Source: an uncultured bacterium
Lineage (GTDB): Bacteria > Oederibacteriota > PGYV01 > Palsa-1178
DNA length: 64,000 nucleotides
NCBI GenBank assembly: GCA_937889595.1
Contig: CALAOR010000077.1
Location: 1 to 64,000, forward strand
Direction of reading: 5' to 3'
Part shown: positions 1 through 64,000 of the stretch, piece after piece
Layout of the letters: each line of letters opens with the position of its first letter
How positions within the stretch are numbered: position 1 is the first letter of the stretch
Translations under genes and position numbers: made by a program
The notes under the pieces: generated by a model
Database searches by the model: none
Seen by the model: the letters and a program-made list of their open reading frames with translations, nothing else
What the model was told of the DNA's origin: nothing

Positions 1-500
1 TGATGTCTGCGTCCAGCTGTTTGTAGGTGTAAGCGTGGAACTTAATGTCCACGTAAAGGTCGACGTTGCCGTGTTTGTCGATGTTTTCGTCCAGCTGTTT
101 GTAGGTGTAAGCGTGGAACTTAATGTCCACGTAAAGGTCGGCGTTGCCGAGTTTGTCGATGTCTGCGTCCAGCTGTTTGTAGGTGTAAGCGTGGAACTTA
201 ATGTCCACGTATAGGTCGGCGTTGCCGAATTCGTCGATGTCTGCGTCCAGCTGTTTGTCGGCGTAAGCGTGGAACTTAATGTCCACGTATAGGTCGGCGT
301 TGCCGAGTTTGTCAATGTCTGCGTCCAGCTGTTTGTCGGTGTAAGTGTGGAGCTCAACGTCCACGTGAAGGTCGGCGTTGCCGAGTTTGTCGACGTCTGC
401 GTCCAGCTGTTTGTCGGTGTAAGTGTGGAGCTCAACGTCCACGTGAAGGTCGGCGTTGCCGAGTTCGTCGACGTCTGTGTCCAGCTGTTTGTCGGTGTAG
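1..500. repeat. 78-bp tandem repeat (at least 6.4 copies) encoding a 26-residue Thr-rich unit
   Basis: The block GTCCAGCTGT recurs at 11, 89, 167, 245, 323, 401 and 479, an exact 78-base period. On the coding (minus) strand each unit gives 26 residues rich in Thr, Ser, Pro and Trp, with key motifs TPTFTWT, SSTLTPTNSW and TQTSTNS. Copies differ by a few substitutions and no indels, so the frame is kept. The array runs past the left edge. It forms the extended stalk of the beta-helix protein. Confidence 0.95.
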
Positions 501-3500
501 GCGTTAGAGTGTAAGTCGGCGATATTGTATTTGTCACAGTATACGTCGGCGTGCCGGCAGGCGTATAGGTCTGCGTGGCCGTAAAAGTCGGGGTACCGTT
601 TATGGTAGGCGTGTAAATAAGGGTCTGCGTGGGCGTTATTATAGGAGTATTTGTAGGCGTACCTGCATTCGTAGATGTATATGTCGGCGTAAAAGTCGGG
701 CTGGGCACGAACTCGTAAGCGCCGATGTCAAATATACCTTCCTGCGGCCTTGATACCAGTTCCTTGTCAGTGGCGACCGGGACCGTATTATCACCCGCGT
801 TCCTGCACAACGCAACTCCAGTCAAATGGAAATTGTTCCCTGCGGAATTGATAAACTCAATAAGCGGGTTGACAACCGTGGGAAGCTTTATATTATCAGC
901 GGGTAAAGCCTCGTTTGCCTGTCCAAACGCGTTATAATGAAAATCAATCACATTGCAATTGACGCCAAGGAATATATCATCCGTATTCGATGTAAAAATG
1001 TTGTTCCTCGCGTCCATCCTGCAATCAACTCTGAAACCCGAGGCATTGCCGTGAAGAGTATTGTTATATATTTTTAATATAAAATTCGCCGTACTGGCGC
1101 TGTTATAAATGGCCCAGTTATAACCCCGAAAAATGGAATTTTGAACCCTGTAAGAATTTGCCAGAGTCCCGCCTCCGACCAAACCGGCCTCGCCGCCCGA
1201 CCCCACAAGCTCACACCTGTCGATCACTACATAATCAGGCACCATAGGCGCGGTAGGCGCGTAAACAGTGTCCCCGCCCGAGCTCTGCATGTAAAGATTT
1301 ACCAGGTTCAGGGAAGCAGAGCCAGTGGCATTGTTATAAATAACCTGCGAGCTTCCGGAAGTATGTATAATGCGCAGGTTCCGTATTGTGAGCCCCTGCG
1401 TAACGCCGGTTAGGTACAGGTTCCTGTTGCCGGCATTGCCCGAAGCGAACCAGTTAATCGACGGCGTTGCGCCGCGTATCTCGGATATGTTCTTGTTCAG
1501 CGAAACAGTCTCGGTTACATCTTCCTCAATCTCTATGACGTCGCAATACTGTGTGGATGCTGCGATCGCCGCCGCAATCGTCAGGTACCCGCCGCACAAC
1601 CCGCTCGGGCATACCTTCAGCACCGCGCCGCAGGCAGTTGAGGTCTGCGTGGCCGTAAATGTCGGGGTCCCGTTTATGGTAGGCGTGTAAGTAAGGGTCT
1701 GCGTGGGCGTTATTGTAGGAGTATTTATAGGTGTACCTGCATTCGTAGGCGTATATGTCGGCGTAAAAGTCGGGCTCGGCACGAACTCGTACGCGCCGAT
1801 ATCTTTAGTGCCTTCCTGCGGCCTTGCGGTCCCATCCTTGTCAACCGTGACCGGAACGCTATTGTCCCCGTTGTTCCTGGAAACCGCAGTGCTGTTCAGG
1901 TGAAAATTTGACGCCCCTGCGTTCACGCATTCATTTGCCGCCGTAACGCCGAAATGATTGTTTAAAGGAAGGCCCGCCTCGTTTGCCTGGCCAAAGGAAT
2001 TATAGGTGAACTGCGTCACGGCTCCCGCGCCATTGCCCGGGTTCGGGTCATTGATGTCGTCCGTATTCGAGATGAACAGGTTGTTCTCGAAGGTGACGCC
2101 CACATCGTAATAGACACCTGTCGCGTTGTTGTAAAAGGTGTTATTGTACGCCGTCAGGATATTGGCCGCGGCTGCGTCTATCAGATACATCGCGTAACCT
2201 GTGCCAGTAAAATTCCTGAATACGCAGTTCTCAAAATAATACGTGTTCGCCGTGGTAGCGTTGTAGCTCTGAAGGCCGGTTGCGTTCGCCGAGCCCACAA
2301 GGTCGCAGTTGTACAACATTACCTGGTTTACGACGCCCGGCTGTGACTGGTTTATCACGATGCCTCCGCCGTCATTTTCAAGCGTGCAGTTCACGAAACG
2401 CAGCGACTGCCCCGCGGGGGAACCGTTTATGGTTATCACATCCGAGGATCCGGAGGTGTGCTGTATATAGAGTTTCCTGATATACATGGTCTGGGTAACG
2501 CCGGAGACTACCTTCATGTTAAATCCCCCGGCCCCGCTTCCGGACCCCATCCATTTTCTGCCCGGGACATCGCCCCGTATCTCCGCGATATTCTTCGTTA
2601 TGGTCACGCCCGGTTCCGTGTCATCCTCGACCAGTTCTATCACGTCGCATGAATTCGTCGACGCCGCTATTGCCGCGACAATCGTGGTATACCCTCCGCA
2701 CAGACCGCTCGGGCATACCTTTAATACCGAGCCGCAGGCTGCGGTGTTCGTCGGCGTCACAGTCGGCGTCGGGATTATGGTCTGTGAGGCCGTGGGAGTG
2801 CTGGTCGGCGTTATTGTATTTGTCGGCGTGGGCGGCGGCACGAACTCGTAAGCACCGATGTCGTAGCAGCATTCCTGCGGCCGCGGGGTCCTTATGTAAT
2901 CGTCCGAAATCAACGCCTCGGTCATGCCCGCATTGCGACAAAGAGCCCCGGGCTTCAGCGAAAAGTCTTTTGCCACTAAGTTTGTAATCTCATTTGCCGC
3001 GGTTATCCCGAATATGTTGCCTGCCGGGTAGCCCGAATTGGCTTCAGTGCCGAAAGCGTTGTTCAGGAAATCCGTCTTTTTCATGTTCGCACTCGCGTAA
3101 TTAAGGTCGGCGGCAGGGTTGTTGATAAACATGTTATTGTGTGCGTATACGCCCGTGTTCGTACCGAAAGCGTATGTCGAAAAACCCGCAAAGGTATTAT
3201 TATACAGGCCGTAGACATAGTTGGCGGTGTTACCCGTTCCCTGTATCCCTATTGCGCCGTCGTGGATCAGGCAGTTCTTGAAAGTTATAGCACCCGCAGC
3301 GGTTGGTCCGCCCGCATATACCGTAGACCCGCCCGTGGCGTCCAAGTCGCAGCGCTCAAATAGCATCTGCCCCGAGACCGGTCCCGAGTCGTCAATCAAT
3401 GTGCTTGCTCCTCCGGTGTGGCGTAAAGTTACGTCGTACATGTTCAGTCCAAAGGAAGCCTGCACATTATTCGGGTAAAATGTGGATCCGCTCCCGCTGC

Positions 3501-4434
3501 TATGGTCAATGGTCAGGTCATGGATCCTGACTGTCTGCGTAAGAAAGTTGTGAATGGAAAACGTCCTATGCGCGTTACTGCCGGTGTCGTTCAATACTAT
3601 GGACCTGTTCAATCCCCTTATCTCGGCAATGTTCTGGTTCAGGGAAACCTCTTCGGTAATATTCTGCAGCAGTTCGATCACGTCGCAGGAGTTAGTGGAT
3701 GCCGCAAATGCCGCCGCAAAGCTGGTGTAGGTGGGCGCGTATCCCGGGCAGGAACCGCTCGGGCATACGAACAGAACCGATCCGCAGGTTGTGGCGGTCT
3801 GTGTCGCCGTAAAAGTTGGCGTTAATGTAATGGTGGGAGTTATAGTTGGGGTAACAGTCGACGTAAAAGGTATATATGTTATTTCCAGCCAGGCATAGTC
3901 CACGTAAGCCATTGTAAAATCCTGGGTGCCGTTTCGTGTCGGCCTTATCTGGCCGCAGATCGAATTTACTTCCGCCCATGTCCACGAACCGTAAAGCAAC
4001 GTCAAATCCACGGAAGAAGTTATATCCGTGGCGCTCATTGCAATCGCAGAGTAATCAACCGACGCATTGCATGTCCATGTGTTGGCGGTGCAAGCCCAGC
4101 TGCCGACCACGCCGAGGTTGTTGCTCACATTTATCCCCAAAAAATCGTTGCCGGGGATGTCCGCGTGCTGAATAAACTTGAAAGACACGTTTGTTATGAC
4201 GCCGATATCCACGGGCTGGCTCGCAAATTGCATGACAACAAACCGCGCGTTGATTGCGGTAGTGGCGTAAATCCCGTCACTCGCGTTTATGTTCGTTGGA
4301 TTTGTCATGTTGGAAGTAAGCCCGGGTATGCCTTCCGTGCATGGTAGTAAAAGTGTAGCGGCATGAACAGGATAGATTCCTGACGCGAAAAAAATCAGCG
4401 GTGTGATTACTTTTTTTAAAATACTTTTGAGCAC
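1..4434 (-). CDS. Giant secreted beta-helix repeat surface protein, 3' end beyond window
   Basis: An open frame of 1478 codons runs from a GTG start to the left edge without a stop, so the C-terminus is missing. An AGAGGA ribosome site lies 7 bases before the GTG, and the first ~27 residues form a Sec signal peptide ending near HAA. After an N-terminal region of about 170 residues come three homologous modules of about 300 residues. Each opens with CGxVLxVCPSG, has an Asn-rich right-handed parallel beta-helix body (NNTF, NNIF turns) and closes with RPQE-(x4)-DIGAYEFVP. Modules are joined by Pro/Thr linkers (TPTxTPT). The tail becomes a perfect-period Thr-rich repeat. Function is unknown; an extracellular adhesin or carbohydrate-associated beta-helix protein is the likely class. 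Exported Thr-rich linkers suggest O-glycosylation. The architecture is seen directly; the role is inference. Confidence 0.85.
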   Translation of the reverse strand, partial: MLKSILKKVITPLIFFASGIYPVHAATLLLPCTEGIPGLTSNMTNPTNINASDGIYATTAINARFVVMQFASQPVDIGVITNVSFKFIQHADIPGNDFLGINVSNNLGVVGSWACTANTWTCNASVDYSAIAMSATDITSSVDLTLLYGSWTWAEVNSICGQIRPTRNGTQDFTMAYVDYAWLEITYIPFTSTVTPTITPTITLTPTFTATQTATTCGSVLFVCPSGSCPGYAPTYTSFAAAFAASTNSCDVIELLQNITEEVSLNQNIAEIRGLNRSIVLNDTGSNAHRTFSIHNFLTQTVRIHDLTIDHSSGSGSTFYPNNVQASFGLNMYDVTLRHTGGASTLIDDSGPVSGQMLFERCDLDATGGSTVYAGGPTAAGAITFKNCLIHDGAIGIQGTGNTANYVYGLYNNTFAGFSTYAFGTNTGVYAHNNMFINNPAADLNYASANMKKTDFLNNAFGTEANSGYPAGNIFGITAANEITNLVAKDFSLKPGALCRNAGMTEALISDDYIRTPRPQECCYDIGAYEFVPPPTPTNTITPTSTPTASQTIIPTPTVTPTNTAACGSVLKVCPSGLCGGYTTIVAAIAASTNSCDVIELVEDDTEPGVTITKNIAEIRGDVPGRKWMGSGSGAGGFNMKVVSGVTQTMYIRKLYIQHTSGSSDVITINGSPAGQSLRFVNCTLENDGGGIVINQSQPGVVNQVMLYNCDLVGSANATGLQSYNATTANTYYFENCVFRNFTGTGYAMYLIDAAAANILTAYNNTFYNNATGVYYDVGVTFENNLFISNTDDINDPNPGNGAGAVTQFTYNSFGQANEAGLPLNNHFGVTAANECVNAGASNFHLNSTAVSRNNGDNSVPVTVDKDGTARPQEGTKDIGAYEFVPSPTFTPTYTPTNAGTPINTPTITPTQTLTYTPTINGTPTFTATQTSTACGAVLKVCPSGLCGGYLTIAAAIAASTQYCDVIEIEEDVTETVSLNKNISEIRGATPSINWFASGNAGNRNLYLTGVTQGLTIRNLRIIHTSGSSQVIYNNATGSASLNLVNLYMQSSGGDTVYAPTAPMVPDYVVIDRCELVGSGGEAGLVGGGTLANSYRVQNSIFRGYNWAIYNSASTANFILKIYNNTLHGNASGFRVDCRMDARNNIFTSNTDDIFLGVNCNVIDFHYNAFGQANEALPADNIKLPTVVNPLIEFINSAGNNFHLTGVALCRNAGDNTVPVATDKELVSRPQEGIFDIGAYEFVPSPTFTPTYTSTNAGTPTNTPIITPTQTLIYTPTINGTPTFTATQTYTPAGTPTYTVTNTISPTYTLTPTPTNSWTQTSTNSATPTFTWTLSSTLTPTNSWTQTSTNSATPTFTWTLSSTLTPTNSWTQTLTNSATPTYTWTLSSTLTPTNSWTQTSTNSATPTYTWTLSSTLTPTNSWTQTSTNSATPTFTWTLSSTLTPTNSWTKTSTNTATSTFTWTLSSTLTPTNSWTQTS

Positions 4435-4929
4435 ACTTTTTTCCTCTATTTATAGTATTTAATCCGCTTTCATCGTATATACAATTATATACGCTAAATT
4501 GCCTTATTTCAAGTATTTTGGCTGATATTTTGAACTATATTTGTTTTTCCAACAATTCCAGAATAATTCTTTAAAATATGACATATTTTTATATTTTGAT
4601 TTTTTCAATATTTTGAATTTATCGAAAATTAGATAATACTGCAATAAATTAAATCAGATTGGAAATCCAATTATTTTCAGCCAACAAAATATGGGGTTTT
4701 ATTGTGGCCATGCTCAGGTTAAAATGAACCGTATCCATGTTTCATTATGTGGCATAATATTTTCTTATAGCGGCATAATGTATAGACAATTTTGCTTGAA
4801 AATTATAATAAATTGCAATCTATGAAACATCTATTTTGAGACTGTCGGAAACCCTATAAAACCATGAAATTCTTTATCGTGTTCGGTGCGGATGAAATTT
4901 GTTTATGGCCTGAGCGCCACTAAAAATAT
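4435..4929. other. AT-rich intergenic spacer
   Basis: About 495 bases without a supportable gene on either strand. It holds the promoter of the beta-helix gene near its left side. The remainder is AT-rich with no obvious hairpin or repeat family; nothing else was recognised. Confidence 0.6.
4484..4512 (-). promoter_or_regulatory. Predicted sigma-70 promoter of the beta-helix protein gene
   Basis: On the minus strand TTGAAA (4512-4507) and TATAAT (4489-4484) are separated by exactly 17 bases. They lie about 50 bases upstream of the GTG start in an AT-rich spacer. The match is by eye to the canonical consensus. Confidence 0.6.
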
Positions 4930-6075
4930 TTAAACAGTATCAGGAAATATTGCTTTAAATACCGTACCCTTTCCTTCACCTTCTGATTCTGCCCAAACAA
5001 AACCTTTATGGGCTTCCACTATCCCCTTGACTATAGCAAGCCCCAGCCCCATGCCTTTGTGTTTCCCGGCATCCTCGGTTTTCACCTGGAAATATTTCCC
5101 GAATATCATTTCAACAAATTCTTTTTTAATACCACGTCCGCAGTCCCGTACATAAAGCATAGTATATGGTTCATTGCGCATTGCTTTTTCGATAACGCCA
5201 TTTTTTATCGCATCAGCGCCCGGTTTGACCTTGAGCGTTCCAATTTCTATGGCCTGATTTTCACTGGAAAATTTAGCAGCATTATTTATCAGGTTTATGA
5301 TAACCTGTATTATCCTGTTTTCATCGCCAAACATTGTCAATGCGGGAGACGAGTAGAATTTGACAAGCCTGAGCTTTTTTGCAGATAGATCATAGGCTGT
5401 TAATTCCGCGGCCATATCCACCGAACGATTGATGTCAAAACTGTATTTGACAACGCCGAATGTGCCGGACTCCATTTTTGATGCGTCCCTTAGTTCTTCT
5501 ATCATACTCAGCAGCCTTTCATGCCCTGTCTTTGCGATGTTAAGAAGTTCCTTTTGAGCGTCAGTCAAGCCTGCTGACATATTGCCGGCAATAAGCGCCA
5601 GCGCACCTTTTGCCGAAGTCAGCGGACTTTTTAGTTCATGATATACCATGCCAATATATCCATGCCTTAACTCTTCGGATTTTTTTAACTTCTCCACCGT
5701 TATTTCCAGTTCTCCCACGATTTCTGAAAGCTTCTTTTGCAGCGCAAGTTGTTCACCGTTGTCGCTTGCGGTAACAATAAAACCGTTTTTTTGCCCTTTG
5801 GCACTGAATGTTGAAAAAGACATGACAACAGCTATATAGGAACCGTTTTTCATCTTGAATTCCGCAGGTATGCTTTTGTTTGGCTCCACATTTTCGAATT
5901 TTTCAGGGAATGTCTGGCAGACCATATTTATAGGCTTGTTCAGCAGTTCGGGTTCTTTGTATCCCAGGACATCAAGCGCGGCAGTGTTTATAAAAAGTAT
6001 TTTGCCTTCCATATCAAGAAGTATTATAAACTCGTTCATCTGCAGTAATATATCATTCGCTGCTATTTCGTTCAT
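4930..6075 (-). CDS. PAS-domain sensor histidine kinase
   Basis: Cytoplasmic two-component sensor of 381 residues with no membrane segment. An N-terminal PAS domain (about residues 5-110, FIILLDMEGKILFIN) is followed by a short coiled segment. The HisKA box is YHELKSPLT, with the phospho-accepting His near residue 143. The HATPase domain has an N box (NLINNAAKFS), a G1 box (RDCGRGI) and a G2 box (KGMGLGLAIV). The ATG at 6075 was chosen because AAAGGGG lies 6-7 bases upstream; an in-frame TTG 16 codons earlier has no such site. No response regulator gene adjoins it, so its partner lies elsewhere. It follows the LysM gene by 65 bases and is probably co-transcribed. The signal sensed by the PAS domain cannot be told. 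Confidence 0.93.
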   Translation of the reverse strand: MNEIAANDILLQMNEFIILLDMEGKILFINTAALDVLGYKEPELLNKPINMVCQTFPEKFENVEPNKSIPAEFKMKNGSYIAVVMSFSTFSAKGQKNGFIVTASDNGEQLALQKKLSEIVGELEITVEKLKKSEELRHGYIGMVYHELKSPLTSAKGALALIAGNMSAGLTDAQKELLNIAKTGHERLLSMIEELRDASKMESGTFGVVKYSFDINRSVDMAAELTAYDLSAKKLRLVKFYSSPALTMFGDENRIIQVIINLINNAAKFSSENQAIEIGTLKVKPGADAIKNGVIEKAMRNEPYTMLYVRDCGRGIKKEFVEMIFGKYFQVKTEDAGKHKGMGLGLAIVKGIVEAHKGFVWAESEGEGKGTVFKAIFPDTV

Positions 6076-6140
6076 CTTTTGCCCCTTTAAAAACTTTATA
6101 TAATTCTTATGATACTGCCCCAAATACTTCTTTCAGTCCT

Positions 6141-6902
6141 CTATCCTGCCTGCCCGTCCCTGCCCGATCCGATAAAGCCGCTCCCGCTTCCGGGCTGCTG
6201 CGGCCCGTTTTCTTTGGAGAGTGTTTCCATTTTTTTCTTAAGCTTTAAAAACCTTCTCTTTTGCCTGTAGGCTTCGTTAGCAAAATAAAAAACTATCATC
6301 CCGACTATTATGGCAAGCATTAAAATGACCGCCGCTGTCATGTAATCAAGCTGGCAGCTGTTCTCTTCAGGTATGGTGACCGTTATTTCCCTGACCACGG
6401 TGACGGTCCTGACAGTCGGCTTTATGTTCTGCACGGCTGTATTAGCGGCTGTATTATTTGATGCGGCCGCCGCTTTATTTAATTCAAGGGAATAAGCCGG
6501 GTTTGACTTTGACTTGTCCAGCCCTTTGGAAGACACCGCGCCTGTGTCCTTCACGCCGGGCGACGGCCAGTTCATATCCAGTGCTTTTTGTATAGCCTCA
6601 TCTTTCTCTGTTCCGCTTATGTTTGAAGGTATTATGAGTTTCTGGCCTTCAACGAGGAGTTTGTAATCATATAATATGTCCCTGTTTGCGTAATAAATAA
6701 TGGGCCAGAGCCTTTTATCCCCGTAAATATCCTTTTTTGCCGCTATTTCATAAAGTATGTCGCCTTCCTTTACTAAGTAGACCTTCGGTTTCATGTAAAC
6801 GGACGAGTCCGCGCTTTTCGCGGAAAAAATAAACGCGGGCAAAAAAATGTTTGCGGTAACAAACATAAACAACAGCGCTGCTTTAACGTTGCTTTTTTCC
6901 AT
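6141..6902 (-). CDS. LysM-domain membrane protein
   Basis: Protein of 253 residues from the chosen ATG. A signal peptide or anchor (residues ~8-30) is followed by a LysM domain (about 43-95: YLVKEGDILYEIA to GQKLIIP), which in this family binds peptidoglycan or related GlcNAc polymers. An Ala/Asn-rich linker and a Thr/Val-rich stretch lead to a transmembrane segment (about 190-210, AAVILMLAIIVGMIVFYF). The C-terminal tail is charged and probably cytoplasmic. The start is uncertain: upstream in-frame TTG and ATG codons would add up to 33 residues, but only the chosen start places the hydrophobic signal at the N-terminus. It lies just upstream of the histidine kinase and could be part of an envelope-sensing pair (inference). 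Confidence 0.75.
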   Translation of the reverse strand: MEKSNVKAALLFMFVTANIFLPAFIFSAKSADSSVYMKPKVYLVKEGDILYEIAAKKDIYGDKRLWPIIYYANRDILYDYKLLVEGQKLIIPSNISGTEKDEAIQKALDMNWPSPGVKDTGAVSSKGLDKSKSNPAYSLELNKAAAASNNTAANTAVQNIKPTVRTVTVVREITVTIPEENSCQLDYMTAAVILMLAIIVGMIVFYFANEAYRQKRRFLKLKKKMETLSKENGPQQPGSGSGFIGSGRDGQAG

Positions 6903-7049
6903 GCCTGTATCCGGGCTGATATTTTTCATGTTATATTTACTATACATCAATTCGGGGGATTTTGCAAGACTCGGGTTCCAGAGCTTTTTATTATCGTACA
7001 AGTTAAGGTATTTTGAGGCCGAGTGCGCGGCAGGCAGGTGCGCAAATTA

Positions 7050-7085
7050 AAAATCCCGTCTGCAGTTAAGCAGCCGGGCTTTTTA
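7050..7085 (-). terminator. Rho-independent terminator after the two-domain lipoprotein gene
   Basis: CCCG-T-CTGC pairs with GCAG-C-CGGG around a six-base loop. On the minus strand the stem is followed by a run of T. It sits 15 bases after the stop of the lipoprotein gene and separates it from the LysM gene. Confidence 0.75.
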
Positions 7086-7099
7086 ATTTGTTTAATTTA

Positions 7100-8098
7100 T
7101 TACTCTGTGCCCAGGCTAAAGTTCATATAAGTTGTCGGGCTGTAATTTATCGAGGTGCCGGCCGCCGGAGGATTAACTCCGCTTCCGCCGTAATAACCCA
7201 GATAATCTCCGGCTGGCGTAGATAAATTATTCATGTCATTCACGATTTGGGAATTGTTATTCACGTCGACAAAACCATATAAATAATATGTGCCGGGAAT
7301 AACCACACATGTTGAGTAATTATATGTCGTTGAAGAACCAAGTACATCATAAAAGGTATTATTACTACCCCCACCGTTTCCTTTTGTTGTCCCGCTTATC
7401 TCTATTGCAATTATTTTCCCCGGCTGCGCATAAGGCAATGTAATTGTTCCCTGCAGGTTTGCAGGTGCGACACCCATCTGTATGCTGATCCCGGACGCCG
7501 GTGAATTAAACACCGGGCCAGGATTCGGCCATACGGCTGATCCGTTCTCGCCCATATAGTCGCCCGGCCTCGGCCAGCCGTTCGAGCCGCAAATATTTCC
7601 TAATACATCCGGACCCGTGGCATTTACCAGCGCTACTATGCCATAGTTCGTACCTGGATTTACGTACATGGAGAATGGCACGCTTGTGCCTGCCGGGCAT
7701 ATCCCTGTATCTTTCGACACCCAATTACCCATCTGTCCGGTATATACAGCCACCCAGTAATATTGGCCCTGCTGGCTTGCCGGCAATGTTAGTGTACCTG
7801 ACACATTATCCGCAGTATGTGTAGATGCCGGCTGCGGCGTTTCTGTGACTATTGCATTCGCTGTTTGCTGCGCCTGCTGCGTCGCTGTTTGTTGCGCCTG
7901 TTCCGTGGCTGTTGCCTGTGCCGACGGGCCGGCTGTCTGCAAAGAAACAGCTGTTTGTGTCATAACGATGAGTTCTGTGGCGGTCATATTGGCCGTAGGT
8001 GTGTCAGTTGAAGCGGGTGAAGCGGGCGAATTTTTCTTACAGCCGAACATCATAATAATTACAGCAATTACAAGTACCGGAATTAAACCTTTTTTCAT
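7100..8098 (-). CDS. Outer-surface lipoprotein with Thr/Gln/Ala-rich linker and two related beta domains
   Basis: A 332-residue lipoprotein. The signal peptide ends in a lipobox (MMFGC, Cys20). It is followed by a Thr/Ala/Gln-rich linker (about 24-95) containing repeated TEQAQQTATQQAQQTA-type units. The rest appears to be two similar beta-rich domains of ~110 residues, each opening with GT(L/I)TLP and running through a (YWVAVYTG / IIAIEIS) strand and a PG(T)xY motif. The second domain carries GDYLGYYGG, echoing GDYMGENG in the first. Function was not recognised. AAAGGAGG lies 5 bases before the ATG. It has its own terminator and looks monocistronic. Confidence 0.8.
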   Translation of the reverse strand: MKKGLIPVLVIAVIIMMFGCKKNSPASPASTDTPTANMTATELIVMTQTAVSLQTAGPSAQATATEQAQQTATQQAQQTANAIVTETPQPASTHTADNVSGTLTLPASQQGQYYWVAVYTGQMGNWVSKDTGICPAGTSVPFSMYVNPGTNYGIVALVNATGPDVLGNICGSNGWPRPGDYMGENGSAVWPNPGPVFNSPASGISIQMGVAPANLQGTITLPYAQPGKIIAIEISGTTKGNGGGSNNTFYDVLGSSTTYNYSTCVVIPGTYYLYGFVDVNNNSQIVNDMNNLSTPAGDYLGYYGGSGVNPPAAGTSINYSPTTYMNFSLGTE

Positions 8099-8252
8099 GT
8101 AATCCTCCTTTGGTTTTAATCCTACTCAATTGGTAGTATTAAGTGTACTCTATACCATGCGAAAAATTAAGTAATTATGAAATATTGAATTGTTAATTAT
8201 TTTGTTAAAAAAATACGGAACAAAATCAGGACAAAATAATACGGTTATGTGA

Positions 8253-8354
8253 TTAAGTTTTAGGTTTATCCATCCTATGTTGAATTTTCGGCACATCGAT
8301 GTTTAAAAACATATTGGGGCCACTGTAACGCATGATTTGACGCACCGGTTCCAT
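8253..8354 (-). pseudogene. 3' remnant of a YgbA-like gene
   Basis: A 33-codon frame reads VRQIMRYSGPNMFLN, then HRMDKPKT and a stop. This matches the last third of the YgbA-like protein encoded at 24886-25200 (VRQIMRYSGPRMLLN, HMLDKPG and a stop). An in-frame stop lies just before the matching segment and the Cys-rich N-terminal two thirds are absent. It is therefore a decayed duplicate. The rest of the 8099-8510 spacer shows only an AT-rich upstream region for the lipoprotein gene. Confidence 0.75.
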
Positions 8355-8510
8355 TTACACGGTCTTATACCTGGTTAATAGTGTATAATTACGTTTTGCA
8401 TAAGGTCACTTTCATCAACGATTAGCTCGACTTGACGTGGAGCCTTGGGAGGCTGTAGTCTGGATCTCGCTTTCCTGCCCGGATAGGATTTTTGATCAAA
8501 GCCGGCGGTT

Positions 8511-9227
8511 TTAAGGCTGGTAATAAACGGTCAGCCTTGGAGGGAACGTGTAGTTGCTCCTGTTGAAATATATAGAGTTTTGGTCTGTTGTTTCGTTTTC
8601 CGCTATGAGTATGAGCCCGTAGTTTGTTGCCGGTGTGTTTAACCATTTTTGTACTATCGCCGCGTTCAGGGTCAGGACGCCATAGCCCGGGGATGTGACC
8701 GTTATAGCGTCAGAAACAGGGGTCGGATCATAATCACCGCCAGCCGTGGTCCAGCCGGCTGCGCCGTAATCATTCCAGCATGCATAGCCTGCCTGGGCGG
8801 CCACGCAATTGGTTCCCAGAGCCCACGCGTGCGTCAATTCGTAAGCTTTGAAAGTTATGGTGCCGTATACCTGGTCGATATTCAGGATAAGCTTGGCGCC
8901 CGTGACTGTGGGTATAGGGACCAGATAACTTCCCAAATCAAACCTGATCAGGGACCTTGCTTTTCCCATGCTATAAGTAGTGTCATATCCCACCCCGTCA
9001 TCAGAGCACCCGCTGCCATAAACAAAGGTCGGGGTAAGCGAAGCGATCCCCGCGTCGGTCTCGCCCGCATAAGAAGTGTTCGGAAAAGCCAAGTCCTGAA
9101 AATAAATGCTCATTGAACCAACCGGTCCTGTCGGCCCGGCACTGCCCTTATCACCTTTGCATGAAACAAGAACAAACGATAAAACAGCGGACAATAACAA
9201 CACGGTCAAAGCGGTAATTTTTTTCAT
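8511..9227 (-). CDS. DNRLRE-type lipoprotein
   Basis: A 238-residue lipoprotein with a lipobox ending at Cys23 (VLVSC). A short collagen-like stretch (GDKGSAGPTGPVG) follows. The rest is a single beta-sandwich of the DNRLRE/CBM96-like type: SLIRFDLGSYL, then GAKLILNI, then VQKWLNTPATNYGLILIAE and a final FPPRLTVYY strand are the family's usual landmarks. In this family the domain is found in secreted carbohydrate-associated and structural proteins. No catalytic domain is attached. It stands alone between spacers. The assignment rests on motif recognition, so the fold is likely but the ligand is unknown. Confidence 0.75.
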   Translation of the reverse strand: MKKITALTVLLLSAVLSFVLVSCKGDKGSAGPTGPVGSMSIYFQDLAFPNTSYAGETDAGIASLTPTFVYGSGCSDDGVGYDTTYSMGKARSLIRFDLGSYLVPIPTVTGAKLILNIDQVYGTITFKAYELTHAWALGTNCVAAQAGYACWNDYGAAGWTTAGGDYDPTPVSDAITVTSPGYGVLTLNAAIVQKWLNTPATNYGLILIAENETTDQNSIYFNRSNYTFPPRLTVYYQP

Positions 9228-9386
9228 TTTTCCTCCCGACTTTTTATAATTAAAATAAATTTATTTTAATTGCTACCACAAGGATAGTAATTAATTATAT
9301 GTTAATATTCGATTTTATACAACATAAAATAAAATATCGTGCCGGTCGAGCAGGCGCAGGCACAGTTTTTTCAAGTGGGCAGGACT

Positions 9387-9466
9387 TAAACCTGATACCT
9401 GACAAATTCTTTTTGTATTCACAGATAAATCATCAGGTATCATGTTAAGAGCTGACCCCTTCTGCT
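9387..9466. repeat. Dispersed ~80-bp repeat, family A copy 1
   Basis: It shares a near-identical ~80-base sequence with 13777-13857 (CCTGATACCTGACAAATTC, GTATTCACAGA, AAATCATCAGGTATCA, CCTTCTGCT). TGATACCTGA and TCAGGTATCA are inverted arms about 28 bases apart. This copy overlaps the end of the GH43 gene and supplies its last codons and stop. Confidence 0.85.
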
Positions 9467-10962
9467 GAATATTCAAACCATTCAAAATCCGCGGGATTTT
9501 GACACGGCTTTCCGTTTCCCGTGGAATACATTCCAATGACCGCGCCTGTAAAACTTTTTATATTTTCAGGAGAAACATCCTTTGAGGAAGCCCCGGCAAG
9601 TACATGCCATTCTTTGCCGTCTTTGGACCAGGAAAATTGGTACCGGGATTCATTACCTGCGATCTCAAGGAAAACTATTGAACTTACACATGGTGCTGAG
9701 GCCATGATGACGCCTTGGGAATCGAGCACGGACCTGAAAAAAACTACTTTTTCCCCTTCCAGACGCCCCGCCGCAATTTGATAATGATTATCGTCGTTTG
9801 CGCGCAAACAAAGTCCCGCCTCCTCATTATCGGATGAAGGTGAAAATTCCAGGGAGCATCGTGTGCTCATTTTGAAATCTTGTTGCCGCCTGCCGATAAA
9901 TGACTGCGGCGTAATTTTTTCCAGGGTTCCTGCTGATCCTCTTATTCTCAAAAAACCAGGTCTCTCACTAAGGGAATAATTTTGGCGTTGGGGATTTCGA
10001 ACATATATCCATTCCGGACCAAGTGCCGGAATGTTAAAGTGTTGTCTCTGGTTTTTTTGGAGCGTCGAACTTTTGACGAATGATGGAAATTCCATTTGCG
10101 TAGCTACATGATGGTTATCTCCAATAATCGGCCAACCGCCTTCCACCCAACGAACCGGCGCCAGGAAAGTTTCCCGTCCTAAAGCAGAAGTCCCTTCGTG
10201 GCGTCTAACGCCAAGGAAAACCGCCCACCAACTGCCATCCGGACCCTCGACTAAGTCGGCGTGTCCCGCACATTGAATCGGGCTGTTGGGATCATCCCTT
10301 TCCGTGAGCATAGGATTAAAAGGGTTCGACTCAAAAGGACCCCAGGGATTACCCCCCCGCGCCACAACTTCCTGATGCTGGCTCTCCGTTCCGCCGGTGG
10401 CGGCGATGACATAGTACTTTCCCTTGATCTTATAAAGATGGGGGCCCTCATTCCATTCGCCCTCATATTCCCAGACCTGCTTAAAAGGTGTCGCCAACTT
10501 CAGGGTTGCAGGGTCTAATTCCGCCTGCATGATGCCGTTTTGACCGTCTATACCGGCCCTTGAATAATAAATCTTCCCATCATCGTCAAAGAACATAGAG
10601 CCGTCGATTCCATAGTCGTCCAGCCAGAAGGGTTCAGACCACGGCCCCGCCGGATTCTTTGACGTTACAATAAAATTCCCGCCGCCGCCCACATTGTTGC
10701 AAGTGAGATAAAAAGTTCCTTTATTATATCGAAGGGTTGGGGCAAATAATCCATCGGAACTTTTAGTTGATTGGAGGGACAACTGGGTATCACGATCAAG
10801 GGCGTTCCCGATCAAATCCCAGTTGATCAAGTCCCTGCTGTGATAAATCGGCAAACCGGGGAAATACTCAAACGTTGATGTGGCCAGATAAAAATCGTCG
10901 CCTGCGCGGCAAACCGTGGGATCCGGATTAAAGCCCGGAATAACAGGGTTGTAGTAATACAT
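9445..10962 (-). CDS. Glycoside hydrolase family 43 (beta-xylosidase / arabinofuranosidase-like)
   Basis: A 505-residue enzyme without signal peptide, so probably cytoplasmic and acting on imported xylo- or arabino-oligosaccharides. An N-terminal five-bladed propeller (about 1-310) shows the GH43 triad in context: Asp14 in NPDPT, Asp120 in YGIDGS, and Glu172 in WNEGPHLYK. The C-terminal ~190 residues form the beta-sandwich usual for the beta-xylosidase subgroup (RPGFLRIRG, CSLEFSPSSDNEEAGLCLR). The start reads MYYYNPVIPGFNPDP, typical of the family. AAGGAG lies rather far (about 13 bases) upstream. The final five codons come from a dispersed repeat, so the original C-terminus has been replaced or slightly changed. 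Xylosidase versus arabinofuranosidase cannot be decided here. Confidence 0.9.
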   Translation of the reverse strand: MYYYNPVIPGFNPDPTVCRAGDDFYLATSTFEYFPGLPIYHSRDLINWDLIGNALDRDTQLSLQSTKSSDGLFAPTLRYNKGTFYLTCNNVGGGGNFIVTSKNPAGPWSEPFWLDDYGIDGSMFFDDDGKIYYSRAGIDGQNGIMQAELDPATLKLATPFKQVWEYEGEWNEGPHLYKIKGKYYVIAATGGTESQHQEVVARGGNPWGPFESNPFNPMLTERDDPNSPIQCAGHADLVEGPDGSWWAVFLGVRRHEGTSALGRETFLAPVRWVEGGWPIIGDNHHVATQMEFPSFVKSSTLQKNQRQHFNIPALGPEWIYVRNPQRQNYSLSERPGFLRIRGSAGTLEKITPQSFIGRRQQDFKMSTRCSLEFSPSSDNEEAGLCLRANDDNHYQIAAGRLEGEKVVFFRSVLDSQGVIMASAPCVSSIVFLEIAGNESRYQFSWSKDGKEWHVLAGASSKDVSPENIKSFTGAVIGMYSTGNGKPCQNPADFEWFEYSAEGVSS

Positions 10963-10988
10963 TATTCCATCAGCTCCTTAGGAATTCT

Positions 10989-11018
10989 AAATACCCCGGG
11001 CTTAACCCCGGGGTATTT
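10989..11018. other. Strong GC-rich hairpin in the leader of the GH43 gene
   Basis: AAATACCCCGGG and CCCGGGGTATTT form a near-perfect stem with a short CTTAA/TTAAG loop region. It lies 27 bases upstream of the GH43 start on the minus strand. The T-runs on both sides are short. It may block read-through from the hcp operon or act as a leader attenuator. Confidence 0.6.
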
Positions 11019-11169
11019 TTACTTATCCTGTAATTTATCGGCATTGTTTCATTAGAACAACGGACATTTCACAAAATACCCTTTTCACCATATTGTTCTT
11101 ATATTATATAATACGCCTTTTTCAAGAGTGGTTCAAGAAAAATTGTGCTTCACCTTTTTAAATAGAAAA

Positions 11170-11200
11170 GAGGGGCGTATAAACGCATTATACGCCCCTC
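11170..11200 (-). terminator. Terminator of the Rrf2-hcp operon
   Basis: GAGGGGCGTATAA pairs perfectly with TTATACGCCCCTC around a five-base loop. It begins 30 bases after the hcp stop, and on the minus strand a CTTTTCTATTT tract follows. Confidence 0.7.
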
Positions 11201-11230
11201 CAAATTTATTATTTAGAATAATTTTTTTTC

Positions 11231-12862
11231 TTAATTCCCTGCCATCATGGCCTCTACATCGGTTTTTGCCTGGCCAGTTGCTTTTATCGCGAACTTTTCG
11301 ACAAGAACCTTCACAACATTAGGTGATAAGAAAGCAGGAAGCGTTGGCCCCAATCGAATTCCTTTTACGCCTAAAAATAATAGAGCCAGCAGAACCGCTA
11401 CTGCTTTTTGTTCATACCAGGCTATATCAAATGATATTGGTAAATCGTTAATATCCTTTAATCCAAACACTTCTTTAAGTTTGAGGGCTACTACAGCCAA
11501 CGAATAGGAGTCATTGCACTGGCCGGCGTCAAGTACACGGGGAATCCCGCCGATATCGCCAAGGTTAAGTTTGTTATACCTGTATTTCGCGCAGCCGGCT
11601 GTCAAAATAACCGTATCTTTAGGCAATGTTTCCGCTACATCTGTGAAATAGTTTCTTGAAACCTGCCTGCCGTCGCAGCCGCCCATGACAACAAACCTCT
11701 TTATGGCCCCGGATTTGACAGCAGCAACAACCTTATCGGCGAGCGCCAGTATCTGATCATGCGCAAAACCGCCTGTTATTTCACCTTTTTCCAACTCCTG
11801 AGGCGCTTTGCATGTTTTTGCAAGTGCTATAACCGCTGAAAAATCTTTTACACTTCCTTCTTTCCTGTCGGGTATATGTTTTACCCCCGGAAAGCCGGTC
11901 ATGCCGGTGGTGAACATTCGATCCTTATATGAGTCTTTAACAGGGACTATGCAGTTTGTGGTCATTACAATCGGCCCGTTGAAAGATGCAAATTCCTTGC
12001 CCTGATGCCACCATGAGCCGCCATAGTTTCCGGCCAAGTGTTTATATTTTTTAAAAGAAGGATAGTAATTTGCCGGAAGCATTTCAGAGTGAGTGTAAAT
12101 GTCAACGCCTGTTCCTTCAGACTGTTTTAGGAGTTCTTCCATGTCCTTTAAGTCATGACCGGAAATGAGGATCCCCGGATTGCTTCTTACGCCGATGTTG
12201 ACTTTTGTAATTTCAGGCTTGCCAAATGTTTCAGTGTTGGCTTTGTCCAGCAAAGCCATGGCATTAACTGCAATCTCACCTGTTTTTAGCACAAGCGCGG
12301 TAAGCTCGTCCGCGGAAAGCACTTTTGGTATGGAAGCCAGTGCTTTGACCACAAACGCATATACGGCGTCATCATAATACCTTAAAACAGCTGCATGATC
12401 GGCATAAGCCGCTATCCCTTTAAGTCCGTATAACACCAATGATTTTAACGATCTTAGATCCTCATTGTCGCTATAGCTTAGAATTCCTGTTGTTAAAGCT
12501 TTTGCAGTGAATTCTTCCTTTGTTTTACCGGACCAAAGAGCGCAATCAGCTGTTATTGCCGGGGAAGAACCAGTATTAGCCTTTAATTCTCCCCTTATAG
12601 CCATGGCCTTAACGATGAGTTTTTCCAGTTTTTCGTCGTCGAAATTAGCATTTGTAATTGTAGCAAATAACCCCTGGCAAAGGAATTCACCGGTTTTTCT
12701 GTCGGGTTCTGGGTTTTGTTCCGCGTAAAGAGATATCCCCTGAAGCAAAAATATCAACAGGTCGTGCAGATTTGAAGTAGATTCCTTTTTTCCGCATGTC
12801 CCCGTAGCCGTACAAGCTACATTTTTTACTGTTTCCTGGCATTCGTTGCAATACATTCCCAT
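11231..12862 (-). CDS. hcp: Hydroxylamine reductase (hybrid-cluster protein)
   Basis: A 543-residue cytoplasmic hybrid-cluster protein, normal length. N-terminal cluster cysteines follow Cys5-x2-Cys8-x8-Cys17-x5-Cys23 ([18 protein letters not shown]). Later hallmarks of the hybrid cluster site are [48 protein letters not shown] and [10 protein letters not shown]. The family reduces hydroxylamine and nitric oxide and protects anaerobes from nitrosative stress. AAGGAGG lies 6 bases before the ATG. It is preceded by an Rrf2 regulator at a gap of 28 bases, so the two form an operon, and it ends at a strong hairpin. Confidence 0.97.
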
Positions 12863-12890
12863 TCTGAACCTCCTTAATTTTAATTTAATT

Positions 12891-13286
12891 TTAAAGCAAT
12901 TTTTTTATGGTCAATTTCCTGAATTTATCGATAACTTCTTTTTCAATTCGTGTAACCCAGCATCTTAAAACACATGTCTTATGACTGGGACACAAGTTTC
13001 CTTTGACCACACACCCACTAAGATCAAAATCTTCGTGAAAAATTCTTATAAGTTTAAGTATGGATATGTCACCGGAATATTTAAGGAGTTTAACACCTCC
13101 GGCGGCCCCCTCTTTTGACTGGACTATTTTGTGATCTATCAAAGACCTGAAGATGCGTCTCAAATACTGATAAGGTATCTTCTGTTTGTCCGCAATTTCA
13201 CGCACCGACATGAAAGAGCCTTTCTTGCCTGCAAGTGTGATCAAAGCCCTTGCAGCGTAATCAATGTCCTTGTTAATAAGTTTCAC
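12891..13286 (-). CDS. Rrf2-family Fe-S transcriptional regulator (NsrR/IscR-like)
   Basis: A 131-residue regulator with a winged helix-turn-helix (about 5-70: [23 protein letters not shown], then [13 protein letters not shown] wing). Cys92, Cys99, Cys105 and Cys109 follow the dimerisation helix; three of them match the spacing of the [2Fe-2S] or [4Fe-4S] cysteines in IscR and NsrR. The neighbouring hcp gene is a classic target of nitric-oxide-sensing NsrR, so a role as NO sensor controlling hcp is a reasonable inference. The GTG start has AAGGAG six bases upstream. It lacks a recognisable response to any other stress in this neighbourhood. Confidence 0.9.
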
Positions 13287-13302
13287 TGAGATCTCCTTGT
13301 TA

Positions 13303-13341
13303 AACTGGGATTATCTTAGTATCAGTTAAAATAAATGTCAA
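13303..13341 (-). promoter_or_regulatory. Promoter and candidate Rrf2 operator of the regulator-hcp operon
   Basis: On the minus strand TTGACA (13341-13336) and TAAGAT (13318-13313) are 17 bases apart. A 25-base imperfect dyad (AACTG and CAGTT arms, 8 of 12 pairs) spans 13303-13327 and covers the -10 box, a good position for autorepression. Dyad and promoter are seen; regulator binding is inferred. Confidence 0.6.
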
Positions 13342-13514
13342 TAAGTATTTTTCATCAGCTGCTATTTTTGGGGGGGGAGGGGCGAATTAGGCACCGCATC
13401 CGCGGTGAGTTTATTTGCCATTTTCCATTTCATCGGCTTTATAGGCCGCGGCGAAGACTTGCATGTAAAAAATCCTGCTTTAGTGCGTGTCTGAGACCGA
13501 AAAGGCTATACGGG

Positions 13515-13575
13515 ATTCCCTGAGAATTCGGACAAAATCGTACGTTAAAGCTTAAAAGCCAATGATTGTTTGTGC
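13515..13575. repeat. Dispersed repeat family B, copy 1
   Basis: Shares the core AGAATTCGGACAAAATCGTACG (split into two blocks, 13523-13544) and flanking TTCCCT and GCTTAAA blocks with 16331-16390. It lies in the 669-base gene-free spacer 13287-13955, which otherwise holds the hcp-operon promoter, a G-run near 13372 and repeat family A. No coding remnant was recognised. Confidence 0.7.
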
Positions 13576-13776
13576 TTTCGGGAATCAAATCGATATTTTG
13601 GCACAAAAAGCGCCTTAGCATATCCCAAATTTAGCATAGTAAAAATCCCATTTCCGGCCAATAATATGTACCTTTGATTATTATAATATGCTAAATTTCG
13701 ACTGTTGTCAAAATTTTATTAGGGGATTGTAATTATTGACATAGTAATAAAAAAATAGTTTTTCAATGGGTCATGT

Positions 13777-13857
13777 TTTAACCTGATACCTGACAAATTC
13801 TTTTGTATTCACAGACAAATCATCAGGTATCAGGTTAAAGAACTGACTCCTTCTGCT
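13777..13857. repeat. Dispersed ~80-bp repeat, family A copy 2
   Basis: Second copy of the element at 9387-9466. Here the inverted arms are a perfect 14-base pair (AACCTGATACCTGA and TCAGGTATCAGGTT). It lies about 100 bases after the stop of the sulfatase-modifying-factor-fold lipoprotein gene. No transposase is present, so it is a non-autonomous or REP-like element. Confidence 0.85.
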
Positions 13858-13955
13858 TATTGTTTATCAATAGAACCAGTACAATCACTGTCACCGGGAT
13901 TCCGCGGGTGAAAAGGTCAAAACCGTGGACTGCAGTCGGCATTGTTCCCATTTGG

Positions 13956-15152
13956 TTAGTACGACTTCGCGGCGCGGAACCCAACAACATTGCCTGTGTT
14001 GTTCGGAGTGCCGAAACTGTAGCGATAACCCACCTGCAGATAGGAAGCCATGTAGTTAAACGGCCCTCCGCGTAACAGGCGGGCGGTGCCGCTTGTGGGT
14101 CCTTTGTAATCCGTGGATGTCCCTGGATATGCGCCGTACCAGTCCCAGCACCATTCAAATACATTACCGGACATGTCATAGATGTCAAGTGACGTCCCTG
14201 TTTTCATTCCTGAATTTTGTGTCACCCCTCCGGCATTCGCGCTGTACCACGCCACGAGGCCGGTTGCCGATGTATCGGTGTAGTCTGCCGAGGCGCCGGC
14301 CGCGTAGTTATATGGCGTCCAGCTTGACCCATCCTTATAACTTGCCGCGTACTGGTACTCGCCTTCAGTAGGCAGCCTGTAACCCGAAGCTGCCCAGACG
14401 CAGACCGCGTTATCGCAGGCAGTCACGTTGTTTGAATCCCTTATCACCGCGGCTGAATATGTGTAGCAAAGCGTCAGGCCGGATTTTTCGCTGTACGCGT
14501 TGCACCACACTATGGCGTCGTGCCAGTTTACAGTTGTCACAGGCTGGTATTTTGCCACGGTCGGAGCCGCCCCGGGCGTCCCGCCCGAGCCTTCAACGCC
14601 CGCATTTTGGAATGAATATCCGTTGGATATGGCCCACTGGTACACCGTATACCACAGGTCATAGTCCACCTGGTACTTTCCTATTTTAAAAGCGGAAATT
14701 GTATGGCTGAAGCTGTTTGTCCCGGTATCGTCAACTTGGGTGAATGTGCCTCCGGGAACCACTATGAGAGCCGAAGAATCTATGGTAGGCATTGAAGTCG
14801 AGGTCAGTGTCGGCGTCGCTGTCCGCGATAATATGACAGCCTGTGTCTCCGTCCCCTGTATATTCGCGACTATAGTTCCTATCGCAGCCGCGGTTTCAGT
14901 CTGGTTCGGGAGCTTGGTTATGGTGCATGTAATGGTCGGAGTATGCGACCCGGCCACAACTGACGCGGTTTCCTGCGCCGCAAAAGTGGCGGTGGCATTG
15001 GCGGCCGCCGCGTTCGTCAAAACCGCCGCAACTGTGCCTTCTATATCAGGCGGTGTCGCGGTCGCGGCTGGCGCAGTAGGCGTGTTTTTTTGGCATCCCG
15101 CGGAAATGATAATAGCCAAAAATATCAGAATGAAAATTATAATGTTTTTCAT
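13956..15152 (-). CDS. Lipoprotein with formylglycine-generating-enzyme (sulfatase-modifying factor) fold
   Basis: A 398-residue lipoprotein (lipobox IISAGC, Cys20) with a Thr/Ala-rich linker to about residue 125. The C-terminal FGE-sulfatase domain starts at VVPGGTF. It shows KYQVDYDLW, PVTTVNWHDAIVWCNAYS, GYRLPTEGEYQYAA, YDMSGNVFEWCWDWYG, LLRGGPF and a terminal VGFRAA. The catalytic Cys pair of true formylglycine-generating enzymes near the C-terminal RGG motif is absent, so a binding or structural role on the surface is more likely than sulfatase activation. AAAGGAG precedes the ATG. It has a close paralogue at 46081-47280. The Kelch lipoprotein gene lies 109 bases upstream on the same strand. 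Confidence 0.88.
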   Translation of the reverse strand: MKNIIIFILIFLAIIISAGCQKNTPTAPAATATPPDIEGTVAAVLTNAAAANATATFAAQETASVVAGSHTPTITCTITKLPNQTETAAAIGTIVANIQGTETQAVILSRTATPTLTSTSMPTIDSSALIVVPGGTFTQVDDTGTNSFSHTISAFKIGKYQVDYDLWYTVYQWAISNGYSFQNAGVEGSGGTPGAAPTVAKYQPVTTVNWHDAIVWCNAYSEKSGLTLCYTYSAAVIRDSNNVTACDNAVCVWAASGYRLPTEGEYQYAASYKDGSSWTPYNYAAGASADYTDTSATGLVAWYSANAGGVTQNSGMKTGTSLDIYDMSGNVFEWCWDWYGAYPGTSTDYKGPTSGTARLLRGGPFNYMASYLQVGYRYSFGTPNNTGNVVGFRAAKSY

Positions 15153-15261
15153 TTATTTCTCCTTTAATTTTAATGCGTCCAAGTTCAGGGAAAATCCAAT
15201 TTCTATCTTGTTTTTCAAAAGGGTCTATTAGACGTCTTTTTTGCATATTAACAGGAAGATT

Positions 15262-16212
15262 TTACTGTGACTCCCACACATCGCCTTTTACTGTACCGTC
15301 ATATCCGCCAATGACCCACATCCTATTGTCAAACACAACGCTTGCGTGATAACCCCTGGCGGAAAAACCCGCCGCACCTGTCACTAAAGTCCATGTTATG
15401 CCGTCGCTTGAATTCCATACATCGCTTTTGAAATTCGAGTCAACTCCGCCGGCTATAACCCAAATTTTATTGTCATATACAAGGCTTGTATGGTAAAACC
15501 TGGCGGAAAAACCCGCGTCCGCGGTTTCCTGTGTCCAGGTTGAGCCGTTGGCCGAACTCCATACGTCATTTTGATATGTCGTGCCTATCGTGCCGCCTAT
15601 CACCCACATGCGGTCATTGAAAACAACACTTGTAAAATTTGTCCTGGCGCCAAAAGGCGGGGCTATGGCATGCGAATACCAGGTCACACCATCGGTTGAG
15701 TCATATACCGTGTTCGTGGGCCCGCCTATCACCCACATGGAATCGTTCATTACAAAACTTGTTTGCCCATAGATATTGCCGAAGGCCGCTGAAGTGGTCA
15801 TCTGCGTCCATGTGGCGCCGTCGCTTGAGCTCCATACATCGCTATGCGCCCCGGTCCCGTTGCCGCCGCCAATAACCCATATTTTATTGTTATAAACTAC
15901 GCTCGTATGCTGGGCCCGGCCGCCGAAACCCGGCAGGCTCGTCACATTTGTCCAGTTTGCCCCGTTGCTGGACCTCCAGACATCATGCCACCATGTGCTT
16001 CCGTCCCATCCGTCTATCACATAAATCTGCCCATTGAACACCACGGCGGAATGCTGAAGCCGCGGCCCAAAATCGGCCATGTTCGTGGAGCTGGTCCAGA
16101 CCGACCCTGAAACCGGGGTTGTCGGCACTGTTGGGTCCACGGCTTTTTTGCAGCCTGAAATATGTAGTAAAACGGATAACAACATTAACGCAATAGATAT
16201 TGATTTTTTCAT
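15262..16212 (-). CDS. Kelch/galactose-oxidase-type beta-propeller lipoprotein
   Basis: A 316-residue lipoprotein (lipobox LHISGC). Six propeller repeats of about 46 residues follow, each with (H/F)xSxVVxNxxxWVIGG and DVWxSSxGxxWTxxT signatures. This is the Kelch-type six-bladed propeller, usually a binding platform. The ATG at 16212 was chosen because AAGGGG lies 9 bases upstream. An in-frame TTG seven codons earlier would overlap that ribosome site. Function and ligand are unknown; it may be co-transcribed with the FGE-fold lipoprotein. Confidence 0.85.
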   Translation of the reverse strand: MKKSISIALMLLSVLLHISGCKKAVDPTVPTTPVSGSVWTSSTNMADFGPRLQHSAVVFNGQIYVIDGWDGSTWWHDVWRSSNGANWTNVTSLPGFGGRAQHTSVVYNNKIWVIGGGNGTGAHSDVWSSSDGATWTQMTTSAAFGNIYGQTSFVMNDSMWVIGGPTNTVYDSTDGVTWYSHAIAPPFGARTNFTSVVFNDRMWVIGGTIGTTYQNDVWSSANGSTWTQETADAGFSARFYHTSLVYDNKIWVIAGGVDSNFKSDVWNSSDGITWTLVTGAAGFSARGYHASVVFDNRMWVIGGYDGTVKGDVWESQ

Positions 16213-16330
16213 TATTTGTTTCCCCTTGTTCAAGTTTTTTCGTGAATAACTTTACTTTTGAACTTGTTAATCCTATCAAAACAATAGTATTCTGTCAATT
16301 CATAATAACACTTTATACAGCATGTTTGGT

Positions 16331-16390
16331 GTTCCCTCAGAATTCGGACAAAATCGTACGCTAAGGCTTAAAGGTCAAAGTTTGTGATCG
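16331..16390. repeat. Dispersed repeat family B, copy 2
   Basis: About 60 bases matching 13515-13575 with a ~22-base identical core and a few substitutions outside it. It lies in the 491-base gene-free spacer 16213-16703, which is built almost wholly of small repeats and hairpins. Confidence 0.7.
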
Positions 16391-16492
16391 TTATTTGATG
16401 AAAAAACTTGATGTTTTAAAGGAGTCCGGGAATATATGAAAATCAAGGAGGTATCTTCCTCTCATATCAAGCTCCGCTTATAATACAAGCAT

Positions 16493-16526
16493 GCCATGAA
16501 CCCGAGCCCAGAGAGTGGTTCATGGC
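16493..16526. repeat. Inverted repeat GCCATGAACC / GGTTCATGGC
   Basis: A perfect 10-base inverted repeat with a 14-base spacer in the repeat-rich region after the NapH-NapG gene. There is no T-tract typical of a terminator. Confidence 0.65.
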
Positions 16527-16533
16527 GCACAAA

Positions 16534-16563
16534 CTTGTCCGCCGAAGCTTTGCGGAGGCGGAT
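16534..16563. repeat. Short hairpin repeat family D, copy 1
   Basis: TCCGCC-GAAGCTTTGC-GGAGGCGGA. A related copy (TCCGCCGAAGCAATGGCGGAGG) lies at 62968-62999 upstream of xseB. Confidence 0.6.
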
Positions 16564-16604
16564 CCATAGAAAAATTTAATTCGTGCATGACACGATCTAT
16601 CATG

Positions 16605-16682
16605 CCCATGTACCATTTGCAGTAGCTTAAGGTACAGGGCATGCCCCTGTACCATTCGCAGTAGCTCAGGTACAGGGCATGC
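16605..16682. repeat. Tandem palindromic repeat family C (GTACC..GGTAC), two units
   Basis: Two units 39 bases apart, each reading GTACCATT(T/C)GCAGTAGCT, then (A)GGTACAGGGCATG. The ends GTACC and GGTAC are inverted. The same unit is tandemly repeated with a 28-base period at 59245-59335, more than 40 kb away. Confidence 0.8.
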
Positions 16683-16703
16683 TTTTCCGCCGGCAACATA
16701 TTA

Positions 16704-18374
16704 TCATTTAACCCGCGCTTTTTCCGCTTTTATATGTATTTTTAATCCTTCCACATAAATCGCTTTTTTCGGCCTCGCCGGGCACACGTATTCACACGCG
16801 CCGCACCCTATGCACGTGCCTACGTCCACTTTCGGCAGCTTCATCCCGGATGATTTGTCGCGCTCAAGTTTGCAGGATTTTGTCGGGCAATATTCGACGC
16901 ACATTTTGCACTTTTGGTGATTCGCGTAAATAACGCATTTTTTCTTCACAAATTTGGCCGTCCCTATTTTAACCCTAATCTTATCCTCAATGGTCATGGA
17001 CTTTATCGCTCCGGTCGGGCAAACAAGCGTGCACGTGTTGCATTTATACTTGCAGAATGCCTTGTCATAATCCATCCTCGGCTGCAAAAAACCTTCAATG
17101 CCGTTCTCAAGAAAAGAAGGCGATATCACACGCGACGGACAGGCGCTCACGCACAAATGGCAGGCAATGCATTTTTCCGTAAACTGCTTTACTCCCGCCG
17201 CGCCGGGCGGCACGGGGATTATTTCGCGTTTTTGCGGTATAAGGTCCGAATTTATTTTTGCCTCAAGTTTCGCCGGTATCATCAGCGCAAGTGCGGCTCC
17301 CGCTACAGCGGCTCCGAGCATTTTTATCGCATCCCTGCGGCTTTCATCCGACGGCGTTTCGCTGCCTGCCGCCTGGACCGCTCCGCCGGAGTCAGCGGGC
17401 GTCTTTAAAACCTTCGGGGCATCGTTCTTATTCTGGTGCGCTTCGGGTTGATGGGCTTTTTTCTCCAGCTCCAGTTGGGGATGGTGGTGGAGATTGTGAT
17501 GGGAGCGCGGATGGTGGTGGGGGTTCCAGATCAGGTCCGCCTTATATCCGATAGCGTCAAACTTGCAGTTGTCTACGCAGTTATAGCAGCATACGCACCT
17601 TGAAAAATCAACATGCCTGTTCTTATAATCTATGCAGTTTGCCTTGCATATCTTCTCGCACGGCCCGCAATTCTTGCATTTGTTGTTTTTAAACTCAAGC
17701 TTGAAGATAGCCACCCCTGATATCAGGCTTAATATGCCTCCCACGGGGCAGATCGAGTTGCAGTAAATCCTGCCTTTCCATGCGGCAAACACCACAATAA
17801 GGATAAGAAATACGGCCGTAAAGACAGTCAGGCCGAAGCTCATATAATGCATCTTGATCTGTCTTAATGCCTGTATACCCATGGCGCTCAGGCCGTAAGC
17901 TGCGGAATTGTTGACAAATACCACCACGGGCTTTGCCAGGCCCGTCATTATCCTGCCGAAATTCGCATAAGGGTCGAGCATGCTCAAAAGCGACATGCTT
18001 ACATGCGCAAAAGCCAGCGCTACCGCGGCTGTCACGGCATAATGCAGCTTGCTTACAGGGTTTAAGTAAATGAACTTCATCTTTGAGATTCGGTTCCTTA
18101 TATCGATGACTATATCCTGCAAAAAACCCAGCGGGCACAGGAAAGAGCAGTATATCCTGCCGAACAAAAAAGTAAGCGTGAACAACAGCAGCAATATCAC
18201 GCTGCCTCCCAATATCCCTTTTGTGGCAAGCTCAACCACATGGGGGCTGACCTGCGACAGAACCAGCGCGTGGACAAACTGCGCGCTGGCCGTGCCTGCC
18301 GCAATAAACGCGTAAACAAAAAGAATAAATATAATTGTCGAAATTATTATTCTTATCGTCCTTAATTTTATCAT
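16704..18374 (-). CDS. NapH-NapG-like fused membrane polyferredoxin
   Basis: A 556-residue protein that joins two normally separate proteins. Residues 1-225 are NapH/NosR-like: at least four membrane segments with two CxxxCP motifs (Cys76-Cys80, Cys205-Cys209). Two [4Fe-4S] motifs follow (Cys233-236-239-243 and Cys260-263-266-270). A His-rich linker (about 285-315, HHHPRSHHNLHHH) leads to an internal twin-arginine segment (SRRDAIKMLGAAVAG, 345-359) and a NapG/MauM-like ferredoxin domain with four more Cys clusters (402-412, 441-452, 480-496, 521-531). In the Nap and Nos systems such proteins pass quinol electrons to periplasmic acceptors. It is the last gene of the redox operon and overlaps the preceding small Tat gene by four bases (ATGA). 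Confidence 0.9.
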   Translation of the reverse strand: MIKLRTIRIIISTIIFILFVYAFIAAGTASAQFVHALVLSQVSPHVVELATKGILGGSVILLLLFTLTFLFGRIYCSFLCPLGFLQDIVIDIRNRISKMKFIYLNPVSKLHYAVTAAVALAFAHVSMSLLSMLDPYANFGRIMTGLAKPVVVFVNNSAAYGLSAMGIQALRQIKMHYMSFGLTVFTAVFLILIVVFAAWKGRIYCNSICPVGGILSLISGVAIFKLEFKNNKCKNCGPCEKICKANCIDYKNRHVDFSRCVCCYNCVDNCKFDAIGYKADLIWNPHHHPRSHHNLHHHPQLELEKKAHQPEAHQNKNDAPKVLKTPADSGGAVQAAGSETPSDESRRDAIKMLGAAVAGAALALMIPAKLEAKINSDLIPQKREIIPVPPGAAGVKQFTEKCIACHLCVSACPSRVISPSFLENGIEGFLQPRMDYDKAFCKYKCNTCTLVCPTGAIKSMTIEDKIRVKIGTAKFVKKKCVIYANHQKCKMCVEYCPTKSCKLERDKSSGMKLPKVDVGTCIGCGACEYVCPARPKKAIYVEGLKIHIKAEKARVK

Positions 18375-18577
18375 TTTTGTTGTTTCTCCTTATTTTGACT
18401 TTTAACTACTGCTTTGCGGGGTTTGGTTTTGGCAGATACGTTCTTACCGGCCGCGGCAGTCGGATCATTTTCGGGCTTATCGGGAACCATCAGTCTTGCG
18501 AATGGGGAAATCAGCGACGCTGTTCCGGCATTGACACCGAACTTGAATGAATTTCTCATGAATTTCCTGCGGTTCAT
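18371..18577 (-). CDS. Small twin-arginine-signal protein
   Basis: A 68-residue protein beginning MNRRKFMRNSFKFGVNAG, a clear Tat signal motif, followed by a hydrophobic segment and a short Lys/Pro-rich tail. AGGAGG lies five bases before the ATG at 18577; a longer frame with no ribosome site was rejected. It overlaps the polyferredoxin gene by ATGA, so the two are translationally coupled. The mature part is only about 30 residues with no Cys, so it is not itself an Fe-S protein. It could be an assembly or anchor factor, or a relic of a NapG-type protein. Confidence 0.75.
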   Translation of the reverse strand: MNRRKFMRNSFKFGVNAGTASLISPFARLMVPDKPENDPTAAAGKNVSAKTKPRKAVVKSQNKEKQQK

Positions 18578-18696
18578 AGGAGCCTCCTGTGTGCGCTTTG
18601 TTTTCAGAACATGCAGTGCAGAAACTTTTTCTAAACTGCACTTCACACCGTGTGATCCACGTTATTTGAGATTCTATCCTGTTTTATGCTGCTCCG

Positions 18697-19860
18697 TCAA
18701 AACGTGGCGCGCCAGCCGATTACCGTCCTGTAAAAATTCAGTTCGTCGCTTTTATTTGTTGTTTTCCAGTTTGCGATATCCATCCTGAACTCAATCAGCG
18801 TGTCAAAAAAGTTTATTATCACGCCGGGTGTGTTTGTCACATATTCCTCACCGGGGCCCGCAGAAAAGGATGTGAACCCTGAAAAATTATGGTACGCATA
18901 GTCAAAGTGATACATAAGCTTAAGCCACGACGTCAGGCTGTAAAAAACTTTCAGATAATATCCCACGGGAGTGGCGTTCCTGACACCGGCTATTGCTTTT
19001 TCCCATCTTCCTCCGGCGTATTCGCCCCTGACATACAGGGCCCCTATTGAGTACGATGCGCCGCAGCTCCATCTCATCATATTGAGTTTTTGGGCGTTGT
19101 CATACCTGCCGAACATAAACGAGCCGGATAGCGTAATCGCGTCAAAAGCCGGTTCTATATGGATCATGGCGGACGGCCTTGTGTTGTTATCTATGAACTG
19201 CGTCTCGCCGTTTAACAGGTACAAGAATATCGGCATATTAAAGTCGTCCATCGTAAATGTTGTCGCTCCCTCAAAGCCGGCGCTGTGCGCCATTCCGAGG
19301 AAATTATTTATGCAAAATTTGCCGCCGCTTAGTTCCTCCTGCCAGAACATCTGCGAACCGTACTCCATTGTAAATATCGGCTTTATTATGCCTGCCGACA
19401 GCTCAAACCCCTCGGCCAGCGTATATTTTATCACCGCTTTTGTCCATTCCACGCCGTCGAGCCGCAGACTGACCGCGGACGGCTGCATTAGCTGCGCCCC
19501 TATGTCGCTGGTCAGTACCGGCGTCGCTCCGGTCACCGCGTTTAACATGGGCTCCACATCTATGGATAAGTACTTGTTTATGGATGCCTGCACAAATAAT
19601 ATCAGCGTCAAAAAGCCCATTCCGGTGTACTGTACGGCGTGGTCCGAACTGACCGCGTCCCTGTGTATCCCCGAGGTGTAATCAAACAGCGACATGCGTA
19701 TATGCCCTCCGACTTTTGTTCCTCCTGGCGCTTCACTTCCGCCTTCCTCCGCGTACACGCAGCTTAAGCATAGGACACTTATCAAAAACACAACTGCCAA
19801 TCTTTTTAAAAACATCCGTCCATCCGTAAGAACTATAATACCGGATTTATTAAATTTCAT
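18697..19860 (-). CDS. Predicted outer-membrane beta-barrel protein of the redox operon
   Basis: A 387-residue protein with a signal peptide (about 17-38, ending near VYAEE). A barrel-like pattern of alternating strands follows (KYTLAEGFELSAGIIKP, GSFMFGRYD, YYLKVFYSLTSWLKLMYHFDYAY) and the terminal residue is Phe, as in many outer-membrane proteins. The family was not recognised. The first ~11 codons (MKFNKSGIIVL) match those of the DOMON lipoprotein encoded at 21963-23183, with the same ribosome site, so the N-terminus seems to be a recombination-derived extension. The original start may be Met16 (MFLKRLAVVF). A porin or an outer-membrane conduit partner for the lipoproteins is a fair inference. 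Confidence 0.75.
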   Translation of the reverse strand: MKFNKSGIIVLTDGRMFLKRLAVVFLISVLCLSCVYAEEGGSEAPGGTKVGGHIRMSLFDYTSGIHRDAVSSDHAVQYTGMGFLTLILFVQASINKYLSIDVEPMLNAVTGATPVLTSDIGAQLMQPSAVSLRLDGVEWTKAVIKYTLAEGFELSAGIIKPIFTMEYGSQMFWQEELSGGKFCINNFLGMAHSAGFEGATTFTMDDFNMPIFLYLLNGETQFIDNNTRPSAMIHIEPAFDAITLSGSFMFGRYDNAQKLNMMRWSCGASYSIGALYVRGEYAGGRWEKAIAGVRNATPVGYYLKVFYSLTSWLKLMYHFDYAYHNFSGFTSFSAGPGEEYVTNTPGVIINFFDTLIEFRMDIANWKTTNKSDELNFYRTVIGWRATF

Positions 19861-20102
19861 TTAAAAGTTCCTTTTGACGGCCAGTTGTATATCATCGTGG
19901 CCGCCCCCTGTATTTAATGACACTTCCTGTCCGAATATTTTATGGATCATGAACAGATTGACAAAAGTATACGTACGGGCCGATACAAATACCACAATAA
20001 CCGACGATTTGTTGCACTGGCTATGTTGTTGTTGTATTCGGCGTACAACGGCGTAAAAACAGATATTAGAACAACGGCTAAAATATTTTTTTTTACTTGC
20101 AC
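19861..20102 (-). pseudogene. Internally deleted, frameshifted copy of the 23184-23783 gene
   Basis: The 5' part reads ILAVVLISVFTPLYAEYNNNIASA and matches the start of the intact gene (ILTVALLSVFAPLYAGYHDSIAGA). After about 30 codons the frame shifts into SSVIVVFVSARTYTFVNLFM, IHKIFGQEVSLNTG and AVKRNF with a stop. This corresponds to the last ~50 codons of the intact gene (SSVIMIFLSVLTYTAVDLFM to AVKRSF). About 120 codons in between are missing. The pseudogene lies directly before the barrel gene, as the intact gene lies directly before the DOMON lipoprotein gene. Confidence 0.9.
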
Positions 20103-20117
20103 TAACCGTTCTCCGTT

Positions 20118-20696
20118 TTATAATGTTATTTTTGTTATACAGTAATCATCGTGATATGTAACAAAATCATCCGCATAAGAAGAATACGCTATAAAAAAAT
20201 AATACTGGTTCCCCGGGACCAGCGCTATGTCTTGTGTGTCGCCGGAGTTCAGCGGTATCGTGAAATTTATCTCCGTATGCGGCGGCGACGCCGTCTCTGT
20301 GCCTGATATTGCCGTTACATCCTGATGTACGTCCATTTCATGGGTTGACAGTGAAGTGCCGTAATTATCCTGTATGTGCACTTCGCTGCCGTTCACCACG
20401 TACCCTATTATGATATTGGCATTCGTTTTTTTGTCCGAAGAAGCCGGTATATTCGGGTCGTTGAACCCCACGGCCACCCAGCCCGTGCCGGGCGCGCCCA
20501 TGACACAATCCAGGTTTGTACCCACAACTTTCCACTTGAAAGTGAACGCCGTTCCTAAAAACTGGCCCACAAGAGCCTGTTCCTTATACGTTGACACGGT
20601 CTGTGTGGGCATAAAATACGGCGGTTCCACGCACGCCGTAAAAAAACAGGTCAAGTACAGGAACATCGCAGCATATAAAAAGACGGATCTTTTCAT
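20118..20696 (-). CDS. DOMON-domain lipoprotein
   Basis: A 192-residue lipoprotein (lipobox CFFTAC). After about 25 residues it is a single DOMON domain: FTFKWKVVGTNLDCVM, GTGWVAVGF, ANIIIGYV, then INFTIPLNSGDT and a YYFFIAYSSYAD strand. DOMON domains bind heme or sugar, and in bacteria often occur with redox proteins. A Met (in LDCVMGAP) and His residues (in VHIQD, STHEMDVHQD) could serve as heme ligands; this is not shown. The ATG at 20696 has AAGGAGG five bases upstream; the longer frame starts before that site. It lies between the FMN-binding protein and barrel genes, and is related to the C-terminal domain of the 21963-23183 product. Confidence 0.87.
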   Translation of the reverse strand: MKRSVFLYAAMFLYLTCFFTACVEPPYFMPTQTVSTYKEQALVGQFLGTAFTFKWKVVGTNLDCVMGAPGTGWVAVGFNDPNIPASSDKKTNANIIIGYVVNGSEVHIQDNYGTSLSTHEMDVHQDVTAISGTETASPPHTEINFTIPLNSGDTQDIALVPGNQYYFFIAYSSYADDFVTYHDDYCITKITL

Positions 20697-20744
20697 GTTT
20701 TCCCTCCTTGTTTTCATATTTCCCGGGGCGCCGGCATTATTTGT

Positions 20745-21308
20745 CTACCTTTTTTTTTTCGACCATGACGCTGCTATGAGCCTGTAGAGCAGCATGATTT
20801 TTTTCGTGGATAAGGTGTCCGCCCTGGAAGTTATGGTCGCCCCGCTTACCGCATTTATTTCCTCTCCCAGATGTATCTTTTCATCCAGTTTCCTTCCCGA
20901 AAACTGGTTAAGGAATCCCCTGTTTTTCCTGACCCTTATTTTATATTTATCCGTGGTCTCGAAGATCGTATCGACCCTTTTTATCCTGAACGTAAACGGA
21001 TCTATGCAAACCACGACACTGTTGTCTCCCCACTTGTCAGGCTCATTATCCACCATTGCCGCGCCCACTGTTTTTTTGCCTTTGTACGCGAAATAGATCT
21101 TACAGGTTTTTTTTACAATTGCTTCCGCCCCGTCAAGGTTGGCTTTAACGAAGGCAACCTGTCTCGAGGTCAGGTTAAACACTTTGGCCGACACCATGTC
21201 CGCGCCGAAGACTTTCTTAATAACATCCTCGGGCCGTTCTGTTGATTCCGCATGCCCGGTAGAAACAAAAACAACCGCTAAAAACAGCAAAAACGCTTTT
21301 ACTTTCAT
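20745..21308 (-). CDS. Periplasmic FMN-binding domain protein
   Basis: A 187-residue exported protein with a cleavable signal peptide (AESTE after residue 20). The FMN-binding domain (about 80-180) contains VSGATITS at 154-161. This is the motif in which ApbE-type flavin transferases attach FMN to Thr in NqrC, RnfG and NosR. A separate FMN-binding protein next to a NapH-like polyferredoxin looks like a split NosR. It probably carries electrons between the membrane ferredoxin and periplasmic acceptors. It lies 48 bases from the DOMON gene and 58 from the ankyrin gene, so the operon is continuous. No ApbE gene is in the window. Confidence 0.92.
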   Translation of the reverse strand: MKVKAFLLFLAVVFVSTGHAESTERPEDVIKKVFGADMVSAKVFNLTSRQVAFVKANLDGAEAIVKKTCKIYFAYKGKKTVGAAMVDNEPDKWGDNSVVVCIDPFTFRIKRVDTIFETTDKYKIRVRKNRGFLNQFSGRKLDEKIHLGEEINAVSGATITSRADTLSTKKIMLLYRLIAASWSKKKR

Positions 21309-21366
21309 TGTCAGTATCTCCTGTTATTTTATTCACAAATATTTTAGACAACCATTTTGATACCGG

Positions 21367-21897
21367 CTACTTTGCCCCTGCTTTTCTCAATATTTCCACT
21401 GTATCCTTATTCGCCGCCCAACCAAGCGCGGTCGTGAACATACATCCCATCTGGTCCACATCAACGCCCTTGTCTATCAACAGCTTGACCAGTTCCTTAT
21501 TCCCGCCTTTTGCCGCATACATCAGGCTGGTATATCCGTATCTGCTGATCTTTTTAACGTCCGCGCCGGCGTCTATGAGCGCCTTTGCCGTATCATAACA
21601 GCCTTTTTCCGCGGCCTTCATCAGAGGCGTTACTTCATATTTATCATGCGTTATGGCGTTCACATCCGCGCCTTCTATTGTAAGTTTCTTTACCTCTTCA
21701 GTTTTGCATGCTCCGGCCGCGTCCATAAGCGTCTGCCCTGCCGCATCTGCCGCTGTTTTGGCGGTATTTTCAGCAGATACTGCGACCGGCGGTTTCTCCT
21801 GCACGACAGCCTGCGAATTAACAACCGGTGCCGTGGAGCATCCGTAAAACGCAGAGATAATAACTACACCCGCCGTAAGATAGCCTGTGTTTTTCAT
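21367..21897 (-). CDS. Ankyrin-repeat lipoprotein
   Basis: A 176-residue lipoprotein (lipobox AFYGC, Cys20). An Ala/Thr-rich spacer is followed by about four ankyrin repeats (from residue 58: TLMDAAGACKTEEVKKLTIEG, then VTPLMKAAEKGCYDTAKALIDAGADV, YTSLMYAAKGGNKELVKLLIDKGVDV and a last short repeat). Ankyrin repeats are protein-binding; similar periplasmic ankyrin proteins elsewhere protect catalase or redox enzymes. Its place in the redox operon suggests it docks onto one of the partner proteins. Confidence 0.9.
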   Translation of the reverse strand: MKNTGYLTAGVVIISAFYGCSTAPVVNSQAVVQEKPPVAVSAENTAKTAADAAGQTLMDAAGACKTEEVKKLTIEGADVNAITHDKYEVTPLMKAAEKGCYDTAKALIDAGADVKKISRYGYTSLMYAAKGGNKELVKLLIDKGVDVDQMGCMFTTALGWAANKDTVEILRKAGAK

Positions 21898-21962
21898 GTT
21901 TGTCTCCTTATTTATGCTGTTCCGTCAAAACGTCGCGCCGATTGATGCCTGTAAAAAGACCA

Positions 21963-23183
21963 TTAAAATTGTGTGTTTCGCAAGCATTGCCTGTCGCTGT
22001 TAGAACCCCCGTGTTGCGATGTCGTATTATCCTGCGAGGCCCACCCAAGCAGAAAATCATAATAGTTTCCGGGAACCAGAATCACATCGCGCGTGTCTCC
22101 CGTATTAAGCGGATATTTAAACCTGAATGAAGTTATCGAACCCACCTGCGTTCCTGTATAGCTTATTATGTTGTTCACTCCCGGCGGATTATATGATGTA
22201 TCATTGAAAACCGCCTGATCAGCCGCGCCTACAGCGTTATAAAAATCATACAGGTTCGCCACTCCCGCAGATGTTACATAGCCTATGATGATGTTTGCCC
22301 CGTTTCCTTTGCCGTTTGAAGACGCTGTGTTCGTATGCCATCCCACAGCCACCCAGCCCGTACTCGTGCAGGTCAGTATGCAGTCCATATTGACCCCGCT
22401 ATCCACTACCATGTATTGGAAAGTGCAGCCTCCCCCAACCTTTGATTTCCATGCCATAGTCGCTGTTGCGGTCGCTGTTGGGGTTGCTGTTCTGGTGGCA
22501 GTCCTGGAGTATGTAGCCGTGACAGTCCTTGTCATAGTGACAGTCCTAGACGCCGTGAGAGTTACAGAGAACGTAGCCGTAAGAGTGGCCGTATATGTCA
22601 GGGTTGCACTCGATGTCATGCTTACTGTTACGCTTGGCGTAATGCTTGGAGTACTGCTTAGTGTGCTGCTTAGCGTTATACTCGGAGTCACTGTATTTGT
22701 CTGCGTATCAGTGGCTGAACCGGCCCACGGAGTAATAGTCGGCGATACCGTATGCGTCATGGTTATGGTCGGTGTTATGGTTATCGTCGGTGTTATGGTT
22801 ATCGTGTATGTGTCCGTATCTGCCGGTGTTACGCTCGGAATATCAGTATATGTAGACGTCGGAGATTTGGTAAATGTAGGAGTTATAGTGTCCGCAGGCA
22901 CGGTCACGGTCTGTGATACGGTCCCGGTCTCAGTATCTATTTCCGTCTGCGTCAGTGTTGCGGTGTCGATCAATGTTTCCGTCCAGGTCGGTGTTGCGGT
23001 TTCGATCACTGTCACCGACCCCGTAGGCAGAACAGTGGCTGTATATGTGAAGGTAAAGGTCGCCGGCCTGGCAACCGTAGGAGTCAGTGGCATAGCGGAA
23101 GTAGGCGTCCTGAGTGTGTTGCACCCTATGATTATTATGATCAAAACAGAAAGAACTATAATGCCTAATTTGTTCATTTTCAA
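21963..23183 (-). CDS. Lipoprotein with long Thr-rich stalk and C-terminal DOMON domain
   Basis: A 406-residue lipoprotein (lipobox IIIIGC). A stalk of about 220 residues (25-245) is dominated by TxTxTPT-type repeats. The C-terminal ~160 residues form a DOMON domain: CTFQYMVVDSGVNMDCIL, STGWVAVGWH, ANIIIGYV, FRFKYPLNTGDT and YYDFLLGWAS. It is thus a stalked version of the 20118-20696 protein. The start is TTG at 23183: GGAG is seven bases upstream and the position matches the ATG of the duplicated start in front of the barrel gene. An ATG two codons later is the alternative. It begins immediately after the stop of the upstream gene. Confidence 0.87.
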   Translation of the reverse strand: MKMNKLGIIVLSVLIIIIIGCNTLRTPTSAMPLTPTVARPATFTFTYTATVLPTGSVTVIETATPTWTETLIDTATLTQTEIDTETGTVSQTVTVPADTITPTFTKSPTSTYTDIPSVTPADTDTYTITITPTITITPTITMTHTVSPTITPWAGSATDTQTNTVTPSITLSSTLSSTPSITPSVTVSMTSSATLTYTATLTATFSVTLTASRTVTMTRTVTATYSRTATRTATPTATATATMAWKSKVGGGCTFQYMVVDSGVNMDCILTCTSTGWVAVGWHTNTASSNGKGNGANIIIGYVTSAGVANLYDFYNAVGAADQAVFNDTSYNPPGVNNIISYTGTQVGSITSFRFKYPLNTGDTRDVILVPGNYYDFLLGWASQDNTTSQHGGSNSDRQCLRNTQF

Positions 23184-23783
23184 TTAAAAGCTCCTTTTGA
23201 CGGCCAGTTGTATATCACCGTGGCCGTCCCCTGTATTTAATGACAATTCCTGTCCGAATATTTTATGGGTCATGAACAGATCGACCGCAGTATACGTAAG
23301 AACCGATAAAAATATCATGATTACCGACGATTTCAGGATCATGACATTGTATGTTTCCTGCTGTTTGTCCAGCAGCTTCTGGTAATTTTCAGGGGTTGTG
23401 GCATTTATCCGGTCATACAGCGTATTATACTCTTTCACTTTTGCCTGTTCGTAGAAGATAGAGCCTACGGCTGCGCCGAAGAGCAGCACGTTTGTCGAGA
23501 TCAGGATCGTTGACCCTGTCAGGAACGGCTTTTCCTTAATCTTTTTCCCGTTAAGAGTCGGTGTGTCCTGTAATTTTATCATCTCATACAGTTTGAATAT
23601 GACATTCTTGAGTTTTTCACTGGGTCTTTCCCTGTATGCCCGTTTATACAATTCCAGCGCGGGGATAAGCTTATGATGCTTTAATGCCTGGGCTGCCCCG
23701 GCTATGCTGTCGTGGTATCCGGCGTACAGCGGCGCAAAAACAGATAATAAAGCAACGGTTAAAATAACTTTTATTATAGACAC
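23184..23783 (-). CDS. Membrane protein with signal peptide and TPR-like N-terminal region, first gene of the redox operon
   Basis: A 199-residue protein. A signal peptide (to about residue 21) is followed by a helical pair resembling one TPR (SIAGAAQALKHHKLIPALELYKRAYRERP). Two hydrophobic segments follow (about 88-108, ILISTNVLLFGAAVGSIFY, and 148-170) with a charged loop between. The family was not recognised. The GTG start has GGAGA seven bases upstream. Its stop abuts the next gene. A deleted second copy sits in the same operon, which shows that the operon was rearranged by duplication. Confidence 0.8.
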   Translation of the reverse strand: MSIIKVILTVALLSVFAPLYAGYHDSIAGAAQALKHHKLIPALELYKRAYRERPSEKLKNVIFKLYEMIKLQDTPTLNGKKIKEKPFLTGSTILISTNVLLFGAAVGSIFYEQAKVKEYNTLYDRINATTPENYQKLLDKQQETYNVMILKSSVIMIFLSVLTYTAVDLFMTHKIFGQELSLNTGDGHGDIQLAVKRSF

Positions 23784-23890
23784 AAACCGGTCTCCGCTTT
23801 TATGAAAATCCCGCTTTCGGATTTGGCATAACTGCCAAAATCAAAATACAGGTCCTTTTCAAACATTGAAAACATACAATTACTATTAAA

Positions 23891-23919
23891 ATGGTAGCAT
23901 TATAATCCGCTAAAGTCAA
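23891..23919 (-). promoter_or_regulatory. Possible promoter of the redox operon
   Basis: On the minus strand TTGACT (23919-23914) and TACCAT (23896-23891) are 17 bases apart, about 110 bases upstream of the first gene. The -35 box is good and the -10 box weak. A TATAAT hexamer lies between them but has no properly spaced -35. Confidence 0.4.
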
Positions 23920-23920
23920 C

Positions 23921-24148
23921 TTAGACTATAAGATTTAACGCAACACACTGTATCATATTTGCTCCGCCATTTGTCTGGGTTGTCCATGGTGATATGACCC
24001 CGGTTTCAAAACCGGGATTCACCCATCCAAAACCGCTTACGGTAAATAACATGAAAATAACGGACATGAAGAAAATAGTTTTGGATTTATTATTGATCAA
24101 TTCCGCCTGATCTGCTTTTAAATTATGCAGCCTGATAATACCTGTCAT
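23921..24148 (-). pseudogene. Truncated secreted protein (start of a GFETG-type domain)
   Basis: A 75-codon frame with GGGAGG before the ATG at 24148. It has a hydrophobic export segment (FFMSVIFMLFTVSGFG) followed by WVNPGFETGVISPWTTQ. NPGFETG..PWT is the usual beginning of a ~150-residue beta-sandwich domain in exported proteins. Here the frame ends 25 residues later. It is most likely the 5' remnant of a longer gene. Confidence 0.6.
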
Positions 24149-24679
24149 ACATCTGCCTCCCCGTTCTTGCACATTCCTTGTTCCATGTGCTTAATAGCCC
24201 ATATATTAGCATTTCTAAAACCCTGCACTTAATGCCCACATATTAGATTCATGTGTACCTTGTGTTCCTTACCTTTTTTTCATGTTGCTAAATATACTTC
24301 CTAAACATCGCAATGTCAATCGGAAAGCAATAATCCCAATTAATCGTTTAATTACAGGCTTTTTTTAGATTTCCCCCTTTTAAAACCTACAAAACAGGCA
24401 TAATCCACATTTTTTCCTCTTTTTATTTTTAGGCATGTACAAAACATTCTGAAAAAATGATAAAAAAACTGTTTGAGCGTTTAAATTGTACGTTAAATTA
24501 TTGCCTTTTTAATGTTTTTTACATGTATCTAAGATTCACTATCGATTTAGTAGGATTTTATTATCCGGTTTTTACCGGTAAAAAAACTCATATTTTTTTA
24601 AATCATCAGGCTAGCCTTAAAAATAATAATTAATCGCTTAACTATGGATTATAATGCATTTATGGCAGGGCAATTTTAG

Positions 24680-24733
24680 TTAAGCATAATTTTGTGATAA
24701 TTTTTTATGATAAACAAGCCGCCAATTTATCAT
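24680..24733 (-). pseudogene. RelE/YoeB-like toxin remnant
   Basis: An ATG overlaps the antitoxin stop as ATGA and reads INWRLVYHKKLSQNYA then a stop. NWRLVYxKxxxK is the typical start of RelE/YoeB-type toxins that follow Phd/YefM antitoxins. Only 17 codons remain. The rest of the spacer down to about 24149 is AT-rich with no gene seen. Confidence 0.6.
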
Positions 24734-24880
24734 TTGAGTTCCTTAGCAAGTTTTTTAACAGGCGTTTTCATCCTTTTTACGATTGAATACTTCATATCTG
24801 GAATTGAAGTTAAGTACAAGGTTTCCTGAATTGTACTCCAGTCTTCTTCTGACAAGTTATTCCATTAAGACATTGGCCAA
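24730..24880 (-). pseudogene. Phd/YefM antitoxin C-terminal remnant
   Basis: A 41-codon frame (from 24855) reads LSEEDWSTIQETLYLTSIP, then KTPVKKLAKELK and a stop. SEEDWxxIQETLYLxSIPxM and a final MKTP motif are hallmarks of the C-terminal half of Phd/YefM antitoxins. Upstream in another frame ANVLM continues the match, so there is a frameshift as well as loss of the DNA-binding N-terminus. The remnant abuts the 3' end of the YgbA-like gene. Confidence 0.7.
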
Positions 24881-24885
24881 AATCA

Positions 24886-25200
24886 TTACCCGGGTTTATC
24901 AAGCATATGCAGGACAGCCAACACAGGGTGGTTTAAAAGCATCCTGGGGCCGCTGTAACGCATGATTTGGCGCACCAGCTCCCTTTCCCCCGGTTTATAA
25001 CAATGCACGGGGCATTTGACGCAGGTGGGTTTATCGGCTTTGAAGGGGCATTTATCGATCCTGTCCATGGCATACGCTTCAATCTCACTGCAATCAGGGC
25101 ATAAAGCCCCTTTTTTAATCCCGTGTTTATTAATGCAGTACATGGCTATCATCAGCTTGATCGTCCTGCGCTCTCGTTCTATGCGTTTATTCCCGATCAC
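24886..25200 (-). CDS. YgbA-like nitrous-oxide-stimulated-promoter family protein
   Basis: A 104-residue protein of the YgbA_NO family. It has a basic N-terminal helix (RIERERRTIKLMIAMYC), a Cys-rich centre (CPDCSEIEAYAM, KCPFKADKPTCVKCPVHCY) that could bind a metal or Fe-S cluster, and the family end VRQIMRYSGPRMLLNHPVLAVLH. Relatives are induced by nitric oxide and nitrosative stress in other bacteria; their biochemical role is unclear. The GTG start overlaps the stop of the LacI gene by four bases, so translation is coupled. A decayed second copy of its 3' end is at 8253-8354. Confidence 0.88.
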   Translation of the reverse strand: MIGNKRIERERRTIKLMIAMYCINKHGIKKGALCPDCSEIEAYAMDRIDKCPFKADKPTCVKCPVHCYKPGERELVRQIMRYSGPRMLLNHPVLAVLHMLDKPG

Positions 25201-26228
25201 GCGCTTTCCCGTATGATCAATTTGGTCTGCAATATTATATTTTGCAATTTCATTTTCTTGTTTTCAAGCGATTGTACGGCCAGGTCAAAAGCCGCTCTGC
25301 CCATATCGTCCAAAGGCTGTTGCACAGTTGTCAGTGCCGGGCTCATTATGGACGCGACTGAAATATCATCAAATCCTACAAGTGCGATGTCATCGGGTAT
25401 CTTAATGCCTGATTTTCTTGCCTGCTTTATTATTCCCATCGCAACTATATCACCTGCCGCGCAAAATATAGCGTCTATGTCGAGGGCCGCTTCTTTTATG
25501 ACGCGCATAAGCCGGATCCCCTCTTCTTCGTTAAAGTAAACAACTGTAAAGACTTTTTTGGGGTCATACGGTATGTTATTGGCCGCTAAGGCATCCATAA
25601 ATCCCTGCGCGCGGTCCTTTACGACAGGATTTTCTTCTTCATCATAAGCGCTCGGGCCCAAGGGGCCGCTTATCAGGACGATTTTCTTCCTGCCTTTTTT
25701 TATTAAATATTCAGTCGCTTCATAAGCGCCCTTATAATTGTCTATCCTTACAGAATGAGCGCCTATAGCCTTGTTTTCTATGAGAATTACCGGCATTTTC
25801 CTTTGTTTGAATTCCCTCATCAATTTAGCATCGGGTTTTATAGTGAGCAGGATCACGGCGTCGGCTTTCTTTCCGTAAAGTATGTTGCGTAGAGTTGATT
25901 CCTTGATCTCCTGCGCCCCCCTCGTGGCATAGTGTGCGAGGCTGTATTTGAACTTATTCAGATCAAAGAGCCTGCGTTCAACCCCGGACAGTATGCTGAT
26001 AACAAAAGGAGCGGACAAATATGAGCTTATAAAAGCGATGGCGTCGGACCTTCCGCCGGCAAGAGTCCTGGCCGAAAGGTCAGGATAAAAATTAAGCTTT
26101 TTGACGATCTGTTTGACTTTATTCTTGGTTTTTTCCGACATGCGGCCGGTATCGTTTATGACGTTTGAAACCGTGACATATGATACTTTTGCGGCTTTTG
26201 CCACATCCCTTATGGTTATTTTCTTCAT
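25197..26228 (-). CDS. LacI-family transcriptional regulator (1)
   Basis: A 343-residue regulator. The N-terminal helix-turn-helix is TIRDVAKAAKVSYVTVSNVIN, with the hinge helix at LSARTLAGGRSDAIAFI. The rest is a periplasmic-binding-protein-like sugar sensor ending in ALTTVQQPLDDMGRAAFDL. Such proteins repress sugar-use genes until a ligand binds. It overlaps the start of the YgbA-like gene and its own start overlaps the stop of the second LacI gene by four bases. It is clearly a tandem paralogue of the next gene (same length, shared RKADAVxLxTLRP/TIKP-type segment). Ligand unknown; a xyloglucan or beta-glucan oligosaccharide is plausible from the nearby GH1 and GH74 genes. Confidence 0.95.
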   Translation of the reverse strand: MKKITIRDVAKAAKVSYVTVSNVINDTGRMSEKTKNKVKQIVKKLNFYPDLSARTLAGGRSDAIAFISSYLSAPFVISILSGVERRLFDLNKFKYSLAHYATRGAQEIKESTLRNILYGKKADAVILLTIKPDAKLMREFKQRKMPVILIENKAIGAHSVRIDNYKGAYEATEYLIKKGRKKIVLISGPLGPSAYDEEENPVVKDRAQGFMDALAANNIPYDPKKVFTVVYFNEEEGIRLMRVIKEAALDIDAIFCAAGDIVAMGIIKQARKSGIKIPDDIALVGFDDISVASIMSPALTTVQQPLDDMGRAAFDLAVQSLENKKMKLQNIILQTKLIIRESA

Positions 26229-27256
26229 GCGGTTTCCCTTTTGATAAGCTCGGGCTCTATGACTATATGTTTTTCCTCTTTGGCCCTGCCTTCAATAAGG
26301 CTGACAGTCATATCATAGATCATGGTGCCTATATCTTCTACGGGCTGCCTGACCGTTGTCAGCGCCGGGTTCAAAAGTTTTGCCGCCTGTATATCATCAT
26401 ACCCGATAAGAGCAAGCTGTTCGGGGATCTTTATACCGTCTTTTTTTGCCTGGTCCATAACCCCCATGGCAATGATATCTCCGGCGGCGCAGAAAATAGA
26501 TTCCATTTTCACTTTTTTTCTTGAAAAATTGTTCATGCAGTCCCTCCCGTCTTCATATGAATACTGCCGCACAAATTGGACCTTGTTCTTGTCAAACTCT
26601 ATCATGTTCTCGCTTAAGGCAAGCTTATACCCCTTCAGCCTGTCATTGGATATATAATGATAATCCTGCCCCAGCGGCGGGTCGCTTTCGCCCACTATGA
26701 TCCCGACGTTTCTTCCGTATTTTTTAATAAGATATGACGTGGCTTTGTATGCGCCGTTTATGTTATCTATTGTGATGCAGTTGCATCCTTTCATGTCGTT
26801 TTCCACCAATATCAGCGGGAGACCCCGTTTGTTATATTCAGATACCACATCGGGATTGGGCCTTAAAGTCATCAACACAACGGCATCCGCCTTCCTGCCG
26901 TAGAGCATTTTACGAAGCAATTCGTCCTTTGCCGCCAACATGTTGCCGGTTGAGTAAGGGTTAATGCCGTTTAAGTACTTTCCTGTTTTAAAGGCCTTGT
27001 TTTCAACCGATGCGAGTATGGAAGAAATGAATGCCGCCGTGAATCTGGGCGCAATAAAAGCAATGGATCCTGTTTTGCCGCTTGCCAGGCTCTTTGCGGA
27101 TTCGTTCGGGTAAAAATTCATATCCGCGGCGATCTTTATAACTTTTTTCCTTGTTACTTCGGATATGCGAGGATCATTATTTAAAGCCATTGAAACAGTA
27201 CCTTTGGCAAGTTTTGCTTTTAGCGCGATGTCTTTCAGGGTAATGTGCTTTTTCAT
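26225..27256 (-). CDS. LacI-family transcriptional regulator (2)
   Basis: A 343-residue paralogue of the following LacI gene. The helix-turn-helix is TLKDIALKAKLAKGTVSMALN, followed by NESAKSLASGKTGSIAFI and a sugar-sensor domain ending ALTTVRQPVEDIGTMIYDM. The recognition helices differ (KLAKGTVSMAL against KVSYVTVSNVI), so the two probably read related but different operators, or form heteromers. AAGGCGG lies before the ATG. A strong promoter with an overlapping palindrome precedes it (see the promoter entry), which suggests autoregulation. Confidence 0.95.
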   Translation of the reverse strand: MKKHITLKDIALKAKLAKGTVSMALNNDPRISEVTRKKVIKIAADMNFYPNESAKSLASGKTGSIAFIAPRFTAAFISSILASVENKAFKTGKYLNGINPYSTGNMLAAKDELLRKMLYGRKADAVVLMTLRPNPDVVSEYNKRGLPLILVENDMKGCNCITIDNINGAYKATSYLIKKYGRNVGIIVGESDPPLGQDYHYISNDRLKGYKLALSENMIEFDKNKVQFVRQYSYEDGRDCMNNFSRKKVKMESIFCAAGDIIAMGVMDQAKKDGIKIPEQLALIGYDDIQAAKLLNPALTTVRQPVEDIGTMIYDMTVSLIEGRAKEEKHIVIEPELIKRETA

Positions 27257-27280
27257 AAAACCGCCTTTTTTTATTTGACA

Positions 27281-27317
27281 ACACGTGTATTATAATGCAA
27301 AACAGCGTTTTATGCAA
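27281..27317 (-). promoter_or_regulatory. Promoter with ACACGTGT operator candidate, LacI pair
   Basis: On the minus strand TTGCAT (27317-27312) and TATAAT (27294-27289) are 17 bases apart. The perfect palindrome ACACGTGT (27281-27288) follows the -10 box directly, covering the likely transcription start. A central CpG dyad is typical of LacI-family operators. The same core lies upstream of the GH74 gene. Confidence 0.7.
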
Positions 27318-27400
27318 GGATTTGTTAATCATCTTGTTAATCAAAAGCAAAAATATGGATAATAAAATACCTCGTGTGTTATTAAACGGTCATGATAATT

Positions 27401-27426
27401 TGTAGTGGCCGAATATTATTCGGCCA
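27401..27426. repeat. GTAGKGG-palindrome element (1)
   Basis: TGTAG then the near-palindrome TGGCCGAATATTATTCGGCCA. It lies in the 259-base spacer between the GH1 and LacI genes. Part of a loose family with 27458-27484, 59132-59155 and 63084-63110. Confidence 0.6.
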
Positions 27427-27457
27427 TACGTTGGATGTTGTGTCTGCAGCGGCGTTG

Positions 27458-27484
27458 GTGGCGGCATAATATGCCGCCACTATA
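27458..27484. repeat. GTAGKGG-palindrome element (2)
   Basis: GTGGCGGCATAATATGCCGCCAC followed by TATA; read on the minus strand it begins ATAGTGGCGGC. Its perfect arms differ in sequence from the first element though the flank is alike. Confidence 0.6.
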
Positions 27485-27515
27485 TGTTCCATGACATGTT
27501 CCATGATTTTAAAAA

Positions 27516-28871
27516 CTAAAAACCGTTATTTTTTATTACATCCCTATAAAAATAACCGCTTTTTTTGACGGTCCTTTTCTGTGTTTTATAATCGGTTTTT
27601 ACAAGACCGAATTTTTTGGTGAATCCATGCGTCCATTCAAAATTATCCATCAGGGACCAGGCATAGTATCCTTTTACCTTTGCGCCGTCATTAATCGCCC
27701 TGTGAATTTGTTCCAGGTGTGCTGATATATATGCTATCCTGTCGTCATCCTGTATGACCCCATGGTTTACCACGTCATCTTTGCAGGCTATCCCGTTCTC
27801 GGTTATATATATGTCGGTGTTATAATCTTTTTTCACTCGCATCAGCATGGTGTAAAGCGCCTGCGGGTTTACTTCCCATCCGATCTCGGTATGGGGGGAA
27901 CCTGCGCCCATGTAAACGCATTCCTCCTCTATGAAAGGTTTATCCGGGCCGTTATCCCTTACCATGAGCCTGAAATAATAATTCGCGCCAAAAAAATCCG
28001 AAACACCGTCCTTTAACAGTTCCCTGTCGCCCGGTTCCATTTTAACCGATGATTTATGCACTTTTTCAAAATATTCAACCATTTCCTGCGGATATTCGCC
28101 CCTTAAAACGGGGTCCCAATACCACCTGTTCTGGTAAAGGTCGGCATATCTGGCCTTTTCAACGCAGGAAGCGGTATTTTCTTCCGGCTCAAAATGAAAA
28201 GCACATTGGGCCGTGCCTATAACGCCGTTTTTTATCTTTTTTTCCCTGAATTTGCGCACAGCCGACGCGTGGGCGAGGTTTGTAATATGGGTTGAATCAA
28301 TGCCGTTCTGCATGCCTTTTATGCGGGGAGGAAAAAATCCGTTCTTATAACTGCGGAAAGTAAAAACCCACGGCTCGTTAAAAGTTACCCATTTCTTGAC
28401 CCTGCTGCCGAAATAATCAAAAAGATAATCCGCATAGGCCTCAAAAGCCGGGATAAAATCCCTGGTCAAAAGCCCGCCGCGGTTCATCAGGTCCTGGGGC
28501 ATATCCCAGTGATAAAGGGTTATCATCGGCTCTATCCCATTTCTTAAAAGTTCATCCACGAGCCTGTCGTAAAAGGTTATGCCTTCTTTGTTCAGCTCAA
28601 AATCGCCTTTCGGGAAGATCCTGGGCCACGATATGGAAAACCTGTATGTTGTAAGCCCGAGTTCTTTCATCAGCTGTACATCGTCTTTAAACCTGTAATA
28701 ATGATCGCAGGCAATATCGCCGGTATCATTATTTTTAATATTGCCCTGGGCGTGCGTGAATGTGTCCCATATGGATAAACCCTTCCCATCCCTGTTCCAC
28801 GCGCCTTCAATCTGATATGAGGACGTTCCCGCACCCCACAGAAAATCTTTTGGAAACTCAATTTTGGTCAT
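27516..28871 (-). CDS. Glycoside hydrolase family 1 beta-glucosidase
   Basis: A 451-residue GH1 enzyme of normal length, without signal peptide, so cytoplasmic. The N-terminal signature is FLWGAGTSSYQIEGAWNRDG. The acid/base is Glu166 in TFNEPW and the nucleophile Glu358 in YITENG; GYYAWSLMDNFEWTHGF supplies the sugar-binding Glu and Trp. It releases glucose or galactose from beta-linked disaccharides such as cellobiose. A likely promoter (TTGCCA-16-TATACT on the minus strand at 28908-28935) lies upstream. The LacI pair follows 259 bases downstream on the same strand. Confidence 0.97.
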   Translation of the reverse strand: MTKIEFPKDFLWGAGTSSYQIEGAWNRDGKGLSIWDTFTHAQGNIKNNDTGDIACDHYYRFKDDVQLMKELGLTTYRFSISWPRIFPKGDFELNKEGITFYDRLVDELLRNGIEPMITLYHWDMPQDLMNRGGLLTRDFIPAFEAYADYLFDYFGSRVKKWVTFNEPWVFTFRSYKNGFFPPRIKGMQNGIDSTHITNLAHASAVRKFREKKIKNGVIGTAQCAFHFEPEENTASCVEKARYADLYQNRWYWDPVLRGEYPQEMVEYFEKVHKSSVKMEPGDRELLKDGVSDFFGANYYFRLMVRDNGPDKPFIEEECVYMGAGSPHTEIGWEVNPQALYTMLMRVKKDYNTDIYITENGIACKDDVVNHGVIQDDDRIAYISAHLEQIHRAINDGAKVKGYYAWSLMDNFEWTHGFTKKFGLVKTDYKTQKRTVKKSGYFYRDVIKNNGF

Positions 28872-28969
28872 GTATTCTCCTTTTTAAAATATCAGACAGT
28901 ATAGCAGAAAGGGATATCATGGCAAGCGTAAATTAGGGCAGGCTTTTCTGGGGTTTGTCGCAATAATTT

Positions 28970-31900
28970 TTATCTGATGATTACAATCGTATTTATCTTT
29001 GACCTTCCTGTGGTGCCGTTATCATCTTTTGCTTCTATTACATAGAGATAAATCCCCCGCGACAGGCTTTCAAATACATCCGGACCGATAAACATGGTTT
29101 TTATTCCTGCGGTTGTCGGAGAGCTTGCCGTATGCTTCCTGATCAGCCTGAAGTTTGTCGTATATAATTTAAATATTATTTCCGACGCATCATGAGTAAG
29201 CTCATAACCTATCGTGATGCCGCTGCCGGAATCGCACGGATTTGGATATGCCAGAGTATTTTTAACTTCGATCGGCAACGCAACAATCGTTGATATTAAG
29301 GTTGGCGTTGCGGTCGGTGTATTGGTAGTCGCTGTATCGGAGGCGGTGGGCGTTACTGTTGCAGTAGCTGACAATATTGTTGATGTCCCTGTGGCGCTAT
29401 GCGTGGATGTTTGCGTCATTGTCAGCGTAGGTGTATCAGTATATGTGCACGTAACTGTTGATGTATAAGTTAATGTTGTTGTGGGCGTGTCTGTCGGGCT
29501 CTCCGCAAAAGGCGTGTTTGTCGGTGAAACCGTGTGCGTGCGGCTCCCGGTATATGTTGGCGTTATTGTTGCCGTTATAGCAGCGGTTGGTGTGTATGTC
29601 TGCGTAAATGTTCTTGTGCAGGTGGCAGAGCTGGTATAAGTCAACGCCGGCGGCGTAGCCGTGTCAATTGCCGTCCTGGTTGCGGTATTGACGGCTGTAT
29701 ATGTATCTGTCGGCGAATTAATTACAGTTGTCCATGTTTCTGTAAAAGTTCCCGTAAATGTCGGTGTATTAATACTGAATGTGCCTGTAGGCGTATAAGT
29801 CGGGGTCATTGTCCTGGACGCTGTGAATGTAAAGGAAGCAGTATAAGAGTATGTAAAGGTTAATGACGGTGTAAAAGACCCGGTTGCAGTGCTTGTAACC
29901 GTGGCTGTAGAAGTCGCTGTAGGGGGTGCGGTCCTTGAGGCCGTAATTGTTAATGTGAATGATGGGTTTGGCATCGTAGCAGTCGGGCTGGCGGTTGCCG
30001 TACGCGATGGAGTTGGAGTATTTGTGGCCGTGCGAGTATAAGTGGCAGTTGCTGTTCTCGTGTATGTGGCGCTAAATGTCGGTGTGCCCGCAACCGCGGC
30101 ATCTCCGTAAAAAGCCCCCCTTCCTTCGGCGGAAACATAGCATCTGCCGTATATCCTGGGATCCCCTATTACAGTGTGTAATAATCCATACTGGTTGGCA
30201 TCGGTATTAATTCTTGTCCACGTGGCGCCTGTATCATCGGACCTGTATAATCCCAAAGCGCCTCCCACAATTCCCGACAAATATATCGCGGGATACGGCC
30301 AGCCTGACGCGGCTTTTCCAAAACCCACAAGGTACGCTGCTGTTACCGTGTTTATTTTTGTAGCTGTAGTGCCGCTGTCTATGGAGCGATAAAGGCCGCC
30401 CGCCCCTGTAGTGATCCACAAGTGACCTTCATTGCCTATTACAGTCTTGCATGAACCGTCCCCGGAATTATATGACGCAAGCGCGGGAAGCCCCGAAGCT
30501 TTTTGCGCAAACGACTGTCCTCCGTTCAAAGAAACCCAGACAGCGCCGTTCACAGGGTCATAATAATAAAACTTACTTGCATTAACCCTGTCAGACTCGG
30601 GGCAATATCCTGCCGGAGCGCCGCCTGTTGACGCGGTCCAACTGCCCCCGTTATTTGCCGAGTATGAAAGCGCGCCGCCGGCCGGCATCCATACAATGTT
30701 TGCGCCGTCGGCCGAAATTGCCACTGCTTTGGAACCTCCGCCTGTTGTCCCGGCCGGATATGCCGCAAAATCGATCCATGTGACGCCGGCGTCAGTGCTA
30801 TATGCGCCATAAGGAGCGGCGTTGTATGCTTTTACTATTTTTGCGGGTACGCTCTCGGCATAGTCTGTGGAAAGTGTTGTCCCCTTATCGGGCATATAAA
30901 ATCCCGATGCCGGGGACAGGTCCAGGTTATCATGTTTAAATCCGCCCTGGTCGCCCATCGCGCTTAATAAAGGCGCGCCTGTGGGCGGGCTTATTATTTC
31001 AATGGGTACAGTTTCTTCCAGGACCTTATCCTTAAAATACCAGTTGGTGGGCGACGCGCTTAAGTTATCGCAGCCCCATATGCCATAGCCTGTGCCAAAC
31101 GCGGCTTTGTTTGAATCAAAAGGGTCTATTTTTATGTCCTCAAGCCAGTGGGGGCTTCTTCGCGATGTCCATGGGGCATAAGTACGGTCCCATGTCGCAA
31201 TATTGGCGTTGGTTGATGTGTTCCAAAGTAATGCGGTCCATGTTGTGCCGCCGTTCGCGGAGCTCCATACCTGATCATAGGGGTACCACAGATCAAGCGT
31301 GGAAACAAGTATGTGCAGCGGATTCTGGGCGTCAACTGATATGCCTCCGTAACCGTACGCCGGATTCAATACAGGCGAAATATTTGTCCAGGTACTGCCG
31401 CTGATATTATATTTCCAGACAGCGCCTGCGGTTGCGTTATTGGGCCCGGCATTGTTTGCAAATGTCATAAAAAGATTTCCGCCGCTTATATCAGCCCTGA
31501 TGCCCATGAGTGTCGCGGGCTGTCCGGCAACCAACGTCCAGGTCGCGCCTCCGTCATTGCTGCGGTACAGGCTCTGCCCGGTAATATTATTTGCGGCAAC
31601 AAAAATACGCTGGGTCGCAAAGCCCAAAGCGCTGCTTGATCTGTCAAAAATAACAAAGGTCACATTCGCCGGGGTAAACCCGGCAACTTTTGTCCATGCG
31701 GCCCCGTAGTTTGTGGATTTCCATAACCCATCAGCGGTTGTTCCCATGAAAAGCATTGAACCCAGGTTCGGGTCCACCTGCAGCCGTTCGCCCGTGCCGC
31801 GGCCGTCTTCATTTCCGCCTATTTTCACGGTAAGCGGGTTTATGGCCCATGTAACACCCTTGTCGGTTGAAGCAAGCAAAGCGCCGGTGCCTGCCCATGA

Positions 31901-32233
31901 CGCCGTGTACTTTCCGGTTTCAAGATAAACACGGTTCACGTCATTAGGGTCAACAGCCAGGGAAAGTATACCCATATAATCGGAATTGTTCCGTGTCAGA
32001 AAATCAGTGATGGCAACCCACTGGCTTGTTGCGTTATCCCAGCGGTAAGCTCCGCCCATATCGGTGCGGGCGTAAGCAAGCCCGGATTGCGCGGGATGAT
32101 ATATGATGCCGTCCACAAACCCTCCGCCGCCGACAATCACGGATTTCCAGGTATAAGCGGCGGGAATAACTGACGGCAATAAAAGGCAGAAAATTATGAA
32201 AAACGCCGAAAAACATTTCTTAAGTTTTAGCAT
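28970..32233 (-). CDS. Secreted GH74 xyloglucanase with Thr-rich stalk and C-terminal sorting-type domain
   Basis: A 1087-residue exported enzyme. The ATG at 32233 has AGGAG five bases upstream and opens a signal peptide ending PAAYTW; a 59-residue longer frame was rejected. The catalytic part (about 25-740) is a GH74 double propeller: VGGGGFVDGIIYHP, YARTDMGGAYRWD (a catalytic Asp in TDMGG), LLASTDKGVTW and many SxDxGxTW Asp-box repeats. Residues ~745-985 are a Thr/Pro/Ser-rich stalk (TATYTRTAT, TPTYTPTG). The last ~95 residues (LAYPNPCDS to GIYLYVIEA) resemble FlgD-Ig or T9SS-type C-terminal domains used for surface sorting. It probably cuts xyloglucan outside the cell, feeding GH1 and GH43. 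Confidence 0.93.
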   Translation of the reverse strand: MLKLKKCFSAFFIIFCLLLPSVIPAAYTWKSVIVGGGGFVDGIIYHPAQSGLAYARTDMGGAYRWDNATSQWVAITDFLTRNNSDYMGILSLAVDPNDVNRVYLETGKYTASWAGTGALLASTDKGVTWAINPLTVKIGGNEDGRGTGERLQVDPNLGSMLFMGTTADGLWKSTNYGAAWTKVAGFTPANVTFVIFDRSSSALGFATQRIFVAANNITGQSLYRSNDGGATWTLVAGQPATLMGIRADISGGNLFMTFANNAGPNNATAGAVWKYNISGSTWTNISPVLNPAYGYGGISVDAQNPLHILVSTLDLWYPYDQVWSSANGGTTWTALLWNTSTNANIATWDRTYAPWTSRRSPHWLEDIKIDPFDSNKAAFGTGYGIWGCDNLSASPTNWYFKDKVLEETVPIEIISPPTGAPLLSAMGDQGGFKHDNLDLSPASGFYMPDKGTTLSTDYAESVPAKIVKAYNAAPYGAYSTDAGVTWIDFAAYPAGTTGGGSKAVAISADGANIVWMPAGGALSYSANNGGSWTASTGGAPAGYCPESDRVNASKFYYYDPVNGAVWVSLNGGQSFAQKASGLPALASYNSGDGSCKTVIGNEGHLWITTGAGGLYRSIDSGTTATKINTVTAAYLVGFGKAASGWPYPAIYLSGIVGGALGLYRSDDTGATWTRINTDANQYGLLHTVIGDPRIYGRCYVSAEGRGAFYGDAAVAGTPTFSATYTRTATATYTRTATNTPTPSRTATASPTATMPNPSFTLTITASRTAPPTATSTATVTSTATGSFTPSLTFTYSYTASFTFTASRTMTPTYTPTGTFSINTPTFTGTFTETWTTVINSPTDTYTAVNTATRTAIDTATPPALTYTSSATCTRTFTQTYTPTAAITATITPTYTGSRTHTVSPTNTPFAESPTDTPTTTLTYTSTVTCTYTDTPTLTMTQTSTHSATGTSTILSATATVTPTASDTATTNTPTATPTLISTIVALPIEVKNTLAYPNPCDSGSGITIGYELTHDASEIIFKLYTTNFRLIRKHTASSPTTAGIKTMFIGPDVFESLSRGIYLYVIEAKDDNGTTGRSKINTIVIIR

Positions 32234-32370
32234 ATGAACTCCTGTTATTAAATACTCCTGTGCCTTTCCCCAAGCATAACAAGTATACATCTTATACCGC
32301 TTAAAATCAATGAAACAAGGCGTTTTTAGGGCGTTTTTGAGGGTTTTTGAAAATGGCGGCCAAAAGCATA

Positions 32371-32382
32371 ACACACGTGTGT
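32371..32382. promoter_or_regulatory. Operator candidate upstream of the GH74 gene
   Basis: ACACACGTGTGT is a perfect 12-base palindrome, about 140 bases upstream of the GH74 start. On the minus strand a TATAAC hexamer lies about 8 bases before it. It contains the same ACACGTGT core as the LacI-pair promoter. Confidence 0.6.
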
Positions 32383-32410
32383 AATCGGAGTTATAATTAA
32401 TAATCGACAA

Positions 32411-33376
32411 TCAGCCGTTTGCAATCAATGATTTATCGTTATACTGTGTCATTTTTAGGAATTCATCTTCCCCAATTATATTGATGGGCCTTTTGCCTTC
32501 AATCAATCTTTTGGCCCTTTTTACTTTTCCGCTTTCCGCGGTAACCGTATTTTTTTTCAGGTCATGCGGGCCGGCGACCAGGTAGTCGGTGCTTCCCCTG
32601 ACCCAGTTTGAAACAATTCCGCCTGAATCAACCACCTTTTGCATGGCATCCCTTCGGATAAGTCCGGTTGAAAACTCGCCAGTAAAAACAAATTCTTTTT
32701 TATACATGGGATGCCTGGGGTCAAAATTTTCTACCTTGGGCATGATATGCGCGGCGTTTACTTTTTCTCCAAACCGCTCGGTTAAAAAATCATGACTCAG
32801 CACATGCGCTTCCCCGGCTTTTACGGTTTTTATCCTGACTTTGGCGTGTTCCAAAAGCGTCCGTATATCGTTTAAGCCTGTTTCTTTCATTGCCGATACA
32901 ATTATATTGGCGCACGCCAGCGCGTCTTCACCGGCGTTATGATGCTTTAAAACATGTTTAAGATGCGCGCTGACCGTGTGCAACCTGTAATTCTTAAGGC
33001 CAAGCCAGGTGCTTTTGGCGAGTTCCACGGTGCAGAAGTATTCAAATTCCGGGATTGGCAGTGCGTATACCGTCAGCACATCCTTTAAAGCCCTTATATC
33101 AAAGTCGGTGTTATGCGCGGCCACTATGGAATTTTCCATGAAAGGTTTTATGGACCCGTAAACTTCGCTGAATTCAGGCGCATCTTTTACAGATTCCCTT
33201 GTAATGCCGTGTATCCTTACATTATCCTTATTAAAAGAGCCGTATTTCGGGTGTGGTTTCACGGGAATGTTTTTTGAAAGCGTTATTTGTCCATCCTCTA
33301 TTACCGATATGCCCATGGCGCAAACACTGCCTATGAACGGGTTGGCTGTCTCAAAATCTATGCACGTTATCCTCAT
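32411..33376 (-). CDS. DnaQ-type 3'-5' exonuclease with C-terminal BRCT domain
   Basis: A 321-residue protein. The exonuclease domain (1-170) has all DEDDh residues in context: IDFETAN (Asp7, Glu9), AHNTDFDIRAL and HHNAGEDALACA. A linker leads to a BRCT domain (about 225-312: EFVFTGEFSTGLIRRDAMQKVVDSGG, STDYLVAG). DnaQ-BRCT proteins occur in several bacteria and are thought to act in DNA repair or proofreading; the role of this one is not known. It is upstream of the GH74 gene on the same strand but the 178-base gap with an operator suggests separate control. Confidence 0.93.
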   Translation of the reverse strand: MRITCIDFETANPFIGSVCAMGISVIEDGQITLSKNIPVKPHPKYGSFNKDNVRIHGITRESVKDAPEFSEVYGSIKPFMENSIVAAHNTDFDIRALKDVLTVYALPIPEFEYFCTVELAKSTWLGLKNYRLHTVSAHLKHVLKHHNAGEDALACANIIVSAMKETGLNDIRTLLEHAKVRIKTVKAGEAHVLSHDFLTERFGEKVNAAHIMPKVENFDPRHPMYKKEFVFTGEFSTGLIRRDAMQKVVDSGGIVSNWVRGSTDYLVAGPHDLKKNTVTAESGKVKRAKRLIEGKRPINIIGEDEFLKMTQYNDKSLIANG

Positions 33377-33450
33377 TTGGTACCTTTCTTTGTTTTGAAT
33401 AATTTCAAATGTATTATACTATAAAATACAGATATATGAGTATAAATAAT

Positions 33451-33488
33451 TTGAAAATCGCATTAGGGGTCTTGTTTGCGATTTTCAA
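33451..33488. repeat. 12-bp perfect inverted repeat downstream of the glycosidase-fold gene
   Basis: TTGAAAATCGCA and TGCGATTTTCAA, 14-base spacer, 55 bases after the gene's stop. Weak T-tract; it may act as a terminator or protect mRNA ends. Confidence 0.55.
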
Positions 33489-33542
33489 CGGGTGAAACAT
33501 TGGATTTCGTCCAATTTACCAAATATTTGATTAATTTGTGAT

Positions 33543-34562
33543 TTATGATTTGGGATTTGAGATTGCCTTTAAGCCTCTCACGATCTCCCCCCACACAACC
33601 CCGGGCCTGTCTGATGCAATGCTTGACATCATTTCCCCGCCTTTATATCCCCATACCCACAAAGATCTGACCCCTGCGTCGGCTGCGGCTTTAATCGACA
33701 GCTTTGCCCTGCCTTCGGTCCCCTTTTTATAGCCGGAACCCTGCAGCCAGAAGTGCGGGGTCTTACCCGCGCCGTAGGATATTTCTTTTATGTTTACAGC
33801 CGCGGTATAGCTGGTCTTGTATACGTCAGGGCTGCCTTTTATCCAGCACGGGTCAACCCCGAGCGAATCGATCTGCTTTATGCCTGCCATGGATTCAAAG
33901 GTCGCGCATCTTTCCGTATCGTTCGACCGGGTTATAAGCGCCACGGAATTTTTTACCTTGTTTTTGGAAATTTGCTTTACATAAGCGCTCATTTCCAGGA
34001 TAAAGGACTTAACCGTATCTTCCCTGAATTTTACCACGCTTGAGTCCATAATTATAACAGGCATTGCCCTTAAGTTCTTCATCTCAAAACTTTCCCTGCA
34101 GTACGGGCAGCGGCAGCCCCATGCTATTTTCCTGCCCTTGTGCCTTATCGCAAGCATCGGTTCATCCCAAAACACGGCATCAACCCCCATATCCACGGCC
34201 GCGTCGGCCCATTTTTTCATGTAATTACGGAATAAAGGGTTATTAAGGCAAGCGGCAGGATAGCGTTTATTATCAGAAAGCAGCTGCCAGGCAAGAGGGT
34301 TCTCCAGAAGGAAGTTTGACAGCGCTTCCCCGCCAAATACCCGGCCTAAGGCCCATGGGTCTATCCAGGTTGTAAACCCGTAGTCCTTACCCGCCCTGAC
34401 CATGTCTTTAACGTTCCCGGAGCTGTATAAAAGGTCTTCTTCGGAAAATGTATGGAGTATGGAATTAAATCCGTCTTTTTTCATGTCTTTTAGATCGGTA
34501 ATGAAATGTTTCAAGTGCCTGTTTGAAAAATAACTCACGCCGACCTGGTTGAAGAATTTCAT
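33543..34562 (-). CDS. Hypothetical protein, probable TIM-barrel glycosidase-like
   Basis: A 339-residue cytoplasmic protein. The pattern is that of a glycosidase-like barrel: DLKDMKKDGFNSILHTFSEED, then YGFTTWIDPWALGRVFGG, GVDAVFWDEPML (the Asp-Glu pair after strand four is a good catalytic candidate), then DSLGVDPCW and SLWVWGYKGG. A Cys pair (CRCPYC) in the centre could bind a metal. I do not recognise the family. GGAGG lies five bases before the ATG at 34562. It follows a membrane transporter gene by 16 bases, so the pair is one operon and the transporter may supply its substrate. The C-terminal codons run into a simple repetitive sequence. Confidence 0.7.
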   Translation of the reverse strand: MKFFNQVGVSYFSNRHLKHFITDLKDMKKDGFNSILHTFSEEDLLYSSGNVKDMVRAGKDYGFTTWIDPWALGRVFGGEALSNFLLENPLAWQLLSDNKRYPAACLNNPLFRNYMKKWADAAVDMGVDAVFWDEPMLAIRHKGRKIAWGCRCPYCRESFEMKNLRAMPVIIMDSSVVKFREDTVKSFILEMSAYVKQISKNKVKNSVALITRSNDTERCATFESMAGIKQIDSLGVDPCWIKGSPDVYKTSYTAAVNIKEISYGAGKTPHFWLQGSGYKKGTEGRAKLSIKAAADAGVRSLWVWGYKGGEMMSSIASDRPGVVWGEIVRGLKAISNPKS

Positions 34563-34578
34563 ATATTGCCTCCAATAT

Positions 34579-35688
34579 TTATTTAATAATAAACCATACT
34601 GCAAACCCTGTTATCAAAAAGTAAGGCACTGAGTATTTGTGAAAATTCACCCATACCCTGTTATCTTTGGGCTTAAGAAACCTGATGGCTATTATATTGG
34701 CCAGTGAACCTATTATAATCCCATTTCCGGCAATATCAACCCCAAAAGTTACAGCCTGCCAGTTGCCCGAAAATTTGGAAATAAATATGGCAGCCGGTAC
34801 ATTTGACATTATCTGGGATATTAAGGCCGACAGAACAAAAACATCCCCGTTTTTTGTCATATTAACGTTCATTATGAGATTCTGAACTGCGGGTATCCTG
34901 GAAATCATGGAAAAATCAATAAACATAAAAATGAAGGTAAGGATCAAAAGCCAATCCACGCCAGCCATTACTTTTCTGTAAAAAACCAGGTAAACCAGCG
35001 CTATGGCAGGCAGCATCCAAACTTCCATTTTAAACTGCAGGGATATCAGGAATAACAGCATTATTATAAAAGACAGGATCCCGAGTTTCGTTTTTACGCT
35101 GATTTTTACAGTGTCCCCGGCGATCTTAAGCCTGTTTTTTTTAAAAACAATAATAATGAAAACAGACAGAACAACAACCATTAATAGCACAAGCGGCAAC
35201 ATTTTAATAATGAACGAGGCGAACGATATGCCCCATTTATTCCAAAGGAATATGTTCTGCGGATTGCCTATGGGCGTTAAAGACGACCCGGCATTTACCG
35301 CCAGGGCCTCGAATATGACGATCTTAACCGGATCTTTGTTTAAGATCGAATGTATACAAAGCGTAAGTGGTACGACTATGAATAAGGCAATGTCATTTGT
35401 AAGGAACGCGGACAGGACAATCGACAGAAATACCAGGACAAAAGCCAAAGAGCGTTCATCGTGTATTTTAACAAGCATCTGGCCCGCAATTTTTTCCAGA
35501 TAACCGCTTTCTTTTATGCCTGTGGCGGTTATGATAAGCGCAAGCAGTGTTATTATGGTTTTCCAATCCACGAAATCCGGGTATTGAGACATATAACCGG
35601 GCATAAAGGCGGTTAAGAATATAAAAAGTATCAACAAGACAAATAAGACAGCTTCCTGCTTTAAAAGAACTTTTATTTTGTTATACAT
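34579..35688 (-). CDS. SLC13/ArsB/NhaD-type ion transporter
   Basis: A 369-residue membrane protein with 9-11 hydrophobic segments. The two family motifs, each in a re-entrant half-repeat, are NAGSSLTPIGNPQN (about 131-144) and QIMSNVPAAIF (about 291-301). These mark the ion transporter superfamily that includes ArsB, NhaD and dicarboxylate carriers. The substrate cannot be told from sequence. It is slightly shorter than the usual 420-450. It is in an operon with the glycosidase-like protein. Confidence 0.87.
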   Translation of the reverse strand: MYNKIKVLLKQEAVLFVLLILFIFLTAFMPGYMSQYPDFVDWKTIITLLALIITATGIKESGYLEKIAGQMLVKIHDERSLAFVLVFLSIVLSAFLTNDIALFIVVPLTLCIHSILNKDPVKIVIFEALAVNAGSSLTPIGNPQNIFLWNKWGISFASFIIKMLPLVLLMVVVLSVFIIIVFKKNRLKIAGDTVKISVKTKLGILSFIIMLLFLISLQFKMEVWMLPAIALVYLVFYRKVMAGVDWLLILTFIFMFIDFSMISRIPAVQNLIMNVNMTKNGDVFVLSALISQIMSNVPAAIFISKFSGNWQAVTFGVDIAGNGIIIGSLANIIAIRFLKPKDNRVWVNFHKYSVPYFLITGFAVWFIIK

Positions 35689-35748
35689 GGCATCCTAATA
35701 ATACGTTATTTTTTTTAAATTATACACTTAAATGCCGGCCGCACGACT

Positions 35749-36564
35749 TTAATTATTATGGAACTGTTTTAATACCGCGTACGCTTTTTCATAACCCATG
35801 TCACCGGCAGTGGTTATGTCATCGATCGCGCCTTCCCTGTCGCCTTTGCCGTCCTTGGCCAAACCGCGATTAAAATATGCTTCGGCATTTTTAGGGTCAA
35901 GTTCTATGGCGCGGTTAAAATCCTTTATCGCACCCTTATAATCCTTAAGCGCGGTTTTTATCCCCGCACTGTGCAAGCAGGCTGTTTTATTGGATTTATT
36001 AAGATCAATCGCCTTGGTCAGGTCTATAATAGCTCCCTGTATGTCATTAAGTTCCTCTTTTGCGATCCCCCTTCCGCAGTAAGCGTCTGAATTCTTGGGC
36101 GCCAGGCTTATGGCTTTGTCAAAATCAGGCAATGAACCCTTGATGTCGCCTGTGGCAATAATCGCCAGGCCGCGCTTCACATAAGGTTCCGCAGCCACAG
36201 GAATGATTTTTATGACCCTGTTAAGCGTATCTATGGCCGCTTTGGGGTCCCCTGACTTTAACTGCGCGTCAGAAAGCCCTATATAAGCGTCGCTATAATC
36301 GGGTTTTAAGCTTATGGCAGCGCTAAAACTCCCGATGGCGAATTTATATTCTTCAAGGTTATAATATGCCATTCCCCTTGTGTAAGCCATAACGGGGTCC
36401 GCAGAACCCAGGACATCGGCCTTGTTGAAATCCTCAATGGCCCCTTTATAATCATCAGCCGCGAACTTCGCATTGCCTGAATCAATAAAGGACTGCGGAT
36501 CCGCGGAATACATAAAAACAAACAAATTACAAAAAATAGCGGCTAACAATAACTTTTTAAACAT
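35749..36564 (-). CDS. Exported TPR protein
   Basis: A 271-residue protein with a signal peptide (MFKKLLLAAIFCNLFVFMYSADP). Seven TPR motifs of 34 residues follow, each with the pattern YxxRGxAxxxxGDxxGAIxDFxKAIxLxPxxxxA. GGGGAT lies seven bases before the ATG at 36564. TPR solenoids bind proteins; the partner is unknown. It lies upstream of an unrelated gene at a gap of about 60 bases. Confidence 0.88.
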   Translation of the reverse strand: MFKKLLLAAIFCNLFVFMYSADPQSFIDSGNAKFAADDYKGAIEDFNKADVLGSADPVMAYTRGMAYYNLEEYKFAIGSFSAAISLKPDYSDAYIGLSDAQLKSGDPKAAIDTLNRVIKIIPVAAEPYVKRGLAIIATGDIKGSLPDFDKAISLAPKNSDAYCGRGIAKEELNDIQGAIIDLTKAIDLNKSNKTACLHSAGIKTALKDYKGAIKDFNRAIELDPKNAEAYFNRGLAKDGKGDREGAIDDITTAGDMGYEKAYAVLKQFHNN

Positions 36565-36733
36565 AAAAATCCCCGTATCCCATTTCGCATTCAATAACTT
36601 TCACCTTCTTTTATATTTATTTGTTTTGTGACCGTTTTTCTGAGTTTTATATTTTAGGATTTTCCAACGGTATCATTTTGTCAGGAATATTTTGTGTTAT
36701 GAGGGGAACATAAGAGATTAGGTTTAGACCACG

Positions 36734-36759
36734 TAGAGAGGCTGCTTGCCGCCTCTCTA
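36734..36759. repeat. 9-bp inverted repeat TAGAGAGGC / GCCTCTCTA
   Basis: Perfect arms around an eight-base spacer, about 80 bases after the nusB stop on the minus strand. No T-run follows; it could be a terminator-like or mRNA-end hairpin. Confidence 0.5.
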
Positions 36760-36838
36760 ACGCAGGGTTCGTTTCAAAAACAACGGTGAGCAGCAGCAAC
36801 ATTCGGCAGGCTCATGTTTCAGCAGCCGCTCTGCAGGT

Positions 36839-37327
36839 TTACTCTTCCGCCGGTTTTTTTACCCTGCCCGCGAGTTTGGCTTTCAGGATATCATGCAGTT
36901 CGCCTTCGCTTTTCACGATATTATCCAGCACACCGTTTATGAAACTTCCTGATTTTTCGTCACCGAACTTTTTGGCAAGTTCTATAGCTTCGTTAATCGT
37001 GACTTTATAGGGTATATCGTCGCGGAAAACAAGTTCCGCAACCCCGATGCGCAGGATATTCCTGTCTATGGAGAGGATACGGTCGTACTTCCAGTTCTTC
37101 AGGTATTTGGGGATTATTTCGTCTATTTCCTTCATGTTGTCCATGACAACTTTGATAAGGTCCTTGGAAAATTCCTTGGACTTGTCCAGGAATTTTTCTT
37201 CCTGACCCAGATTTTGTGTGGAATATGTGTCAATAAACTCATTTATTTCATCCATCGACTTATCCGCTATCTCTATCTGGTACAAACTCTGAAGAGCAAT
37301 AATCCTTCCCGCACGCCTTATTCCCAT
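36839..37327 (-). CDS. nusB: Transcription antitermination factor NusB
   Basis: A 162-residue NusB, all-helical. [19 protein letters not shown] starts the RNA-binding end, followed by the [40 protein letters not shown] signature region and [12 protein letters not shown]. It binds boxA RNA with S10 (NusE) and supports rRNA antitermination. It follows ribH by 59 bases, a very common pairing. AAAGGA precedes the ATG. A Glu-rich tail is present. Confidence 0.97.
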
Positions 37328-37386
37328 GTTATCCTTTCAAATATCATAATAAAAATTGAATTTACGGTTTTTAAACACACATCGTC

Positions 37387-37851
37387 CTATTTTATCTGGT
37401 CTATCAGATCCGTCATTTCAAGGGTTGAAAGCGCCGAGTCCCAGCCTTTGTTCCCGGCTTTTACCCCTGCCCTGTCTTTTGCCTGTTCAGCTGTGTCCGC
37501 TGTGATGATACCGAAACCTATGGGCACTCCGGTTGACATGGAAATAGACGCTATGCCTTTGGTCACTTCCGACGCTATAAAATCAAAATGCGGGGTTTCG
37601 CCCCGGATTATAACGCCGAGTGCTATCATACCCGTGTATTTCTTCTTTTTCATTATATTTGACAGTGCATTCGGAATTTCAAACGAACCGGGCGTCCAGT
37701 ACACATCAATGCTTGATTCCAAAACCTGGTGCCTTTGCAAGCAGTCTATGGCGCCTGCAAGCAGGTTTTTTCCTATGGCTTCATTGAACCTTGATATGAC
37801 TATGCCGAACTTTTTTCCTTTGCCTGTCAACTGGCCTTTATACTCTTTCAT
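37387..37851 (-). CDS. ribH: 6,7-dimethyl-8-ribityllumazine synthase
   Basis: A 154-residue lumazine synthase, normal length. It condenses 5-amino-6-ribitylaminouracil with dihydroxybutanone phosphate in riboflavin synthesis. Signatures are FGIVISRFNEAI, YWTPGSFEIPNA, ALGVIIRGETPHFDFIASEVTKGI and PIGFGIITADTAEQAKDRAG (the catalytic His of this family in the HFD segment). It lies in a run mutS, SemiSWEET, ribH, nusB. No other rib genes adjoin, and no FMN riboswitch was seen in the short upstream spacer. Confidence 0.98.
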   Translation of the reverse strand: MKEYKGQLTGKGKKFGIVISRFNEAIGKNLLAGAIDCLQRHQVLESSIDVYWTPGSFEIPNALSNIMKKKKYTGMIALGVIIRGETPHFDFIASEVTKGIASISMSTGVPIGFGIITADTAEQAKDRAGVKAGNKGWDSALSTLEMTDLIDQIK

Positions 37852-37921
37852 AAAACACCTCCTGTTTGTAATAATTATATAATAACAATGATTTAATCAT
37901 GTGTCAATAACAATAGGCCTT

Positions 37922-38176
37922 TTATTTATAGACCAGCTTCTGTATTATTGCAATCATATTGCAGGCCATTGAAAAAGAATTTGCCAGGATCATAGGCATT
38001 TCTTTCAGCATAATTCCGTAAATCAACCAAAGGGCCATGCCAACGGTCAAAAGCAGGGGCTGCCATAAAGCCACATCCTTCATGTGTTTTGTCTCAAAAC
38101 CCTTGATAATCTGCGGTACAAAACCGAGCGATGTCATGGAACCCGCGACGTAACCGATCGTAGTCAAAGTTGTCAT
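37922..38176 (-). CDS. SemiSWEET sugar transporter
   Basis: An 84-residue protein with three transmembrane helices and the PQ-loop GFVPQIIKGFETKH in helix one, followed by ALWQPLLLTVGMALWLIYG. Bacterial SemiSWEETs are dimeric and let glucose or disaccharides pass along a gradient. AAGGAG lies in the end of mutS and the gap is nine bases, so it is co-transcribed with mutS. Length is normal for the family (about 85-95). Confidence 0.92.
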   Translation of the reverse strand: MTTLTTIGYVAGSMTSLGFVPQIIKGFETKHMKDVALWQPLLLTVGMALWLIYGIMLKEMPMILANSFSMACNMIAIIQKLVYK

Positions 38177-38185
38177 TTTTGCTCC

Positions 38186-40813
38186 TTATAAGTATTTGTC
38201 TTTTAGTTCTTTTAATTTCATCAGGGCCTCTACAGGCGTTATTGTATCCAGGTCTATCTTTTCCACTTCCGCCTTTAAGCGCGAGTCATTGGCGGAAAAA
38301 AGGTCCAGTTGCGACAGTTCCGGAGCGTTATCAGCGCCTATCTTTGGCCTGCCGTCGCCCGTGTAATTTGCTTTTTCAAGGTCCGTCAGTATCTTGTTTG
38401 CCCTGTCTATTACAACGCCGGGAAGGCCCGCGAGTTGCGCCACATGGATGCCGTAACTGCGGTCGGTCGAACCTTTTATGATCTTGCGCAGGAATATGAT
38501 CTTGTCGCCCCACTCTTTAACCTGTATATTGTAATTTTTGACGCCTTCCAGGTTATCCGCCAGTTCAGTGAGTTCATAATAATGCGTCGCAAAAAGTGTC
38601 TTTGCCTTTATATGGCTGTGTATATATTCGGTAATTGCCCAGGCAATAGAGACCCCGTCAAAAGTGGAAGTCCCCCGGCCCACTTCATCAAGTAAAATAA
38701 GCGACTTCGGCGTCGCGTTGTTCAAAATATTCGCCGTTTCTATCATTTCAACCATGAATGTGGACTGCCCCCTCGCCAGATGGTCGGACGCGCCTACGCG
38801 GGTAAATATTTTGTCCACCACGCCTATCCTCGCCCTTTTTGCGGGGATAAACGAGCCTGCCTGGGCCATAATCACGATAATTGCGGTCTGCCTCATATAA
38901 GTTGATTTTCCGGCCATGTTCGGGCCGGTTATGACCATTATCATGTTTTCTTTTGTATCAAGCTTTGTGTCATTGGGGATGAATTCATTGTATCCGATAT
39001 TTTTTTCAATGACAGGATGCCTGCCTTCTTCTATGTCAATTTCGCCTGAATCGTCGATTTCCGGCCGTATATAGTTTCCATTAACAGCCGCAGTCGCCAA
39101 AGACAAAAGGCTGTCAAGGCAGGCGAGCCTCGCAGACGCGTCCTGAAGCGCGCTTATATTTGAAGAAAGTTTTTCCCTTATCTCCGCAAATATCCTGTAC
39201 TCTATTGCCATAATCTTATCCTGGGCCCCGAGTATTTTGCTCTCATATTCTTTAAGCTCGGGAGTGACAAACCTCTCGGCATTGACCAAAGTCTGCTTGC
39301 GTATGTAATTGTCCGGCACATTTTTGAAGTTAGCCTTGCTTATCTCTATGTAGTAACCGAATACCGATGTATATCCCACTTTGAGCGAACCTATGCCGCT
39401 TCTTTTTCTCTCGGATTCCTGCAGGGAAGCTATCCAATCTCTGCCGTCTATGCTGACGTTCTTTAATCCAGCAAGTTCCTCGTCATATGCCGGCCTGATT
39501 ATATTGCCTTCTTTGACGGATATGGGCGGCTCATCCACTATGGCCGCGCCTATCAGGCCGCATATTTCCTTTAAAACCGGCTGGTCAAACATAAAGTTTT
39601 TTACCAGCATCGCGTTTGAACTTGATCTTATTATTTCTCCGGCGAGGGACGCGTTTTCAAGCCCCCTCTTTAATGCGTTTAAATCCCGGCCATTGGCCGT
39701 TAAGCTCCCGAGTTTGCCTGTTATCCTTTCTATGTCCGATATTTCCTTCAGCACATCCTTTAAGTTTTCCCTTGTATCGGAAAATTCCGTGAAAAATTGT
39801 ATGATATCCTGGCGTTCTTTAATTTGGGTGATGACGGTCAAAGGGTTTTTCAGCCATTTTTTCAGTTCCCTGCTTCCCATGGAGGTTAAAGTATGGTCCA
39901 AAACACCGAATAAAGTTGTCTCATCGGACTTAATCGTCGATTCAGTTACTTCAAGGTTCCTTAGTGAAACAGCGTCAATATAAAGCAGGTCCTGACGCGA
40001 ACGCATGACAAGCTTGTTGATATGGTATAAAACCGTCTTCTGGGTCTCGTATATGTAGTTAATCAGGCTTCCTGCTGCGGCTATCACGCTGTCTTTACCT
40101 TCAATACCGAATACATCAAGGTTTAAAACACCGAAATGTTCTTTTAACTTATCCGCAGATACGTCCTTCTGGTAGTTCCACCCGGGATACATATTAACAT
40201 ATACCCTGTGAGTCCCGGCTTTCACGCGTTCTATGAGGTTTTTTGAGTAGAGCTTGTCATCTGCATAATTGTCGGGAAGCAGCAGTTCAGTGGGCTGTAT
40301 TTTTTCAATTTCATCTATGATGATGTCAAAATTCCCGCTGAATTCAATTTCCTGGCAAAAAAACTCGCCGGTAGTCAGGTCTAAAAATGCCATGCCGGCC
40401 TTTTGCTTTTCAACGGATACAGACATGATATAGTTGTTTGTTTTTCTGTCAAGCGCGGATTCTTCGAGTACTGTTCCGGGCGTGATAACCTTTACCACTT
40501 CGCGTTTGACCAGTCCCTTTGCGTCTTTAGGATCCTCCACCTGCTCGCATATGGCCACTTTATAGCCGGCTGTGATCAGCTTATATATGTAGGAATTTGC
40601 CGCATGAAAAGGTATTCCGCACATGGGCATCTTGACCTGCCTGCCGTCGCCCGAACTCCTGGAAGTCAGGGCAATCTGCAGCACTTTTGAGGCAAGTTTG
40701 GCATCGTCGCCGAACATTTCATAAAAATCACCGAGCCTGAAGAACAACACGGCGTCGCCTACTTTCTTTTTCGTCTCTAGGTACTGTTTCATCATCGGGG
40801 TAAGTTCTGACAT
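38186..40813 (-). CDS. mutS: DNA mismatch repair protein MutS
   Basis: An 875-residue MutS of normal length. The mismatch-contacting motif GDFYEMFGDDA is near residue 28. The ATPase domain has Walker A GPNMAGKSTYMR, then DEVGRGTSTFDGVSIAW (Walker B and signature) and FATHYYELT. It recognises mispairs and recruits MutL. The first gene of the run ending in nusB. The start codon is preceded by a plausible AAAGGAT site. Confidence 0.98.
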   Translation of the reverse strand: MSELTPMMKQYLETKKKVGDAVLFFRLGDFYEMFGDDAKLASKVLQIALTSRSSGDGRQVKMPMCGIPFHAANSYIYKLITAGYKVAICEQVEDPKDAKGLVKREVVKVITPGTVLEESALDRKTNNYIMSVSVEKQKAGMAFLDLTTGEFFCQEIEFSGNFDIIIDEIEKIQPTELLLPDNYADDKLYSKNLIERVKAGTHRVYVNMYPGWNYQKDVSADKLKEHFGVLNLDVFGIEGKDSVIAAAGSLINYIYETQKTVLYHINKLVMRSRQDLLYIDAVSLRNLEVTESTIKSDETTLFGVLDHTLTSMGSRELKKWLKNPLTVITQIKERQDIIQFFTEFSDTRENLKDVLKEISDIERITGKLGSLTANGRDLNALKRGLENASLAGEIIRSSSNAMLVKNFMFDQPVLKEICGLIGAAIVDEPPISVKEGNIIRPAYDEELAGLKNVSIDGRDWIASLQESERKRSGIGSLKVGYTSVFGYYIEISKANFKNVPDNYIRKQTLVNAERFVTPELKEYESKILGAQDKIMAIEYRIFAEIREKLSSNISALQDASARLACLDSLLSLATAAVNGNYIRPEIDDSGEIDIEEGRHPVIEKNIGYNEFIPNDTKLDTKENMIMVITGPNMAGKSTYMRQTAIIVIMAQAGSFIPAKRARIGVVDKIFTRVGASDHLARGQSTFMVEMIETANILNNATPKSLILLDEVGRGTSTFDGVSIAWAITEYIHSHIKAKTLFATHYYELTELADNLEGVKNYNIQVKEWGDKIIFLRKIIKGSTDRSYGIHVAQLAGLPGVVIDRANKILTDLEKANYTGDGRPKIGADNAPELSQLDLFSANDSRLKAEVEKIDLDTITPVEALMKLKELKDKYL

Positions 40814-40891
40814 GGGATCCTTTACATTTCGGATTTCAGAATGCGGTTTGCGGATTTTAAAACCGCAAAGCCATCTAAATACTTATTTAAA

Positions 40892-40919
40892 ACAAAAAAA
40901 CGACCTTAAGCGGTCGTTT
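40892..40919 (-). terminator. Terminator of the TPR gene upstream of mutS
   Basis: AAACGACC and GGTCGTTT with a TTAAGC loop. On the minus strand an uninterrupted T-run follows the stem. It separates the TPR genes from mutS. Confidence 0.85.
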
Positions 40920-40949
40920 GGCTTTTCGCCGGGGATAATGTGACGATTA

Positions 40950-41882
40950 TTACAGGTCGTCGTCCGGTTCCGTTCTCTGCTTGCTTATCCGCTTATCCAT
41001 CAGTTTCAGGCCTTTTTCAGCATTTTTACGCCACACTGTATCCGGGAACATCTGGAGGAGCGATGTATAAACTTCCCTTGCCAGTTCATACTCGCCTAAT
41101 TTGTAGTGTGATTTACCCAGACCATAGAGCGCTTCTTCCTGAAAGAAGTTATTGCTGCGAAGAAGCTCGTTAAAAACGGCTTTGGCTGTTATAAAATCAT
41201 TTTTTTCCATGCATGCCTGCGCGCGGTGCAGCAAAGCAAGCGCATACAGGACTTTATTTTTGTCCGAGCGTATCACCCTCTGGTATGATTCTATGGCTGC
41301 GTCAAAATCCCTGCGGCCCGCGTATATATCGCCTGAATATATCGCGGCCCAGCTGTAAAACCATGTCTGGTTGGTATAATCCTTAAGTATTTCACCAAAA
41401 TATTTTAATGCTTCGGCTGTTTTACCCATATCTTTATATAAAGACGCCGCATTAAAATACGCCATCACGGTGTAATCACCCTTTGGATAATTTTTAATGT
41501 ACAGTTCATAAGCCCTGATAGCAGGTTGAAAGAGGTTCTGTGATGTCCTGATCCTGGCTATGACAAAGTACGCTTCTTCAGCTTGGTTTAAGGCTGGATA
41601 TTTTTCAATGACATTTTTATACTCGGCTACGGCATCATCGTACTTTTTCATTTTTTCATAGATACGGGCCATTTGCATGATGCACTGCGGCACCCAGTCG
41701 GAGCCCGGGTAACGCTGTTTTATGTCCATGTATAACTTTATCGCATCAGCATAACGGCCCTTGTCGGATAGTTTTTTCGCTTCTGCAAAAGGGTCGGCAG
41801 CAAAAGAAAAACTGATCAACACAAACTGAATTATGAGCAGGATAATTATAAACTTTTTATATCTCATGATTTTTACGCACAT
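40950..41882 (-). CDS. Exported TPR protein (BamD/YbgF-like)
   Basis: A 310-residue protein. A signal peptide (to AADP, about residue 29) is followed by seven TPR-like repeats (YADAIKLYMDIKQRYPGSDW, KYDDAVAEYKNVIEKYPALN, FQPAIRAYELYIKNYPKGDY). The YPGS.W-type spacing is typical of BamD, CpoB and YbgF-like envelope TPR proteins. The start is uncertain: AAGGAG is too close to the first ATG and rather far from the ATG at 41867. It is 189 bases downstream of a second exported TPR gene. Role in cell-envelope assembly is a guess. Confidence 0.82.
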   Translation of the reverse strand: MCVKIMRYKKFIIILLIIQFVLISFSFAADPFAEAKKLSDKGRYADAIKLYMDIKQRYPGSDWVPQCIMQMARIYEKMKKYDDAVAEYKNVIEKYPALNQAEEAYFVIARIRTSQNLFQPAIRAYELYIKNYPKGDYTVMAYFNAASLYKDMGKTAEALKYFGEILKDYTNQTWFYSWAAIYSGDIYAGRRDFDAAIESYQRVIRSDKNKVLYALALLHRAQACMEKNDFITAKAVFNELLRSNNFFQEEALYGLGKSHYKLGEYELAREVYTSLLQMFPDTVWRKNAEKGLKLMDKRISKQRTEPDDDL

Positions 41883-42071
41883 TCTCCTTGTAATCCTTCA
41901 TGCCGCATTAAGCGCCGCAGCTTTACGCCGTTTACCGGAAGTTCAGCCATGCCAGTATACTATTGATCTTTGTCTATAAGACCTATTGGGGGCTGGTAAC
42001 TTATTCTGCCTTTTTCACCGGCGCGCAATCGCCAACTTACTTGTCTGAGCACAAGGTCCCTTTGAAGATTA

Positions 42072-43205
42072 TTATCGTATGTCACTGTAATTACTGTTAG
42101 TTTTTTCAGCTATTTCGCGGGCATATTTCAGGCTGTTTATGCGCTCTTCTGCCTGCCGTGTGTAAGCTTCGTACTTGTAAAATTCATAAATAACCTGGTT
42201 GTAAGCTTCCTTCGCATTTTTATAATCACCGGCAAGTTTGTATGTGTCGCCTATGTGAATAGCCGCGAGCGGAGCCCACTCTGTATTCTTATATTTGTAC
42301 TTTATGAGTTTGTATTCTTTCACCGAACTTTTATACCTGTTTGTCTGCGAGTAAAGCTGGGCGAGCTGGAACCTGCCCTGTATCTCAGAGGCTGTATTTG
42401 GAAAATATTTGATTATGTTCCTATAAATTATTTCCACTCTTTTGAATTTTTCCTGCTTCATGTAAATGGCGCCAAGGCTGAAATATGCCCTGATCACCTC
42501 CGCTTTACTGGGATCGCGGCCAATCATATCCTTATAAATTTCAATGGCGTAAGGGTATTTTCCAAGCTTGGAATAACATCCTGCCAGCCTGTAACCCGAT
42601 TCGATCCCCGCATCGGATTTGGGATTTTCCGCCAGCACTTTCTGGTACTGTTCTATTGCCTGCTGATAAGCTCTGGAATATTCATAAGCGTTTGCAAGCG
42701 AGTACCTGATGTTATACAGGTTTTTTGCCGTCGGGTAATTCAATATTATCCTGTACCATATTGCCGCGGCGCCGTCATAATCTTCTATGTCATAATACTT
42801 TTTTCCTTCTTTATAGAGATCCTGAACATCTTTGTCTATTTCCTGCCTTGTTTTTGACTTCTGCTCTATATTTATCTCATTTGACTGGAACATGGCTTCG
42901 TTTTTCGCTATGGGTGTCGGGGACGCGACAACTTGTTTTGCCGTAACCCCTTTCTGTTCCTGTTCTATGCCCGTCTTGGAGGAATCCGACATGGCATTGA
43001 GGTAATTATCCCCACCCTGGCCCTGTGCTCCCGGTTGAGCCGCAGGTGCATTGTCTTCAGGAGCCAATATATCGTTAACATTAACACTGTTATCCGGTAC
43101 AGTCTGTTCATTACCGGTTGGGAACGCTTCAGGATCATCCTTACAAAACAGATAAGCCGGTAAAATAAGCAGTAAAATAAAGACAAAATAGAGTATTCTT
43201 TTCAT
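42072..43205 (-). CDS. Exported TPR protein
   Basis: A 377-residue protein with a signal peptide (to about residue 20) and a Gln/Pro-rich low-complexity region to about 110. Six to seven TPR repeats follow (YDGAAAIWYRIILNYPTAKN, AYQQAIEQYQKVLAENPKSD, KYPYAIEIYKDMIGRDPSKA). AAGGAG lies six bases before the ATG at 43205. It shares the YP(x)A/S-type repeat style with the next gene and they may act together in the envelope. Confidence 0.85.
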   Translation of the reverse strand: MKRILYFVFILLLILPAYLFCKDDPEAFPTGNEQTVPDNSVNVNDILAPEDNAPAAQPGAQGQGGDNYLNAMSDSSKTGIEQEQKGVTAKQVVASPTPIAKNEAMFQSNEINIEQKSKTRQEIDKDVQDLYKEGKKYYDIEDYDGAAAIWYRIILNYPTAKNLYNIRYSLANAYEYSRAYQQAIEQYQKVLAENPKSDAGIESGYRLAGCYSKLGKYPYAIEIYKDMIGRDPSKAEVIRAYFSLGAIYMKQEKFKRVEIIYRNIIKYFPNTASEIQGRFQLAQLYSQTNRYKSSVKEYKLIKYKYKNTEWAPLAAIHIGDTYKLAGDYKNAKEAYNQVIYEFYKYEAYTRQAEERINSLKYAREIAEKTNSNYSDIR

Positions 43206-43390
43206 CACACTCTCCTTTTTCGTTGTAAAAACAGATTATCATATTGCGGTTGATTTGTCAATTATATCGTTTTTATCGGGAAATCGCATTGGAGTAATAT
43301 AACCGAGCATTTTATTTATCTTTTTGCCGTCTTTTGTCACATCCATCCCGGATATAAGGGCAATCCCTTGCTCCTTTGCTTCGCGCGCAA

Positions 43391-45742
43391 TCAAATGTTA
43401 ACTTCCACCAGGCACGTCTTCGCCGTTGAAACAGGTATGACTGTCCCTATTATGGGTTTCCCGTCCACCTCTATTCCCTTTACCCCGCGTTTAACCTTTA
43501 TCTCATATTCGCAGCCGCGGTAAACCCTTTTTACCGTAAAATCAGTCCAGGAAGACGGCACGCGAGGCATTACTGAAAGGCCGTCAAGGGTCGGTTTAAT
43601 TCCCAGAATATACTGGGTCGCGGCCACATACATCCACGAGGCGGTTCCCGTGAGCCACGAATTAGCGCCTTCGCCGATATTCAGCCCGTCATTTGATACC
43701 ACTGTCTGGCAAAAAACATAGGGCTCGGTCTTTAAAATCTCCGCCGAGTCATTTCCCTTAAGCGGAAGTATGTTTTTGTAATATTCAAACGCGATATCGG
43801 GTCTGTTCATAACGCATTCGGCGACTATGGCCCATGCGTTCGCGTGCGAGAATATGCCGTTTTCTTTTCTTCCTGTATTGTAACGCGAAATTAAACCGTA
43901 GGTCTGGTCGTATTTATCAAACGACGGCCAGAGTTTTTTCACGCCTTCAGGCGAGGCAAGGTGTTTTTTTACGATGTCCATGCTCATAAGCGACCGTTCG
44001 TACGGCGCCGCGCCCGATATGACGCTCCATACCTGCGAGTTTAAAAATATTTTGGCTTTTTCACTTTTCTGTGTGCCTATGACTTCGCTGCCAAAACCAC
44101 GGACATACCAATCCCCGTCCCAGCATTTATCATTAATTATCGCCGCCATTTTATCCGCACGGTCGTTAAATAGTTTTTCATCCGTTGGTTTGAGTAATTT
44201 CTTTGCGAGCTGGCCTAAAAGCCTTAAAGCATAAACATAGAGACCGGCTGTCACCACAGATTCGGGTTTTTCCGCCTCCATCCAGAGGTGAAGGGTGTCA
44301 TTCCAGTCAGCCGTGAGTATAAGAGGCAGGCCGTGTGCACCTTTCATCCTTTCAGTGTAATTGACCGCGTCAACAAGGTGCTGATATATGGGCGCTTTTT
44401 TGGCGGAATCCGCATACCCGCAATCCTGCTTAAGTACGTCCATATCGCCTGTTTCCGCGATATATGCATGAACCATCTGTATTAGCCACAGGTGGTCGTC
44501 GGAAAATCCTTTCAGGTCGCCTTTGCCGCCCATGGGAAAGAACTGGTGATACGTGTCGCCGGTCTCAAACTGGCACGTGGATATTATCCTGAATATCCTT
44601 TTTCGCGCGCGCTCGGGCATCTGCGAGTTGACCGCCAGGGTGTCCTGGCACGAATCCCTCGTGCCCATGCCGCGTCCCTCTCCGTTCTCGTAAAACGAAA
44701 TGTAGCGCGACCAGTCAAAAGTGGTCTTACACTGGTACTGGTTCCATATGTTTACTACAAGGTTGAAGTCTTTGTCGGGACTTGTGACGCTGAATTTTCC
44801 GAAATATCCGTCCCAGACACCTTTTACTTTCTTTAACGCGTCCGATACGCCCTGTTCATCGCTGTAAATATCACGCAGTTGAGCCGCCTGTTCCGCAGTT
44901 TCCGCAAATCCTAAAATCACGGTTATTGTTTTTTCTTCGCCCGGATCTATGGATATTGCTGTACGCAACGCAGCGCAGCCGCTGCCTCCGCGCAGGATGG
45001 AATTAGAAAGCTTTTCCGCCGCCAAAGCCGATGGATTTGTTTCGGAATTATACATGCCTATGAATTTATCCCTTACGCATTCATAATCAAGGACTTTCCC
45101 GCTCATTCCCATGAACGCGTATCCGGGCCTGTCGCCGACATAATGTTTATTCGCGTGCATGTCAAAAGCCGGGTGCGGTTCTATGAAGTTATAAAGCACC
45201 ATGTCTTTTTCAAAGGACCCTTTGGTCAGGTGCAGGGACCACTGGATATTCCTTGATTCCGGCTCGCACCACATGGTGAACTCGGAATAAGAATATACGG
45301 AAAGATTCCTTGGTTTATCCCCAATATTTTTTATTTTCATGCTCCATACTTCACAGTCGTGGTCCGCCGGCACAAAATACGACACTTCAGTCGCCAGCTT
45401 ATCCATTTCCTGCGTAATTATGGTGTAACCCTGTCCGTGCCTGCACTCATATGAATCGGGTTTTTTCATTACAGGCTGCCATGTTGGCGAGAAATAGGAG
45501 CCTGTTTCCTCGTCTTTTATGTAAAAATACCTGCCCGGCCTGTCCACAGGCACGTTATTATACCTGTATTTTGTGAGCCTCCTGTCGCGCGGATCCTTAT
45601 GAAACGAGAACCCGCCCGCAGCCTGGCTTATGATGCCGCAGTATCCGCGCATGTTTGAAATGTAATTTATCCACGGCGTCGGTGTTGCCGGGTTTGTTAT
45701 TATGTATTCCCTTCCGTCCTCGGAAAAATGACCGTAGCGCAT
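43391..45742 (-). CDS. cbp: Cellobiose phosphorylase (GH94)
   Basis: A 783-residue cytoplasmic GH94 enzyme, close to the usual ~800. It splits cellobiose with phosphate to glucose 1-phosphate and glucose, saving ATP. The start MRYGHFSEDGREYIITNPATPTPWINYI and CGIISQAAGGFSF are hallmarks of the cellobiose-specific branch. The catalytic acid lies in TADWNDTLHLW (Asp in WND). Near the C-terminus VYRGCEYEIKV and KGIEVDGKPI complete the family pattern. It complements GH1 and SemiSWEET. It stands alone, flanked by a TPR gene and a surface lipoprotein. Confidence 0.95.
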   Translation of the reverse strand: MRYGHFSEDGREYIITNPATPTPWINYISNMRGYCGIISQAAGGFSFHKDPRDRRLTKYRYNNVPVDRPGRYFYIKDEETGSYFSPTWQPVMKKPDSYECRHGQGYTIITQEMDKLATEVSYFVPADHDCEVWSMKIKNIGDKPRNLSVYSYSEFTMWCEPESRNIQWSLHLTKGSFEKDMVLYNFIEPHPAFDMHANKHYVGDRPGYAFMGMSGKVLDYECVRDKFIGMYNSETNPSALAAEKLSNSILRGGSGCAALRTAISIDPGEEKTITVILGFAETAEQAAQLRDIYSDEQGVSDALKKVKGVWDGYFGKFSVTSPDKDFNLVVNIWNQYQCKTTFDWSRYISFYENGEGRGMGTRDSCQDTLAVNSQMPERARKRIFRIISTCQFETGDTYHQFFPMGGKGDLKGFSDDHLWLIQMVHAYIAETGDMDVLKQDCGYADSAKKAPIYQHLVDAVNYTERMKGAHGLPLILTADWNDTLHLWMEAEKPESVVTAGLYVYALRLLGQLAKKLLKPTDEKLFNDRADKMAAIINDKCWDGDWYVRGFGSEVIGTQKSEKAKIFLNSQVWSVISGAAPYERSLMSMDIVKKHLASPEGVKKLWPSFDKYDQTYGLISRYNTGRKENGIFSHANAWAIVAECVMNRPDIAFEYYKNILPLKGNDSAEILKTEPYVFCQTVVSNDGLNIGEGANSWLTGTASWMYVAATQYILGIKPTLDGLSVMPRVPSSWTDFTVKRVYRGCEYEIKVKRGVKGIEVDGKPIIGTVIPVSTAKTCLVEVNI

Positions 45743-46080
45743 TGCAAACTCCTTTTGAAAATAAATTTAAGGTATAAAACCGCTTTTGTCATGTAAATTA
45801 TAGGGAAAAGACCGGGTTTAGTCAAATAAAAAAAGCCGACGCGTGAAAACATTTTGTGTTTGGATTAAATGGTATTGTTATTATTTCATACGCCCTACGG
45901 ACCAACCTTCATAAAATCAAAAAAAATGTCCTGCGGGCTTTGCCTTCGGCAGCCACGCAGACAAAATAAACACACAAACAAATACAAAAAAAACATTTCA
46001 AAATGTAAAAAGGGTGGAGCACCACTCATATAATTATATAATATTCTCCCTCCAGCAAAGCTGGATAAAAATCCAAAATG
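45743..46080. other. Gene-free spacer between GH94 and the FGE-fold lipoprotein gene
   Basis: About 338 bases, AT-rich, with a short hairpin TCCAGC-AAA-GCTGGA near 46052 and a weak inverted stretch near 45930-45955. Nothing resembling a template repeat or reverse transcriptase was found in it. Confidence 0.5.
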
Positions 46081-47280
46081 TTAATTGCTCCTCGCAAAGC
46101 GGAAGCCTATGTCGCCGTACGCGTAGAACGTGTAGTAGAAGTAGCGGTAGCCCACCTGCAGGTAGTTCACGAGGCCGTTGAAGCTCCCGCCCCGCATCAT
46201 GCGGTTGGAACTGCTCGCACTCGCAAATCCTCTATAATCTATAGATGTGCCGGGATAACCTCCGAACAAGTCCCAGCACCATTCAAACACATTACCCGAC
46301 ATATCATAAATACCCAGCGCATTTGCTGTTTTTCCGCCTACTGCCTGTGTACTACTACAATTTGCACTATACCACGCTACAAGTCCGGTTGCTGTTGTAT
46401 CGCTATAATCCGCTGTCGCGCCGCTAGCATAATTATACGGCGTCCAACTTATCCCGTCTTTATAACTTGCAACATACTGCCACTCGCCTTCTGTAGGCAA
46501 TCTATATCCATTAGCACTCCAGTTTACATACGGATTATCAAAACTTCCTGGCATTATATTTACATTCCAGGCAAAAGCCCCGTCAGTTGAATCCTTAATC
46601 GGTGTTGTAATCCCGGCATCTGAACAATAAACAGGGGTTAAAGCTGATTTCTGACTATATGCATTACACCACACAATTACATCCCGCCAATTTACTGTTG
46701 TTACAGGCTGATATTTTGCTGCAGTAGGAGCAGCACCGGCCGTTCCGTTACTACCCTCTGCGCCAGTGTTTTGAAAGGTATATCCATTGGCAACAGCCCA
46801 CGTATATACCGTGTACCACAAATCATACGTTACTTGATACTTTCCCATCTTAAAAGTAGAAATTGTGTGGCTAAAGCTGTTTGTTCCATCAGATTGAGTA
46901 AATGTTCCACCGGGAACTGATACAATATCCGAATAAGGAATAGGTGTCGGCGCTATGGTTGAGGTATAGGTCAGTGTAACAGTTGATGTCGCTGTTATTG
47001 TCGGCGTTGCGGTTGTTGTCGGGGTTTCAGTTGTCGTAGAGATTACTGTCACCGTTTGCGTTATCGTAGCTGTATTTGTAATTGTCGGCGTTGAGGTTGT
47101 TGTAGGCAATACTGTATGTGTTGGTGTTATTGTATGTGTATATAGGGCTATTTCCGTTTGGGTTATATTGGGAGTTGCTGAAGCATCAAAATTTGTTGGC
47201 GCTTCCGGCGTATGTTTTTTTGAACATGCAAAAAGAAAAATTATTCCAATTGTAATCGCTATAATAATTGTTTTCTTCAT
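46081..47280 (-). CDS. Thr-rich lipoprotein with FGE-sulfatase fold and DGR-like C-terminus
   Basis: A 399-residue lipoprotein (lipobox FLFAC). A Thr-rich stalk (about 30-115) leads to an FGE-sulfatase domain (VSVPGGTFTQSDGTNSF, KYQVTYDLW, PVTTVNWRDVIVWCNAYS, YRLPTEGEWQYVAS, YDMSGNVFEWCWDLFGGYP). It is a paralogue of the 13956-15152 product (GLVAWYSAN shared). The last ~38 codons differ sharply from the rest: GC-rich, ending in C or G, and coding Tyr, Phe and Asn at many positions, as in variable regions of diversity-generating retroelements. The catalytic Cys pair of true formylglycine-generating enzymes is absent. The stalk and fold suggest a surface binding protein. Confidence 0.88.
   Translation of the reverse strand: MKKTIIIAITIGIIFLFACSKKHTPEAPTNFDASATPNITQTEIALYTHTITPTHTVLPTTTSTPTITNTATITQTVTVISTTTETPTTTATPTITATSTVTLTYTSTIAPTPIPYSDIVSVPGGTFTQSDGTNSFSHTISTFKMGKYQVTYDLWYTVYTWAVANGYTFQNTGAEGSNGTAGAAPTAAKYQPVTTVNWRDVIVWCNAYSQKSALTPVYCSDAGITTPIKDSTDGAFAWNVNIMPGSFDNPYVNWSANGYRLPTEGEWQYVASYKDGISWTPYNYASGATADYSDTTATGLVAWYSANCSSTQAVGGKTANALGIYDMSGNVFEWCWDLFGGYPGTSIDYRGFASASSSNRMMRGGSFNGLVNYLQVGYRYFYYTFYAYGDIGFRFARSN
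46090..46200 (-). other. Candidate DGR variable region in the lipoprotein gene
   Basis: Codons from the RGGSF segment to GFRFARSN contain Tyr or Phe as TAC/TTC at nine or more positions, and nearly every codon ends in C or G. A/T-ended codons dominate upstream in the same gene. FGE-fold C-termini are the commonest DGR targets and TAC, TTC, GAC and GGC are what adenine-directed mutation of AAC gives. No template repeat or RT is in the window. Confidence 0.5.
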
Positions 47281-47412
47281 ATGTGTCTCCCAAAATTATC
47301 AATGTAAGTATACCCCCCACCCATTATTTTGTCAAGTTTTTACCTTCGCAGAGTAAATTTGCCAAAGTCTAGTAATTAGTCATTTTTATATAACTTTTCC
47401 TCTGTCAAAGTC

Positions 47413-47441
47413 CTTGACTATAAACCCGAAAATCCTTATAC
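47413..47441 (+). promoter_or_regulatory. Sigma-70 promoter of the O-antigen-ligase-like gene
   Basis: TTGACT (47413-47418) and TATACT (47436-47441) with a 17-base spacer, 46 bases before the ATG. It lies in the divergent spacer between this gene and the FGE-fold lipoprotein gene. Confidence 0.75.
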
Positions 47442-47487
47442 TTATTAACATTCACGTCATAAATAACTTTAAAAATACGAGGTACCC

Positions 47488-49746
47488 ATGGCAAAAGAAA
47501 ATAAGAATCAGCCTAAAAAGATTATTACTGCGGAAAGCTTTGTATCCGCATGGTCGGACAAACTTGTATTCTGGTTGCTTTTGGCTACCGTAGTTGTAAT
47601 CCCGCTTTATTTTAATATCATGTCCTTTGACCAGTTTGAAATGCCGAAATTGACCTTCCTCAGGATCATAACCTGCGTCATGGCCACTCTTTGGGCCGTC
47701 AGAATATTTGAAAACGGCAGATTCGAATTCACACGCACGCCCCTTGACCTGCCCCTTCTCGGGTGGGTTATCATGAATATGGTCACAACTTTTACAAGTT
47801 TTGCGCCCCAGCTTTCATTCCGCGGCGAATACGAAAATTTCGCCGGGTCCCTTTCAAACCTGAATTATGTAGCACTTTACTTCATCGCGGTCAACTTCAT
47901 CAATACGCCCAACAGGATCAAGGCTTTTAATTACGCGGTCTTAACCGGCGGATTTTTGATCACCCTGTACGCCCTGGCGCAATTTTTTGGGTATGACATC
48001 GTACAGTGGAACGAAGGCTCCATGATAAAGGGCCGTTACTTCGCGTCCATGGGCAATCCAAATTTTCTGGGCGCCCTGCTTGCCATGGTGATCCCGGTGA
48101 ACATAGCTTTTCTCATGATAAATATGCGGGCTAAAAAATACGCCTTTGCAGCCTCCCTGTTCCTCCTATTTATCCTGGTCTACATTGCCCTGTTCGGCAC
48201 CCAGAGCCGCGCGCCGTTTCTAGCTTTTGTCGCTTCGCTTCTTGTTTTCGCTGTTTACTGGATGACCAACCTTTTCAAAAATGCGTCAAAACTGCCTGAA
48301 AATAAAGGGAAAAATGTTATTTCCATGTTGGTTTTTGAAACATCAAAACATCTTAAATTAATTGGTTTTGCCCTGGGCCTGGCCGCCATTGCCGTTATTT
48401 TAAGCGTAACCATAGGGCGTGAAGCCACTACAAGACTCTGGCACTCTGTTACAAACATGAAACAAAGCATGTCAGTATCCAGGCTTCACATCTGGATACC
48501 GGCGCTCAGGATGATAAAAGATAACCCTGTTTTAGGCACGGGCGTGGACACATTTAAAAGCGTATTCCCGAAATATGCCGGCACTAATTTTGCCCAGATC
48601 GATGGGGCAAATGTTTCTTCGCGCACTGCGCACAATGAACTTTTGAATATAGCTGCAACAATGGGGATCACAAGCCTCGGCATATACCTTCTGCTTATTT
48701 TCGCGTACGTACTTATGTGGTACAGGTCTTTTACAAGGACCGCTGACGAGGGTATGCGCCTTCTTTCAATTGCCATGTTCGCATCATTTGTGGCGTATTT
48801 TGTGCAGAACCTGTTTTCTTTCGGCGTAGCCGCCATCAACACTTATCTGTATTTGATTTTTGCGGCCCACGCCGTACTGTACTGTGAATTCTTCGGGTTA
48901 AAGAAGAATACCGTAAAACTCTATGATACCGCAAACGGGACAAACACGTTCATGAAAATCTTGCTGCAGGCCGCAGCCGTGCTTATAGGTTCGTTTTTTG
49001 TTTATAAAGCGTTTATGATATACTCGGCTGACGTCCACTACAACAAAGGCAAGATATGGGGCGGCGTCCAAAACCGCTGGGATATCGCCGTAACCGAGCA
49101 CCTAAAGTCAGTGGAAGAAGCCCCGAATGAAGTCAAATATTATGTTTATCTCGCGCTGGCGTATGAACGCCTCGCCATGGGAACCCAGGACAGGCCGCAA
49201 CAGCTGGCGCTCATACACAAAGCAGTCGACGCATATAAAAAGGGTGTGGAACTTAATCCCGGGAATTCATATTACTGGGGAAACTTGGGCCGCATCTATA
49301 CAATGCTTGCCAGGTTCGAAGACCCAAAATACTTCCAGCTGGCCTTTGAAAATTACCAGGTAGCGGTTGATAAAGCGCCTGTAACCGGGTTGTTTTATAA
49401 TAATATAGTGGAACTTTACCTGTCGGTAAAAATGCCCGACAAAGCCATGCCTTACCTTGAAAAACTTGAGCTGTATGATAAAAAACTCGCGTCAAGCTCA
49501 TATTTCCTGCTCGGTAATATTTACTTTGAACAGAAACAAATGGCGGAAGCGGAAACGGCATACAGGAAATCGCTTGATTTAAACCCCGATTTCCCCCAGT
49601 CATATTACAATTTAGGTGTTGTATGCGCCGCGAAAAAAGACCGGGAATGCGCCGTAACAAACCTGCAGAAATTTATACAGATATCCCCGGGTTCGGAACA
49701 GGAACCAAACGCGAAAAAGATCCTCAAAGACCTTGGCGTGAGGTAG
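47488..49746 (+). CDS. O-antigen ligase-type membrane protein with C-terminal TPRs
   Basis: A 752-residue protein, the only gene on this strand. About 11-12 transmembrane segments fill residues 30-500. GNPNFLGALLAMVIP and FGTQSRAPFLA match the Wzy_C / O-antigen ligase (WaaL/PglL) superfamily, and the large periplasmic loop with NPVLGTGVDTFKSVFP and RTAHNELLNIAATMG is where the family's active residues lie. From about 530 the protein has TPR repeats (AYKKGVELNPGNSYYWGNLGRIY, AYRKSLDLNPDFPQSYYNLG). Such proteins polymerise or ligate glycans or transfer them to proteins. GAGG precedes the ATG. Its closeness to three GT117 genes suggests a surface glycan locus. Confidence 0.9.
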   Translation: MAKENKNQPKKIITAESFVSAWSDKLVFWLLLATVVVIPLYFNIMSFDQFEMPKLTFLRIITCVMATLWAVRIFENGRFEFTRTPLDLPLLGWVIMNMVTTFTSFAPQLSFRGEYENFAGSLSNLNYVALYFIAVNFINTPNRIKAFNYAVLTGGFLITLYALAQFFGYDIVQWNEGSMIKGRYFASMGNPNFLGALLAMVIPVNIAFLMINMRAKKYAFAASLFLLFILVYIALFGTQSRAPFLAFVASLLVFAVYWMTNLFKNASKLPENKGKNVISMLVFETSKHLKLIGFALGLAAIAVILSVTIGREATTRLWHSVTNMKQSMSVSRLHIWIPALRMIKDNPVLGTGVDTFKSVFPKYAGTNFAQIDGANVSSRTAHNELLNIAATMGITSLGIYLLLIFAYVLMWYRSFTRTADEGMRLLSIAMFASFVAYFVQNLFSFGVAAINTYLYLIFAAHAVLYCEFFGLKKNTVKLYDTANGTNTFMKILLQAAAVLIGSFFVYKAFMIYSADVHYNKGKIWGGVQNRWDIAVTEHLKSVEEAPNEVKYYVYLALAYERLAMGTQDRPQQLALIHKAVDAYKKGVELNPGNSYYWGNLGRIYTMLARFEDPKYFQLAFENYQVAVDKAPVTGLFYNNIVELYLSVKMPDKAMPYLEKLELYDKKLASSSYFLLGNIYFEQKQMAEAETAYRKSLDLNPDFPQSYYNLGVVCAAKKDRECAVTNLQKFIQISPGSEQEPNAKKILKDLGVR

Positions 49747-49761
49747 TTTTTATAATAATAA

Positions 49762-49881
49762 TTACAAATTACCAATTACTAATGACTAATTGGATCATAA
49801 CAACAAAAAAGACGGCGTTAAGCCGTCTTTTTTGTTTATGTTCTGATGTTTAATTAGTCATTAGTAATTGGTAATTTGTAA
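49762..49881. repeat. 30-bp perfect inverted repeat flanking a terminator
   Basis: The arm at 49762-49791 is the exact reverse complement of 49852-49881 (key blocks TTACAAATTACCAATTACT and AGTAATTGGTAATTTGTAA). About 60 bases separate them, with a bidirectional terminator in the middle. It lies between the convergent ends of the ligase and TPR genes. Confidence 0.85.
49805..49833. terminator. Bidirectional rho-independent terminator
   Basis: AAAAAAGACGGC and GCCGTCTTTTTT with a GTTAA loop. The A- and T-tracts serve both the plus-strand ligase gene and the minus-strand TPR gene that converge here. Confidence 0.9.
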
Positions 49882-49888
49882 CTTTGCC

Positions 49889-51229
49889 TTAAAACGCGCC
49901 CTTCGGCGATATTTTACGCGCTTTCTTGAACATATCCTGCGATTCGGCTTTCCTGCCTTCTTTTTCATATACAGTTGCCAGGCCTATTAGCGCGTCAGCG
50001 TAATCGGAGTTTAATTCCCTGGCTTTTTTAAAGTTCTTTTTTGCGTCGGCGTATTTTTCCTGCCTGTAAAAAACCCAGCCTAAACCGACATAAGAGTCCG
50101 GGGTGGCAGGCGCGAGTTCTATGGAACGCTTGAATTCTTTTTCCGCGTCTTTTACGCGCTCTTTTTTTATGTTTATCCATTTGTAATAAACCCAGCCAAG
50201 GCCTATGTGCGTGTCAGCGATGTTGGGATCCAATTCTATGGCTTTTAAGAACCTTTTTTCAGCCTCTTCAAGCCTGTCCTGGTGGTAATGCACCCATCCC
50301 AAACCCACATGCGCGTCGCAATAGTTGGGGTCAAGTTTTATTGCGGACTTGAATTCCTTTTCCGCCGCTTCAAGCTGGCTTTCCGCGAGAAGATACATCC
50401 TGTAATATGTCCATCCCAATCCCACATAGGAATCTATATTGTTCCTGTTAATTTCTTTTACCTTTAAAAACTCGGTTTCCGCCTCTTCAAAACGGTTCTG
50501 TTTGTAATAAACCCAGCCTAATCCCGTATATATCTCGTATTCCTGGGGCTTTAAAGTCACTGCCTTTAAGAATTCTTTTTCCGCATCCTTTAAATCCCCG
50601 CGCAAATAATAAAGCCAGCCTAATCCGGTGTGGGCGTCGGCATAACGGGGGTTTATTTTTATGGCTTTTTTATGCTCTTCTTCCGACTCTGTAAGCTTGC
50701 CCTGCCCAACATAAACGCCCGCGAGCCCGAGGTGGGCGTCAGCGTAAGCGAACTTTAGGACTATCGCTTTCTTGAATTCAACTTCCGCCTGTTTGAATTT
50801 ATCCTGTCCGTAATAGATCCTGCCCATAACGATGCGCGCGCTCGCGAACTTAGGGTCTGCGTCAATCGCCATTTTGATATAAGATTCAGCTTCATCAAGC
50901 CTGCCTAACTGGTAATAAATATCGCCTACGCAAAAATTCGCGTCTGAAAAATCAGGGTTGATGGCTATGGCCTTTTTTAACTCACCCTCGGCTTCCCTAT
51001 ACTTTCCTTCGGTCGCGTAAATCCTGGCGAGGGCCACGTAAGCGTCCGGATATGTTTTTTCCTCCTTTATTACGCTTTTGCATTCCTCCACAACCTCAGC
51101 CAGCTGTTCCTTGGTGCCGTAAACGCTGCAAAGGCAGGTTGGCGGATCGGGGGTTGCGAACCTGGGGTCGTTTTTCTGTTTCTTTAAAAGTTCTTTGAAG
51201 AGTTTTATCTTGGTATCAGTTTCAGCCAC
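49889..51229 (-). CDS. Large cytoplasmic TPR protein
   Basis: A 446-residue protein with no signal peptide, made almost wholly of 10-11 TPR motifs. Most carry the consensus DAHxGLGWVYYxQxxxEEAExxFLKAIELDPN; a few copies are longer by 4-6 residues (YYRMYLLAESQLEAAEKEF, YYKWINIKKERVKDAEKEF). The GTG start at 51229 was chosen because GGAGG is five bases upstream; the longer frame has none. An unusual Cys-rich segment lies before the first repeat (DPPTCLCSVYGT). A scaffold for a protein complex, partner unknown. Confidence 0.85.
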   Translation of the reverse strand: MAETDTKIKLFKELLKKQKNDPRFATPDPPTCLCSVYGTKEQLAEVVEECKSVIKEEKTYPDAYVALARIYATEGKYREAEGELKKAIAINPDFSDANFCVGDIYYQLGRLDEAESYIKMAIDADPKFASARIVMGRIYYGQDKFKQAEVEFKKAIVLKFAYADAHLGLAGVYVGQGKLTESEEEHKKAIKINPRYADAHTGLGWLYYLRGDLKDAEKEFLKAVTLKPQEYEIYTGLGWVYYKQNRFEEAETEFLKVKEINRNNIDSYVGLGWTYYRMYLLAESQLEAAEKEFKSAIKLDPNYCDAHVGLGWVHYHQDRLEEAEKRFLKAIELDPNIADTHIGLGWVYYKWINIKKERVKDAEKEFKRSIELAPATPDSYVGLGWVFYRQEKYADAKKNFKKARELNSDYADALIGLATVYEKEGRKAESQDMFKKARKISPKGAF

Positions 51230-51331
51230 GTCATCCTCCGGGAGTATTAGTAAGAAACGTGAATATAATAGCAAGGAGACGGGTTTAAATCAATAATAAA
51301 ATTCGGGGTGTGAAACATGTTAGCGGAACTA

Positions 51332-53266
51332 TCAAAAACCGAATTCTTTCTTGACTTCCTCAACCTTTGCCTTATCCCATTCCCTTTCCACATATATCCT
51401 TGCCCACTTGAGGGCCGCGTCTTTGTCATACAGGCCGCAGATTCTGGTCAGCAGCCTTATTGCGGACATAAAATACGGGTCTTCGGCTACTGCGCGTTCC
51501 AGGTAATTAACCGCCCTTGGCATGTCGCCTGTGCCGTAGAAATAAGCCGAGGATATCGTTGACAGGATTCCGGGATTGTCCTGGCAGGTTTTTTCAGCCA
51601 GGAACCTGTAGTTCTCAAAACCCTGGCGGTCGCCTTTTAAACCCTTTAACTGCGCCTTTGCTATAAAATACCTGGCAATAATCTCCCTGCACGCAATATC
51701 AGCGTGCCGTGAATTCATGTAGTCACGCACTGTATAAAAATCGGATATATTTGATATGCCAAGCCTCTGGATGTCCATGCCCACAAGCCTGTTAATGATG
51801 CCGTAAGGATCAGGCCTTAAATTATACGAAGGATACGCAAGAAATTCCGAGGAATATACCCTTCCCGGGTTTGACGAAGCAATCTCCGCGTTAATTGTTT
51901 TTAGCTGCGCATCCGTCATCTTTCCCCTGAAATGTTCATACGGCTTAAGGTCAAACAAGTTGGCGTTAGCGTCATAAATACTGATATCCTTAAACCGGTT
52001 TTTCACGTACTTCATGTAAGCTATATTAAAAACAGGCGTGTCCGCGCCGCACAGGAACGTGTCGCCCGGCTTCAGGGTTTTTTCTATATTGACAGCATGG
52101 TCATACGCGATAAATGAAGAAGAAAGATTTAAAATGCTGTAATTTACGCCCAGCATGTATGCGGGTATTGCCATTAGAACGCCTGATGCAAGTACGGGGT
52201 TAATATATTTTTTCATGCCGCATACGAGGGCATAAATGCCAAGAGCCGCGAATGTCATGGTACCCATGTCGGATATCAGGTAAAACCCTTTATTCACATA
52301 AAGATAAACCGGCGAAAAGGAATTTCCAGTCAGGATTACAATCGCGGCCGTGTTAACGGCAATAAATCCAGCTGTAATATAAAATAGCTTAATGTTTGTC
52401 TTAAAAACCCGGTAAAACCCATAAATTGCGAACGGCAGGAAAAGAACATAGTCTTTCGCGTATTGTATCATGTGGTTCCAAAGCTTGAAGAAAACGGCAT
52501 GAAGCGAGAAAGGCATATCCATGGGCGTATAATAGGTTTTCCTGAGCATCAGGCCTATTACACCGGCCATGCTGTTCACATCAGCCCATCTTATTACGGC
52601 TTCTGAAAAAGCCCGTATTATAAGATATAATACCGGAGTAAAAAGGGCCGTAATCACGATAACTCCCGCGATTGGCATATCCTTTTTTTTAAATTTCCTT
52701 ATCCTTATGCAGATAATATAAACAACAAAAAGCATGACAAGGGACGCGGTTAAATGTATTAAAGGCAAAAAACCGGCCAGATATATTGCCATATACATGA
52801 ATTTTTTCCGTCCGGTATTATAGAATTTTAAGACATAATAAAACGCGGCAGATACGGCCATGACAGCCAGTGTGTAAATGCCTCCCTTCGCGTGCAGGGC
52901 CTCAAACCAAAAAGTGCCTGAAAACGCGAAACCAAGGGCAACAATCAGCGCAGGGATCCAAACAAACTTTTCTTTTGCACCGGTAAAGACTATGAATTCA
53001 ATTGCCAGCAGGAATATAAACAGTACCGCGATAACCCCGGAGCAGGCCGCGAGCAGGTTGACCCTGAAAGCCGCGTCCCCGAGCGGAATCAACGTGAATA
53101 TTTTTGAAATAAGCGTATAAACCGGATAACCAGGGGGGTGGCCTATGCCGAGGGTAAATCCTGTCGCGCACGTTTCCCCGCTGTCGCCAATATATATCGT
53201 AGGGCAGGCCGTGGAAATATAGACACAGGCCACTATCATTAAAGCCGCAGTTACTGTTAGTTTCAT
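51332..53266 (-). CDS. DUF2723 / GT117-family membrane glycosyltransferase (3rd of three)
   Basis: A 644-residue GT-C-fold membrane protein. The N-terminus has YIGDSGETCATGFTLGIGHPPGYPVY; the Asp-Ser-Gly-Glu near residue 27-30 is the place of the catalytic acidic pair in GT-C enzymes. FWFEALHAKGGIYTL is a second family motif. About ten transmembrane segments are followed by a soluble region with TPR-like repeats (NYLERAVAEDPYFMSAIRLL). DUF2723 is homologous to eukaryotic TMEM260, an O-mannosyltransferase (GT117). The bacterial role is unproven. It is the last gene of a three-gene tandem run. Confidence 0.88.
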   Translation of the reverse strand: MKLTVTAALMIVACVYISTACPTIYIGDSGETCATGFTLGIGHPPGYPVYTLISKIFTLIPLGDAAFRVNLLAACSGVIAVLFIFLLAIEFIVFTGAKEKFVWIPALIVALGFAFSGTFWFEALHAKGGIYTLAVMAVSAAFYYVLKFYNTGRKKFMYMAIYLAGFLPLIHLTASLVMLFVVYIICIRIRKFKKKDMPIAGVIVITALFTPVLYLIIRAFSEAVIRWADVNSMAGVIGLMLRKTYYTPMDMPFSLHAVFFKLWNHMIQYAKDYVLFLPFAIYGFYRVFKTNIKLFYITAGFIAVNTAAIVILTGNSFSPVYLYVNKGFYLISDMGTMTFAALGIYALVCGMKKYINPVLASGVLMAIPAYMLGVNYSILNLSSSFIAYDHAVNIEKTLKPGDTFLCGADTPVFNIAYMKYVKNRFKDISIYDANANLFDLKPYEHFRGKMTDAQLKTINAEIASSNPGRVYSSEFLAYPSYNLRPDPYGIINRLVGMDIQRLGISNISDFYTVRDYMNSRHADIACREIIARYFIAKAQLKGLKGDRQGFENYRFLAEKTCQDNPGILSTISSAYFYGTGDMPRAVNYLERAVAEDPYFMSAIRLLTRICGLYDKDAALKWARIYVEREWDKAKVEEVKKEFGF

Positions 53267-53301
53267 ATGGATCCTTTTTGTTAATTATTTAAATACCGCC
53301 C

Positions 53302-55296
53302 CTATTGGTGTCTTACCGCATTGTTTATCGCGTCTATTTCAGTTTTTAAATCTGCTTTTTCTGTTTCGTCGGTCGAACGTTTGTAAAGCACATTCAGGTA
53401 TTCTAATGCCCGTAAAGGATTTACCTGTTTGAAAAGGCCTATAAGAAGCCTTACAGCCGTGCTGTCGCTCGGGTCAAGCTCATATATCTTCCTCACATAG
53501 TCTATAGCCGTGTTTACATCCATTAAATTAAAATAATAAACCGTGGCTATGCTGTTTAGTATTTCAGGGCTTGTTCCCGCAGTTTTCCTGGCCAGTTTCA
53601 GCCACTTGTCAGCTTCTTCCCGGTTCCCTGCCATGGCGGCGTAACGGCCGCGCATTACAAAGTACTGAGCCGAGACATTCCTGTAGTATAGGTCCTGGCT
53701 GCTGTTATTAAAATAATCCCTGAACGCGTAAATTTTTGAAAGCCCCGTGGGTATTTCATAAGCAGTTCCTGTTGTATACATCTTGAAAATTATGCCGTAC
53801 GGTACGGCAAATATCTTGTCTTCTGGAAAATCCACTATCGACGTACTGTAGGTCTTTCCCGGATTATCCTTATATGACCCCGCCTCGACCCTGTTTATAT
53901 CACGCTCGGTCCTATCCTTTAAGCCCGCGAATACAGAGCCGTCAAGCATATTCGCATCCGCGTCGAAAGTTTTTACGCCGTTGAACGCATTTTTTACCGA
54001 CTGAAGGTAAACTATGTTAAAAAGGGGGCAGTCCCATTTTACCCATACCGCGTCGCCCTTATTCAAGGACTTATTGATATTTAACCCGTGATCATAACCC
54101 ATAAAAGTCCTTGAAAAATTATTTATCCCGTAATTTACCAGGATCATCAACAGCAGCGTAATCGACAGGACCGCGCCGGCAAAGACGGCATTGATGCCGT
54201 ATTTACCAGTAATAAATTTAAAACAAAAATATACTCCGGCCATGGAAACCAGTACCGGAATCATGTCATTCATCATGTAAAAATTCTTTGCGGTATAAAG
54301 AAAAATTGAAGACATGGAGTTAATAGACATACCTGCCGATGTGTTCACCACATACACGAGCAGTACGGTATTTAAGGTGATAAAAGCCGCAACAAAAAAG
54401 AATGATTTTTTTGAAAAGGTAAAAAGGCAATAAAAACCGGCCAACAGGAAAACAGCGAGAACATTGTATTTTTCCACAAACTGCGAAGCGCAGTAGCCTA
54501 TTTTCGTGAAATACACTCCCATGTCAAAAGCGGCGCTGTAATGTTTGTCATAGGTTTTTCTCAGGATATGCCCGATGACATCCCCCGCATCCTTCAAATA
54601 TTGGAAGTTAACAGCCACACCGGAACCCGCCCTGATGAACAAATAAAGGTATGGAGTTGTCATGGACAAAAGGAATAAAGCGGCCCCTGCCGCCGCCTTT
54701 TTCAGCGTAATGGGCTTCCTGTTTGCATATATAAGCATTAATACAATAAATACCAGGAATAACGCCGTGGAATTATGCGCCGACAGCAGAAATCCCGATA
54801 CATAAGCGGCCGCGTAAAAGTATTTATTATTCCTGGCAGTTATATTCTTAAACGCTAAAAACAGGACCATACTCATGAGCATGTTTGCCAGCACATATAC
54901 AGCCCCCTTCGCGTGTATGCCTTCAAACCAGAACATGGAAGAAAACAGGAACATGAGCGACACAAGCAGGGCAGAAAATTTAAGCGCTTTCTTGTCCGCG
55001 TCCTTTTTGTAGACCAGGTTTAAGAACTCAACACCTGAAAGATACAGGAATACAAAACAGATTATTGCCAGCAAAGACGACAGGATATTCATCCTGAAAG
55101 CCATATCGCCAGCCGGAACCAGCATGGATATTTTCCCCAAAAGCATATCAAGCGGATATCCAGGCGGGTGCGGTATTCCCAGATTATAGGCTGCCGCGGC
55201 TATTTCCCCGCTGTCCCCCAGGTATATGGTTGGAGGAGCGGTATTTATAAATATTACAATCCCTAAAACTGACGCAAAAAATATTATATATCTCAT
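53302..55296 (-). CDS. DUF2723 / GT117-family membrane glycosyltransferase (2nd of three)
   Basis: A 664-residue paralogue of its neighbours. It has YLGDSGEIAAAAYNLGIPHPPGYPLD near the N-terminus and FWFEGIHAKGAVYVL after the third helix. The C-terminal ~120 residues are TPR-like (ATVYYFNLMDVNTAIDYVRKIYELDPSD). It overlaps the first gene's stop by four bases (ATGA), so translation is coupled. All three keep the Asp-Ser/Asp-Gly-Glu and His-Pro-Pro-Gly-Tyr-Pro motifs, so none looks inactive. Confidence 0.9.
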   Translation of the reverse strand: MRYIIFFASVLGIVIFINTAPPTIYLGDSGEIAAAAYNLGIPHPPGYPLDMLLGKISMLVPAGDMAFRMNILSSLLAIICFVFLYLSGVEFLNLVYKKDADKKALKFSALLVSLMFLFSSMFWFEGIHAKGAVYVLANMLMSMVLFLAFKNITARNNKYFYAAAYVSGFLLSAHNSTALFLVFIVLMLIYANRKPITLKKAAAGAALFLLSMTTPYLYLFIRAGSGVAVNFQYLKDAGDVIGHILRKTYDKHYSAAFDMGVYFTKIGYCASQFVEKYNVLAVFLLAGFYCLFTFSKKSFFFVAAFITLNTVLLVYVVNTSAGMSINSMSSIFLYTAKNFYMMNDMIPVLVSMAGVYFCFKFITGKYGINAVFAGAVLSITLLLMILVNYGINNFSRTFMGYDHGLNINKSLNKGDAVWVKWDCPLFNIVYLQSVKNAFNGVKTFDADANMLDGSVFAGLKDRTERDINRVEAGSYKDNPGKTYSTSIVDFPEDKIFAVPYGIIFKMYTTGTAYEIPTGLSKIYAFRDYFNNSSQDLYYRNVSAQYFVMRGRYAAMAGNREEADKWLKLARKTAGTSPEILNSIATVYYFNLMDVNTAIDYVRKIYELDPSDSTAVRLLIGLFKQVNPLRALEYLNVLYKRSTDETEKADLKTEIDAINNAVRHQ

Positions 55297-57344
55297 TTAT
55301 GGGTTCCTTTCATCGTGTCACCGGTTGTATGCTGTCTGGCCTCCGCTATAGCGGCTTCAAGCGCGTGTATTTTAGCCTCTGTCTGCTTTTTTGCATCTTC
55401 ATTCGGCAGCCGTGAATAAAGTATCTTCAACCATCTGAGAGCCTCATCAGCGTCAAGATTCATGAGCGTCTTAACCATGATGTCCATGGCCTTGGTATCG
55501 TAAGGGTTCTCCGCAATGACCTTTTCTATATAGGGCACAGCCGACTGCGGATCCTTTAATTCAAGATTATATACCAAAGCAATATTCATGTAAACCCCCG
55601 GGCTGCCCGCCCCGTAAACAGCGGCCTGTTTGAGGTATTCCACCGCCATAGTCTTACTGCCATACAGCGCTTCATATGACGCCATCCTTATCAGGTACGA
55701 TGCGGCTATCGACCTGTAAAATATATCGAAATTCGGCCTTCCTATAACGCCGCGCAGGCTGTACATATAGAAAAGTTTTCGTGTTCCATAATTTTCCTGT
55801 CCGATATTGCCGGCTTTAAAAATCATGCCGTAGAGGTTTGTCCTGTCGCCCGTGGAGTTAAATTCCTTGTAAAAAGTTTCATAAACATGCCCATGGTTAA
55901 GGGCTTCTGTCCGGTCTTCTATCTGTATGAATTCATCCCTGTCCCATTTATGCTTCATTCTTTTATAAAGCGAATAATCAAGCAGGCATCCTCCTGAATC
56001 ATATGTCCTTATATCCCGGTATTTTCCCTGTATTGCCTGCATGTACACTATGTTAAACGACGGGCAATCTTCTCCGGTGAAAAGTATGGCGCATTCAGGC
56101 ACAGACTTTAAAATATTATCCGCGTGGTCATAAGCCAGAAACTCCGATGACTTGTTGTTAGCATCGTAATTTGAGAATATCATGATAACCGGCATCAATC
56201 CAGCCAGAGCAAATAAAAACGGCGTGGCTATGCCGATTTTATTGCTGAAGAACCTGATTATCCCGTACAAACCTGCCGCACCCGCTAAAACCGGAAGGAT
56301 ATCGCTTGAAAGATAAAAATTTTTGCTGGCATACAGGGTCAAGGACGACAGATCATTGATCATGAAGCCGCCGGACGTGTTTATGACATATAATAAAATT
56401 GCAAGGTTAAAAACGTAGAATACTACAGCGGCAGCAAAGAGGGCCGCCGATTTTTTTAATACATAGTAAACTCCGGCTACGGCAGCTATGCCGAGAAGCC
56501 AGTAGTTTGAGGCATACACGGAAAAATAATCTCCAAATCTGGACGCGATAGCTACAAGATTTGATTTGTTAGCCGTATTATAATTATATGTTTCCCTTAT
56601 GATGTGTCCGAATACTTCCCTGTAAGTTTCAAGGTTGCCCCAATTGATCACTGGCGCGGCTTTCATCCTGATAAACAGGTAAATATACGGTGTCACCAGA
56701 GCCAGCAGAAAAAATACAGGCGCATTTAAAAATAAAGGTAAGTTTATCCTGTTTGCCTGTTTTAAACCGCCTCGGGCGGCATAATATAAAGCTGCGATTG
56801 AGAACAGCATGAACAACGCGGATGTGTTATGCGCCGGGATCAGGAAGCCGGCAGCGAAAAATGCCGCATAAAAATATTTTAACTTTTTTGTCCTGTAATA
56901 ATACATGCCGGATAAGAGCGTCAAAAGGACAATTAAATGCATGATAAGGTATATGGCGCCTTTTGAGTGTATGGCTTCGAACCAGAAAACCGAAGACACG
57001 GAATATATTAAAGCCGCCAAAAGCGAGGACAGGCGCGTATTATTGTTTTCATCCTCGAAAATCACGGCCAGAGCCTGCTTTCCGCACAGGTAAAATAGCA
57101 AAAAAATGAGGACCGCCAGGAAGCCCGCCGCCAGATTGGCCCTGTATGCTATGCTTCCAAACGGCAGATAAGAGAATAACTTTGTATATAGCATATATAA
57201 CGGATAACCGGGCGGGTGTCCTATCCCCAGAGTATATGCAGCGGAAATTACTTCCCCGTCATCACCTAAATACATCACAGGGGGAGCCGTACTTATATAA
57301 AGACCGAACAGTATAATTGAAATTACCGCAAACGCGTATTTCAT
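55293..57344 (-). CDS. DUF2723 / GT117-family membrane glycosyltransferase (1st of three)
   Basis: A 683-residue paralogue. The N-terminal motif is YLGDDGEVISAAYTLGIGHPPGYPLY, with Asp-Asp-Gly-Glu in place of Asp-Ser-Gly-Glu. FWFEAIHSKGAIYL follows. Ten or so membrane segments precede a luminal-type soluble part with a TPR pair (VPYIEKVIAENPYDTKAMDIM). It lies 10 bases after the recN stop on the same strand, so the recN transcript may enter it. Divergent loops among the three copies suggest different acceptors. Confidence 0.9.
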   Translation of the reverse strand: MKYAFAVISIILFGLYISTAPPVMYLGDDGEVISAAYTLGIGHPPGYPLYMLYTKLFSYLPFGSIAYRANLAAGFLAVLIFLLFYLCGKQALAVIFEDENNNTRLSSLLAALIYSVSSVFWFEAIHSKGAIYLIMHLIVLLTLLSGMYYYRTKKLKYFYAAFFAAGFLIPAHNTSALFMLFSIAALYYAARGGLKQANRINLPLFLNAPVFFLLALVTPYIYLFIRMKAAPVINWGNLETYREVFGHIIRETYNYNTANKSNLVAIASRFGDYFSVYASNYWLLGIAAVAGVYYVLKKSAALFAAAVVFYVFNLAILLYVINTSGGFMINDLSSLTLYASKNFYLSSDILPVLAGAAGLYGIIRFFSNKIGIATPFLFALAGLMPVIMIFSNYDANNKSSEFLAYDHADNILKSVPECAILFTGEDCPSFNIVYMQAIQGKYRDIRTYDSGGCLLDYSLYKRMKHKWDRDEFIQIEDRTEALNHGHVYETFYKEFNSTGDRTNLYGMIFKAGNIGQENYGTRKLFYMYSLRGVIGRPNFDIFYRSIAASYLIRMASYEALYGSKTMAVEYLKQAAVYGAGSPGVYMNIALVYNLELKDPQSAVPYIEKVIAENPYDTKAMDIMVKTLMNLDADEALRWLKILYSRLPNEDAKKQTEAKIHALEAAIAEARQHTTGDTMKGTHK

Positions 57345-57353
57345 TTTACCGCC

Positions 57354-59102
57354 TTAATTTATGTTTTCAATCAGTTCTTTTGCAGCCTTCAAGGACGTTT
57401 CCGTCACTGTATCTCCGCTTAATAATTTTGCTATTTCTTTGATTTTATCGTTATCCCCGAGCCTGACTATGAGTGTCTCTGTTTTATTGTCTTTTACGTG
57501 TTTCTCCACGCTGTAATGGGTGTCGGAGTAGGCAGCTATCTGCGGAAGATGGGTTATGCAAAGCAGCTGTTTTTTTCTTGATATTTCCTTAAGTTTCTTC
57601 CCCACAACACCCGCTATTTTGCCGGATATTCCCGTGTCTATCTCGTCAAAAACCATGACAGGGACCCTGTCCACGGCCGACAATATGTTCTTAATTGAAA
57701 GCATTATCCTTGAAATTTCACCGCCTGAGGCCACCTTAACCAGGGGTTTTAGATCTTCGCCCGGATTAAGCGATATCATGAACTCGGCCGTGTTTATGCC
57801 GAGCCCCGTAACTCTGTAATTTTTATTTTTAATGGCAACAAAAAAATCATCCTGGACTTCCGACAGCGTGTCTTTAACTTCAACTAAGAATCTGCCCTTG
57901 GCAATGCCCAGATCCCTCAATTCAGATTCAATTCTCGCACCCAAATCAACCGATTTTTTATGCCTCGCATCGGATAAAACAGCGCATCTTTCAGCCAGTA
58001 TTCCCATGAGGCGGATTTTTTCTTTTTCCTTTTCAGCTATTATCTCGCTGTTCAGTTCTATGTTCTTTTTTTCTTCCTTAAGTTCCTCATGATATTTTTT
58101 AAGCTCCGCAATGCCGGCCTTTTTGTATTTTTTCATGAGGCTCTCGATCAAAGTAATCCTCGCCTCGATTGCCGCAAGTTTATCCTTGTCAAATTCCACT
58201 TTTTCCCTGTATGTTACAAAGAACTCCTTTATTTCTTCAAGTTTGATAACCGCGTCTTTCGCAAGCGCGCCGTATTCCGCAACAGACTTTTTGTCTATCT
58301 TTGCTATTTCTTCAATTTCCGCGTTTGATTTGTGCACCATATCTATGGCCCCGTCGCCTTCCTCGTCCAAAGACGACGGCGACAGGTTCATAATTATCTT
58401 ATTTACAGATTCCTTCATAGCCTCGGTATTTATCATAATGTCCCTGCCCCTGTTTAATTCCTCAAGTTCAGTGTCTGCCTTCAGTTCGGCCAGTTCCAGT
58501 TCATTCAGCCTGAATGCTACCATTTCAAGACGTTCCTGTTTTTCATTTTCCAGGGCCGTTAATTTTTTGATCTCAAGGCATGCGGAGTTAAAAGAATTGT
58601 AGGCTGATAAAACCTGCGACCTGACAATTCCGTTACCGGCATAATCGTCAAGCAGGTCCATATGTATCTCGTTTTTCAGCAATGACTGGTGTTCATGCTG
58701 TCCGTGTATGTCTATGAGGAGCTTTCCTATCTTTTCAAGGAAAGCAAGGGAAGCATTAGTGTTATTAATGTGTATTTTGCCTTTGGAAGTCCTGCTTATT
58801 TCCCGTCTTATAACCAGGCTGTCTTCCGACTTTTCCACACCCGCGTCAATTAGCTGCTCATTGATCATTTTAATCAGGGATAGATTATCTTTAAAATCAA
58901 AAATCGCCTCAACTATTGCCTTGTCCTCGCCTGTCCTGATATTTTCCAGGTAGCCGCGTTCCCCTATAGCCGTGTTTATGGCGCCTATTATGATGGACTT
59001 GCCCGCGCCTGTTTCGCCGGTCAAAATGTTAAGGCCTTTTGTGAAATCTATTTCAATGTCTTTAAGCAAAGCGTAATTTTGTATTCTTAATGCTGAAAGC
59101 AT
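57354..59102 (-). CDS. recN: DNA repair protein RecN
   Basis: A 582-residue SMC-like ATPase. Walker A is GETGAGKSIIIGAIN at residues ~29-43. A coiled-coil middle (about 150-370) is followed by the signature VASGGEISRIMLSIK, Walker B VPVMVFDEIDTGISG and CITHLPQIAAYSDTHY. RecN acts at double-strand breaks in recombination repair. The ATG at 59102 has AAGGAG ten bases upstream; a 16-residue longer frame has none. Confidence 0.97.
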   Translation of the reverse strand: MLSALRIQNYALLKDIEIDFTKGLNILTGETGAGKSIIIGAINTAIGERGYLENIRTGEDKAIVEAIFDFKDNLSLIKMINEQLIDAGVEKSEDSLVIRREISRTSKGKIHINNTNASLAFLEKIGKLLIDIHGQHEHQSLLKNEIHMDLLDDYAGNGIVRSQVLSAYNSFNSACLEIKKLTALENEKQERLEMVAFRLNELELAELKADTELEELNRGRDIMINTEAMKESVNKIIMNLSPSSLDEEGDGAIDMVHKSNAEIEEIAKIDKKSVAEYGALAKDAVIKLEEIKEFFVTYREKVEFDKDKLAAIEARITLIESLMKKYKKAGIAELKKYHEELKEEKKNIELNSEIIAEKEKEKIRLMGILAERCAVLSDARHKKSVDLGARIESELRDLGIAKGRFLVEVKDTLSEVQDDFFVAIKNKNYRVTGLGINTAEFMISLNPGEDLKPLVKVASGGEISRIMLSIKNILSAVDRVPVMVFDEIDTGISGKIAGVVGKKLKEISRKKQLLCITHLPQIAAYSDTHYSVEKHVKDNKTETLIVRLGDNDKIKEIAKLLSGDTVTETSLKAAKELIENIN

Positions 59103-59131
59103 GTTTTTATATCTCCTTATCTGCCTGCATT

Positions 59132-59170
59132 TGTAGGGGCAGCATATCATGCTGCCCGCCCCTTGCGGGC
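59132..59170. repeat. GTAGKGG-palindrome element (3), with an adjoining hairpin
   Basis: TGTAGGGGCAGCAT-ATC-ATGCTGCCC, then GCCCGC-CCCTT-GCGGGC. It lies 30 bases upstream of the recN start and shares the TGTAGKGG opening with the elements at 27401 and 27458 (minus) and 63084 (minus). Confidence 0.65.
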
Positions 59171-59244
59171 TTTTCCGACAGTATTACTTTTCAACGTTTA
59201 CAATATTCGCGCCCAACAACCTTAAAACGCCATGTACCATCATG

Positions 59245-59335
59245 TACCATTCGCAGTAGCTCAGGTACACGACACGGTTCGCGGTAGCTCAGGTACATGG
59301 CATGGTTCGCGGTAGCTCAGGTACATGGCATGGTC
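59245..59335. repeat. Tandem palindromic repeat family C, about three 28-bp units
   Basis: TTCGC(A/G)GTAGCTCAGGTACA recurs with a 28-base period (59248, 59276, 59304). The last unit abuts the dxs stop codon at 59336. The unit is the same as in 16605-16682. Confidence 0.85.
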
Positions 59336-61237
59336 TCATTTAATATCCATTATTTCAAGTATGGCCTTTTCCAGCCCCTTTTCATTTAGCCCGCAGTCAT
59401 TTAAGAGCTGCTGCATGGTCCCGTGTTCTATGAATTTATCCGGTATCCCGAGTATGCTGACTTTAGGGTTTACTATATCCGATTTTAATATCAGGCGCGC
59501 CACGCTCATTCCAAACCCGCCCTCTATCGCGCCTTCTTCAGCCGTGATCAGGTGTTTTGTTTTTTTGACGGACGCCAGTATGGTGGCCTTGTCCATGGGT
59601 TTCGCAAACCTGGCATCTATTACCTCAATCCTGACATGGTGCGCCTTTTCGACTTTCTCGGCCGCCGACAACGCGGCGCTTAAAACCGTGCCCAGGCATA
59701 CTATGGTAAGCGAATTTCCTTTTTTGACTATTTTAGCCCGCCCTATTTTAACAGGCACCTTTAAAGCTATTGCGTCGGACTTCTGCGCTTTGCCCCTGGG
59801 GAACCTGATTGAAACAGGCCCGTCTTTATAAGCCGCCGCCGCTAAAAGCATTCTTTCGAGTTCTATGCCGCATGACGGCGCCATAACAACCATGTGGGGA
59901 ATCATTTTCATGAAGACTATGTCAAAAACCCCGTGATGGGTGGGTCCGTCCTCGCCGACTAACCCGGCGCGGTCCATGGCAAATATCACCGGTAATTTTT
60001 GCAGGGCGACATCATGAATGATCTGGTCTATGGCGCGCTGCATGAAAGTTGAATAAATGGCGACAACGGGCCTAAAACCCGACATGGCGAGACCTGCCGC
60101 AAAAGTGACGGCGTGCTCTTCCGCAATACCCACGTCAAAAAACCTGTCCGGATACATATCCCTGAATTTTGAGAGGTTTGTTCCCTCTATCATGGCAGCC
60201 ACAATGGCCACTATCTGTTTGTCGTTCCTGGCGATCTTAACAAGCTGTTCGGAAAAAACAGCCGAATACGGCGGCGGCCCGTCTGATTTGACAGGTTCAC
60301 CTGTTTCCTTGATAAATTTTCCTATTCCGTGAAAAAGCGTGGGATTGTTTTCCGCGGGAGCGTAGCCCTTTCCCTTTTTTGTAATAATATGGACAAGTTT
60401 AGGGCCTTTTATTTCCTTTAATTTTGTGAATGTTTCAACAAGCATTTTAATATTATGGCCGCCTGATATGGGGCCGAAATACCTGAACCCGAGCTCTTCA
60501 AACAAAACCCCCGGTGAAAATATGCCCTTTATGCCTTCTTCAAAATGTTTCATTACGCTCGCGACCGGAACAGCGATACCTTTTGGCATTTTGTCGAGGA
60601 ATCCCTTTGTAAACTCGCGGAGCTTATTGTAGGTTTTTCCTGTTATGATGCTGTTTAAATAATTGGAAAGCGCGCCCACAGTCGGCGATATGGACATTTC
60701 ATTGTCTATAACAACCACCAGTATATCGGTCTTGTCATGGCCTATGTGGTTGATGGCCTCCAGGGAAAGTCCGTTAGCCAGCGATGCGTCGCCTAAAACC
60801 GCGATCACGTCATGTTTTTCACCCCTGATATCGCGCGCTTTGGCGAATCCCATAGCCGCGGATATGGAAGTGGAAGTGTGCCCCGCCCCGAAAAAATCAT
60901 ATTTGCTCTCGGAAGGCTTTAAAAATCCTGATAAGCCTTTATACTGGCGCAGGGTATGAAAAGACGATTTTCTGCCTGTTAATATCTTATGCGTGTAGGC
61001 CTGATGGCCCACGTCCCATATGACCTTATCCTGATTGATATCAAATACCTTATACAGTGCGATCGTAGTTTCGACGGCGCCGAGCGAAGAAGCCAGGTGC
61101 CCGCCTGTTAAAGATACGGTGTCAACCATGAACCCGCGTATATCGGATGCAAGAGTATCAAGCTCCCCGGGTGACAAGTTTTTCAGGTCTGACGGATTTT
61201 CAACTTTGTTTAAAATGTTATATGCCATATCATCCAT
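59336..61237 (-). CDS. dxs: 1-deoxy-D-xylulose-5-phosphate synthase
   Basis: A 633-residue enzyme, normal length. It condenses pyruvate and glyceraldehyde 3-phosphate with thiamine diphosphate, the first step of the MEP isoprenoid pathway. Signatures: GHLASSLGAVETTIALY, DVGHQAYTHKILTGR, GDASLANGLSLEAINHIG (thiamine site), GIAEEHAVTFAAGLAMSG with the conserved Glu and HHGVFDIVFM. The run with polyprenyl synthetase and xse genes is typical. It starts three bases after the stop of the DUF212 gene. Confidence 0.98.
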   Translation of the reverse strand: MDDMAYNILNKVENPSDLKNLSPGELDTLASDIRGFMVDTVSLTGGHLASSLGAVETTIALYKVFDINQDKVIWDVGHQAYTHKILTGRKSSFHTLRQYKGLSGFLKPSESKYDFFGAGHTSTSISAAMGFAKARDIRGEKHDVIAVLGDASLANGLSLEAINHIGHDKTDILVVVIDNEMSISPTVGALSNYLNSIITGKTYNKLREFTKGFLDKMPKGIAVPVASVMKHFEEGIKGIFSPGVLFEELGFRYFGPISGGHNIKMLVETFTKLKEIKGPKLVHIITKKGKGYAPAENNPTLFHGIGKFIKETGEPVKSDGPPPYSAVFSEQLVKIARNDKQIVAIVAAMIEGTNLSKFRDMYPDRFFDVGIAEEHAVTFAAGLAMSGFRPVVAIYSTFMQRAIDQIIHDVALQKLPVIFAMDRAGLVGEDGPTHHGVFDIVFMKMIPHMVVMAPSCGIELERMLLAAAAYKDGPVSIRFPRGKAQKSDAIALKVPVKIGRAKIVKKGNSLTIVCLGTVLSAALSAAEKVEKAHHVRIEVIDARFAKPMDKATILASVKKTKHLITAEEGAIEGGFGMSVARLILKSDIVNPKVSILGIPDKFIEHGTMQQLLNDCGLNEKGLEKAILEIMDIK

Positions 61238-61240
61238 TCT

Positions 61241-61708
61241 TTAATATAATAATATCGGGAATAAGATCCCTATGACTATACCTGCCGCCGCCTCTATGGG
61301 TGTGTGGCCCAAAAGTTCTTTCATTCTTTTCTCCGCGTGGAGTTTATTGCGGCCCATTTCATCGACGATCATGTTCAAAAGCTTTGCCTGCCTGCCTGCA
61401 GCTCTTCTCACTCCCAAAGCGTCGGATATGACAACTATACAGTACAGCAGCGCCACCAAAAAAATTGTCGACGTAAAGCCGGTGGCTAATCCCACGCTCG
61501 TGGTTAGTGCGGTAACTGAAGCGGTATGCGACGACGGCATGCCGCCGGTACCCACCAAAAGCCTGAAATCGATTTTGTGGTTAATGACAAGATGAATTAT
61601 CAGCTTCAGAGCCTGCGCGAAAAACCATGCGGTAAAAGTCGAGATAAAGATCTTTGTCGAAACTATGGAAACAAATATATTCCAGATATCGGCTACAGCG
61701 TTTAACAT
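61241..61708 (-). CDS. DUF212 / YuiD-like divergent PAP2 family membrane protein
   Basis: A 155-residue protein with four hydrophobic segments. FFAQALKLIIHLVINHKIDFRLLVGTGGMPSSHTASVTALTTSVG carries the PSSHT motif of PAP2-type phosphatases. SDALGVRRAAGRQAKLLN and LLGHTPIEAAAGIVIGI complete the DUF212 pattern. Acid phosphatase on a lipid phosphate, perhaps undecaprenyl or isoprenyl pyrophosphate, is plausible from its place between dxs and the polyprenyl synthetase; it is not proved. Confidence 0.92.
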   Translation of the reverse strand: MLNAVADIWNIFVSIVSTKIFISTFTAWFFAQALKLIIHLVINHKIDFRLLVGTGGMPSSHTASVTALTTSVGLATGFTSTIFLVALLYCIVVISDALGVRRAAGRQAKLLNMIVDEMGRNKLHAEKRMKELLGHTPIEAAAGIVIGILFPILLY

Positions 61709-61737
61709 TTGTCCTCCTTGAATTACGCGGTAATTTA

Positions 61738-62622
61738 TCAGTGCGTTCTTTTCATGAAAAATCCGGCTATTTCATTTAAATCGTCAGTATTTCTGTTTAT
61801 TCCTGCCAAAATATCGCGCGCTTCAAGCACTAATTTTTCCGCTTTTTTCTCGGACCCGGCAAGTCCGTATATGGAAGGATACGTGGCTTTTTTTGCAGCC
61901 GCGTCCTTTCTTAACTTCTTGCCCATTTCCTTTTCATCGCCGATAACATCCAGTATGTCGTCCACGATCTGAAAAGCATGCCCTATTTTTTCACCGTATC
62001 GGCTGAAAAGCCTGACTGTTTTTTTATCCGCATCCGAGAGAATAGCCCCAGCCGCGACGGACGCGCGTATTAGGGCGCCGGTCTTGCATTTATGGAGGTA
62101 ATCCACCATGCCGGGGGATATTTTTTTCCCTTCGCTCGTTATGTCAAGCACCTGTCCGCCTATCATGCCCTTCATTCCTGCTCCGTCAGCAATCTCAAGG
62201 GCTGCATTAATGACATTCTTCGGCTTGATTTTTCTATTTTTTGAGCACATCAAAACACATTCAAAAGCGCGGGTTAAAAGCGCATCCCCCGCAAGTATGG
62301 CGATTGCTTCACCGAATTTTTTATGGCACGTTAACTTGCCGCGCCTGTAATTATCGTCATCCATGGCCGGCAAATCATCATGTATCAAAGAGTAGGTATG
62401 GATCATTTCCATGGCGCACGCCGCGGGCATTACGTCGGAATATGATAAACCGCAGGCCTTGGCCGCCAGCAGGGTCAGAATCGGCCTTAAGCGCTTGCCG
62501 CCGGCAAACAAGCTGTATTTGGCAGCCTTATATATAACGGGCGGGTACTCATTTTTGTCGCTTATGTACCTGGCCAGGTTTTTTTCCACCAGCAACGATA
62601 ATTTATGTAATTTTGCTTCCAT
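61738..62622 (-). CDS. ispA: Polyprenyl (farnesyl/geranylgeranyl) diphosphate synthase
   Basis: A 294-residue trans-prenyl synthase. The first Asp-rich motif is DDLPAMDDDNYRRGK and the second DDILDVIGDEKEMGKKLRKDAAAKKATYPS; GGKRLRPIL at the N-terminus binds pyrophosphate. The sequence before the first Asp motif (IHTYSLIHDDLPAMD) fits bacterial farnesyl or geranylgeranyl synthases. The ATG at 62622 has GGGAGA a few bases upstream; an ATG four codons earlier is an alternative. It follows the xseB stop closely. Confidence 0.95.
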   Translation of the reverse strand: MEAKLHKLSLLVEKNLARYISDKNEYPPVIYKAAKYSLFAGGKRLRPILTLLAAKACGLSYSDVMPAACAMEMIHTYSLIHDDLPAMDDDNYRRGKLTCHKKFGEAIAILAGDALLTRAFECVLMCSKNRKIKPKNVINAALEIADGAGMKGMIGGQVLDITSEGKKISPGMVDYLHKCKTGALIRASVAAGAILSDADKKTVRLFSRYGEKIGHAFQIVDDILDVIGDEKEMGKKLRKDAAAKKATYPSIYGLAGSEKKAEKLVLEARDILAGINRNTDDLNEIAGFFMKRTH

Positions 62623-62637
62623 ACGTTCTCCCATGAT

Positions 62638-62937
62638 CTAAAAAAGGCCGCCATCTTTATCTTTTGGCTGCTTTTTTTCCTGCCTGTTTTTGCCTGTTTC
62701 CTCGGTAACTTCAGTCTCATCCAGTTCTTCCGCTGTATAGCCGTCTTCCGTCTTCTTCTTCAAAACCTCAATTCTCAATTTCTTTTCTTTGAGTATCTCA
62801 CGGCATTTTTCTATGAGCTTCATGCCCTTTTCATAATACTCAATGCTCGCGTCAAGGTCCGCCTCGCCCGACTCAAGTTTATCAACGGTTTCTTCAAGTT
62901 CGTTCAGGTATGCTTCAAAACCTTTGTCTTTTTTCAT
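62638..62937 (-). CDS. xseB: Exodeoxyribonuclease VII small subunit
   Basis: A 99-residue protein. The family signature is FEAYLNELEETVDKLESGEADLDASIEYYEKGMKLIEKCREIL, two helices forming a coiled coil that binds XseA. A charged Glu/Lys-rich tail follows. GGAGG lies five bases before the ATG at 62937; the 28-residue longer frame begins inside a repeat-like Pro-rich sequence and was rejected. Confidence 0.96.
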   Translation of the reverse strand: MKKDKGFEAYLNELEETVDKLESGEADLDASIEYYEKGMKLIEKCREILKEKKLRIEVLKKKTEDGYTAEELDETEVTEETGKNRQEKKQPKDKDGGLF

Positions 62938-62967
62938 AAAACCTCCGTTTAAGTTGGGGCTGCACGT

Positions 62968-62999
62968 CCTTATCCGCCGAAGCAATGGCGGAGGTGGAT
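62968..62999. repeat. Short hairpin repeat family D, copy 2
   Basis: TTATCCGCCGAAGC-AATG-GCGGAGGTGGA. It matches 16534-16563 and lies directly upstream of xseB. Confidence 0.6.
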
Positions 63000-63083
63000 G
63001 TGGGCCCGGCCCTCGGTTCAAAAGTTATCTGCTTTGCCGGCAACCGTGCGATTTAAAATGAACTCTCTTGCTTACCCGCGTGC

Positions 63084-63110
63084 GGGTGACACAGCGTGTC
63101 ACCCCTACGC
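63084..63110. repeat. GTAGKGG-palindrome element (4)
   Basis: GGGTGACAC-AGC-GTGTCACCC followed by CTACG. Read on the minus strand it begins GTAGGGGTGACAC, the same opening as the elements at 27401, 27458 and 59132. It lies between xseA and xseB. Confidence 0.65.
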
Positions 63111-63129
63111 GTTTATAAGACCACCAAAT

Positions 63130-64000
63130 TCAAACCTTCCCTGTAACTTCCGCGTCCAATCCGCCTTTATACAGCTTTATTTTGATTTCCTTACCCGCTG
63201 TTTCCGAATCCTTTATTATCGCGCCGCTGCCCGAATCATATACCACCGAGTAACCTTTTTTCAGTATATTCAGCGGGTTCATTATCGTCAGCTTGTCGTT
63301 TATAACTGTAAGCTTTTCATCGCTGTCTTGAAGCCTGTCATCCAGGCGCTTTCCCAGTTCAAGGCTGAGTTCATCCATACGCTGGACATGGTCATTATAT
63401 ATATTAAACGGTATCTTAAAACCGTAGCTTTTGGAAACTGAATCAAGCCTTTCTTCAAAATTCTTTACTGTATTCGTTATATATATATTTAGCCTGTTCT
63501 TTTGGGATTTCAGATTTTCTATAAGTTCCTGCACGTCAGGGACCACAAGTTCCGCGGCGGCCGACGGGGTAGGTGCGCGTAGATCAGCGACAAAATCCGC
63601 TATTGTAAAATCTATCTCATGTCCAACGGCGGAAATAACCGGTGTTTTTGCCTCTACTATGGCATATGCCAATTTTTCATCATTAAATGCCCATAAATCC
63701 TCAATTGAACCGCCTCCTCTTGTCAGGATTATGACATCGAGGCATAACGAATCCATCTCCTGCACGGCCTTGATTATCTGGGGCGCAGCTGCCTCGCCTT
63801 GGACCATAACCGGGTAAATCAGTACTCTGCAGACAGGATACCGCCTGCTTATGATGTTTAAAATGTCCCTGATGGCAGCGCCAGTGCGGCTGGTTATTAT
63901 GCCTATTTTCTCGGGATACTCGGGTATGGATACCTTGCGGCTTGCATCAAAGAGACCTTCTGTGGATAACCTTTTTTTAAGCTTCTCAAACTCAACTAAG
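63130..64000 (-). CDS. xseA: Exodeoxyribonuclease VII large subunit, 5' end beyond window
   Basis: The frame stays open from its stop to the right edge, so at least 290 codons of the C-terminal part are present. IGIITSRTGAAIRDIL, YPVMVQGEAAAPQI, IILTRGGGSIEDLWAFNDE, VISAVGHEIDFTIADFVADLRAPTPSAAAE are diagnostic of XseA. With XseB it forms the single-strand exonuclease. The OB-fold N-terminus lies outside the window. Confidence 0.97.
   Translation of the reverse strand, partial: LVEFEKLKKRLSTEGLFDASRKVSIPEYPEKIGIITSRTGAAIRDILNIISRRYPVCRVLIYPVMVQGEAAAPQIIKAVQEMDSLCLDVIILTRGGGSIEDLWAFNDEKLAYAIVEAKTPVISAVGHEIDFTIADFVADLRAPTPSAAAELVVPDVQELIENLKSQKNRLNIYITNTVKNFEERLDSVSKSYGFKIPFNIYNDHVQRMDELSLELGKRLDDRLQDSDEKLTVINDKLTIMNPLNILKKGYSVVYDSGSGAIIKDSETAGKEIKIKLYKGGLDAEVTGKV

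Follow-up and report, generated by a model that had tools for sequence, protein, structure and literature searches.

An eight-gene operon in a window of 64,000 nucleotides (the whole stretch of DNA analysed here) from an uncultured bacterium combines known parts in a new way, without amounting to a new kind of system, and its probable role is to carry electrons across the cell envelope. It is a patchwork that was encountered a single time, and each of its modules has conserved contexts of its own elsewhere. The part most worth pursuing is the pairing of an FMN-binding protein (g4) with a porin-like barrel (g6), which is found in two phyla with differing inner-membrane partners.

The initial annotation had described eight genes on one strand, and all eight are present on the minus strand as intact ORFs, most of which are closely packed (Table 1). 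Judging by the ORF coordinates, the successive intergenic gaps from g1 to g8 measure about 0, 65, 58, 27, 257 and 50 bp, followed by an overlap; the limit of 120 bases that had been given for all gaps is thus exceeded between g5 and g6.

Table 1. Genes of the operon and the decayed gene copy within it
Feature	Coordinates	Strand	Description	Basis
g1	23184..23783	-	199-aa protein with a signal/TM segment and two further hydrophobic segments	sequence
g2	21963..23183	-	lipoprotein with a long Thr/Pro-rich stalk and a C-terminal DOMON domain (residues 253-377)	Pfam, leader
g3	21367..21897	-	ankyrin-repeat lipoprotein	Ank_2 E 2.5e-35, leader
g4	20745..21308	-	periplasmic FMN-binding protein with SGATIT flavinylation site	FMN_bind, RnfG-like by NCBIfam, motif
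g5	20118..20717	-	DOMON lipoprotein, predicted haem-b-type DOMON fold	Pfam, model
Decayed partial g1 copy	19828..20122	-	between g5 and g6, extending into the start of g6	nucleotide identity
g6	18697..19860	-	porin-like barrel of the outer membrane with 16 predicted strands; true start likely near 19812	model
g7	18371..18646	-	91-aa ORF with Tat leader MNRRKFMRNSFKFGVNAG and Lys-rich tail	sequence
g8	16704..18374	-	NapH-NapG fusion	Pfam, NCBIfam, motifs

The identification of g8 as a NapH-NapG polyferredoxin holds: Pfam detects Fer4_5 (PF12801, E 7.3e-15) together with several Fer4 domains, and the NCBIfam profiles for NapH and NapG match its two halves, with scores far below both curated cut-offs (67.7 vs 213 for NapH and 61.4 vs 269 for NapG). 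Two CX3CP motifs are present in the protein; the NapH half carries two ferredoxin motifs and the NapG half has four Cys clusters. Between the halves lie a twin-Arg motif (residue 345) and a hydrophobic segment, which would be expected for a Tat-exported NapG fused to NapH. A single-sequence scan of contigs with g8 yielded no relative; whole-genome searches, used instead, recovered NapH-NapG fusions of ~500-546 aa in many of 45 genomes of the candidate phylum that includes FCPU426. A DUF362 Tat protein is encoded ahead of almost all these fusions, and several are also preceded by a TatC-like gene (DUF362 was confirmed with Pfam in one locus, and the other DUF362 and all TatC assignments come from sequence inspection). 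No FMN or DOMON gene adjoins any of the other NapH-NapG fusions recovered in the phylum, including the second copy of the same genome (contig C23), and the literature search found no paper on DUF362 with NapH. The twin-arginine leader reported for g7 is the sole recognisable feature of this ORF. Perhaps g7 is a remnant of the Tat-exported DUF362 protein that occupies the same place in the relatives, to which it shows weak similarity in the Tat leader only. An FGE-sulfatase-type gene occurs in the vicinity of each of the two NapH-NapG loci of the genome, but was dismissed as not meaningful (another such gene is present in the same window).

The FMN-binding domain of g4 was recovered by Pfam just above the cut-off (FMN_bind, E 1.3e-4, 23.0 bits vs 22), and the SGAT site is present. 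Under the definition of the flavinylation motif in PMC12052999, an Asn stands three residues before SGATIT in place of the usual Asp, and g4 forms a long branch. The search for ApbE that had been suggested found one gene in the genome, on another contig (C88:22030), with three paralogues of g4 and one of g6 close by; this locus also includes an EetB-like gene, recognised by sequence, and a molybdopterin oxidoreductase set.

The beta-barrel proposed for g6 gives a sub-threshold porin match in Pfam, yet AlphaFold2 models 16 strands, at modest confidence (pLDDT 71), and the best Foldseek matches of the model are OprP, PorB, OmpF and similar porins. As modelled, g6 suits a small-solute porin rather than an electron conduit. 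An MtrCAB-type conduit was also considered and rejected: multihaem c-type cytochromes are absent from the operon and, at the moderate confidence of the model, the barrel has 16 predicted strands and is not of the large enclosing type.

The DOMON domains of g2 and g5 are evident in Pfam (E 1.4e-9 and 6.5e-15, respectively), as are the ankyrin repeats of g3, and inspection of the sequences reveals lipoprotein-type leaders on all three proteins. The model of g5 (pLDDT 87.6) has a predicted DOMON fold, and its best PDB matches in Foldseek are a dopamine beta-hydroxylase DOMON domain and haem-b domains from NxrC and from the dehydrogenases of pyranose and cellobiose, with 6jt6, 1d7b and 7b04 among the entries matched; a PDB sequence search with the DOMON profile returned nothing useful. 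In an alignment of 67 DOMON sequences, two columns are occupied by Met and by His, each in 58 of the 67, and by analogy with the cellobiose dehydrogenase cytochrome these are presumed to be the haem ligands. Both g2 and g5 retain the His, which precedes the last strand, and lack the Met (Lys in g5). The Met is present in another DOMON copy of the genome, on contig C56. Haem binding is therefore plausible across the family, but in the case of g2 and g5 it is doubtful, which weakens the earlier placement of DOMON haems as a step of the chain. Ferrochelatase is encoded in the genome, so that haem synthesis is possible. A scan with the DOMON profile detected 64 loci, mainly in Spirochaetes, Desulfobulbales and Cloacimonadota, with cytochrome oxidase in 17 of the neighbourhoods, rubrerythrin or desulfoferrodoxin in about a dozen and DUF5777 barrels in four. 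At none of the 64 loci was a g4-, g6- or g8-type neighbour detected (E 1e-6), and the literature search found no paper that links DOMON with FMN-binding proteins and EET.

Conservation of the block in relatives, on which the initial annotation had staked its interpretation, was not observed: the block was found nowhere else among the 45 genomes of the phylum and the 64 DOMON loci. In no other genome examined does NapH-NapG lie beside FMN, barrel or DOMON genes, and accordingly the case for joint function of these proteins rests on one operon. The modules recur apart from each other, namely NapH-NapG with DUF362 and TatC-like genes, FMN with the barrel and usually with ApbE and flavin export, and DOMON with oxidase, rubrerythrin or desulfoferrodoxin, and DUF5777.

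The association of g4 with g6 extends beyond this operon. Eight genomes of the phylum have a g4-type gene adjacent or close to a barrel gene of the g6 type. ApbE is present at most of these loci, as are NusG_II and PF07456 (EetB-type) flavin-export genes (tested with Pfam in one locus). The NusG_II protein of these loci is presumably EetA-like. In the EET system of Listeria, EetB serves as the substrate-binding part of the FAD exporter (PMC9973259). A search with a barrel profile recovered the FMN-barrel pair in 5 of 151 Fibrobacterota genomes, twice with a 4-TM protein, ApbE and a Rieske-type protein, and three times with DUF2271-like and DUF4405-like genes (Rieske, DUF2271 and DUF4405 were profile-tested in single representatives, and the DUF2271 match falls slightly below the cut-off). 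Both DUF2271 and DUF4405 have been reported in flavinylated systems (PMC8238504, PMC11334425). Judging by titles and term counts, no paper was found that reports the FMN-porin pairing. We tentatively raise the possibility, to be held with some reserve, that an undescribed envelope electron-transfer module, present in at least two phyla, consists of a periplasmic flavoprotein together with an outer-membrane porin dedicated to it, and that its inner-membrane donor is interchangeable: 4-TM with EetA/EetB-type genes, 4-TM with Rieske, DUF4405 with DUF2271 or, in the window, NapH-NapG with DOMON.

By its gene content, the operon falls within the NapH-like flavinylated systems. Clusters that combine NapH with a separate FMN gene have already been described, 539 in number (Meheust et al., 2021; PMC8238504); their common denominator, a multi-TM Fe-S protein with PF12801 and a separate FMN_bind protein in one cluster, is also found here, in g8 and g4, four genes apart, and the substrate is unknown for most members. 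The operon differs from these in the fusion of NapG to NapH, the two DOMON lipoproteins, the porin and the location of ApbE elsewhere in the genome. The reading of g4 and g8 as a split NosR is apt insofar as NapH-NapG accompanies a separate SGAT FMN protein, but this arrangement is of a known kind; likewise, the statement that no such system had been described is valid for the exact gene set but not for the class (PMC8238504). NosR and PceC share the FMN domain and the NapH-type Fe-S transmembrane part, but there these reside in one polypeptide, whereas here the proteins are separate, a NapG half is added, and the operon contains no nos or reductive dehalogenase gene. Both halves of the NapGH quinol dehydrogenase of periplasmic nitrate reductase are represented, with CX3CP, the ferredoxin motifs and the twin-Arg leader of NapG, but in a single, low-scoring polypeptide and with no NapA, NapB or NapC in the operon. 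The flavin EET locus (ApbE, EetA, EetB; PMC9973259) resembles the loci in which relatives of g4 and g6 occur with ApbE, NusG_II and PF07456, on contig C88 and across the phylum, whereas the window operon lacks all three genes and is of a Gram-negative type with a porin. The DOMON cytochromes b (cellobiose and pyranose dehydrogenases, NxrC, EbdC) have the predicted fold and the conserved His in common with g2 and g5 and differ from them by the Met.

Based on these comparisons, there seems to be about an even chance that the operon was put together recently, as a variant of the NapH-like flavinylated systems, and delivers electrons within the periplasm, through covalent FMN, to an acceptor admitted by the porin. 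Under this scheme, g8 would take electrons at the inner membrane, from quinol or cytosolic ferredoxin, and pass them through its Fe-S clusters to the presumably Tat-exported NapG half and on to the covalent FMN of g4, which would be flavinylated by the ApbE encoded on the other contig. Reduced g4 would then transfer electrons to a small acceptor in the periplasm, with g6 serving for the entry of the acceptor or the exit of the product, and the DOMON lipoproteins, lying in the periplasm or tethered to the outer membrane, may act as partners that bind either haem or the acceptor. The NapH and NapG matches with CX3CP, six Cys clusters and internal twin-Arg, the SGAT-bearing FMN_bind domain, the presence of ApbE in the genome, the g4- and g6-type neighbours in eight genomes of the phylum and five of Fibrobacterota, the predicted porin fold and the 539 precedents (PMC8238504) are all consistent with this scheme. 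Against it stand the long branch of g4 and its missing motif Asp, the modest pLDDT of the barrel, and the 257-bp gap with its decayed gene copy, such that the operon may comprise two transcription units. The scheme also has to contend with the failure to detect a quinone pathway. Quinol, assumed as donor in the initial annotation, is unproven because MqnA/D were not found in the genome and matches to MenD fall below the cut-off, so that none of the known menaquinone pathways was detected; the UbiA-family proteins that the genome encodes are not diagnostic. No type II NADH dehydrogenase is encoded in the operon.

An unlikely alternative, suggested by the genomic surroundings, is a detoxification chain for oxygen, NO or other reactive species, in which NapH-NapG and FMN would feed DOMON proteins that work with redox-stress enzymes, and Hcp and YgbA would belong to the same response. 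The initial annotation had noted the absence of nitrate, nitrous oxide and cytochrome c genes nearby; within the operon this is correct, and no nitrous oxide reductase genes were found among the Pfam-scanned ORFs of the window, but two genes of nitrosative-stress-linked families flank it on the same strand, a prismane/hybrid-cluster gene at 11231-12862 and a YgbA_NO gene at 24886-25200. These flanks, and the oxidase, rubrerythrin and desulfoferrodoxin neighbours of DOMON relatives (cytochrome oxidase in 17 of the 64 loci), speak for such a role. However, other genes and non-coding stretches separate Hcp and YgbA from the operon, which itself encodes no oxidase or NO reductase, and at the Met position the DOMON domains of the window are unlike those linked to oxidases.

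The extracellular chain originally envisaged, in which FMN would reduce outer-surface DOMON haems and these an external acceptor, appears quite unlikely. It draws on the resemblance of the g5 fold to haem-b cytochromes, the lipoprotein anchors, the g2 stalk, ferrochelatase, and the occurrence of related FMN-barrel genes alongside genes for flavin export of the kind seen in Listeria EET (PMC9973259). Nevertheless, the Met found in 58 of the 67 relatives is lost from g2 and g5, the surface display of the lipoproteins is putative, and g6 resembles the 16-strand solute porins, with no sign of an electron conduit by which electrons would leave at the outer surface. The operon offers no c-type haem motif either, its single CXXCH match falling inside a ferredoxin cluster of g8.

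The history of the operon can be partly read from g1 and the g5-g6 gap. The description of g1 as TPR-like is rejected, as Pfam gives neither a TPR nor any other match; its family has several dispersed copies in the genome. Between g5 and g6 lies the partial g1 copy (183 nt at 87% and 111 nt at 81% identity; a search for g1 paralogues again recovered a fragment at 19864-20019), the end of which runs into the start of g6, and a 50-nt stretch downstream of g6 matches one downstream of g2. From this copy and the shared flank, we infer that the operon probably grew as a cassette around g2 and g6 was duplicated and exchanged. The first ~15 codons of g6 were probably copied from the start of g2, because the homology of g6 to its relatives begins near residue 18. 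An accidental run of envelope genes with no joint function, produced by duplication and rearrangement, would fit the decayed copy, the shared flank, the unconserved block and the dispersed multicopy g1, but is improbable given that eight intact, mostly close-packed ORFs remain, that chance adjacency of several redox modules is unlikely, and that relatives of g4 and g6 are neighbours elsewhere, so that at least the g4-g6 pair is functional.

The known components of flavinylated envelope chains are thus extended by NapH-NapG fusions, DOMON lipoproteins and a porin, and the operon illustrates how module swapping in an uncultured phylum gives rise to such chains. The repeated pairing of FMN protein and porin suggests that flavin chains of Gram-negative bacteria act on solutes that enter by a dedicated pore.

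On either side of the operon, and on its own strand, lies a gene from a family associated with nitrosative stress: a prismane/hybrid-cluster (Hcp) gene on one flank and a YgbA_NO gene on the other. Two of the several FGE-sulfatase-domain genes of this genome are located downstream of its two NapH-NapG genes.

DOMON genes also occur in other settings: both this genome and one relative pair a DOMON lipoprotein with a DUF5777-type barrel (L080, L082), and in Desulfobulbales and relatives a DOMON gene opens an SCO-cytochrome oxidase operon (locus L099 and similar loci). At three Fibrobacterota loci (L166-L168), consecutive genes encode DUF2271-like and DUF4405-like proteins, a barrel, an FMN protein and a chemotaxis-receptor-like protein, an arrangement that suggests redox-linked taxis.

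Coordinates of the features discussed
Feature	Locus	Position	Strand
Hcp gene	window	11231-12862	as operon
YgbA_NO gene	window	24886-25200	as operon
FGE-sulfatase-domain proteins, this genome	window	13956-15152; 46081-47280	
	L006	6106-7230	
DOMON lipoprotein/DUF5777-type barrel pair	L080	8976-9509 with 9559-10308	
	L082	2793-4128	
SCO-cytochrome oxidase operon	L099	10001-12879	
Fibrobacterota barrel/FMN loci	L166	7502-12208	
	L167		
	L168		
C88 flavin region, this genome	L081	4953-18572	

A single region of contig C88 combines ApbE, a PF07456-like gene, FMN proteins and TatA/TatC-like genes with a molybdopterin oxidoreductase, accompanied by NrfD- and DsrO-like subunits, and a barrel related to that of the operon. 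This region is likely to encode the main flavin chain of the organism.
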